From positions 1-37,718 of the forward strand of contig JAEUIE010000013.1 of assembly GCA_016795155.1 (NCBI GenBank): DNA of 37,718 bases, read 5' to 3'. The position numbers were made by a program, and so were the translations under genes. This document shows positions 1 through 37,718 of the stretch, in pieces; positions within the stretch are counted from its first letter, which is position 1; every line of letters starts with the position of its first letter. The DNA comes from Planctomycetia bacterium (GTDB taxonomy: Bacteria; Planctomycetota; Planctomycetia; Gemmatales; HRBIN36). Below the pieces are notes generated by a model that saw nothing but the letters and a program-made list of their open reading frames with translations, had not been told where the DNA came from and ran no database searches.

Positions 1-14
1 TTACGACTCGCCAT
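1..14 (-). CDS. start of an outgoing gene (5' end only)
   Basis: On the minus strand a GGGAGGAG Shine-Dalgarno lies about seven bases before an ATG at 14-12. The frame runs out of the window after Met-Ala-Ser-Arg. The strong ribosome site is the only support, and no function can be given. It reads away from the IS3 relic at 47-322. Confidence 0.3.
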
Positions 15-46
15 GGTGGCTCTCCTCCCTCGAAGAAAGCCACTAA

Positions 47-322
47 CTTAACACAGCGTATAAGGCGTCAGTTTACCGGACGGCTACGAAAGACCTGGAG
101 AAGGAGAACGCCCGTCTGAAGCGTTTGCTGGCGGAGGCGGAATTGGACAAGGCGATATTGCGTGAGGCCGCCCACACTAACTTCTAAGCCCGCAGCGGAA
201 ACGGCAGATGGTAACTCACGTGGTGAAGCATCTGCAGGTGAGCCAGCGGCGGGCCTGTCGGGTATGGGGAAGAATTGAAGAAAACACTTGCCACTGCCAC
301 ACTCATCCAAAAGAAGTCTGAA
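47..322 (+). pseudogene. IS3-family transposase relic (end of OrfA, start of OrfB)
   Basis: The frame from 47 to the TAA at 185-187 encodes a leucine-heptad segment (KDLEKENARLKRLLAEAELD) followed by KAILREAAHTNF, which resembles the C-terminus of an IS3 OrfA. In another frame, from 190 to the TGA at 320-322, PQRKRQMVTHVVKHLQ and VSQRRACRVWG match the usual N-terminus of IS3 OrfB. The resemblance stops there, and the DDE catalytic domain is missing. The OrfA start is also missing: a stop lies at 44-46. This is a decayed fragment that cannot act as a transposase. It lies on the 3' side of tRNA-Arg, a common place for inserted DNA. Confidence 0.7.
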
Positions 323-488
323 TCGAATGATAAGTGAGCTGCATTGACTCAGATACGGCAAATACAGAACGTCCAGATTCAGGCTTGGGCAAATTGTGAT
401 CTGTTCAGCACGTATTTATGGCGGATTAGAATTTTAGTTCAGAATGGTCTTAGCAGGACAACCTAATTTGATCTCCGCGTCAGCAAGA

Positions 489-536
489 ATTACCCCATTA
501 ATTACCCCAAATAATTTACCCCAACATTTTACCCCA
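489..536. repeat. short degenerate TTACCCC array
   Basis: TACCCC recurs at 491, 503, 517 and 530, each time in an AT-rich frame such as AATTACCCCA or TTTACCCCAA. The spacing is 12, 14 and 13 bases. The rest of 323-577 shows no gene that I can support. The array lies between the IS3 relic and the 3' end of tRNA-Arg. Confidence 0.5.
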
Positions 537-577
537 ACCAATCATCAAAAATACTCTATAATTACCGTGATATTTAG

Positions 578-650
<73 letters not shown>

Positions 651-701
651 GTATTGGTACATCCTAAGAAGGATGAATCGATTGGCAAACGGGTTCGCCA
701 G

Positions 702-1133
702 TTACACCACGGTGACTGTGATCGTTACATCCACGTTGCCTTTGATGGCATTGGAATAGGGGCACAGTCCATGCCCGGCGGCAACGACTTTCTCGGCATC
801 TTCCTGAGAAAGACCGCCTACCTCGGCGTTCAGTTTCACAGCCAGGCCGAAGCCATTGGGAATGCTGCCAATGGTCACTTCTGATTTGATGGCGAGCGTG
901 GTCATGGGCAGCCTCATCTGCTTGGCCATGAATTCACAGGCACCGCCAAAGCAGGCAGCATAGCCTGCTGCAAAGAGATGTTCTGGAGTGGTCGTGCCGG
1001 GCTTACCAGGTCCGCCCATCGCTTTGGGAACAGAGAGGTTGACATCAACTAAGCCATCATCCGATTTGGTATTTCCATTGCGGCCACCCACAGCGGTGGC
1101 ATGAGCGGTATAGAACGGTTTGAACTCTGGCAT
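702..1133 (-). CDS. ohr: organic hydroperoxide resistance protein, Ohr/OsmC family
   Basis: The 143-residue protein belongs to the OsmC/Ohr peroxidases, which reduce organic and fatty-acid hydroperoxides in the cytoplasm through a reactive cysteine pair, usually recycled by lipoylated proteins. Both cysteines are visible: the first in FAAGYAACFGG near residue 61 and the second in LCPYSNA near residue 124. The second motif is typical of Ohr rather than OsmC. The glycine-rich N-terminus (VGGRNGNTKSDDG) and full length also fit. AGGAG lies seven bases before the ATG. Heptamer repeats begin 15 bp upstream of the start. No MarR-type OhrR regulator lies next to it. Confidence 0.93.
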   Translation of the reverse strand: MPEFKPFYTAHATAVGGRNGNTKSDDGLVDVNLSVPKAMGGPGKPGTTTPEHLFAAGYAACFGGACEFMAKQMRLPMTTLAIKSEVTIGSIPNGFGLAVKLNAEVGGLSQEDAEKVVAAGHGLCPYSNAIKGNVDVTITVTVV

Positions 1134-1147
1134 GGGTGCTCCTATTA

Positions 1148-1200
1148 AGTGCTGAGTGCTTAGTCCTGAGTGCTGAGTATGAAGTCGGAATGCTGAGTAT
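1148..1200. repeat. heptamer tandem repeat (AGTGCTG type) upstream of ohr
   Basis: Read on the plus strand, seven-base units stay in register from 1148: AGTGCTG, AGTGCTT, AGTCCTG, AGTGCTG, AGTATGA, AGTCGGA, then a diverged ATGCTGAGTAT. The array lies directly upstream of the ohr ribosome site. It resembles the short tandem heptamer repeats known from cyanobacteria and some planctomycetes. A related array with other units lies upstream of glyS. Confidence 0.65.
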
Positions 1201-1210
1201 TTGCGTCATC

Positions 1211-1276
1211 TTTCTCCCCTCTCCCCACCGGGGAGAGGGGTCGGGGGTGAGGGGATTATTACATGGCGAAGCCCAA
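1211..1276. repeat. half copy of a GC-rich palindromic dispersed element
   Basis: CCCCTCTCCCC at 1216-1226 and GGGGAGAGGGG at 1230-1240 form a perfect 11-bp stem with an ACC loop. GGGGGTGAGGGGAT and then ATGGCGAAGCCC follow. The same order of blocks forms one arm of the complete element at 4835-4983. Only one arm is present here, and its inner end reaches within a few bases of the glyS stop codon. Placed downstream of glyS, the hairpin could also help end its transcript, but there is no clear T run. Confidence 0.7.
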
Positions 1277-1281
1277 CGATG

Positions 1282-2967
1282 TTATGGCCGAAGTGCTTCT
1301 CGGAGTTTATTGGCTGCTTCAGTCATGGGCAGGCGTTCCTGTTTGCCATCGTCGCGGTAGCGGATAGTGACGCTTTGATCCTGCAGGGTCTGGCCATCAA
1401 TGGTGAAGCAGAACGGCGTGCCGATCTCATCCTGACGGCGATATCGCCGGCCAATGGCTCCGCCGTCGTCGTACTGCACATTCCAATCACGTTTCAGCTC
1501 GCGATAGAGTTTCTCGGCAATCTCGGGCATGCCCTCCTTATTAACCAGTGGCAGGATGGCTGCCTTCACCGGGGCCAGGCGTGGATGAAACCGCATGACG
1601 GTGCGAATTTCGCCATCCATCGTGTCTTCGGAATATGCTTCGCAAAGGACAGCCAGTGTGAAACGATCAGCCCCGGCACTGGGCTCAATGACATGCGGGA
1701 TGTAACGGAATTTGGCTTTCTCTTCCTGCTCCCGTTTCTTGTCGCCCTTGAAGGCTGATTTGTCATACATAGCCCAGGCTGCTTCATCAAAATAGGACAA
1801 GTCCTTGCCCGAATGCTGTTGATGCTGGGTAAGATCGAACGCACCACGATGTGCAACACCTTCCAGTTCCTGAGGCTCTTCGCTGAAGGGGAACAGGTAT
1901 TCGATATCGGTGCATGCCTTGCTGTAGTGGGCGAGTTCTTTGTCCCCTTGTTCGCGTGGCCGCAACTTCTCCGACTTGATTCCGAGCTTGGTATACCACG
2001 CCTTGCGAACATCCCGCCAGTATTCGTACCATTTCATGGATGAATCAGGCGGGCAGAAGAATTCGATCTCCATCTGTTCAAATTCACGGGAGCGGAACGT
2101 GTAGTTGCGGGGGTTCACCTCGTTGCGAAATGCTTTCCCAACTTGTGCGATGCCAAATGGAGGCTTCACGCGACAGCTATCGACTACGTTCTTGAAGTTA
2201 GTGAAAATGCCTTGGGCGGTTTCGGGGCGAAGCCAGACTTTATTGGCTTCATCTTGTATAGCACCTGCGTGGGATTCAAACATCAGATTGAATGAACGTG
2301 GAGGTGTAAGGTCACCCCCGCATGCTCTATCCGGACATTTCTTTTGACCTTCATTTACTTCAGTTAATTTACGAGCGATTCGAAGAGGCTCAGATTTAAA
2401 TGCCTTTCTTTGCGTATTTGAAAGTACGATGAGGTCCTGTGCTTCCTTCTTAGATTCAGCTTCGACAGTCATTACTAAAGTCGGAGAGTATGGGTTTTGT
2501 AAGTATGGAAGTACAGTGTCAAATATTTCCCTTTGAGCAAGTGCTTCCTCAAGTGAACTGATACTATCTTTGATGCCTAATCGGTCATACAGTTCTTTCT
2601 TTTTCGGAGCTTCAATCGCAAAATCGATAAGGTCCACTATCCACAATTTATCAGCCCGATATCGTTTCCGACATTTTAGGCAATCCACCATTGGGTCCGC
2701 AAACCCACTCGCATGCCCGCTCGCTACCCATACCTTCGGGTTCTGAATGATCGCCGAGTCTAAACCCACCATCACGATCTCTTCGCCGTCTGGCCCGGGG
2801 GGTGGGTTGCGGACCATGTCGTTCCACCAGGCATCCTTGATGTTCTTTTTCAGTTCAACGCCAAGCGGGCCGTAGTCCCAAAAGCCATTGATGCCGCCGT
2901 AGATTTCACTCGCCTGGAAGATGAACCCCTTGCGTTTGCACAGCGACACAATCTTTTCCATATCCAT
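1282..2967 (-). CDS. glyS: glycine--tRNA ligase, homodimeric type
   Basis: This cytoplasmic class II synthetase charges tRNA-Gly. The N-terminus (IVSLCKRKGFIFQASEIYGG) is characteristic. Motif 2 is FRNEVNPRNYTFRSREFEQ near residue 281 and motif 3 is EPSAGADRF. The C-terminal 100 residues (KAAILPLVNKEG, GRRYRRQDEIGTPFC) form the anticodon-binding domain. A Cys pair at 96/99 and another at 211/216 flank a charged, probably helical segment at residues 109-210. That segment is long for bacterial alpha2 enzymes, and its DNA (about 2338-2643) is visibly AT-richer than the rest. Total length is 561 residues, against roughly 500-540 in relatives I know. The first ATG (2967) was chosen because AGGA lies nine bases upstream. 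A second ATG is at 2961. Confidence 0.95.
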   Translation of the reverse strand: MDMEKIVSLCKRKGFIFQASEIYGGINGFWDYGPLGVELKKNIKDAWWNDMVRNPPPGPDGEEIVMVGLDSAIIQNPKVWVASGHASGFADPMVDCLKCRKRYRADKLWIVDLIDFAIEAPKKKELYDRLGIKDSISSLEEALAQREIFDTVLPYLQNPYSPTLVMTVEAESKKEAQDLIVLSNTQRKAFKSEPLRIARKLTEVNEGQKKCPDRACGGDLTPPRSFNLMFESHAGAIQDEANKVWLRPETAQGIFTNFKNVVDSCRVKPPFGIAQVGKAFRNEVNPRNYTFRSREFEQMEIEFFCPPDSSMKWYEYWRDVRKAWYTKLGIKSEKLRPREQGDKELAHYSKACTDIEYLFPFSEEPQELEGVAHRGAFDLTQHQQHSGKDLSYFDEAAWAMYDKSAFKGDKKREQEEKAKFRYIPHVIEPSAGADRFTLAVLCEAYSEDTMDGEIRTVMRFHPRLAPVKAAILPLVNKEGMPEIAEKLYRELKRDWNVQYDDGGAIGRRYRRQDEIGTPFCFTIDGQTLQDQSVTIRYRDDGKQERLPMTEAANKLREALRP

Positions 2968-3003
2968 CGGCAGGTTCCTGAGTTAAGCTGATTTAGAGAG
3001 TAT

Positions 3004-3031
3004 AGCTATCAGCAATCAGCTTTCAGCTATC
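3004..3031. repeat. heptamer tandem repeat (AGCNNTC type) upstream of glyS
   Basis: Four heptamers are in exact register: AGCTATC, AGCAATC, AGCTTTC, AGCTATC. They end 37 bp upstream of the glyS start. The same class recurs at 16604-16631 upstream of another minus-strand gene. Confidence 0.7.
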
Positions 3032-3116
3032 TGATGTCCAACTCATCATAAAAATCGAAACTGGTTCAAGCGGCTGGTGTTACATTGCGATAGAACAAGG
3101 TGCGAAGGAAATTCCC

Positions 3117-4817
3117 ATGCGAATGCCCAGACATCGAAGCCAGGTACTCTGTTTCGCACTGGGGTTCTTCGGCTTGCTGTTAGCCTTCTGTCTGTTCTCC
3201 AGTGCCGGACTAGCTGACTCACCCAAAACCTCTGCATCCGCCAGCCGCGATTACACCCCCATTGCCAGCCAACTCGATCAGATCATCGACAAAGCATTGG
3301 CGGATGCCAAGGTTACGGCATCTGCCCGTAGTGATGATGCCGAGTTTATCCGCCGGTTGTCCCTCGATCTGCGGGGCAGGGTACCGACAGCCGAACAGGT
3401 GGTAAGGTTCATCGCTGATAAGGATGTCAACAAGCGCCAGAAGCTGGTGGAAGATTTTCTCGATGATCCAGAATATGGCGAGCACATGGGCATCATCTGG
3501 TATCACCGGCTCGTCAAGAAAACGATGGATAACGCTCTTATCATCTCGTACAAGTTTCAGGATTGGCTGGAGAAAGAGTTCAATAAGAACACAACTTGGG
3601 ACGAACTGGTCCGCAAGATTCTGATGGCTGAAGGCGAACGGGACGACAATCCTGCCACCGTGTTCTACCTCGCCCATTCCGAAGGGAACAAGCAGCCTGA
3701 AGTGCAGCCTGCCCGTGTGGTGGCTACCACTTCGCAGATGTTCATGGGCATCAAGCTGGAATGCTGCGAATGCCATAATCACCCATTTGATGATGGCCTG
3801 AAACAGAAAGACTTCTGGGGTGTAGCGGCATTTTTCAATGGCTTGCATGCCACGCACACAGCCAAACGAGATGAAGCTGTTCCTGGAATTGTGGAACGGT
3901 TTGCACAAGGCAGGCCACGGCGTAAAGTGCAGGATGGACAACGAGAACCTGCTCCCTTTGGTGAGATTGTTATCCCCGATACCAATGGCAAAACGGAAAA
4001 AGCCCGGTATCTGTTGGGTGATACACCCTCGCTCAGCAAATCCAAATCGCCACGATTGGCCTTTCTCGATTGGCTGACCTCCAAAGAAAATCCCTACTTC
4101 TCCCGCAGCATGGCAAACAAGATGTGGGCCAACTTCTTTGGCCGAGGCATTATTGAGCCTCTCGATGACATGCGGGATTTGAGCACTGCAACCCATCCCG
4201 AAGTTCTGGAGTTGTTGAGCAAAGAGTTTGCTGCATCAGGGTATGATGTCAAGCATCTGATTCGATGCATTGTCAACAGCCAGACTTATCAGCGAACGAG
4301 CAAGCCGCTACCGGGCAACAAAAGTGACAAGGTGCTGTATAGTCATGCCCCAATCAAGGTGATGACAGCAGATATGCTGTTTGATTCATTGCAGGTGGTG
4401 CTCAATCATACGCCTACTGAAGATGACAGGCCAGGCAAACGAGCCAAGATTGCACAACAGCAACGCAAGCGCCGAGGCACGCCACGTGAACAGTTCCGGA
4501 ACTTCTTCCATGCCGAGGCAGACGATGATGCCGGCGTGACCGAGGAATATGGGCACGGCATACCGCAGGTCTTGCGGTTGATGAATGACGACAAGATGAA
4601 TGACATCGGTGATATTGTCAAAGAGATGATGTCACAATCCAAAACGCCGGAGCAGATGATTCAGGCACTGTATCTGCGTATCCTTTCCCGCTACGCAACC
4701 AGCAAGGAAGTGGAACGCATGAAGAAGTACTTGAAGCAGGATGTTATTCCCGCCCGTGCCTATCGAGATATGTTCTGGGCGTTGGTGAACAGTTCGGAGT
4801 TTGTGTTTAATCACTAA
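3117..4817 (+). CDS. exported DUF1549/DUF1553 protein
   Basis: The 566-residue protein starts with a hydrophobic export signal (about residues 10-33). The N-terminal half is of the DUF1549 type: IDKALADAKV, then FIRRLSLDLRGRVPT, then KLECCECHNHPFD with a CxxCH motif at residues 216-220. The C-terminal half is of the DUF1553 type: RSMANKMWANFFGRGIIEP, DLSTATHPEVLELL, SQTYQRTS. The family is greatly expanded in planctomycetes and almost always precedes a DUF1501 gene, as here. Its biochemical role is not established. CxxCH could bind haem c, but that is inference. The start has AAGGA eight bases upstream. A palindromic element separates it from its DUF1501 partner, so the two may not share one transcript. 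Confidence 0.9.
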   Translation: MRMPRHRSQVLCFALGFFGLLLAFCLFSSAGLADSPKTSASASRDYTPIASQLDQIIDKALADAKVTASARSDDAEFIRRLSLDLRGRVPTAEQVVRFIADKDVNKRQKLVEDFLDDPEYGEHMGIIWYHRLVKKTMDNALIISYKFQDWLEKEFNKNTTWDELVRKILMAEGERDDNPATVFYLAHSEGNKQPEVQPARVVATTSQMFMGIKLECCECHNHPFDDGLKQKDFWGVAAFFNGLHATHTAKRDEAVPGIVERFAQGRPRRKVQDGQREPAPFGEIVIPDTNGKTEKARYLLGDTPSLSKSKSPRLAFLDWLTSKENPYFSRSMANKMWANFFGRGIIEPLDDMRDLSTATHPEVLELLSKEFAASGYDVKHLIRCIVNSQTYQRTSKPLPGNKSDKVLYSHAPIKVMTADMLFDSLQVVLNHTPTEDDRPGKRAKIAQQQRKRRGTPREQFRNFFHAEADDDAGVTEEYGHGIPQVLRLMNDDKMNDIGDIVKEMMSQSKTPEQMIQALYLRILSRYATSKEVERMKKYLKQDVIPARAYRDMFWALVNSSEFVFNH

Positions 4818-4834
4818 CTCGAATTGGCTTACTC

Positions 4835-4983
4835 ACCTCTCCCTCCCGGGGAGAGGGGCTGGGGGTGAGGGGATATTCTGATGGCGCAGCCCTTCGTATT
4901 GTGTGAATAGAATCATGACACGAAGGGCTTGCGCCATGTGATAAAACCCCTCACCCTAACCCTCTCCCCAATGGGGAGAGGGA
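4835..4983. repeat. complete palindromic GC-rich element (MITE-like)
   Basis: The two arms are about 65 bp each and form an imperfect palindrome. The left arm carries a CCTCTCCCTCCCGGGGAGAGG stem, GGGGGTGAGGGGA, and ATGGCGCAGCCCTTCGT at 4882-4898. The right arm mirrors it with ACGAAGGGCTTGCGCCAT (4921-4938), CCCCTCACCC and CCTCTCCCCAATGGGGAGAGG. A 22-base centre separates them. There is no coding capacity. It occupies most of the 215-bp gap between the DUF1549 and DUF1501 genes. Half of the same element lies at 1211-1276. Confidence 0.8.
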
Positions 4984-5032
4984 ACTCCGCGAGTCATTAA
5001 GCTCAATCGAAGATGCAGATGAGGAAAAAGTT

Positions 5033-6304
5033 ATGTTTCAAATGTTCAATACACCTGGTTCCCGCCGTGATCTGCTCAAGATGGCATCACTGGGTGCATT
5101 GGCTTTGCCGACATCAGGCTGGCTGCCTCAGTTGGCATGGAGCCAGCAGGCAAAAGGAAAGGCCAAGCCGCAGCACAAAAGCTGCATCCTGCTCTTTATG
5201 ACCGGTGGCGCGAGTCAGATTGATACGTTTGATCCCAAGCCGGAGAACAAAACCAGCGCGTTCCAGGCGATCAATACTTCGGTACCGGGCATCCAGATTG
5301 CTGAGACACTCCCTCACATGGCCAAGGTGATGCAGCATTGTTCGCTGCTGCGAGGCATGAGCACCAAGGAAGGTAGTCATGGCCGGGCTCGATATTACAT
5401 GCACACCGGCTTTCGGCAGGGTGCAGGTGGTCTGACGTATCCAAGTCTGGGGGCAATCGCATCTGCAACGCTCGGTTCGCCGGAAGATACGCTGCCCAAT
5501 TTCGTTTGTATCGGCGGGCAGACATTTGGTGCAGGTTATCTGGGGCCAGCTCACATGCCCCTGGAAGTACGCGATCCTGCACGGGGTGTTGAGAACCTCA
5601 AGCCCAGCGATAACATGGTGGCATTTGATCGCCGTCGTTCTTTGCTTGAAGAAATTGAACAGGGCTTTCTGAATCGGGAACAGTTACCTGCGGGGGAGGC
5701 TCATCGCAAAACTTACCAGCGTGCTGCAGGATTGATGCACTCAGCCAAGGCACGTGCATTTGATTTGGACAAGGAACCTGCACATATTCGCGAAATGTAT
5801 GGTAGAACTTCGATGGGTAATGCCTGTCTGCTGGCTCGTCGCCTGGTGGAAGAGGGAGTGACCTTTATCGAAATCCCCATGAATGGCTGGGATACGCATC
5901 GTGACAATACAGGCCGTATCAAAACCCTGTGTGGACAGCTTGATAAGCCGATGGCTGCGCTGATTGCTGATTTGAAACAGCGAGGATTGCTCGATTCCAC
6001 GCTTGTTGTCTGGATGGGCGACTTTGGCCGTACTCCAACACTTGGCAAGCAGGGCGGTCGCGATCACTTCCCCCGAGCTTGGACTACCATGCTGGCTGGT
6101 GGTGGCATCAAGGCTGGGCAAACCATCGGAAAAACCAACGCCCAGGGCACCGATGTGACAGATAGGCCTATCAGTGCTGTTGATTTCATGGCGACAGTCT
6201 GTTCAGTTCTAGAAATCGATTACAAGAAAGAGTTCCACACGCGCGATGGCAGACCCATTCGGCCTGTGGATAAAGGCGAAAAGCTGATCACTGAGTTGTT
6301 GTAA
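5033..6304 (+). CDS. Tat-exported DUF1501 protein
   Basis: This is a 423-residue member of the DUF1501 family, a branch of the alkaline-phosphatase/sulfatase-like superfamily of unknown substrate. The N-terminus has a twin-arginine signal: SRRDLLKMASLGALALP at residues 10-26, then a cleavage region near AWSQQ. Family landmarks are LLFMTGGASQIDTFDPKP, SLLRGMSTKEGSHGRARYY, the WDTH segment, and VVWMGDFGRTPTLG followed by GGRDHFPRAW. These histidines and aspartates may form a metal site. GAGG lies nine bases before the ATG. It is paired with the DUF1549/1553 gene 215 bp upstream, so the two probably act together outside the cytoplasm. Confidence 0.92.
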   Translation: MFQMFNTPGSRRDLLKMASLGALALPTSGWLPQLAWSQQAKGKAKPQHKSCILLFMTGGASQIDTFDPKPENKTSAFQAINTSVPGIQIAETLPHMAKVMQHCSLLRGMSTKEGSHGRARYYMHTGFRQGAGGLTYPSLGAIASATLGSPEDTLPNFVCIGGQTFGAGYLGPAHMPLEVRDPARGVENLKPSDNMVAFDRRRSLLEEIEQGFLNREQLPAGEAHRKTYQRAAGLMHSAKARAFDLDKEPAHIREMYGRTSMGNACLLARRLVEEGVTFIEIPMNGWDTHRDNTGRIKTLCGQLDKPMAALIADLKQRGLLDSTLVVWMGDFGRTPTLGKQGGRDHFPRAWTTMLAGGGIKAGQTIGKTNAQGTDVTDRPISAVDFMATVCSVLEIDYKKEFHTRDGRPIRPVDKGEKLITELL

Positions 6305-6562
6305 TTGCATTTGGTAAACTTTGACGATTACCGAAACTTGAACGCCTGCGGTCACTTCTCCGCGCAGGTAAAGATATCGTGAACTTCCTGCCAATCGTTC
6401 CTTGCCAACTCTGCGTTGTCCTGTTCGTCAGGAATCGCTGAAGTTTTTCATCACGAGTTGCTTGCAGCCTGGTCTGCGGGCATGATTAACAACAGACCGC
6501 AGGGGAATTGCGCGGTTAACACATGGCGTTTGCATGGAGGAAGTACGCCGGGGGGAAGTCCC

Positions 6563-6853
6563 ATGAACATGCGACGAATTTTGTTGGGTACGCTGTTAGC
6601 AACTCTGGTTTTATCAACCGGGTGCTTTTTCTCCAGGAATAAGTGCGGTCGATACAATCGACACCATGACAGTGGCTTCAGCACGGGCATGGCATCAGGC
6701 TGCAATGAATGCTCAGGCTATGCCAACACAGAAATGTTTGGCACGCCAGTGCACAGCAATGCCATGCTGCAGGCTCCTGGTCAACAGCAGATTGATGAAC
6801 GCCTGAACGCACCAGCCAAGCAGAATCCGTATGAAGGCCCAGCCAAGAAGTAA
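6563..6853 (+). CDS. small putative lipoprotein
   Basis: The 96-residue protein has a short basic N-terminus, the hydrophobic stretch ILLGTLLATLVLS and then TGCFFS, so Cys21 is a probable lipidation site. The residue at -3 is serine, which makes the lipobox weak. The mature part is polar and has extra cysteines in NKCGRY and CNECSGY. I do not recognise a family. The ATG at 6563 was preferred to earlier in-frame starts because GGGGGAAG precedes it and the signal then begins directly. It converges on the ParA gene with a gap of six bases. Confidence 0.65.
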   Translation: MNMRRILLGTLLATLVLSTGCFFSRNKCGRYNRHHDSGFSTGMASGCNECSGYANTEMFGTPVHSNAMLQAPGQQQIDERLNAPAKQNPYEGPAKK

Positions 6854-6859
6854 TGGGCG

Positions 6860-7741
6860 TCAGGTTGCCATAGGTGCCAGTTGTTCAACTGGTGCTGTCA
6901 TGCGGTCGTTCAACTGAACGCGCTGAGTGGTGATGCGGTATGCCTGTTTCTGCACTTCTTCAGCCAGTGCCAGGTAATCTTCCGCGCCGTGACTGTTCGG
7001 CGCGTAGTCAAAGATAGATTTCCCGAAACTGGGGCACTCGGCCAGTTTGATATTTCTTCGAACACGGGTCGCGAAGACTTCAGCCTTCGCCCAGGGGCTG
7101 GTGGTCCCGCGACTCTTTTCGAGAAACGCTTCCAAATCGCGAATGATTTCACCCGCCAGCCGTGTCGTCGATTCATACAGACATAACACAATACCTGTTA
7201 CAGAGAGTGAAGGGTTGATGCGCTTGGCGACCAGCGAAGTGGTCTCCAGCAGCTTGCCCAATCCGTGCAGTGCCAGGTAATGAGGCTGCAGTGGAATAAA
7301 GACCTCATGGGCACAGGCCAGTGCATTGAGGGTGAGCACGCCCAGTGAAGGGCCACAATCCATCAGTAGATAATCAAACTTCGTGTTGTCGGATAATTCC
7401 TGATCCTGCTCCAGAAGATCACGTAGAATCACTTCCCTGCCGACTACACCGGAGAGTTCCATTTCTGCAGCCGCCAGGTTGATGTCTGCCCCCATCAGCC
7501 AAAGACGTTCACTGATCGATTGTCGAACCGATTCGAGAGGTACATTTTCCACCAAGGCATTGTACATGGAGGGCCGGGTGCCATCAGGCTCCATGCCCAG
7601 ATGCGCGGAAGCATGTGCCTGGGGATCAAGATCAATGATGCCTACCCGTTGGCCGGAACGCGCAAGTGCCGCTGCCAGGTTTACCGTGGTGGTGGTTTTC
7701 CCCACGCCGCCTTTTTGATTGATGACTGCGATCCGTCGCAT
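6860..7741 (-). CDS. ParA/Soj-family ATPase
   Basis: The 293-residue protein has the deviant Walker A motif KGGVGKTTTTVNLA at residues 10-23, the switch segment IDLDPQAHAS at 37-46, and Walker B YLLMDCGPSLG. This is the order found in ParA/Soj/MinD ATPases, which form ATP-dependent dimers on DNA or membranes and position chromosomes, plasmids or protein clusters. The closest look is chromosomal Soj/ParA (IPLQPHYLALHGLGKL, ATRVRRNIKLAECPSFGKS). There is no N-terminal DNA-binding extension. No parB gene or parS-like site lies next to it, so it is an orphan here. AAGGAAA lies upstream of the ATG. Confidence 0.88.
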   Translation of the reverse strand: MRRIAVINQKGGVGKTTTTVNLAAALARSGQRVGIIDLDPQAHASAHLGMEPDGTRPSMYNALVENVPLESVRQSISERLWLMGADINLAAAEMELSGVVGREVILRDLLEQDQELSDNTKFDYLLMDCGPSLGVLTLNALACAHEVFIPLQPHYLALHGLGKLLETTSLVAKRINPSLSVTGIVLCLYESTTRLAGEIIRDLEAFLEKSRGTTSPWAKAEVFATRVRRNIKLAECPSFGKSIFDYAPNSHGAEDYLALAEEVQKQAYRITTQRVQLNDRMTAPVEQLAPMAT

Positions 7742-7867
7742 GGTATCTGTTTCCTTGGTGTGGAAGCGACAAAGTTATCACACAACAGGTTTGAATGTCT
7801 ACCTCAACCATAGTGGTGCATCAATATCCAAACTGGACAATCGAATGAACACAGATAGAGTTGCAGC

Positions 7868-8188
7868 ATGACATGTCTACCTGTTTTTGAGTGTGATGGC
7901 TGTGGAGCCTGTTGCCGAACGTTTCCCATCTACGTTACCGAAGCCGATGCGATTCTCGAACCACGTATTCACCAGGAAGGCTGCAGGAATACCAACAGCA
8001 CGCGATACCCCATCACCTTGTTTCCGTTGCCATTTCACGAAGCATGCTGTTTCCTTGATTCTGAACAACGCTGTGCCATTTATTCCACACGACCAGGTAT
8101 CTGCCGCGAGTTGGCAGCGGGCTCGGAGCAATGTCAGCAGGCCAGGCAAAGGCAGGGTTTGCCTGAACTGCTCCCTTCAGAGAAGTGA
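7868..8188 (+). CDS. YkgJ-type cysteine-cluster protein
   Basis: The 106-residue protein has CDGCGACCRTFP at residues 9-20, then a second set, CCFLDSEQRCAIYSTRPGICREL. This is the cysteine spacing of the YkgJ/CxxCxxCC family, predicted to bind zinc or an Fe-S cluster. The molecular role is unknown. It is divergent from the ParA gene (126 bp between starts) and converges on the kinase gene, with 18 bases between stops. The ribosome site is weak. Confidence 0.85.
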   Translation: MTCLPVFECDGCGACCRTFPIYVTEADAILEPRIHQEGCRNTNSTRYPITLFPLPFHEACCFLDSEQRCAIYSTRPGICRELAAGSEQCQQARQRQGLPELLPSEK

Positions 8189-8206
8189 AAGCAGTAATCT
8201 GTCGAT

Positions 8207-10618
8207 TCAATTTCTTAACAGGTTTGATTTGCACCACTGATGATAGGCTTCTCCCGGCCCAATGAGATCAGTGCTAGGCCCCATCTCCTTCATTAACGGT
8301 CCACTGGTGTTAGCAATCTGTTTGAGTTGCAAGACAGTGAGTGGTGTAGGGCCTGTTCGTGTCTGAAACTGGATATCGCCCTCTATCGACCTGGTGTCTT
8401 TCATGTTCCAGAACTCCTGCCATTGAGCGACATTCTTCAACTCCGCTGACTGGGAGATGTTTAATTCCGCCATTTTGATCTGTGAAGTTCTGAGAGCAGA
8501 CAGATAGTCAGTGTGCTTGCGATAAACGTTGGAATCTTCAGACCAGGAGACAACCGCTTTGCCCAGATCACGAATCGTTTCCGGGTGGTTGATATCGAAA
8601 GGGTTTCGAGGCAAGGTGAGAACTGTCAACGGGTGTGTACAATCGACGATATTTCGGAAGGCTTTGACAGGAAACGAAAACCTTGGATTAAGCTCGACAA
8701 AAACATTGAGCACTCGTTCCCCCGAAAATATGTTTCTGGCAAGGTAAATCCCTTTGCGGACAATATTGGCCATGTTGGGAGGCCGCCCAATATTCATGAT
8801 CGCACGACATTCGATAACATTGTTCTCAAGATGAACGGGAGAACTGGACACTTTCCAGGCCAGGCAGCACCCATTTGGTGAAACGATATGACAGCGTTCT
8901 ATAACGACATCCTGACCAGTGGATCCTATGCAGGCTGTTGCATCACCACTGACAATACGACAATTCAAGATGGATAGTTTCCTATTGGATGAATACAAAA
9001 TAGCCCGCTGCGAAGGGTCATCCATCTTGGTGACCGGAGCCTTCAGCGGCCAGTAGATTTCAATCCCTTCTAGAGTCAAATCAGAATTAGTCGAGAGAAA
9101 TTGACGAAAGTTTCCATTCCCCGTGGTCTCCGGAATGAATCGAGGGTGAGAGCCTGGTGCTGCTCGGACTGTCATATTCTTATTTTCGATTCTGATTGTC
9201 GGAGTGGAGAAGGGACCGTCGCCATGAATGATGATTGTGCCTTTCTCGGAAACTGCATCAATGGCTTCTGCCAGTGAAGGGTATTTTCTTTCGTCTCCCA
9301 CTATCTGAAATCCCTGAATAACGGCTTCCGCTTGTGTTGCGTGACTTGTCAGAACTTCCTGTTGACGCTGTACTAGAAAGATGATGGCTGCGATGCAGAT
9401 GCCTGAAAGCAATAAGGTGGAAATCAGGATGACTGGATTCCAGGTTCTTCTGCTGTTATTTGCGCTTGTTCTGACAGGCAGTATGCTGTTTCGTTGTTCA
9501 AGCAAATCTGCCAATTCTGCTGCTGAACTGATGCGATTCTCCGGCTCCTTCCGAAGAAGAGAATGGACGATACTGCAAAACCATTCTGGCAGCTCCGGAT
9601 TGATTTCATGCAATGGTTTCTCATTGGCTGAGCGAATCTGATTCAGCAGCACAAATGGGGAATCGGCTTTGAAGGGCAACTCTCCACTACTGGCCTGATA
9701 TAGAACCACTCCCAGGCTAAAGAGGTCAGAACGGGCATCGAGAGCACTGTCGGTTGCCTGCTCAGGCGACATGTAGGCAGGGGTACCCGCCAGCATGCCA
9801 ACTCGTGTCAGCGATTCATTCCCCAGATGCTTGGCAAGCCCGAAATCGGTGATGCGGGCATTGCCTGTCTCACTGTCCAGAAGAATATTCCCTGGCTTGA
9901 TATCCCGATGAACCATTCCCCGGTCATGTGCTGCGGATAATCCACGCGCCACCTGCTGGCCTATTCGCAATACTTCTTCGAATGGCAGCACTTTCTGCCG
10001 AGTCAGCCTTTCAGCCAGTGATTCTCCATCTACATACTGAAGAACAAGGAACGGAATGCCATCTGCTTCACTGATGGCATGAATGGCTACAACATTTTCA
10101 TGAGTCAGTGCAGCTGCGGACTGAGCTTCACGCACAAAACGGTTCTTGGCTTCCGGTCGTTCGAGCAAATGAGGCGAAAGTACTTTAACGGCAACAGTAC
10201 GATTCAGGATCGAATCGAGTCCTTCGAAGACCACCCCCATGCCGCCCCGGCCAATGACTCTACGAATTTGGATGTTTCCCAGCCTGCCGAGGTAACCCGG
10301 CAAGAGCGTTGGCTGTAGTACAGGTAGTGTCGCCTTGCTGTGTTCTGATGAGGCAGGTGTTGAAAACAGTGCAACGGATTGTGATGATTCAGTGATCAGT
10401 TGATCCATCACCCGTTTCAAATGGAATGAAGAAGTAGGCGGTTGAGATGAAACACTTCCGAATACTGATCCAAATTCTGTCACTTGAGCTACAGCTTCCA
10501 GGCGTTCTCGACATGTGGGGCATCGAGAAAGATGTTCATCCAGTTTTCCCTGTTCATTTTCTGGAAGAATGTCCGTCAGCACCTGTGTCAACATCGAGTC
10601 GGTAGGGCATTGATTCAC
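8207..10618 (-). CDS. zinc-finger/serine-threonine kinase/beta-helix-like receptor
   Basis: This 803-residue protein has four parts. Residues 1-45 resemble an anti-sigma zinc finger (H29-x3-C33-x2-C36). Residues about 117-380 are a Hanks kinase: glycine loop GRGGMG at 123-128, Lys145 in VAVK, VHRDIKPGN, ITDFGLA and SPEQ. One membrane span is VILISTLLLSGICIAAIIFL near 395. The roughly 380 residues beyond it look like a right-handed beta helix, with IRIENKNMTV, LTLEGIEIYWP, LSILNCRI and VVIERCHI repeating as short strands. The last part is probably a periplasmic sensor or binding domain. The start is GTG. It shares GTGA with the stop of the upstream sigma-factor gene, so the two are translationally coupled. 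It may both bind and phosphorylate that sigma factor, which is inference. Confidence 0.9.
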   Translation of the reverse strand: MNQCPTDSMLTQVLTDILPENEQGKLDEHLSRCPTCRERLEAVAQVTEFGSVFGSVSSQPPTSSFHLKRVMDQLITESSQSVALFSTPASSEHSKATLPVLQPTLLPGYLGRLGNIQIRRVIGRGGMGVVFEGLDSILNRTVAVKVLSPHLLERPEAKNRFVREAQSAAALTHENVVAIHAISEADGIPFLVLQYVDGESLAERLTRQKVLPFEEVLRIGQQVARGLSAAHDRGMVHRDIKPGNILLDSETGNARITDFGLAKHLGNESLTRVGMLAGTPAYMSPEQATDSALDARSDLFSLGVVLYQASSGELPFKADSPFVLLNQIRSANEKPLHEINPELPEWFCSIVHSLLRKEPENRISSAAELADLLEQRNSILPVRTSANNSRRTWNPVILISTLLLSGICIAAIIFLVQRQQEVLTSHATQAEAVIQGFQIVGDERKYPSLAEAIDAVSEKGTIIIHGDGPFSTPTIRIENKNMTVRAAPGSHPRFIPETTGNGNFRQFLSTNSDLTLEGIEIYWPLKAPVTKMDDPSQRAILYSSNRKLSILNCRIVSGDATACIGSTGQDVVIERCHIVSPNGCCLAWKVSSSPVHLENNVIECRAIMNIGRPPNMANIVRKGIYLARNIFSGERVLNVFVELNPRFSFPVKAFRNIVDCTHPLTVLTLPRNPFDINHPETIRDLGKAVVSWSEDSNVYRKHTDYLSALRTSQIKMAELNISQSAELKNVAQWQEFWNMKDTRSIEGDIQFQTRTGPTPLTVLQLKQIANTSGPLMKEMGPSTDLIGPGEAYHQWCKSNLLRN

Positions 10619-11202
10619 TGCTGGTCTCCCTGAACGAACTCGACTTCCTGTCGAATACGGGCTGTTATCCTGCTGCGGGCTATGTACACAGCACCGGTGG
10701 ACATGTTTAATTCTTTGGCGACAGTATCAATTTCCTGGCCATCGACTACAGTTCGCCAGAAAGCCTGCCAAGATGCTTCACGAAATTCAGGTTGCACTCG
10801 CTTGGCTGCCCAGTGAAACAAATGCAATTGATATTCTTTGTCCCACTCGGCTTCGCTGGAGCCTTCATCGGGATGTTCAGCCAGAAGATCACGTACTTCG
10901 GAATCGCCAGTGCCTCGATTGCGGCTCGCTTTACGAGTGGTGAATTTCCGAATTTCATTTCGGGCAACGGTAAAGAGCCAGCCCCGGAAAGAACCCCGGG
11001 CTGGCTCATAAACAAACTCCGGCGCAGCACGCAGAACCAGGCGAAGAATGTCCTGAGCCAGGTCTGCAGCGTCTGCATCCTGGAGCCTGTTCTTCATCGC
11101 ATATGAATGGAGCAACGGAGCGTAGAGTTGTACAAACTCAGTCCACGACTGGCTGTCCTGCGGATCACGGATGCGCATCAGAAGGCTGGCACGCGTTTGC
11201 AT
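10615..11202 (-). CDS. ECF-type RNA polymerase sigma factor
   Basis: The 195-residue protein carries region 2 (FVQLYAPLLHSYAMKNRLQDADAADLAQDI, with FRGWLFTVARNEIRK as 2.3/2.4) and region 4 (FWRTVVDGQEIDTVAKELNMSTGAVYIARSRI, a helix-turn-helix). It is a small sigma-70 of the planctomycete ECF type. The frame is open up to 11271, but the ATG at 11202 was chosen because GGAAGG lies five bases before it and the usual TRASLLMRIRDPQD opening then follows. Its stop overlaps the kinase start by four bases. The pair is a typical planctomycete signalling unit: the kinase has an anti-sigma-like finger at its N-terminus, and the sigma factor is its probable partner. Confidence 0.9.
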   Translation of the reverse strand: MQTRASLLMRIRDPQDSQSWTEFVQLYAPLLHSYAMKNRLQDADAADLAQDILRLVLRAAPEFVYEPARGSFRGWLFTVARNEIRKFTTRKASRNRGTGDSEVRDLLAEHPDEGSSEAEWDKEYQLHLFHWAAKRVQPEFREASWQAFWRTVVDGQEIDTVAKELNMSTGAVYIARSRITARIRQEVEFVQGDQQ

Positions 11203-11338
11203 AAATCCTTCCGATTTGCTCCGTGAAGAATGATTCAGCACTGAATGACTTGCCTGATATGCTACATGCAAGAGTCTTCAACCTCCAGAACAATTATCGG
11301 TGAGTTGGCACTTCCTCGATTCTGAACGATTATGTGAA

Positions 11339-11773
11339 TCAGGCAATTGCTGTAGCAGCAGAAGGTTCGGTACTACGAAGCAGAAATGCCAGTCCGCCAG
11401 CCACTATCATCTGTCCGGAAAAGACTAGGCTGGGAGGAGCCAGCAAACCGGGAATCAACGAACATGCAATCAGTGCCACCCCGGCATACTTTGGTTTCAA
11501 TCTGTTAAGATGCAACATTACCAGGCAGGCCATGCCGACCACAGCGCCGAGCAGCAGAAGATACGATGCAGTGACGTACTTATTAAGCTCAGCCAGTTTG
11601 CTGCTCATGTTTGCGGATGCAGCTTTACTGTTGCTTTGCTGCAAGCTGCGTTCATATTCTTCGAGCTTTTTAACAGTATCGGCATTCGCTGATGCATCAC
11701 TCAGCCATTTCATCCCAACTAAACCGGCACCAAGAGCACCGAGAAATCCAAGAATCAGTACTGCTATCTTCAC
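11339..11773 (-). CDS. small multi-span membrane protein
   Basis: The 144-residue protein has four hydrophobic segments: residues 3-21, about 68-90, 97-111 and 118-130. A polar, helical loop (ADTVKKLEEYERSLQQ and following) links the first and second. I recognise no family. The start is GTG, with AGGAG seven bases upstream. That Shine-Dalgarno is inside the stem of the hairpin at 11780-11819. It follows the four-repeat gene on the same strand. Confidence 0.65.
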   Translation of the reverse strand: MKIAVLILGFLGALGAGLVGMKWLSDASANADTVKKLEEYERSLQQSNSKAASANMSSKLAELNKYVTASYLLLLGAVVGMACLVMLHLNRLKPKYAGVALIACSLIPGLLAPPSLVFSGQMIVAGGLAFLLRSTEPSAATAIA

Positions 11774-11779
11774 GACAAA

Positions 11780-11819
11780 CTCCTGTGGATGAACCTGATA
11801 AAGCAGGTATCCACAGGAG
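11780..11819 (-). promoter_or_regulatory. hairpin that masks a Shine-Dalgarno
   Basis: CTCCTGTGGAT (11780-11790) pairs perfectly with ATCCACAGGAG (11809-11819). Inside, ACCTG (11793-11797) pairs with CAGGT (11804-11808) around a six-base loop, leaving a two-base bulge. In the minus-strand RNA the AGGAG ribosome site of the GTG-start gene ending at 11773 is in the 3' strand of the stem. The hairpin begins 31 bases after the stop of the upstream gene, so it could also be a weak terminator, but only GTTTGTC follows it. Confidence 0.6.
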
Positions 11820-11850
11820 CGAATGATCTTTCAGGAAAATTGATAACGAC

Positions 11851-13158
11851 CTAACGCATTTCGGCCTCTATCTTTACAGCGGTTTTGTTGTAGGTGTTCT
11901 TTTGAATTTCCAGCCTTAGTACCACGGCATTCTGGGTAAATCGCATTAACCCCTTTCCCTGTTGTTCAGCTTCTTTCCAACCCAGTTTTGTCAGTTCCTT
12001 GCGATAAAAAGCCTCGGTGTCACCCAGGCTCAAAGAAGTAGTCAGATTCATGAAGTGATACCGTTCAGGATCAACCTTGGCGCCTTCAGGCATGGGCAGC
12101 TTGCGAATATCCACATTGCCATGATTCATGAGTGACAATTCGGTAACGCCTTCTTTCTTGTCTCGCTGTGCACTGAAATGCAGCAGGTAACCCTTCTTTT
12201 CAAAATAAAGTAGCGCCAGTGTGTCGGTTTCCACCATGGGTGTCAGTTCAGTAAAGCCAGCGGCTTTCATTTGCTGACGGTAAAACTTGACGGCATCTTC
12301 CAGTGAATCTGGCACTTGATAGGCGGTACCAATAGGTAGCGATACCAGCTCTTTCTGAAATTTCGCCTTGGCTGCTTTCTCCATTCGAGGCAGTTTCATG
12401 ATGTTGATAACTTCCATCGCTTCTTTCATGGTGCCTGGCTTGGAAGAAGTGCCAGTAGATACGGTGCTGGCGACTTCTGATGCACTCATGTCGTGTTTGA
12501 TACCGGAAGTGTAGGTGACTTCAGATTGGTCTGCCTTCTTGACGATGACCAGCGTGCACTCGATGGCATTCTGTCTAAATTGCAAAACGAAGCGACCTTC
12601 CTTGGCCCAGGTGTCAAACATGTCATTGACTTCTTCCTTCCAGCCTTGTTTGGTCATGAACTCCCTGCAGAACTTCACGACTGCATCTGCAGGCTGCTTG
12701 GTGAAATAATAAACCGCACCTTTGTTGCTGGTTTTTACATCAGCATCGTCGGCTTTGGGAAACTGGCTGACATCCACATTACCGAAGTTCATCAAGGTGA
12801 TGGCTATGGGTTCTTCAGGTTTAGTTCGATAGCCGGAAACACTGAGACGAAAGCCATTCTTTTCCAGGACGACACTCAGATAATTCTTCTGATCCGAAGC
12901 GACAGAGGTGTCCTCCTTCCAGCCGAGTTTGGTGAGTTGCTGGCGATAAAACTCGGCGGCCTGCTCATAGGTTCCCGGAGCCTGAAAGCTCATATGATTG
13001 AATCGTTTCTGGATCCTGCTGGCGTCAGGCAATAGCGGCATGGTTTCCCAGTCAACCGCTTCCTTGACCTGCTGAACGGTAGCAGGTTTGGCCGTATCCT
13101 GACAGTAAACGGCTGATGCATAACTCAATACCATCAGCAACATAACGATCTTCTTCAT
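11851..13158 (-). CDS. exported protein with four copies of one domain
   Basis: The 435-residue protein starts with a signal peptide (MKKIVMLLMVLSYASAVYCQ). The same helix recurs four times: YEQAAEFYRQQLTKLGWKE (64-82), PADAVVKFCREFMTKQGWKE (156-175), LEDAVKFYRQQMKAAGFTE (286-304) and DTEAFYRKELTKLGWKE (380-396). Each is followed by strands, and copies 1 and 3 both end in LMN-x-GNVD. The protein is therefore a duplicated two-module unit, with a polar Ser/Thr linker at about 222-245. I know no named family. Binding of a ligand or envelope partner is a guess. The start at 13158 was chosen for the signal peptide and for GGAGAAG upstream, rather than the longer frame from 13203. Confidence 0.75.
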   Translation of the reverse strand: MKKIVMLLMVLSYASAVYCQDTAKPATVQQVKEAVDWETMPLLPDASRIQKRFNHMSFQAPGTYEQAAEFYRQQLTKLGWKEDTSVASDQKNYLSVVLEKNGFRLSVSGYRTKPEEPIAITLMNFGNVDVSQFPKADDADVKTSNKGAVYYFTKQPADAVVKFCREFMTKQGWKEEVNDMFDTWAKEGRFVLQFRQNAIECTLVIVKKADQSEVTYTSGIKHDMSASEVASTVSTGTSSKPGTMKEAMEVINIMKLPRMEKAAKAKFQKELVSLPIGTAYQVPDSLEDAVKFYRQQMKAAGFTELTPMVETDTLALLYFEKKGYLLHFSAQRDKKEGVTELSLMNHGNVDIRKLPMPEGAKVDPERYHFMNLTTSLSLGDTEAFYRKELTKLGWKEAEQQGKGLMRFTQNAVVLRLEIQKNTYNKTAVKIEAEMR

Positions 13159-13246
13159 GTTCAGGCTTCTCCAGTAACCACAAAGCCAGTTTTCCACTGA
13201 CAACTATATGCGATAGAATAGCACATTTCCCCCGTGAGATTCGCCA

Positions 13247-14053
13247 ATGTTGGAGAATTACCGGCAGGCAGCCCAGGCATTGAAGGAAGCTGATGCGCTC
13301 CTTATTGGTGCAGGGGCCGGCATGGGGGTGGATTCCGGCTTGCCTGATTTCCGAGGAGATGCAGGCTTCTGGAAAGCCTACCCCATTCACTATGGAAGAT
13401 CGTTCCACGAACTCGCCAATCCTCGCTGGTTTCGCTCCGATCCTGCACTGGCCTGGGGGTTTTATGGCCATCGGCTTAAGCTCTATCAGGCTACTGTGCC
13501 GCACGAAGGCTTCGCCATACTGTTGAATTGGGCTGAACGGATGCCTGCAGGCTATTTTGTCTTTACCAGCAATGTCGATGGCCACTTCCAGAAAGCAGGT
13601 TTCGATGCCGAGCGGATATTTGAATGTCATGGCTCCATCAATTTCCTGCAGTGTCAGAAACCTTGTCATGAAGAAATCTGGCAGGCAGATGCATCGACAT
13701 TCGATGTTGAGATGAATACACTGCGTGCCGTCGGCCAACTGCCTGTTTGTAGATCTTGTCAGCTGATAGCCAGGCCAAATGCGTTGTTGTTTGGTGATGG
13801 TCACTGGCTCGATATCCGTAGTCGTGAGCAAGCGAGCCGATATTCGCAATGGTTAAGACAAGTGCAGGGCAAATACGTCGTCGCCATCGAGTTAGGTGCG
13901 GGTACTGCCATCCCGACGGTTCGTTATGAATGTGAAGCTAGGGCTTCTACTCTGATTCGGATCAACCCGCGAGAAGCGGAAGTGAGAAATGGCGGTATTT
14001 CTCTTTCATTTGGAGCGTTATTGGCATTGAAGTCTATCAACGAACTCATGTAA
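13247..14053 (+). CDS. Sir2-family NAD-dependent deacylase
   Basis: The 268-residue protein has the sirtuin NAD site (GAGAGMGVDSGLPDFRGDAGFW at residues 22-43; only the GAGAGM and SGLPDFRG parts are diagnostic), the TSNVDGHF segment in place of the usual TQNID, and ECHGS with the catalytic histidine. A structural zinc site is supplied by LQCQKPC and VCRSC. The C-terminal ELGAGTAIPTVRYECE contributes to the NAD pocket. It would remove acyl groups from lysines or act as an ADP-ribosyltransferase. This is the divergent bacterial branch rather than CobB, so the substrate is open. It is divergent from the four-repeat gene, with 88 bp between starts. Confidence 0.85.
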   Translation: MLENYRQAAQALKEADALLIGAGAGMGVDSGLPDFRGDAGFWKAYPIHYGRSFHELANPRWFRSDPALAWGFYGHRLKLYQATVPHEGFAILLNWAERMPAGYFVFTSNVDGHFQKAGFDAERIFECHGSINFLQCQKPCHEEIWQADASTFDVEMNTLRAVGQLPVCRSCQLIARPNALLFGDGHWLDIRSREQASRYSQWLRQVQGKYVVAIELGAGTAIPTVRYECEARASTLIRINPREAEVRNGGISLSFGALLALKSINELM

Positions 14054-14075
14054 TCGTCTGTCACAAGGAGTTTCC

Positions 14076-14534
14076 ATGTCGGCTATCACATACTTCATTC
14101 TCATGCATTTGGTTTTTCATCCAACCCAGGATAACGTGGACAAGACAAAACAGGAACTCATTGCAGCAGACCGCGAATTCTGCAAGACGGTCACCGCAAA
14201 AGGCATTGATGGCTGGATGAGTTTCATGGCCAGCGATGCAGCCAGGCTTGGGCCAATAGGCAGCAAGTTTGTTACCGGTGCTGTCAACATCCGCAAGCAG
14301 GATAGTCCACTGTTTGCCAATCCACAGGTGAAGTTGTTATGGGAACCTGTTGATGCCCATGCATTTGCTGATGGTAGATCGGGCATCACCACAGGTAAAT
14401 ACCGGCTGGTCGAAAAATCTGCCGATGGGAAGGAAACAACAAAATCCCAAGGCGCCTACGTCACCACCTGGCGAAAGGATACAGCAGGCTGGAAGGTGAT
14501 CTTTGATACGGGGGTGCCGGAGGAGAGGAAGTAA
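14076..14534 (+). CDS. NTF2-like protein (DUF4440/SnoaL type)
   Basis: The 152-residue protein has an N-terminal hydrophobic stretch (YFILMHLVF) that may be a short signal, then IAADREFCKTVTAKGIDGWMSFMASDA, SGITTGKYRLVEK and GAYVTTWRKDTAGWKVIFDTG. This is the pattern of the DUF4440 group of cone-shaped NTF2-like domains, which bind small molecules or act as enzymes. The substrate cannot be told. AAGGAG lies six bases before the ATG. It follows the sirtuin by 22 bases and is probably co-transcribed with it. Confidence 0.78.
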   Translation: MSAITYFILMHLVFHPTQDNVDKTKQELIAADREFCKTVTAKGIDGWMSFMASDAARLGPIGSKFVTGAVNIRKQDSPLFANPQVKLLWEPVDAHAFADGRSGITTGKYRLVEKSADGKETTKSQGAYVTTWRKDTAGWKVIFDTGVPEERK

Positions 14535-14551
14535 CAGGTTTGATTTAAGTA

Positions 14552-15208
14552 TTAACGGCAAGTACGCCGTCCGTTGAGTACTCCTGTATTCTTGAAATGG
14601 TCTTTTCCAAAAAGCCTGACTGCAACGTAATAGATGATTGCAATGACTGGTCCAGCTTTTCGAAGTAAACACCTATAAAAACATCTATCGAAAAATGCTC
14701 TATCTTCTTCAATTCCTCCTTCATCATAATCGAGGTCATGTTTGCAACAGCAGACCGCCCACCAGCCATCAGGAGAATAAGAGCAATGGTCTACTGATGA
14801 ATCACAGAGTGGCTGAAGATGTTTCAGTTCCTGGTGCTTTTCCAGCATCTTTACCTGGCAGGCAGACAAATAGAAGTGGAAGAGAACTTTCGACATCAGC
14901 TTGACTCGCCTGCGGTGCAGGATACTTGCTTTCGACTTGTTTTTGATCAAATCTTTCTGGTTCCAGTAATGAGCAAAATCAATGCAGTCTCGATTTCTTA
15001 TGTACCGCATAGCTAACGACTTACCACGTTCATCTTCCATCATCAACCATTCTTCAGACTCTAGGCCAAAGACGCGGAAGGCACTTGGTTCCAGCGACAA
15101 GAGGGGAAAAGTTGCTCGGACGATCTCCCTTCCGTCTTTAGTTGAGACAATAATTTCCTGGGCGGTATTCGTTGTCGATGATCCGAAACTGTACGACTGC
15201 TTGGCCAT
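14552..15208 (-). CDS. protein with a phospholipase-A2-like HD motif
   Basis: The 218-residue protein has an N-terminal beta-rich half (QEIIVSTKDGREIVRATFP, MMEDERGKSLAMRYI) of no family I can name. The C-terminal half has CCCKHDLDYDEGG at 153-165, then DRAFFDRCFYRCLL and IIYYVAVRLFG. CC-x2-HD-x2-Y is the active-site arrangement of secreted phospholipases A2 (His157, Asp158, Tyr161), and a second Asp follows within DRCFYRC. Short bacterial proteins with HD-x2-Y and a YY-x-AVRLFG tail exist, so this may be a PLA2-fold domain. Activity is inference. There is no signal peptide. The start at 15208 has AAGAGGAG upstream and was preferred to the longer open frame (to 15349). It converges on the NTF2-like gene. 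Confidence 0.7.
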   Translation of the reverse strand: MAKQSYSFGSSTTNTAQEIIVSTKDGREIVRATFPLLSLEPSAFRVFGLESEEWLMMEDERGKSLAMRYIRNRDCIDFAHYWNQKDLIKNKSKASILHRRRVKLMSKVLFHFYLSACQVKMLEKHQELKHLQPLCDSSVDHCSYSPDGWWAVCCCKHDLDYDEGGIEEDRAFFDRCFYRCLLRKAGPVIAIIYYVAVRLFGKDHFKNTGVLNGRRTCR

Positions 15209-15339
15209 GGTAACTCCTCTTCTTGAATGTTCAAATAAAGTTCTGCTATCAACAAAGCGTAATTCCCCATCGATCAATGACAGGTTTCTGGAATTTATTG
15301 AAGGAAAATTCTGGGGTGCAATGGTTACTCGGTAGATAA

Positions 15340-15369
15340 GAAATCGCACGATCCAAGACGTGCGATTTC
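15340..15369 (-). terminator. intrinsic terminator after the isomerase-like gene
   Basis: GAAATCGCACG (15340-15350) and CGTGCGATTTC (15359-15369) form a perfect 11-bp stem with an eight-base loop. On the minus strand TTATC follows the stem. It lies 55 bases after the stop of the gene at 15424-16593 and before the start of the next gene on that strand. Confidence 0.6.
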
Positions 15370-15423
15370 CATGGCAACAGCATACACTGTATGAAGTGAG
15401 GACTTTACCAAGATACGCGATTC

Positions 15424-16593
15424 TTACGCTTTCAGCGTCTCATCGTGTCTGCCGTGACTGGGTGGCAGATCACCCCGATGTACATTGGCTAGCGCTGCTT
15501 TTGCACCAGAGCGTTTCTCTGCATCATTGTCTTCCCATTCAATGCTCACTGCACCGTCGAATCCGGCGCGGTTGAGTTCGATCATGATTTCTTCAACACT
15601 ATTGGCATCACGCTGGGTGCCTGCGGTGACGAAGTTCCAGCCGTTCAGTTTGGAACCCATGGGACGATGGCCACCTAAGCGGCCAGCTCTGGTGTGTTCC
15701 TTGGCGACCCAGACACCTTTGATGTGGGCGCAGTGGATGTGTTCGCCATATTCACGAATGAATTCCACCACCGAGACGCCTTGCCATTCCATGTGGCTGC
15801 CATCGAGGTTGAAGCCGACGACCTTGTCGTAACCGGCTTTATGCATGAAGCGGAGGTAGTCGCCTGCTGATTCGAGATCGCCCATCGCCCGTTCGCTGGG
15901 GTGGCATTCGAGGTCAAAGGTGACGCCAAGCTGTTTGCACAAATCGAGGAACGGAGCGAAACGCTCAGCGATTAACTCAAGCGAAACGTCAATGGCATCA
16001 GGAATAGCATGGCCACCAATGCTCTTGGGGCGCGGGGGAAATTCAAAGAAGTGGCTCCAGGCATGGGCGGGGGAGCCTGTGAAGCCAGGGAGGCATACTT
16101 TGCGATCCTGCAGTTTGCCCAGATGATGGGCGAGCCGGGCGGTGGCGCATAGTGCATCCAGTGATTGTTGGTGGATCAACTTGCCTACTTCTTCGGGCAC
16201 ATAGTAGGGGTTTTCTCTAGGCGGATTCTTTCCCGATGCTCGCCACTTCTTGTACGCTTCCACGGCCTCCCCGCCACAGAATTGCAGCGTCTTGGCAGAT
16301 GGTTCATCGCCCAGTGCCTGGCCCTGAAGATGTACTGCAACGGTGAAGATTTCCAAACCGCGTTTCTTTGCCTTCGCCACTCGTTCGGCAGCATAGGCAG
16401 CAGCGCCGGCATCGGTGGCGCACTTGGCGAGGTCGAGTTCCCACGATGCTTCTTCCCAGCCATCGAACCCAGTCTGAGCGATGAAGTCGAGCCACTGATC
16501 TTCAGGGATGTCGCCGAACTGGCCACGAACCAAGCCGATCTGATGATAGGAATGTTTGCCGTTACAATGCGATTTGGTCTGGTGGAAACCCAT
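15424..16593 (-). CDS. sugar phosphate isomerase/epimerase-like TIM barrel
   Basis: The 389-residue protein looks like an AP-endonuclease-2/xylose-isomerase-like TIM barrel: QTGFDGWEEASWELD near the N-terminus, FTVAVHLQGQ, LGVTFDLECHPSE, VVGFNLDGSHMEWQG, IHCAHIKGVW and FDGAVSIEWEDND at the C-terminus. The conserved Glu, Asp, His and Glu residues in these strands are the metal ligands of the fold. Planctomycetes carry many such proteins, often for inositol or sugar turnover. The exact substrate is not shown. The ATG at 16593 has GAGAG upstream, and heptamer repeats abut that site. The product lacks an export signal, so it is probably cytoplasmic. Confidence 0.85.
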   Translation of the reverse strand: MGFHQTKSHCNGKHSYHQIGLVRGQFGDIPEDQWLDFIAQTGFDGWEEASWELDLAKCATDAGAAAYAAERVAKAKKRGLEIFTVAVHLQGQALGDEPSAKTLQFCGGEAVEAYKKWRASGKNPPRENPYYVPEEVGKLIHQQSLDALCATARLAHHLGKLQDRKVCLPGFTGSPAHAWSHFFEFPPRPKSIGGHAIPDAIDVSLELIAERFAPFLDLCKQLGVTFDLECHPSERAMGDLESAGDYLRFMHKAGYDKVVGFNLDGSHMEWQGVSVVEFIREYGEHIHCAHIKGVWVAKEHTRAGRLGGHRPMGSKLNGWNFVTAGTQRDANSVEEIMIELNRAGFDGAVSIEWEDNDAEKRSGAKAALANVHRGDLPPSHGRHDETLKA

Positions 16594-16603
16594 AGTTGCT
16601 CTC

Positions 16604-16631
16604 AGCCGTCAGCTATTTGCTTTCAGCTTCC
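16604..16631. repeat. heptamer tandem repeat (AGCNNTC type) upstream of the isomerase-like gene
   Basis: Four heptamers in register: AGCCGTC, AGCTATT, TGCTTTC, AGCTTCC. They start ten bases upstream of the ATG, next to its ribosome site. The unit is the same as at 3004-3031, but more degenerate. Confidence 0.55.
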
Positions 16632-16728
16632 TTTTACAAGTTACGAAGTTGTCACGAAGAGTATGAGGTTTGTTACTGACAGAGTCAACAAACTTCTTAT
16701 CAACTTTGAATCATCTGAAAATGGTTGA

Positions 16729-18273
16729 TTACGGTGGCAGACTGGATGCCTTTTGAAAAATCGTTCCAGTACGATCTGCCAGTTGCTGTCTGGTTGGCAT
16801 TTTCCATGGTGCTTTGAATGGTGGCTTGGTTGCACTACCGGGAGTATTTAACGTGGTTGTGTTGGTAGTTTTTGTCTGACCGGTTTGCGTCAGAGTTCTG
16901 TTGCTTGATGTCGAAGGCTTGAGGGTAACTGTTTCACGCTTCCTTGTGGTCGGAAAACTGCTGCGGGGATGTGCCAGCACAAGTAAATCACTGGTAGTCA
17001 AAGTGGGGGCTGAGGCCTTCATTAACACCACCATGCCTGCAAAGTAGGCTGCTGCATTAGAAGCGCCGGTGCTGGTCAGGCCGTTGGTGAAGGTTGCCCG
17101 GGCATCTTCAATAATCACATCGGGCTTGCGACGATGATCTGCCGTTGCTCCACTTGAACTGGCCAACGTGGTATCGCCAACGGTAAGAACCAGGGGATTG
17201 TCGGCAGGCGGATAGATTTCCCCTTTGCCGTTGTAATCAATGAACGGCACCGCTTCGATGGCTTCGCCAGTCTTGGGATCAGCTGCTTCATCCCGGCTGG
17301 CCTGCACCAGCACCCGCAGGCGATCTTCATTTCGCCAGGCACCGGGTGTACTGGTTCGAATTTTGATTCGATACTCGCCTGCTGGCAGATCGTTCAGTTG
17401 AATGCGTTCACGTGGATTACGCGATTCTCCCTGCCGGGCTGGTCGATTGGTAACCTGCTTCAATTCGGAAGATGCTATCCGCAGTCCCTTGTTGTTTTCC
17501 ACAAACAGATCGAGGTCTTTGAAGGTGCCTGCATCTTCTACCGAGCGGTAATCATTCCAGGTCAATGTGATGGTAATGGTGTTCTCATCCAGACGGTTGC
17601 GAAAGCGGAGAGCGTTTGGATCGGGCCTGCCTGCAAAGTAAAGCTCACCGGTATTGCTGGGTGTGACCGGCCCTTCGTAGGTTCGCCTGCCATAGTTGCC
17701 GGCGGCATTGATCCAGATGATGCCTGCTGAAAGAGCTTCGCTGACTACCTGATTGAGAAAACCCCGGCCATCACCATTGCCTGCACCTTCAAACACGCCG
17801 CTGAAGAGAATAATGTCAACCTGTGCTTCGATGGCATATTTCACCGCTCGGCGAAACAGCGTTGGTCCATTGGCATTTAATAGATAGAACCGCGGTCCTT
17901 TTGGTTGATGTCCGGTGACGCCCCAGATGATCTGGGCCATGAATCGGCCATGTGTATTGCCGGGAGCAAAAGGCTTGCTGTAAGCTGGATCGCCCAGTTG
18001 GTGCTTTTCAATGAATGCTTTGTCGTAATGTTCAACGATCACCGTGCTGGCTGGCAGATAGGTCCGTTTGCCATCCATGCCATCAAAGCCATAATCCAGA
18101 ATGGCGATCTTGATGTTATCGATGCGAGGCAAGTCTAGATAATCTTTGCTGATACCCAGTTTCTGGTGAACCAGATCAATGTTGGCAAGTCGAGCAACGG
18201 CGGTTGACTCCTGAGCAGATAGGTCGCCAAGTAACTGTGCACATAGCAATAGCATTGCGGCAAGGCGATTCAT
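16729..18273 (-). CDS. secreted subtilisin-like (S8) serine protease
   Basis: The 514-residue protein has a signal peptide (residues 1-21). It contains the S8 catalytic pieces in the right order: IAILDYGFDG with Asp60, NTHGRFMAQIIWG with His108, WINAAGNYG with the oxyanion Asn, and TGASNAAAYFAG with Ser405. The serine motif is GAS-N-A-A-A instead of the usual GTS-x-A-x-P, so it is divergent but has all three residues. A beta-rich domain of about 150 residues is inserted between the Asn and Ser motifs (ITLTWNDYRSVEDAGTFKDL, LPAGEYRIKIRT), like the pre-peptidase domains of secreted proteases. The last 80 residues are rich in Thr, Ser and Lys. The ribosome site is weak. Confidence 0.85.
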   Translation of the reverse strand: MNRLAAMLLLCAQLLGDLSAQESTAVARLANIDLVHQKLGISKDYLDLPRIDNIKIAILDYGFDGMDGKRTYLPASTVIVEHYDKAFIEKHQLGDPAYSKPFAPGNTHGRFMAQIIWGVTGHQPKGPRFYLLNANGPTLFRRAVKYAIEAQVDIILFSGVFEGAGNGDGRGFLNQVVSEALSAGIIWINAAGNYGRRTYEGPVTPSNTGELYFAGRPDPNALRFRNRLDENTITITLTWNDYRSVEDAGTFKDLDLFVENNKGLRIASSELKQVTNRPARQGESRNPRERIQLNDLPAGEYRIKIRTSTPGAWRNEDRLRVLVQASRDEAADPKTGEAIEAVPFIDYNGKGEIYPPADNPLVLTVGDTTLASSSGATADHRRKPDVIIEDARATFTNGLTSTGASNAAAYFAGMVVLMKASAPTLTTSDLLVLAHPRSSFPTTRKRETVTLKPSTSSNRTLTQTGQTKTTNTTTLNTPGSATKPPFKAPWKMPTRQQLADRTGTIFQKASSLPP

Positions 18274-18298
18274 TACTCATGTCCCACATATGAAACAA

Positions 18299-18320
18299 AG
18301 CCGTTGGAGACCCAACGGCT
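18299..18320 (-). terminator. intrinsic terminator after the Gly/Trp-rich gene
   Basis: AGCCGTTGG (18299-18307) and CCAACGGCT (18312-18320) form a perfect nine-bp stem with a four-base loop. On the minus strand TTTGTTTC follows. It lies 17 bases after the stop at 18338. Confidence 0.65.
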
Positions 18321-18337
18321 CAGTAAGCGAAAGTACG

Positions 18338-18739
18338 TTACCAACAGTATCCGCCACCCCATCCATAACCGCCCCAATATCCACCCCAGGGTCGGTAATA
18401 ACCTACGCTAACTCCCCAGCCGCCGAAATAGGGCCGGTAATATCCGCCCCATCCCCAACCGCCGTAGTAAGAACGATATCCACCACCCCAGCCCCAGCCA
18501 TATCCGCCGCGCCATCCCCAGCCACCGCGCCAGCCCCAACCACCCCAGCCATAGCGCCGCCACGATTGCGTGGGTGATTCGCTATCCAACTCACTTGTTG
18601 TGCTATTTGAATCTACAGCCTGTTTGCTAACTGCAGGAAGTGTGTTCTTTTTCGCCGATGTATCGTTGTCCATCTCACCGGCTGATAGAGGTACCACCAT
18701 CCCCAGTGCTACTGCCAGACTGAAAAGAGATCGTAACAT
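18338..18739 (-). CDS. secreted Gly/Trp/Tyr-rich protein
   Basis: The 133-residue protein has a signal peptide (MLRSLFSLAVALGMVVPLSAG), a short polar spacer with Ser, Thr and Asp, and then about 70 residues made almost only of Gly, Trp, Tyr and Arg: runs such as GWGWRGGWGWRGGYGWGWGG and YYRPYFGGWG. It ends in CW. Such low-complexity exported proteins occur in planctomycetes. A structural or surface role is possible but not shown. The start at 18739 was chosen because AGGAG lies eight bases upstream and the signal begins directly. It lies between the subtilase and the lysoplasmalogenase on the same strand. Confidence 0.75.
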   Translation of the reverse strand: MLRSLFSLAVALGMVVPLSAGEMDNDTSAKKNTLPAVSKQAVDSNSTTSELDSESPTQSWRRYGWGGWGWRGGWGWRGGYGWGWGGGYRSYYGGWGWGGYYRPYFGGWGVSVGYYRPWGGYWGGYGWGGGYCW

Positions 18740-18812
18740 GTTGCGACTCCTGAACATGTATAAGCCATCTTCTAACGAGAGTACTCTCGATGTAAACAAT
18801 AAACAAGTGAGT

Positions 18813-19541
18813 TCACGAAACTTGCGCTGCAGTTCTAGTCCTGTACACAAGAACCCAGGCGAAGCCTAGGACAATCAACATCTGCCCGGGGCCGTAGGTT
18901 GCCCAGACCAGAAATCGAAGTTGCGGGGTGCTGCCTTGAAACATTTCCCAGGCAATAACGCCATCGCTGAAAAGAAACAACATGGCTCCGAGTGCAGACC
19001 AGATAAACTGCCTGTTCTGAATCGCCAGTGCCGAAGTGACACCAGCGGTGGCGGCGAGCAATGCACCATACGCCAATGCAGGGATATGCAGGGGAAGATG
19101 TTGATCACTGCGATTGACGATGAAAATCCAGATGAGGATGCCGATGACCTGCCAGGCTAATATCGCGAGCCACCACAGGGCATTGGCAGGTATTTGAAAG
19201 TATCGGCGTGCCAGCAGCGCACCATAGATGTACGCCAGATGCCCGATGCCAAAAAACAACATGCCACCGATGACAGGGCTGGGGAAGAACTTGAACAACC
19301 CCGCCATCGCACAATCGCCCAGAAAGCCGAAAAACATACCCACCGCAATGCAGACCGCAATGCGCCGAGGTGCGGCAGCAGTTTTGAAGACGGTGTACCA
19401 GGCAGCCAGAACCAAAATGAAACTGCTGGTCAGTTTCATCGAGGGCAGGGTACTGAAATGCTCTTTATCGAGCCATTGCAGATCGAGAAGTAAGCCTGTG
19501 CCGAGAGTGAAGAGCCACAGGAGCAAGAGTAAATAGTACAT
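18813..19541 (-). CDS. YhhN/TMEM86-family lysoplasmalogenase-like membrane protein
   Basis: The 242-residue protein is almost wholly hydrophobic, with about eight spans. It has the YhhN signature: KLTSSFILVLAAW, then FGFLGDCAMAGLFKF, then FFGIGHLAYIYGALLARR, and near the end GAMLFLFSDGVIAWEMF. The conserved aspartates of LGDC and SD are proposed catalytic residues of this family, which hydrolyses the vinyl-ether bond of lysoplasmalogens. Whether that activity holds here is not known. No good ribosome site is visible upstream of the ATG at 19541. Confidence 0.85.
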   Translation of the reverse strand: MYYLLLLLWLFTLGTGLLLDLQWLDKEHFSTLPSMKLTSSFILVLAAWYTVFKTAAAPRRIAVCIAVGMFFGFLGDCAMAGLFKFFPSPVIGGMLFFGIGHLAYIYGALLARRYFQIPANALWWLAILAWQVIGILIWIFIVNRSDQHLPLHIPALAYGALLAATAGVTSALAIQNRQFIWSALGAMLFLFSDGVIAWEMFQGSTPQLRFLVWATYGPGQMLIVLGFAWVLVYRTRTAAQVS

Positions 19542-19738
19542 TGATGATTCTGGTTAGTAGTCATCACGCTCTGTCGCGTTGACGGAGTGTGCTGGTTGAG
19601 AAGTAAAAGCAAAGTCTATGGTATGAATGGTTTTACTTGCGTGACCTCTTCACACTACCAACATTGAAATTGTTCATCCACAAAAGCGAATTTGGCTGCA
19701 TTCTCTTGATTCTAAGACAGAGATCGGCTTATGCCTGA

Positions 19739-19767
19739 TTGTGTATGGGACCATCTGGCTATATAGT
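19739..19767 (+). promoter_or_regulatory. candidate sigma-70 promoter of a small RNA
   Basis: TTGTGT at 19739-19744 and TATAGT at 19762-19767 are separated by 17 bases. The -10 box matches the consensus in five of six positions and the -35 box in about three. The predicted start, near 19774, is at the foot of the stem-loop that ends in a T run. Confidence 0.4.
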
Positions 19768-19772
19768 TCTGG

Positions 19773-19849
19773 ACTGATCAAGCCCCTTCGATGCTAATGT
19801 AAGCAATTACTCTTGAGGACAAGGAAGGGGGTCTAATCAGTTTTTTTTT
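19773..19849 (+). ncRNA. candidate small RNA ending in an intrinsic terminator
   Basis: CTGAT at 19773-19777 pairs with ATCAG at 19836-19840, and CCCCTTC pairs with GAAGGGG inside it. Between them is GTAA-GCAA-TTAC, a small hairpin with a tetraloop. Nine T's follow at 19841-19849. No plus-strand gene ends upstream within five kb, so the terminator is not explained as the end of a protein gene. With the promoter at 19739 it would give an RNA of about 77 bases. It does not look like 6S, SRP, RNase P or tmRNA. Confidence 0.4.
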
Positions 19850-20074
19850 ACTTAAGTAATGACTGCGTCATTGGAATTTTCATTGAAGAAACAAACACTT
19901 TTCTCAATTACATGTATCTGCCAGTTTGACAGCGACTCCCAATCGATATTACGCAATTCGACAAATGTATCCATAAATCGTTATCTAGAAACACGTTGTA
20001 ATCTATAGAGTTGATTTGGCCTACTAATTGCTCTTACATTTTCATCAGAACACAGTTCTCAATTTGGATAGAAA

Positions 20075-22675
20075 ATGAACCCCAACAAAATGACAGAAAA
20101 AGTACAGGAAGCATTACAGGCGTCACAGAGCCTGGCGTTACGTCGTGGCCATCAGCAAATTGAAGTTGAACACCTTTTTCTGACCCTGTTGCAACAGGAA
20201 GAGGGGTTGGCTGCAGCCATATTGAACAAACTCGGAGCTAATGCCAAGGCCATTCAGGCTCGTCTGGAAATGGAACTCGACAAGATTCCGAAAGTCAGTG
20301 GGGGAGGCGATCAGGTTTTTCTATCTGGCCGCTTGAATCGACTGCTGGCAACTGCCGAAGATGAAGCCAAGAAACTGAAAGATGATTTCATCTCGGTAGA
20401 GCATTTGTTGCTTGCGATGATGAACGATACCGGAGCCACCGGCAAGATTCTGAAGGAAGCCGGGCTGAACCGTGATGACATCTTGAAAACCCTCAAAGAA
20501 GTGCGAGGATCGCAACGCGTGACATCCCAGAACCCGGAAGGCACCTATCAATCGTTGGAGCGGTATGGCCGTGATCTGACCGACCTCGCAGCTAAGGGCA
20601 AGGTTGACCCTGTCATTGGGCGCGATGAAGAAATTCGCCGTGTGATACAAGTACTTTCGCGACGAACTAAAAACAATCCGGTGCTGATTGGCGAACCTGG
20701 TGTTGGCAAAACCGCTATCGTGGAAGGATTGGCACAGCGTATTATCCGTGGCGATGTCCCCGAAGGCTTGAAAAACAAGCGAGTTGTCGCACTGGATATG
20801 GGCGCGCTGATCGCTGGAGCTAAGTACCGTGGCGAATTTGAAGAACGTCTGAAAGCTGTCCTGAAAGAAGTACAGGAATCAGCAGGAGACATCATTTTAT
20901 TCATTGACGAAATGCACACGGTGGTGGGTGCAGGCAAAGCTGATGGGGCTATGGATGCAGGCAACCTGCTCAAACCCATGCTGGCACGAGGCGAGTTGCA
21001 CTGCATCGGCGCTACCACGCTCGATGAGTATCGCAAACATGTTGAGAAAGATGCAGCACTCGAACGTCGCTTCCAGCCGGTCATGGTCGATCAACCCAGC
21101 GTGGAAGATACGATATCGATTCTGCGCGGCCTGAAGGAACGTTACGAAGTGCATCACGGTGTACGAATTCAGGATGCGGCTTTGGTAGCTGCTGCCACGC
21201 TTTCCAATCGATACATCACCGAACGTTTCCTGCCTGATAAGGCAATCGACCTGGTCGATGAAGCTGCAGCCAAACTGCGCACCGAAATCGACTCTCAACC
21301 CACTGAGTTGGACGAAGCCAATCGCCGGTACATGCAACTCGAAATCGAAAGGCAGGCACTGAAGAAAGAAAAAGACGCTGCTTCCAAAGACCGACTTGCC
21401 AAGCTGGAAAAGGAACTCGCAGACATCAAGGAGAAAACGCAATCACTGCAGGCACGCTGGCAAACGGAAAAATCTGCGGTACAGTCGCTGCGGAGCTTGC
21501 GGGAGAAGATTGATGAGACCAAGCAGCAGGTGGATGTCGTTACCCGACAGGGCGATCTCTCCAAGGCTTCGGAACTCAAATACGGTGTGCTCCCTCAATT
21601 GGAATCACAATTGAAAGATGCGGAGTCCAAACTCTCTTCCCTGGAGCAAGGCAGCAGACTGATCAAGGAAGAAGTGGATGAGGAGGATATTGCCCGCGTC
21701 GTTAGCCGTTGGACTGGAGTTCCTGTCACTAAGCTGATGGCGGGAGAAGCACAGAAATTGCTCAGCCTGGAAGATGACCTGCATAAACGGGTAGTTGGCC
21801 AGGAAGATGCAGTACGGGCTGTTGCAGAAGCTGTGCTGCGTGCCCGTTCAGGATTGAAAGATCCACAGCGACCCATTGGATCGTTCCTGTTCCTGGGACC
21901 TACTGGCGTAGGCAAAACTGAACTGGCCCGAGCCTTGGCGGAAACCCTGTTCGATGATGAACGGGCCTTGATCCGCATCGACATGTCGGAATACCAGGAG
22001 AAACACAATGTCAGCCGGCTGCTCGGTGCACCCCCTGGCTATGTAGGCTACGAAGAAGGAGGCCAGCTGACAGAAGCAGTTCGACGACGCCCTTACGCAG
22101 TCATTCTTCTTGATGAAGTGGAAAAAGCGCATACCGATGTCTTCAACGTGCTGTTGCAGATTCTCGATGATGGCCGATTGACTGATGGCCAGGGCCGGGT
22201 CGTCGATTTCAAGAATACGCTGCTGATTATGACGAGTAACATCGGCTCACGTCGTATTCTGGAATTTTCAGGCAAAACCAGTGGTGCGGTATTTGAGCAC
22301 ATGGAATCTGCTGTTCTGGAAGAATTGCGTGAGCACTTCCGGCCTGAATTCCTCAATCGCGTTGATGAAACAGTGGTGTTCCATGCACTGACCGAAAGTG
22401 ATCTGAAGAAGATCATCGATATTCAGTTACAACGATTGCTCAAACGACTGGAAGAACGGCATATAGTGCTCGAACTGTCTGAATCTGCTCGAAAGCATCT
22501 GCTTTCCAGCGGTTATGACCCTGCGTATGGAGCCCGGCCACTCAAGCGGGCCATTCAGCGGGAGTTGGAAACACCTCTCAGCAGAAACCTGCTGTCAGGT
22601 AAAATACGTGACGGGCAACGCATTGTTGCAGAGAACGATGAAGACCAAGGCGGCATCTCGTTCCGTACCATCTGA
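20075..22675 (+). CDS. clpB: ATP-dependent chaperone ClpB
   Basis: This is the 866-residue hexameric disaggregase that works with DnaK to recover aggregated proteins after stress. The N-domain (residues 1-145) has the double Clp repeat. The first AAA+ module has Walker A GEPGVGKT at 206-213 and ILFIDEMHT as Walker B. A long coiled-coil middle domain follows (about 405-530, [16 protein letters not shown] onwards), which separates ClpB from ClpA and ClpC. The second AAA+ module has GPTGVGKT near 608 and [11 protein letters not shown]. The C-terminus has [15 protein letters not shown]. The length matches E. coli ClpB (857). The ribosome site is weak (GGAT). No heat-shock operator is clear. Confidence 0.97.
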
Positions 22676-22683
22676 TTATCGGA

Positions 22684-22820
22684 TTGTTGTCATCTCGCTC
22701 CGCCGAGATGACGCGACGTGCAATCGCGTGCTTCAATATCTGATGGATTTTGCAATGAGCTCATCTTCTGCGATGCTTTCTGCGACCGTGTCCTCACGAC
22801 GGAGCGTGAGGACTACAAAC
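22684..22820. repeat. MITE-like element, copy A
   Basis: The left end has GTCATCTCGCTCCGCCGAGATGAC, a hairpin, and the right end GTCCTCACGACGGAGCGTGAGGACTACAAAC, another hairpin. The two ends are inverted copies of each other. The segment shares blocks at both ends with copy B at 27785-27933 and has a similar but diverged centre. It has no coding capacity and lies between the stops of the convergent clpB and ABC ATPase genes, where its hairpins may also end transcription. Confidence 0.75.
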
Positions 22821-22833
22821 CAGAAAATACCAA

Positions 22834-23790
22834 TTAGTTGGTAATGCCCTTCGTCAGTCGCATGAACGCGGTTTCGATATTGATTTCTTCTTCTACCAAG
22901 GCCTGCAGTTTGAACCCGGCTGGCAGAAGCACTTCCGGAATGAAGCTGCTGTCAGTAATTCCTTCTCCCAGCGTTACCGCAACCTGTACGGTATCGATGC
23001 CTTCTTCAGGGATGACCAGTTTTCGTTCTTCGAGCTTGCTGATGCTGGGGTGTCCTTCCAGCCGCTTGAGTGCATCGAGTGGTTTTTCTGATACACGCAC
23101 CAGGTAAACCCGCTGGGGATTGACCCGTCGCAGTGCATCGTTCACGCTGCCATCGTAGAGCAATTGCCCACGTTCAATGATGCCGATCTTGTTACAGATA
23201 TCGCGAAGTTCCGGGAGGATGTGACTGCTGATCATGATAGTCTTGCCCATGTTTCGCAGTTCTTTGAGCAAGCCACGGAATTCAATGCGGGCACGCGGAT
23301 CAAGACCGCTGGCAGGTTCATCGAGCAGCAGCACCAGTGGTTCATGCAGCAGAACACGGGCCAGGCCCAATCGCTGAGTCATACCGCGGGAAAGACTGGT
23401 GACCAGTGCTTCCTTCTTGTAGGTCAAATCAACCAGTTCCAGAACCTGTTCACATTTCTTTCGCCGAGCCGGGCCTTTGATGCGGTAGGCAGCTGCAAAG
23501 AATTCCAGGTACTCAATGACTTTCATGTCATCGTACACGCCGAAGAAATCGGGCATGTAGCCGATGGAGCGTCGAATGTCCTGAGCATTCTTGTAGATGG
23601 AATAACCACATACATTCGCCTCACCAAAGGTAGGCGTAAGTAACGTGGCAAGGATGCGCATGGTGGTAGTTTTGCCTGCGCCATTAGGGCCGATAAAGCC
23701 GTAGACATCCCCTTTTTCCAGTTTCAGATTCAGCCTGTTGAGTGCATAGAGTTCACCATACATTTTGGTCAGATCACGCGTTTCGATCAT
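22834..23790 (-). CDS. ABC transporter ATP-binding protein
   Basis: The 318-residue protein has a full ATPase domain: Walker A GPNGAGKTTTMRIL near residues 34-47, the Q-loop region GYMPDFFGVYDD, signature LSRGMTQR, Walker B LVLLLDEPASGLDPRA and the switch histidine in MISSH. This is the subgroup of ATPases for ABC-2-type exporters (DrrA/CcmA/NatA). The last 95 residues, after LRRVNPQRVYLVR, form a C-terminal extension found in some of these proteins. No ABC-2 permease gene is next to it. Instead, the 782-residue membrane protein precedes it by 31 bases on the same strand, so that protein or a distant permease may be its partner. Confidence 0.92.
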   Translation of the reverse strand: MIETRDLTKMYGELYALNRLNLKLEKGDVYGFIGPNGAGKTTTMRILATLLTPTFGEANVCGYSIYKNAQDIRRSIGYMPDFFGVYDDMKVIEYLEFFAAAYRIKGPARRKKCEQVLELVDLTYKKEALVTSLSRGMTQRLGLARVLLHEPLVLLLDEPASGLDPRARIEFRGLLKELRNMGKTIMISSHILPELRDICNKIGIIERGQLLYDGSVNDALRRVNPQRVYLVRVSEKPLDALKRLEGHPSISKLEERKLVIPEEGIDTVQVAVTLGEGITDSSFIPEVLLPAGFKLQALVEEEINIETAFMRLTKGITN

Positions 23791-23821
23791 AGCAGTTTCC
23801 AGGTTATGAAGCCGTTGCCTA

Positions 23822-26170
23822 TTATTGAGCTGTTGGCGATTCCTTCACAGGCAGGAAGACGCGAATAAATGTCGCCTGTCGCATCGAGCCAGTGAGCAGA
23901 TCTGCGCCGGACGGATTGGTTAATTTCAATTTCGTGCCGAGCACACCACCCTGGTTCAGCTTGGCTGCATCTCCATATTCATCTGCGAGAGTGCCTACCA
24001 GGATGGCTTCACCATAGTCCTTGAGTCGCCAGGTCTGGTTCAAGTGTCTCAGATATTCGCTGGTTTTCGTGTTACCACTTCCATCTCGACTCGCAAAAAT
24101 CAGGCTGTTCATATCGGGTGCAAAGTCAGGCTGATCAGTATTCTGTGAACTCATCGCCAGTTTTCTGCTGAGAATGCTACCGCTCATAACACCGGTAGAG
24201 CCCTGGTTCAGAAACTCAATGTCATAATCCTTGTCCGGATCCATATCACCAACTGTCCATGTTTTGTCAGCATAAAACAGTTTGGCACCCAACAATTTTA
24301 CAGGCAGCCTGGATCGTACCGATCCCTTGATATAGAGCCTTTCTTTCACCAGCTTGCTTTCGAAAGGCTGCTTGGCACGATCAATAGAACCAAGCCATCG
24401 TGCCTCCAGAGATTTCTGCGACCAGACCTGAATAGGCAATTGCCTGATGCCGTCCGCGGCTGGCGTGTATTGATAGTCTCGCTCAAACAATCCACCCTGG
24501 CTCTGTCCGACCATGCGGGAACCGCTGTAGACACTGTAACGCCCCAGCCAGGAGAGAGTAGTTGCGGGCGAACTCACACTTTGTGGAGTCAGATCAACAT
24601 TGTAATTCTGCAGCCTGGGACTGAAGATCGCCATCCACGTGCTGCCCATGATACGTTCGCGATTCAAATCAATATCGATGAGATCAACCTTGTTCAGCCG
24701 GAGCTTATCGCCCTTGAGATAATAGGCGCCAAAGTATGCAGCCAGGCTGACCAGCAGAACAACGGTCGGAAATGTAATCCAGGTATATTCGAGTCGCTTA
24801 AAGACTTTCTTCAAGACAAAGTAATCAACCGGCCCGATCAGAATGATGTAGAGTGCAATAAACAGCGCCACGACCGCAAAGGAAATCACAGGAACATCGC
24901 CAAATTCTTCAATGCGGTTTGCCAGTGAAAGTGATGCATCATCACGAGGTGTGCCGTAATACTGGTTCTGGCTGGGAGTAATGGCCCGAGCTTCCATGAC
25001 CGAAGACCAGAAATCGGATTTGTGTTCCCAGTTCTGAAATGCTGCATCGTTAGTATCAAAACCAATGACGGTTATCTTTCCCAGGCCATAGGCTGACCGA
25101 ACAATCAGGGGCTTCTTGTAGGTAGCTACATCAGACACCAGTGAAGCAGTCAGCGTTTTGATGCCGGGTTTCGGCTCCAGCCTTGCATAGGGCATCAGCG
25201 GGCCACGAATTTCCCCTTGTGAGCGACGCAGATTCTGGGCGAGGGACTGAATGATAAAATCTCGCAGACCATCCAAACGCTCTGCTTTCTCTGCACCAGA
25301 ACGATCAATTTTCACCGGCAACAGACGTTCCAGAGGAAAATCAGTTGGGCTGCCCACGATACCGGCATTTCCTGCCACGGAAACAATCAGATGCCCGCCC
25401 TGCAACACCCATTGTTCCAAAGCCTCACTGCGAACCGTATCGCGAGCCAGTTGTTGCACCAGGCTGCTGCCAAAATTACCACCGGTCGCCAGGATGATCG
25501 CATCGACACCTTCATAGCCGTACCAGCGATCTGGCAATTCGGAAAGCATATTGGGACTGGCAGCTCGAATCGACATGAGACGCTGTGCATTCCGCGAACT
25601 GTTCTGATTGAACTCTTCAGCATCATCGGAGGCTTTCAGGCCATGTGAACTGCCTACATTCACTGCAAGTATCGATTCGTGATCCACCTGGTTACGGGTA
25701 TCAGCCCGCATACGCTCATTCGGAGGATACGAAAAGGTCTGATTTATTTCTGTAGTGCCAAGTTTGCCCTTCAGTCTGACTATCACGCCATGATAACTGC
25801 TGGCATCCGATACCTTGATGTAACTCTGGAAAACTCCTCGAGTATTTTCTCGAGCGAGCAGGACATTCTCTTTCAGGATGTGGGTATTCCAGCCATCACT
25901 GTCTTTGGTCGAGATTTCCAACTGTCCCTGGAAACTGGCAGGCAAAGAATTGGCTTCGCGAGGTGGACCGAGTGTTACCAGGACAGAAACCCATTTTCCA
26001 TCCTTGTACATATCGGAAGAACCAGCCGGAAAGCCGATACGAACGTCCTGTATTTGAATGGACTTGTCAGGCGTTTGTGACCAGACATTAGCAGGTAGCA
26101 AGGCCAGCATACATACCAGCAGCCTGTGCCATATGAATTGACTTACCTGTGTCATGAACGTGTTGTCCAT
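23822..26170 (-). CDS. large exported membrane protein linked to the ABC ATPase
   Basis: The 782-residue protein has a signal peptide (about residues 14-31), a beta-rich N-terminal part, a GATase-like Rossmann segment (YEGVDAIILATGG, EALEQWVLQGGHLIVSVAGNAG, VRSAYGLGKITVIGFD) and two membrane spans near residues 427-485 (VISFAVVALFIALYIILIGP and TFPTVVLLVSLAAYFGAYYL). A periplasmic C-terminal half follows. Proteins of this build lie beside ABC ATPases in planctomycetes. The catalytic role of the GATase-like part is doubtful. The stop of the upstream MazG-like gene and the ATG share one base (TAATG), so they are probably translationally coupled. Confidence 0.75.
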   Translation of the reverse strand: MDNTFMTQVSQFIWHRLLVCMLALLPANVWSQTPDKSIQIQDVRIGFPAGSSDMYKDGKWVSVLVTLGPPREANSLPASFQGQLEISTKDSDGWNTHILKENVLLARENTRGVFQSYIKVSDASSYHGVIVRLKGKLGTTEINQTFSYPPNERMRADTRNQVDHESILAVNVGSSHGLKASDDAEEFNQNSSRNAQRLMSIRAASPNMLSELPDRWYGYEGVDAIILATGGNFGSSLVQQLARDTVRSEALEQWVLQGGHLIVSVAGNAGIVGSPTDFPLERLLPVKIDRSGAEKAERLDGLRDFIIQSLAQNLRRSQGEIRGPLMPYARLEPKPGIKTLTASLVSDVATYKKPLIVRSAYGLGKITVIGFDTNDAAFQNWEHKSDFWSSVMEARAITPSQNQYYGTPRDDASLSLANRIEEFGDVPVISFAVVALFIALYIILIGPVDYFVLKKVFKRLEYTWITFPTVVLLVSLAAYFGAYYLKGDKLRLNKVDLIDIDLNRERIMGSTWMAIFSPRLQNYNVDLTPQSVSSPATTLSWLGRYSVYSGSRMVGQSQGGLFERDYQYTPAADGIRQLPIQVWSQKSLEARWLGSIDRAKQPFESKLVKERLYIKGSVRSRLPVKLLGAKLFYADKTWTVGDMDPDKDYDIEFLNQGSTGVMSGSILSRKLAMSSQNTDQPDFAPDMNSLIFASRDGSGNTKTSEYLRHLNQTWRLKDYGEAILVGTLADEYGDAAKLNQGGVLGTKLKLTNPSGADLLTGSMRQATFIRVFLPVKESPTAQ

Positions 26171-26481
26171 TACGGTTTCTCACCCTGGCAGGCACAAGGC
26201 GCTTGATGGCACCCCGGGCATGCCTGCCCATACTTTTCCACCATTGCAGTTGTCAGATCAATGCCTGCCACATTGGCCAGCGTAGCCAGCCAGGCAAGTA
26301 CATCAGCAAACTCTTCTTGTAATGGATGACGTGCATCGCCACGCAGTGAAGCAGAGAGTTCCCCCACTTCTTCCATAAACCACATAAAAGTGCCTTCAAT
26401 GCCCCGCGATGCATCTTTTGCCCCGTAGAGAGCCTTGATGTGTCGTTGCACGTGGCTTAACGTCCATGTTGGTTCAGGCAT
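26170..26481 (-). CDS. MazG-like nucleotide pyrophosphohydrolase
   Basis: The 103-residue protein has the MazG-type helices with the metal-binding EEVGE at 37-41 and EEFADV at 56-61. These are the EExxE and ExxD motifs of all-alpha NTP pyrophosphohydrolases, which remove unwanted nucleotides such as dUTP or oxidised forms. The C-terminus ends in CPGCHQAPCAC, a likely zinc knuckle that is not part of the usual domain. No ribosome site is clear. It begins the minus-strand unit with the 782-residue protein and the ABC ATPase. Confidence 0.8.
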   Translation of the reverse strand: MPEPTWTLSHVQRHIKALYGAKDASRGIEGTFMWFMEEVGELSASLRGDARHPLQEEFADVLAWLATLANVAGIDLTTAMVEKYGQACPGCHQAPCACQGEKP

Positions 26482-26654
26482 GCAATGGATTAACCACCGG
26501 AAAATGTTTGCTCATAATAAACTATCGCGGCTCAACCCGTGTTGCAAGTATGGATTGGCAAAAGAGTAACGGAAAGCGAGTGTCGATTATCAGTTGATAC
26601 CGATAAGATAAAACCATCATACTTCAGATGAAGATACATGCAGGGTATTGATCC

Positions 26655-26807
26655 ATGGATAACGAAACTCTACTGCTTCTGACAGCCTTCATAGCAGGTA
26701 TAATCGGAAGTGTCTTTTCCTGGTATTGTCCAGCGTCAGGCAAGATAGCATTAGCACTCAATGCTCTGCCCATCCTTTCAGCTTATCTCGCGGTGGCTTT
26801 CTGCTGA
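26655..26807 (+). CDS. 50-residue membrane peptide, first of a pair
   Basis: This is a short frame of 51 codons encoding an almost fully hydrophobic peptide: LLLLTAFIAGIIGSVFSW, then a Cys-Pro turn, then IALALNALPILSAYLAVA. It would have two spans with a tight turn. The ribosome site is weak. I recognise no family. The second frame at 26823 follows by 15 bases. Confidence 0.4.
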   Translation: MDNETLLLLTAFIAGIIGSVFSWYCPASGKIALALNALPILSAYLAVAFC

Positions 26808-26822
26808 GGACATCCCTTAACC

Positions 26823-26981
26823 ATGCTCGGTCCGAGCCTGTTTATCTCTAGTTGCCCAATCGCCATTGGTTATGCATTACGCGCTTTTGTTGCAGCTAAA
26901 GATCGCGTATTTGCTGCATTGGCAATGGCCATTGCCGTTGGAATACCTGGAACTGTGTTTGCTCTATTCTTGAGAAGCTGA
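26823..26981 (+). CDS. 52-residue membrane peptide, second of a pair
   Basis: This is a frame of 53 codons with two hydrophobic stretches (LFISSCPIAIGYAL and VFAALAMAIAVGIPGTVFALFL) joined by a short charged loop (RAFVAAKDR). GAGGA lies upstream of the ATG. It resembles the preceding small frame in layout. It ends 22 bases before the YjbR gene and may belong to that unit. Confidence 0.4.
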   Translation: MLGPSLFISSCPIAIGYALRAFVAAKDRVFAALAMAIAVGIPGTVFALFLRS

Positions 26982-27003
26982 TTTGAAATCAAGAGTTATC
27001 CGG

Positions 27004-27357
27004 ATGATCCCATTGAAACAACTGATAACTTATTGCAGAAAATTGCCACACATCACGGAAGATATCAAATGGGAAACGAACCTGGTATTTTCCATTGGTG
27101 GCAAGATGTTTGCCGTCTTTGATAACGACAAACTATTGAGCTTCAGTTGTAAAGCTGATCCCGCGGAGTTCCCCAGGCTGATTAATATGCCCGGCATCAT
27201 TCCTGCCCCATACCTGGCACGCCATCACTGGGTTTACATGCAGCGGGATGCCAACTTGCCTACTGCTTTCCTTAAAGAATTGCTCAGCGAATCATATCAA
27301 CTGGTGCGGGAGAAATTGTCGAGGAGTGTGCAGGCGAAACTCAAGGGCGGGAAGTGA
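27004..27357 (+). CDS. MmcQ/YjbR-family protein
   Basis: The 117-residue protein is of the MmcQ/YjbR fold: LITYCRKLPHITEDIKWETNLVFSIGGKMFAVF, then PAEFPRLINMPGIIPAPYLARHHWVYMQ. The family folds like CyaY and is often annotated as DNA-binding, but its role is not known. The ATG at 27004 was chosen over a TTG at 26983, as AAGAG lies about nine bases upstream. The next gene starts at the base after its stop. A second member of the family is at 31732-32070. Confidence 0.8.
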   Translation: MIPLKQLITYCRKLPHITEDIKWETNLVFSIGGKMFAVFDNDKLLSFSCKADPAEFPRLINMPGIIPAPYLARHHWVYMQRDANLPTAFLKELLSESYQLVREKLSRSVQAKLKGGK

Positions 27358-27780
27358 GTGGTGGCCATGAGAAATATACCAGGCGAAACTATCTGGATTG
27401 GACATGCTGGCGATTTGAAAAACCCACAAGCACTCTACGACCTGGGTATTGAAGCAGTGGTAGAACTGGCAGACAGTGAGACCTTTGCCACATTGCCTCG
27501 CGATCTGATACGATTGCGAATTCCACTCAGTGACGGCGGTGACAATCCATTATGGAAACTAAAGCTCGGAGCAATAACCGTTGCTGAGTTGATACGCTCA
27601 AACATATCTGTCATGCTTTGCTGCTCGGCAGGCATGAGCCGTTCGGTATGCATTGCTGCAGGGAGTCTTTCGATAGTCAGAAAGATAACGCTTGTTGAAG
27701 CATTGAAACAAGTAACGAGTCATGGCCCCGCGGACATCTCACCCATGTTATTGGAGCAACTCAGGCAAGCATTAACCTGA
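27358..27780 (+). CDS. dual-specificity/tyrosine phosphatase-like protein
   Basis: The 140-residue protein has CCSAGMSRS at 88-96. Cys89-x5-Arg95 is the P-loop of cysteine phosphatases; the usual His before the catalytic Cys is here Cys88. LRIPLSDGGDNP may supply the general acid. The N-terminal ETIWIGHAGDLKNPQALYDLGIEAVVELAD is typical of small dual-specificity phosphatases. The GTG at 27358 directly follows the YjbR stop and has a G-rich ribosome site. An ATG at 27367 is an alternative. With two Hanks kinases in the window, dephosphorylation of signalling proteins is possible, but this is inference. Confidence 0.8.
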   Translation: MVAMRNIPGETIWIGHAGDLKNPQALYDLGIEAVVELADSETFATLPRDLIRLRIPLSDGGDNPLWKLKLGAITVAELIRSNISVMLCCSAGMSRSVCIAAGSLSIVRKITLVEALKQVTSHGPADISPMLLEQLRQALT

Positions 27781-27784
27781 TTTT

Positions 27785-27933
27785 GTTTGTAGTCATCTCA
27801 CTCCGTGAGATGACGGGATGTGCAATCGCTTCACCCACTTCTCGATAACTCAATCAGTGTGTTGCAGTGACTTCATTTTTCGAGAGAGTATTTTGCCACC
27901 GCGTCCTCACGACGGAGCGTGAGGACTACAAAC
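27785..27933. repeat. MITE-like element, copy B
   Basis: The element begins with GTTTGTAGTC (27785-27794) and ends with its exact inverse, GACTACAAAC (27924-27933). Each end also folds: CATCTCACTCCGTGAGATG on the left, and CCTCACGACGGAGCGTGAGG on the right. The inverted ends continue for about 30 bp. The last 33 bases of the shared right end are identical to copy A. It lies between the convergent phosphatase and SGNH/DUF1080 stops. No target-site duplication is clear. Confidence 0.8.
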
Positions 27934-27942
27934 CAGAGGTAA

Positions 27943-30090
27943 CTACCCCTTCCGCTTGATCTCAATCTTTCTGAACATAACCGGATCGTTGTGGCCAGCG
28001 AAGCCAAAATGGCCTGTGGTCAGTTCCTTGCCGGGATGGGGCGAGTTAGCCATGTATTGTTTGATGTCACTTAAATCGGTTTCGAGGATAATCGTACCGT
28101 TCAGTTCGACTTTAATTTTGCTGCCTACCACGTGCACTTCCTGGAAATTCCATTCACCGGTGGGTCGCAGGTAGCCACGATGGGCAGCAGCCATGCCGTA
28201 GGCTGAGCCATGATACTGCCGTGGATCGAGCTTGGTGTACTGGGCAGCTTCGTTATCAAGCACCTGAAGTTCGCACATACCAGAATAAGCAGGGTCGCCA
28301 TTTCCTGGATAACGAATAGCCAACCCATTATTGCCACCTGGAGGCAACTTGAATTCCAGCCGCACAACGAAATTGCTGTATTTTTCCTTGGTATACAGCA
28401 CGCCACCTTTGCCTTTTTTGCAAACGATGGCATCGTCTTTGACTTCGTAATTGTCGCTGGCGTCAGTCCAGCCATCAAGATTATGGCCATTGAAGATGGA
28501 CTTAAAACCTTTGCCTGATTGCTTTCTCAGCCAGTCGTTCGCCTCTTCCGTGGTAATTTCGCGAACGGCGATGTTTCGCCAGCGGATTTCACCGCCATGC
28601 GTCTGCAGGATGATCGGGCCATCGTTCATCAGGCGTTTTTTCCGATCCCAGAAATTCTCCATGACTGCGTCATCAACCACGATCTTGTCATTGAGCCATA
28701 CGGTGGTTCGTTCGCCGATCTGCAGCACGCGAAACTTGTTCCATTCGCCAAACGGCTTGTCGGCCCGGAACATCGGGTCTTTACCTCTGGCACCCGGGCT
28801 ATTGTTCCACAAGCCACCTGAACCTTTATCTGCCCCGATATTAAACTTGGCTTTTTCTGTGGGGTCCCAGATCTGCACCTGCGGCGTTGCCTTCAGATAG
28901 ATACCACTGTCCGCACGAGGCACCGTGCGATACTCCAGGATCAGTTCATAATCACGGTAGTTTTTCTCGGTCGCCAGGTATGCACCGTGGCCATCGTTGA
29001 CAAGTTCCCCATTTTGCACCTGGTAGAGGGTAGCCTGCTCGGCATTCATCATCGGATTGGCGGGTACCAGTTCGAATCGCTCGCGGTTACGACGAAACAG
29101 GCGAGGCAGCAACGAGCGTTTGGGCACTAGCATCCAGGCTTCTGCTTGTGATGCCGAAGCATCAGCTGGCTCTACTCGCCAATGCTTTTCAGCATCAGCA
29201 GTCCATTCAGCAATCTTCTTGGCGCGGTCGTTGGCAGGCAACTTCGCCAGTTCAGCAGGGCTTGCTCCCGCAGCATGGATATTCCAGCCATACCAGCCTG
29301 ATAAATCTTTGCCATTAAAGATCGCTTTGAAACCAGCTGGTAATGTCGATGCTGGTGTAACTACCGTATTCGCCTTCACCATAGCCTTGAGTGGTCCTTC
29401 TACAGCATCAGCCCAGATGGTGTAACCCTTGGGTGAAAGATGAAGGAAATCAGGCATGATTTCCTTGGGAAGTGTGCCATCCTGATTTAGGAATTTGTCA
29501 CCAATATCAAGGAAGGTTACTGTCTGACCATCGTGCAGTTGACTGATTCGTTTGTTCACTTCAATGAGTTTAAGCCGCTGGGGATTATCAGGCTTTTCGC
29601 CGCGTGGGAATACTGCCAGCAAAAGTATTTTGGTCTGTGGAGACTTCTGACGAATGATGCGAACGATGTTCTCGATACCCTCAGCGATGTGCTCAGCAGA
29701 ATCGCTACCACTGTTGTTCGTACCGATCATGATCATGGCAGCTTTGGGGCGATAAGCTTCCATTTCATTACCAGTGGTAAGCCGCCAGATAACATGTTGT
29801 GTTCGGTCACCGCTGAAACCCAGATTGATGGCAATCATTGGAGCGAAGCGTTTTTCCCACTCGGCTTTGCCTGCGCCTTCCCAGCCCTGTGTGATGGAAT
29901 CGCCAATAAACATGACTGCCGGGTTGCCATCCTGAGCGAACTCCAGAGCCTTGGCATGACGATCCTGCCACCATTTTTCCTTGCGATCAACCGGCTTGAT
30001 GGCGGCATGTTCTGATTGGGCATGACTTGTTGGAGTGTAAACCGACAGAACTGCAATGCTCACCCACAAGAGAATCCTACTGCGATACAT
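27943..30090 (-). CDS. exported SGNH hydrolase fused to two DUF1080 domains
   Basis: The 715-residue protein has a signal peptide (residues 1-24). The first domain (about 35-240) is an SGNH/GDSL esterase: GDSIT at 63-67, GTNN and DFLHLSPKGY with the catalytic Asp and His. Two DUF1080 (3-keto-disaccharide hydrolase-type, LamG-like) domains follow: GFKAIFNGKDLSGW to IRWRNIAVREI, and GFKSIFNGHNLDGWTDA to the end. The first DUF1080 carries an Arg-rich insert (near 320-352, PKRSLLPRLFRRNRERFEL). The combination suggests work on an acylated carbohydrate outside the cytoplasm. AGAGG lies seven bases before the ATG. Confidence 0.9.
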   Translation of the reverse strand: MYRSRILLWVSIAVLSVYTPTSHAQSEHAAIKPVDRKEKWWQDRHAKALEFAQDGNPAVMFIGDSITQGWEGAGKAEWEKRFAPMIAINLGFSGDRTQHVIWRLTTGNEMEAYRPKAAMIMIGTNNSGSDSAEHIAEGIENIVRIIRQKSPQTKILLLAVFPRGEKPDNPQRLKLIEVNKRISQLHDGQTVTFLDIGDKFLNQDGTLPKEIMPDFLHLSPKGYTIWADAVEGPLKAMVKANTVVTPASTLPAGFKAIFNGKDLSGWYGWNIHAAGASPAELAKLPANDRAKKIAEWTADAEKHWRVEPADASASQAEAWMLVPKRSLLPRLFRRNRERFELVPANPMMNAEQATLYQVQNGELVNDGHGAYLATEKNYRDYELILEYRTVPRADSGIYLKATPQVQIWDPTEKAKFNIGADKGSGGLWNNSPGARGKDPMFRADKPFGEWNKFRVLQIGERTTVWLNDKIVVDDAVMENFWDRKKRLMNDGPIILQTHGGEIRWRNIAVREITTEEANDWLRKQSGKGFKSIFNGHNLDGWTDASDNYEVKDDAIVCKKGKGGVLYTKEKYSNFVVRLEFKLPPGGNNGLAIRYPGNGDPAYSGMCELQVLDNEAAQYTKLDPRQYHGSAYGMAAAHRGYLRPTGEWNFQEVHVVGSKIKVELNGTIILETDLSDIKQYMANSPHPGKELTTGHFGFAGHNDPVMFRKIEIKRKG

Positions 30091-30245
30091 GGTGTGCCTC
30101 TACCAACGGGAGGGAGTACTGGAGGGATAATTCACAGCATACGGGTTGCAGCGACAGATGCCAGTGTAAACAACTGACTCACCTTGTCCCTGGTCTTACA
30201 CTTATCAACCGCACATAGAGAACCGAAATTCATATCCTTGAACGT

Positions 30246-31037
30246 ATGCAAACCGTATTAGTTACCGGATCAGCAGGCCGTCTGGGCCAGGCAGCAGTAT
30301 CTGCCCTGGTCCGTGAAGGACATCAGGTTATCGGCATCGACAGCAGGCCAACACCAGGCTTGCCCGCTTCCATCGTTGATGATCTGCAGCAGCAGACAAC
30401 ATTGCGTGCGATGATGCGGGGAGCCAACGCTGTCATTCATCTGGCGGCAACACCAGATGACTCTGTCTGGCCATTGCCTGCCCAAGCCGGCGACAATTTT
30501 CTTACTCACCTGGTGCCTAACAATCTGATTTCCAGTTACAACGTACTGGAAGCCGCCAGACATAATAAAGTTCCGAAAGTGATTCTGGCCAGTACAGGTC
30601 AGGTGGTATGGGATCAATCATACCACGGACCATTTCCCATTACCGTTGACGCCAAACCAACTCCACGCTGGTGGTATGCCAGCACCAAACTGATGCTGGA
30701 AGCCATCGGCGAAGCCTACACCAAACAGGGATTCTTCAGTGTCATCGCAGTCCGGCTGGGCTTCTGTCCCCGTGATTCCCATCAGGTGTTACAGATTGCG
30801 GGCGACCCTCGCGATCAGGACGTTTATCTTAGCCCAGGCGATGCAGGACTATTCTTTGATTGCTGCGTAAAGGCCACGCTGCCTGCCAACAGCTTTCATA
30901 TTCTATACGCCGCCAGTAACGCTCCACATCAGGTACGTTTTGATCTGGAACCTGCAAAACGCCTGGTTGGCTTTCAACCTCGCGACACCTGGCCAACTGG
31001 AGTTACCGTTCCGAACATCCAGTTGCCTCAGCCTTGA
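30246..31037 (+). CDS. NAD(P)-dependent epimerase/dehydratase (SDR)
   Basis: The 263-residue protein is an extended-type SDR: TGSAGRLG at 7-14 binds the dinucleotide, and IDSRP after the second strand suggests NAD over NADP. AVIHLAA is typical. The catalytic Tyr-x3-Lys is Y144-ASTK148. The end is short, as in the uronate dehydrogenase or SDR-like sugar epimerase groups. The substrate is not shown. It starts the overlapping unit with the methyltransferase and the second YjbR gene. No strong ribosome site precedes the ATG. Confidence 0.85.
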   Translation: MQTVLVTGSAGRLGQAAVSALVREGHQVIGIDSRPTPGLPASIVDDLQQQTTLRAMMRGANAVIHLAATPDDSVWPLPAQAGDNFLTHLVPNNLISSYNVLEAARHNKVPKVILASTGQVVWDQSYHGPFPITVDAKPTPRWWYASTKLMLEAIGEAYTKQGFFSVIAVRLGFCPRDSHQVLQIAGDPRDQDVYLSPGDAGLFFDCCVKATLPANSFHILYAASNAPHQVRFDLEPAKRLVGFQPRDTWPTGVTVPNIQLPQP

Positions 31038-31735
31038 GTCAGGAAATGGCAAAAGATTTATCGCAAGTGAAGCGGGGATATGATCGCTGGGCCTTGGTGT
31101 ATGATCACGATGCCAACCCGCTGCCTGCACTGGAAGAGCCAGTAGTGAAACGACTAGCAGGAGAGGTTAACCAGCTGAATATACTTGATCTTGGCTGTGG
31201 CACAGGCCGACATGCCATTTGGCTGGCACAGGCTGGAGCCTGCGTTACTGCCGTAGATTTTTCCGAAGGCATGCTGGCTGAGGCACGCAAGAAAACAGGC
31301 GCAGAGAAGATTCATTTCATCGTTCATGATGTACACCAGAAACTTCCATTGGAAGACGCGATAATTGATTTAATCATCAGCGGGCTGGTGCTCGAACATG
31401 TGTGCAATTTACCCGAGTTCTTCGCAGAGGTCTGCCGAGTCCTGAAGCCAGATGGCCGTGCTATTCTTTCAACCATGCATCCAGCGATGTTTCTGAAAGG
31501 CAGTCAGGCCCGCTTTACCGATCCGATTTCAGGTGAACTGGTTCAGCCTGGAAGCATTGCACATTCCATCAGCGATTTCATCATGGGTGCCCTGCAAGCC
31601 GGGCTGGAACTAAATCATATAGAGGAATCGAAGCCGGATGCTGATTTCGTCCGGCAGTATCCCCGTGCAGAAAAGTATCTCGATTGGCCAATGCTGGCAG
31701 TATTCTCCTTCAAGCGTCACCGAGTTAGATCATGA
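31034..31735 (+). CDS. SAM-dependent methyltransferase
   Basis: The protein is a class I methyltransferase with motif I LDLGCGTGRH, the acidic end of strand 2 (VTAVDFSEGML), LEHVCNLPEFFAEVCRVLKPDGRAIL as the post-I to motif-III part, and a C-terminal lid. It resembles UbiE/BioC-like small-molecule methyltransferases. The substrate is unknown. A TTG at 31034 overlaps the epimerase stop by four bases (TTGA). An ATG at 31046 is the other choice. Neither has an ideally spaced ribosome site. The stop overlaps the next ATG by four bases (ATGA). Confidence 0.85.
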   Translation: MSQEMAKDLSQVKRGYDRWALVYDHDANPLPALEEPVVKRLAGEVNQLNILDLGCGTGRHAIWLAQAGACVTAVDFSEGMLAEARKKTGAEKIHFIVHDVHQKLPLEDAIIDLIISGLVLEHVCNLPEFFAEVCRVLKPDGRAILSTMHPAMFLKGSQARFTDPISGELVQPGSIAHSISDFIMGALQAGLELNHIEESKPDADFVRQYPRAEKYLDWPMLAVFSFKRHRVRS

Positions 31736-32070
31736 CAGCCAACGAATTCCGCAAGATGGCCTTGAAGCTGCCCGATGTGCAGGAATCAGCACATATGGAT
31801 CATCCTGATTTCCGTTATGTGAACAAGATCTTTGCTTCGCTGGGTACACAAGAAAGTTATGGGATGGTCAACCTGACTTCTGAACAACAGAAGGAGTTTC
31901 TGGCATCTCATCCCGAAGCGTTTGAACCCTGTGCCGGTGTATGGGGGAAACGGGGCTACACCAAAGTGATTCTGGAGAATGCCGATAAGGCAGCAGTCAA
32001 GGAGGCCTTGGAGTTGGCTTGGAAAAAAGTTGCTTCTACGATTCGACCCAGTTCCAAAAGGAAAAAATAG
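31732..32070 (+). CDS. MmcQ/YjbR-family protein
   Basis: The 112-residue protein has the family's features: FRKMALKLPDVQESAHMDHPDFRYVNKIFASLG, then MVNLTSEQQKEFLASHPEAFEPCAGVWGKRGYTKVIL. The ending is Lys-rich (SSKRKK). It is the second member in the window but only distantly similar to the one at 27004. It overlaps the methyltransferase by four bases and so is probably translated with it. Confidence 0.85.
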   Translation: MTANEFRKMALKLPDVQESAHMDHPDFRYVNKIFASLGTQESYGMVNLTSEQQKEFLASHPEAFEPCAGVWGKRGYTKVILENADKAAVKEALELAWKKVASTIRPSSKRKK

Positions 32071-32159
32071 CGGCTGCAGCGCTTGTTAAATATTTTGCTG
32101 GCATTGATCATTCCAATCTAATACTAGACACATGAAATCACAACATCATTGGAGCTTCC

Positions 32160-32525
32160 ATGTCCAGGTATGTCGATGCGTTCCTGATTCCCCCTTGCTT
32201 CGCAGAATGTTGAACAGTGTCAGAAGATAACTAGTCAGGCTGGCGTTATCTGGAAGGAACATGGTGCACTGGAATATGATGAATGCCTGTTGATGATCTG
32301 GATTGCAAAGATATGGTTTCCTTTTTGAAATCGGCAGATGCCAAAGAAGGGGAAACAATAATCGTTGCCTGGATTCTTTATGAATCGAAAGCCAAGCGGG
32401 ATGAAGTGAATGCCAAGGTGATGGCTGATCCTCGAATAGCCAACATGATGGAACCGGGTACGATGCCTTTTGAAAACAAACGTACGGCATACGACGGATT
32501 TACGACCTTGATGGAAGTTCGTTAG
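32160..32525 (+). pseudogene. DUF1428 protein gene with two compensating frameshifts
   Basis: The start (TGGAG then ATG, MSRYVDAFLIP) is that of the DUF1428 family, but the frame stops at 32211-32213. With one C fewer in the five-C run at 32190-32194 the frame continues as LASQNVEQCQKITSQAGVIW and then KEHGALEYDEC. At about 32284-32288 a second slip, one base missing, returns to the first frame: PVDDLDCKDMVSFLK, then ADAKEGETIIVAW, KRDEVNAKVMADPR and MPFENKRTAYDGF. Together the three pieces make a full-length member. Either the gene is inactive or both slips are sequencing errors. The frame 32283-32525 alone would be a truncated product. Confidence 0.8.
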
Positions 32526-32575
32526 AAAGTGCCTGATTTTCCAGTTATTCCTGTGTGGTAAAAATTTAGGGTGTA

Positions 32576-32608
32576 TTTGACACCTATATCGATTTTGTGA
32601 CCTATAGT
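32576..32608 (+). promoter_or_regulatory. candidate promoter/operator of the second kinase gene
   Basis: TTGACA at 32577-32582 could be a -35 box, with ACCTAT 17 bases or TATAGT 20 bases further on, neither of them ideal. TTTGACACCTATA (32576-32588) is repeated as TTTGTGACCTATA (32594-32606), 11 of 13 bases the same, at 18-base spacing on the same face of the helix within two bases. The kinase ATG is 45 bases downstream. Confidence 0.3.
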
Positions 32609-32652
32609 TATTTGATCGCCCAAGAATTATTTCATTGCCTGAATGAGGCTTT

Positions 32653-33990
32653 ATGATCGCCGAAGCTTGCCTCTCGGATGTTGAGCAATTTTTCAGCGTC
32701 CTGCAAAAGAGTGCGTTATTAGATGAAGAAACATTTGAGATTTGGCGTAATCGGGTACCCATGCCAACCGATGCCCGCACACTGGCCTCTGTCATGGTGC
32801 GCGATGGTGTCTTGACCAAATACCAAGGCAACCGATTACTACAAGGGAAGTATCACGGCTTCGTCGTTGGACCCTACACTATTCTTGATCTTCTCGTGGA
32901 AGGCAAGAGCGATGCCAGCTTTCTCGCTTGGCATCATGCGATGAACCGCAAAGTAGCACTTAAAGTGGTGAAGCAGAACCTCGACCACTGCAAAGTGACA
33001 CATGAACGGTTCATGCGTGAGGCACGCATTACAGCTACAGTCAACCACCCAAATATCGTTAAGGTTTTTGATTTCGTCGAAGAAAACGGAATACAGTTCC
33101 TGGTGATGGAATATGTAGAAGGCAAGAATCTGCTGCAGTTGATCGAAGCGAATGGCCCCATTGCGCCGGCTAAAGCTATTGAATACATTTGTCATGCAGC
33201 TGCTGGCCTACAACACGCGCATGATCAGGGCATTATTCATCGGGACATCAAGCCTTCCAATCTGATTCTCAATCATAAAGGTCAGGTCAAGATTCTGGAC
33301 ATGGGACATTCCCGTTTTTCAGACGATGAAACGATGAACATCACCAAGCTGTACAGTCCTAATTCAGTAATGGGCACCGTAGAGTACATTGCCCCGGAAC
33401 AATCGCTCGGCCAGGACTACGATTACCGCTGCGATATCTACAGTCTGGGTTGCACGCTGTTCACGCTGCTGGCAGGCAGGCCGCCTTTCCAGGGCAACAC
33501 TTACCAATTGCTGATGGCACATCAGGTGGATGAGGTGCCCTCACTCAAAGATTTCCAACCAGGTATTCCCTCTGCCTTACAGTCCGTGATCAATCGTATG
33601 ATGGCCAAGCAGCCCAGTGCCAGGTATCAGTCTGCAACCGAAGTGATCAAGGCATTACAGGCCATTGCTTCGAGCCGATCAGCCGTGGTTGTTCCCAAAC
33701 TGCCAACCAAACACGCAATGAAGAAACAGCCTACTCAATTCACCATCGAATTGCCGGTTGATCTGCCCGAACAGAAAAAGCATCAGGCTACAACAGGCTC
33801 CTCGCCCAGCACACGTAGACATTCTTCAGTTGTCTCTATTGATCTTGCTGCTGAAACCACTGCCATCAAGCAGGCTGCTGTCTCGACTACTTCGACCAAA
33901 ACACGCAGGGTTCTGCCATGGCTTATCCTGGCAGGGCTCGCTGTTGCCGGTGTCGCCGGGTGGTTTGTCTACCAGGCAATGAGCAAATAA
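32653..33990 (+). CDS. tail-anchored serine/threonine kinase with altered ATP loop
   Basis: The 445-residue protein has an N-terminal planctomycete-type helical domain (LLDEETFEIWRNRV, LASVMVRDGVLTKYQGNRLL, residues 1-70). The kinase domain runs from about 73 to 345: Lys104 in VALK, HRDIKPSN with Asp198, and APEQS. Two features are unusual. The glycine loop is LLVEGKSDASFL, with no GxGxxG, and the DFG motif reads DMG (216-218). A Pro/Thr/Ser-rich linker follows, and one C-terminal span (WLILAGLAVAGVAGWFVY) anchors it. The catalytic residues remain, so activity is possible. TGAGG lies before the ATG. Confidence 0.88.
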   Translation: MIAEACLSDVEQFFSVLQKSALLDEETFEIWRNRVPMPTDARTLASVMVRDGVLTKYQGNRLLQGKYHGFVVGPYTILDLLVEGKSDASFLAWHHAMNRKVALKVVKQNLDHCKVTHERFMREARITATVNHPNIVKVFDFVEENGIQFLVMEYVEGKNLLQLIEANGPIAPAKAIEYICHAAAGLQHAHDQGIIHRDIKPSNLILNHKGQVKILDMGHSRFSDDETMNITKLYSPNSVMGTVEYIAPEQSLGQDYDYRCDIYSLGCTLFTLLAGRPPFQGNTYQLLMAHQVDEVPSLKDFQPGIPSALQSVINRMMAKQPSARYQSATEVIKALQAIASSRSAVVVPKLPTKHAMKKQPTQFTIELPVDLPEQKKHQATTGSSPSTRRHSSVVSIDLAAETTAIKQAAVSTTSTKTRRVLPWLILAGLAVAGVAGWFVYQAMSK

Positions 33991-34196
33991 CACTTTTGCT
34001 GATGAACATTGCACCATGGAAGACTGTTGGAATTCCATGGTTTGTTTTATGGATGCCAGAAACGAACTTGTGGTAGCTTTCACGCATTTGTTTGACTATT
34101 TTCCGAACATGCTAATCCATGACTCGGTAACGAAGATCAGAGTCTGGACTAAATCCTCATCAGGCTTACATCATCAGAAGAGTCTTGGGAGCAACC

Positions 34197-34973
34197 ATGG
34201 CAAAGATGGTTACCGGGAAAGTCCAGGATATTGACAGTTACCTTGCCACCGTGAATCCCTCACAACGGAAGGCATTGCAGTCGCTGCGTAAAACGATTCA
34301 AAAGGCAGCACCCGAAGCTGTCGAAGGGATCAGCTACAATCTGCCTGCCTTTCGTTTGCTGGGTAAACCCCTGGTAGCTTTCAGCGCCTTTACCAACCAC
34401 TGCTCTTTCTTCCCGATGAGTGGAAAGCTCATCGATCAATTTCAAAAGGAACTGAAGGGATTTGAAACCAGCAAAGGAACCATCCGGTTTACCACAGATA
34501 AGCCGCTGCCTGCATCACTGATCACCAGGATAGTCAAGGCTCGTGTAGCGGATATTGAAAGCAAACCCAAACCAAAAGCAGGTCGCAAAGTCAGCGATAC
34601 TTCTGACGAAGTTACAGCATTTCTAAAAAATCTGAAGCATCCACTTCAGAAAGATTACCTGGCTGTACAGAAAATAATACTGAATGCCCATGCTTCCATA
34701 TCGGCAGGCATCAAATGGAACTCACTGAGCTTCAAAACCCATGAATACTTTGCCACGATCAACCTGCGCAACAAAGATGCAGTTCAACTGGTGATGCACC
34801 TTGGTGCGAAAGTAAAAGATAACACCAAACCAATGATAATTGATGATCAACAAGGACTATTACAATGGCTGTCGAGTGACCGTTGCCTATTAACACTGGG
34901 CAAAGGGCAAGCACTGAATAAGAACAAAAAGGCACTGCGAAACATTATCCTGCAGTGGATCAAGTATGTTTAA
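34197..34973 (+). CDS. protein with two DUF1801 domains
   Basis: The 258-residue protein has two domains of the DUF1801 (YdhG-like) family. The first, residues about 10-115, has DIDSYLATVNPSQRKALQSLR, ISYNLPAFRLLGKPLVAF and the end IRFTTDKPLPASLI. The second, about 135-258, has AFLKNLKHPLQKDYLAV, GIKWNSLSFKTHEYFATI and IIDDQQGLLQWLSSDRC. The family is small and of unknown function, usually as one domain per protein. GGGAGC lies six bases before the ATG, which was preferred to a TTG at 34185. The stop overlaps the start of the AlkD-like gene. Confidence 0.8.
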   Translation: MAKMVTGKVQDIDSYLATVNPSQRKALQSLRKTIQKAAPEAVEGISYNLPAFRLLGKPLVAFSAFTNHCSFFPMSGKLIDQFQKELKGFETSKGTIRFTTDKPLPASLITRIVKARVADIESKPKPKAGRKVSDTSDEVTAFLKNLKHPLQKDYLAVQKIILNAHASISAGIKWNSLSFKTHEYFATINLRNKDAVQLVMHLGAKVKDNTKPMIIDDQQGLLQWLSSDRCLLTLGKGQALNKNKKALRNIILQWIKYV

Positions 34974-35706
34974 CATTTCGGACATCGTTATGGCAAAACG
35001 AAAAGCCAGACCTCAGACAAAGTCTTTTACTGCAGATTCTGTGCTTGCCGAGTTGAAGCGTCTTTCCACTAAAGCCACCAAAGACGGCATGACACGTTTT
35101 GGAATTCCGTCAGACAATGCCCTGGGAGTAACGGTTGGCGACATTCGTGACTTGGGCAAAAAGATCGGCAAACAGCACGAGTTGGCTTTGGAACTCTGGA
35201 AAACCGGCGTTTACGAAGCTCGTATGCTGTGTGCTTTTATCGAAGATCCAACGGCAATTACTTCTGTACAAATGGACGAGTGGTGCAGAGACTTCGACAG
35301 TTGGGCCATCTGCGACACTCTCTGTTTCCATCTCTATGATAAAACGCCTCATGCCTGGAAGATGATCCGCACCTGGGCCAAGCGAAAGCCTGAGTTCGAA
35401 AAACGATCTTCCTTTGCCTTGCTGGCATCCGTAGCATTGCACGATAAGCAGGCTGATGACGAACTCTTTGCAGAATCCCTGGAACTGATCGCCAATGCTT
35501 CTGATGACGAGCGAAACTTCGTCAAGAAAGGTGTCAGTTGGGCCCTGCGAGTCATCGGCGGAAGAAATGTTTCACTTCACGGTGCTGCTATGGCGCTCGC
35601 GGAATCGTTATCCAATTCAGAATCACCCAGCGCCCGCTGGATCGGCAAAGATGCCCTGCGCGATCTGAAACGCCCACTGGTAAAGAAAAAAGTAGCTAAG
35701 CGATAA
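34966..35706 (+). CDS. DNA alkylation repair protein, AlkD-like
   Basis: The 246-residue protein is made of HEAT-like helices in the AlkD pattern: VLAELKRLSTKATKDGMTRFGIP, GVTVGDIRDLGKKIGKQHELALELWKTGVYEARML, then WCRDFDSWAICDTLCFHL with the conserved Asp and Trp, and NFVKKGVSWALRVIG. AlkD enzymes remove bulky alkylated bases by base excision without base flipping. The substrate here is open. The ATG at 34966 overlaps the previous stop. A later ATG at 34990 (MAKRKARPQ) could be the real start. It is probably in the same unit as the DUF1801 gene. Confidence 0.85.
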   Translation: MFNISDIVMAKRKARPQTKSFTADSVLAELKRLSTKATKDGMTRFGIPSDNALGVTVGDIRDLGKKIGKQHELALELWKTGVYEARMLCAFIEDPTAITSVQMDEWCRDFDSWAICDTLCFHLYDKTPHAWKMIRTWAKRKPEFEKRSSFALLASVALHDKQADDELFAESLELIANASDDERNFVKKGVSWALRVIGGRNVSLHGAAMALAESLSNSESPSARWIGKDALRDLKRPLVKKKVAKR

Positions 35707-35799
35707 AATGCTTCACTTCAGGAATTGTCCACATTCCCGATAGCAGAACACCCATCCCTTCAGTATGCTTGGTGCATTATCCAGTTGGGATCACTCACC

Positions 35800-37509
35800 A
35801 TGCTCAAGGCTTTTCAATACGCATCGTGTCTACTTTGCCTGGCAATGACTTTGCTGGGTTCTGCTCAATCACAAGAATGGCCCCGCTCACCTACCATTGC
35901 ACCACATGGCATGGTGGCAACCGGTCAACCGCTCGCTGCCCAGATTGGCGTCGACATCCTCAAGAAAGGCGGCAGCGCGGTGGATGCTGCCGTTGCCGTC
36001 AATGCCGCACTCGGCCTCATGGAACCAACTTCCTGTGGCATTGGTGGCGATCTGTATGCCATCGTCTGGGATAACAAAGAGAAGAAACTCTTTGGCCTCA
36101 ATGCCAGTGGCCGGGCTCCCTATGCCGCCACCATCAAGTATTTCAAAGATAAGAATTTGAGCAGCATCCCCACCAGCGGCCCGCTCAGTTGGTCCGTCCC
36201 TGGCTGCGTCGATGGTTGGGATGTACTTCTGAAGAAATGGGGCAAGATGCCTCTCAAGGACATCCTTGCTCCTACCATTGCTTATGCCGAAGCAGGATTC
36301 CCCGTCTCTCCCGTCATCGCTGGCTATTGGCTCAGCGGCGAAAGGATACTGGCCCGATCGAACGATCCGCATCATGCCGGGTTGCGATCGATCTTCTATC
36401 CAAACAACGGCCGTGGACCGCGTACCGGGGAAATTTTCAAGAACCCCAAACTCGCCCAGTGCTATCGTCTCATCGCCGAACAAGGTCGCGACGCCTATTA
36501 CAAAGGCACCATTGCCACCCAGTTGCTCAAGTATTCGCAATCTGTCGGCGGACTTTTTACCCAGAAAGATTTCGACGACACCGCCGCCACTTGGGTAGAA
36601 CCGGTCAGCACTGATTACCGTGGCTACACCGTCTGTGCCATTCCCCCGCCAGGCCAGGGCATTGCCACCTTGCAGATGCTGAACTCCATCGAAGCCTACG
36701 ACCTCAAGAAAATGGGCGTTGGCAGCGCCGACTATTGGCACGTCTTCCTCGAAGCGAAGAAACTAGCCTTTGCCGACCGTGCCCGTTACTACACCGACCC
36801 GGAGTTCAGTAAAGTGCCGGTGAAGGAACTTATCTCCAAAGACTATGCCAGTTCACGACGTCAACTCATCGAGATGAACAAGGCCATGACCAAGGTTGAG
36901 CATGGCGATCCCAAGCTCAGCCAATCCGATACCATCTATCTCACTGTCGTCGATAAGGATCGCAACTGCTGTTCACTCATTCAAAGCAACTACAACGGCT
37001 TCGGCTCCGGCCTGGCCGATCCCGAACTCGGCTTTGGTATCCAGAACCGTGGCTGCCTGTTCGCTCTGAATGAATCGCATCCCAACAAGCTTGAACCGCA
37101 CAAACGGCCTTTCCACACCATTATCCCCGGCTTCGTCCTCAAAGACGGAAAGCCCTGGTTCTGCTTCGGCTGCATGGGCGGCGACATGCAGCCTCAGGGC
37201 CAGGTGCAGATACTTGTGAACATGATCGATTTCGGAATGAATGTGCAGGCAGCCGGTGCCTATCCCAGGCTTGAACACACCGGTTCAGCTACGCCTACAG
37301 GTAAGCCAATGGCCGCTAACGGCGGCACTGTTGAAGCCGAACCTGGTATACCTGTTGCCATCATCAAAGAACTGGAGAAACGTGGACATGTCGTCAAACA
37401 GGTCAACCGCAACGGCGGTGGCTACCAGGGCATCATGATCCACCCGGTTACTGGCATGCTGCACGGCGGAAGTGAACCCAGAAAAGATGGTATGGCAATC
37501 GGGTATTGA
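35800..37509 (+). CDS. ggt: gamma-glutamyltransferase
   Basis: The 569-residue protein has a signal peptide (residues 1-25). GGT features run through it: MVATGQPLAAQIGVDILKKGGSAVDAAVA, MEPTSCGIGGDLYA, and the self-cleavage Thr378 in SDTIYLTVVDKD, followed by SLIQSNYNGFGSG. The proenzyme would split there into two subunits and then move gamma-glutamyl groups from glutathione or hydrolyse it. DTIYLTVVD resembles the YwrD branch of GGT-like enzymes. The start MLKAFQ was chosen because the signal peptide begins there; the ribosome site is weak. A hairpin 37513-37539 lies just after the stop. Confidence 0.92.
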   Translation: MLKAFQYASCLLCLAMTLLGSAQSQEWPRSPTIAPHGMVATGQPLAAQIGVDILKKGGSAVDAAVAVNAALGLMEPTSCGIGGDLYAIVWDNKEKKLFGLNASGRAPYAATIKYFKDKNLSSIPTSGPLSWSVPGCVDGWDVLLKKWGKMPLKDILAPTIAYAEAGFPVSPVIAGYWLSGERILARSNDPHHAGLRSIFYPNNGRGPRTGEIFKNPKLAQCYRLIAEQGRDAYYKGTIATQLLKYSQSVGGLFTQKDFDDTAATWVEPVSTDYRGYTVCAIPPPGQGIATLQMLNSIEAYDLKKMGVGSADYWHVFLEAKKLAFADRARYYTDPEFSKVPVKELISKDYASSRRQLIEMNKAMTKVEHGDPKLSQSDTIYLTVVDKDRNCCSLIQSNYNGFGSGLADPELGFGIQNRGCLFALNESHPNKLEPHKRPFHTIIPGFVLKDGKPWFCFGCMGGDMQPQGQVQILVNMIDFGMNVQAAGAYPRLEHTGSATPTGKPMAANGGTVEAEPGIPVAIIKELEKRGHVVKQVNRNGGGYQGIMIHPVTGMLHGGSEPRKDGMAIGY

Positions 37510-37512
37510 TAG

Positions 37513-37539
37513 TAGTTATCTCGATTATCGAGATGACAG
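37513..37539. repeat. hairpin related to the MITE-like left end
   Basis: TAGTTATCTCGATTATCGAGATGACAG lies within the positions given; GTTATCTCGA and TCGAGATGAC pair with one G-U and a three-base loop. TAGT(T/C)ATCTC and GAGATGAC match the left end of the elements at 22684 and 27785. No right end follows. It is placed right after the ggt stop and could end that transcript. Confidence 0.5.
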
Positions 37540-37590
37540 CCATGTGATACCCAAGAGTCAGGTTGTCGATATGCCCAGATTAGAGCATTT

Positions 37591-37718
37591 TCAGTTCCAT
37601 TCTTGCGGCGCATATCCTGCATGTCGGAGGTAGTTGGCGCATTCATTAGGCGAGAACCAGTCGAGGCACTGGCCGCAGAGTTGATCACATGCTTCCTTGG
37701 TGCGTGGCTTGCGTTTGC
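37591..37718 (-). CDS. IS630-type transposase, C-terminal part (cut by the window end)
   Basis: The minus-strand frame enters from the right edge and ends with a TGA at 37591-37593. Its 41 residues include KRKPRTKEACDQLCGQCLDW and then FSPNECANYLRHAGYAP. The ending F-S/T-P-x-E-C-x-N-Y-x-x-H-x-GY is usual at the C-terminus of IS630-family DDE transposases. The catalytic part lies outside the window, so whether the gene is intact cannot be seen. The shadow frame on the same strand (37422-37688) is less convincing. Confidence 0.6.
   Translation of the reverse strand, partial: KRKPRTKEACDQLCGQCLDWFSPNECANYLRHAGYAPQEWN

Follow-up and report, generated by a model that had tools for sequence, protein, structure and literature searches.

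Analysis of the window (the whole 37,718-nucleotide stretch of Planctomycetia DNA studied here) identified, in the 533-bp spacer separating the divergent YhhN and clpB genes, a terminator-like hairpin that is real and rare, and that may form the end of a small RNA transcribed on its own. The reading that we favor, tentatively, is that the spacer holds a separate, intrinsically terminated short unit specifying a lineage-specific untranslated small RNA. We infer that transcription from a weak housekeeping promoter would begin near position 19773 and yield an RNA of about 77 bases, that RNA polymerase would halt at the interrupted stem and its nine-T run, and that the released RNA may act on some target. 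clpB would have a sigma-54 promoter of its own, with transcription starting near 20043. What the sequence itself shows is the hairpin, a nine-T run that is rare, no clear plus-strand gene in need of a terminator, and the sigma-54 signature located downstream (Table 1). Nothing at the hairpin site points to a new kind of element.

Table 1. Features of the candidate unit and of the clpB promoter region, in window coordinates.
Feature	Position	Strand	Remarks
Weak sigma-70-like promoter TTGTGT-17-TATAGT	19739..19767	+	8/12 matches
Candidate 77-base terminated transcript	19773..19849	+	putative start
Interrupted stem CTGAT/ATCAG + CCCCTTC/GAAGGGG	19774..19840	+	inner hairpin CUUG-AGGA-CAAG, a second one ambiguous
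Nine-T run, intrinsic-terminator-like tail	19841..19849	+	rare in the window and in the genome sample
Activator-like site of clpB, TGCCAGTTTGACA (TGNCA-N3-TGNCA)	19919..19931	+	outside the candidate RNA; at -156
Sigma-54 promoter signature of clpB, TGGC-N7-TTGC	20017..20031	+	outside the candidate RNA; at -58

The gene context is compatible with a unit that stands on its own. The upstream neighbor, YhhN (18813-19541), is encoded on the minus strand, and the plus-strand frames near the unit are either antisense to YhhN (99 and 102 aa) or short frames within the spacer (26 and 33 aa), leaving no clear plus-strand gene ahead of the hairpin, as had been pointed out at the outset. The possibility that the hairpin terminates a short upstream frame was rejected on the small size of the two spacer frames. 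A search of the genome contigs with the YhhN neighbor yielded one locus, 50% identical, and in a genome of the same family (G003:C233; L038, L039) the YhhN relative matches in two pieces, one of them with an internal TGA. A 170-aa frame on the minus strand (18338-18850) lacks a Pfam match and is rich in Gly, Tyr and Trp toward its C terminus.

The interrupted stem comprises 12 pairs, contributed by an outer (19774-19778/19836-19840) and an inner (19783-19789/19824-19830) set of arms, and the nine-T run directly abuts its 3' end (19771-19849, plus strand). The fold predicted for the 79 bases at 19771-19849 reaches -24.2 kcal/mol, a value matched by 16 of 1000 dinucleotide shuffles, and an 82-base version was matched by 4 of 200; as modeled, the fold is only moderately better than shuffled sequence (z-score -2.5). 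Shuffling the core 2000 times produced 18 spanning stems of equal strength, and 2 of 2100 shuffled-spacer stretches had one, both counts being made with no T-run requirement. The minimum-energy interior combines UGCU/AGCA with CUUG-AGGA-CAAG. The inner tetraloop hairpin of the original prediction is absent from it, since the GCAA loop occurs in suboptimal folds only: the best fold with the GCAA tetraloop hairpin, which lacks CUUG-AGGA-CAAG, is predicted at -23.1 kcal/mol, and the best with both small hairpins at -22.4 kcal/mol.

The nine-T run is the strongest part of the candidate. Both the run and the predicted unit length of about 77 bases were recovered as described, the latter corresponding to positions 19773-19849, and the run is the only one of at least seven Ts in the window. 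We extended the count to a genome sample of 1.56 Mb (out of 5.28 Mb), composed of the window and 77 further stretches and scanned on both strands for T runs. Runs of at least eight Ts were found 30 times, six of them with a length of nine, and among those six only the run at 19841-19849 falls outside frames of at least 100 aa.

The genome seems to use intrinsic terminators. When the 1.56-Mb sample was scanned with strict criteria, it gave 38 terminator-like sites, 17 of which lie within frames of at least 150 aa and 21 between them, corresponding to densities per 100 kb strand of 0.65 inside frames versus 4.18 between. Eighteen of the 21 intergenic sites come after a frame on their own strand, and for 13 of them the distance past the stop is 34-53 bases; two more come after an opposite-strand frame, and the last has no preceding frame in its stretch. 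One of the two sites after an opposite-strand frame (L081) does follow a 79-aa same-strand frame, which has no Pfam match. The other of the two (L074, contig C3, 6200-6240), a terminator-like hairpin with no preceding same-strand frame, is located just before a 37-aa frame that, judged by eye, resembles ribosomal protein L36. Like Rho-independent terminators, the candidate has a G+C-rich inner helix and a stem that ends directly at its T run. Unlike them, it has an internal loop and a branched interior in place of an uninterrupted stem with a short loop, and it comes after a minus-strand gene, YhhN, not after a clear gene on its own strand. The scanner, which accepts loops of 3-8 bases, omits the site, and the hairpin (19774-19849) is not part of the strict count because its stem is interrupted.

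The two hexamers (TTGTGT at 19739-19744 and TATAGT at 19762-19767, with 3 and 5 matches, respectively) and the 17-base spacing on which the promoter claim rested are indeed present, but at 8 of 12 matches the pair is weak and does not rise above shuffled sequence. It goes unlisted by a promoter scanner with a threshold of at least 9/12 and 4 per hexamer. Plus-strand sites with at least 8/12 matches number two in the 533-bp spacer, fewer than in 1000 shuffles (mean 3.5), and 4.3% of the shuffles have such a site ending 4-9 bases before the same spot. The promoter of the candidate RNA is weak and at chance level.

Searches for relatives of the candidate returned nothing that we regard as homologous. 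At the DNA level, 40 relatives yielded matches of 16-25 bases only, in 5 of the 40, and these were taken as chance. A covariance model, which was built from a single sequence and is nearly blind to distant relatives, matched the candidate site alone in its own genome, with no second copy, ruling out a mobile repeat. Across 101 other genomes of the order the model gave one match (G032, E 0.031), which falls inside a 368-aa coding frame and was likewise attributed to chance; among 391 other genomes sampled from the phylum it gave none at E 0.05, and with laxer filters on 30 relatives its single match (G029, E 4.9) was also taken as chance. The searched genomes include no member of the same genus, and close-range conservation is therefore outside the scope of these searches. 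Phage and plasmid records contained no match to the candidate and one exact 23-base pattern was absent from viral contigs, and a phage, plasmid or viral origin was rejected on these grounds. The Rfam search suggested with the original prediction found no family for the candidate: in the window, nothing exceeded the gathering cut-off except a tRNA at 578-650, and at a low threshold the region 19542-20100 gave four matches, to eukaryotic snoRNA families and far below their cut-offs. A narrow literature search brought up no work on the small RNAs of this group.

Intrinsically terminated intergenic small RNAs form a general class in bacteria. The candidate resembles this class in its promoter-like pair, short non-coding stretch, stem with T run and position between divergent genes, and differs from it in that its transcript is putative, its promoter is at chance level and neither a relative nor a known family was found for it. 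With 6S RNA (RF00013) it shares the form of an interrupted hairpin as a stand-alone RNA, but at 77 bases it contrasts with a model of 187 positions. 6S RNA was rejected on size, and the sole 6S match of the genome lies elsewhere (G000:C15:28083-28266, L121), with a score of 44.8 bits that narrowly misses the Rfam cut-off (46.4).

To place the hairpin with respect to clpB, we compared 29 clpB loci, the one in the window included, from 31 genomes (own genome included), two of which had no clpB match at the cut-off. Seven of the 29 loci have the TGGC-N7-TTGC signature in the 100 bases before clpB (-46 to -88), versus 3 of 1094 control stretches, and seven have the paired TGNCA-N3-TGNCA site in the 200 bases before it, versus 0 of 535. 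The controls come from inside clpB and from the sequence downstream of it, and are mostly coding DNA. Each pattern recurs in 6 of the 28 loci besides that of the window. Three loci carry both elements (the window, L012 and L022), four the sigma-54 signature without the paired site (L018, L025, L033 and L036) and four the paired site without the signature (L013, L032, L034 and L035). The layout is not universal, because 18 of the 29 loci have neither element in exact form. The genome also encodes a protein with a sigma-54 DNA-binding (RpoN) domain. We take COG0542 to cover ClpA/ClpB, and the order of the window to belong to the class Planctomycetia. A regulon study places COG0542 with those protein-turnover genes that, in Planctomycetia, show an enrichment of predicted sigma-54 promoters, and it does not name clpB as such (PMC12316311). 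A sigma-54 start near 20043 would place the hairpin outside the clpB mRNA. Two neighboring palindromes at 19848-19872, TTACTTAAGTAA and AATGACTGCGTCATT, overlap the end of the T run; they are present in single copy in the window and are a possible operator. A CIRCE-type operator was set aside on visual inspection only.

The location of the sigma-54 signature bears directly on the proposal that the hairpin is a leader signal for clpB. As an attenuator, it would stop a basal housekeeping transcript started at 19773 or, under regulation, let it read into clpB. The hairpin does lie on the same strand as clpB, with 225 bases from the T run to the clpB start, and its branched stem would itself be the terminator, an arrangement shared by some riboswitches. 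One of the 28 other clpB loci (L010, from G023) also has a branched fold (-27.2 kcal/mol) ending at a T6 run, at -120 from clpB, which the covariance model did not match. Against this, both the sigma-54 signature and the activator-like site lie downstream of the nine-T run, and none of the 28 other loci has a run of at least eight Ts in the 1500 bases upstream of clpB. Complementarity to the clpB leader was no better than in shuffles (129 of 200 as good; with a longer stretch, 87 of 200), and a 14-nt inverted match between 19790-19803 and 20033-20046 is no more than chance would provide (30 shuffles gave a mean of 0.87). Because the sigma-54 signature sits downstream of the T run, we judge a clpB-leader role quite improbable. 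Complementarity to the YhhN leader was likewise no better than in shuffles, and base pairing with either leader was rejected on this comparison. The suggestion of a stress RNA found no support, the candidate having no Rfam match, no copy in the searched relatives and leader complementarity at shuffle level. Even more speculative, and highly improbable in our estimation, is a lineage-specific small RNA, about 77 bases long, in which the closing stem is also the terminator and the AGGA loop (CUUG-AGGA-CAAG) could bind CsrA, or else a branched ligand-sensing element that gives clpB a basal housekeeping transcript beside the sigma-54 one. CsrA prefers GGA in a loop, and the genome contains two csrA-like genes.

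Two further explanations dispense with a functional RNA. The hairpin could be a bare insulating terminator, which would block stray plus-strand transcription (for instance, antisense through YhhN) ahead of the activator site and sigma-54 promoter of clpB and release an RNA without a role. Its position immediately before the activator-like site and the sigma-54 signature, the scarcity of its T tail in the genome sample and the absence of its interior from every relative searched would all fit such an element, but the interrupted stem fails the strict rule by which the other terminators of the genome were counted and no upstream plus-strand transcript is known. We consider this explanation somewhat doubtful. 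The alternative is coincidence, in which the AT-rich spacer contains a hairpin and a T run by accident and nothing starts or stops there; we consider it unlikely. It gains from the base composition of the spacer (38.8% G+C versus 50.5% in the window), the chance-level promoter, the modest z-score of the fold and the lack of conservation in the genomes searched. It is at odds with the rarity of both parts of the hairpin: a nine-T run outside frames is unique in the 1.56-Mb sample, and stems this strong were found in only 2 of 2100 shuffled-spacer stretches, which together make a joint coincidence improbable. The preferred reading of a separate small unit agrees with the description of the element as free-standing: a rare nine-T run closes the hairpin, no clear plus-strand gene precedes it and the sigma-54 and activator-like elements of clpB lie downstream.

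The candidate is currently isolated. If the transcript exists, it would constitute a small RNA with no known relatives, next to a chaperone gene that appears to be under sigma-54 control. The more solid by-product of the analysis is the occurrence of the sigma-54 signature, the paired TGNCA site or both ahead of clpB in a number of relatives, which suggests that, in several genomes of the order, clpB is expressed from an enhancer-driven chaperone promoter.
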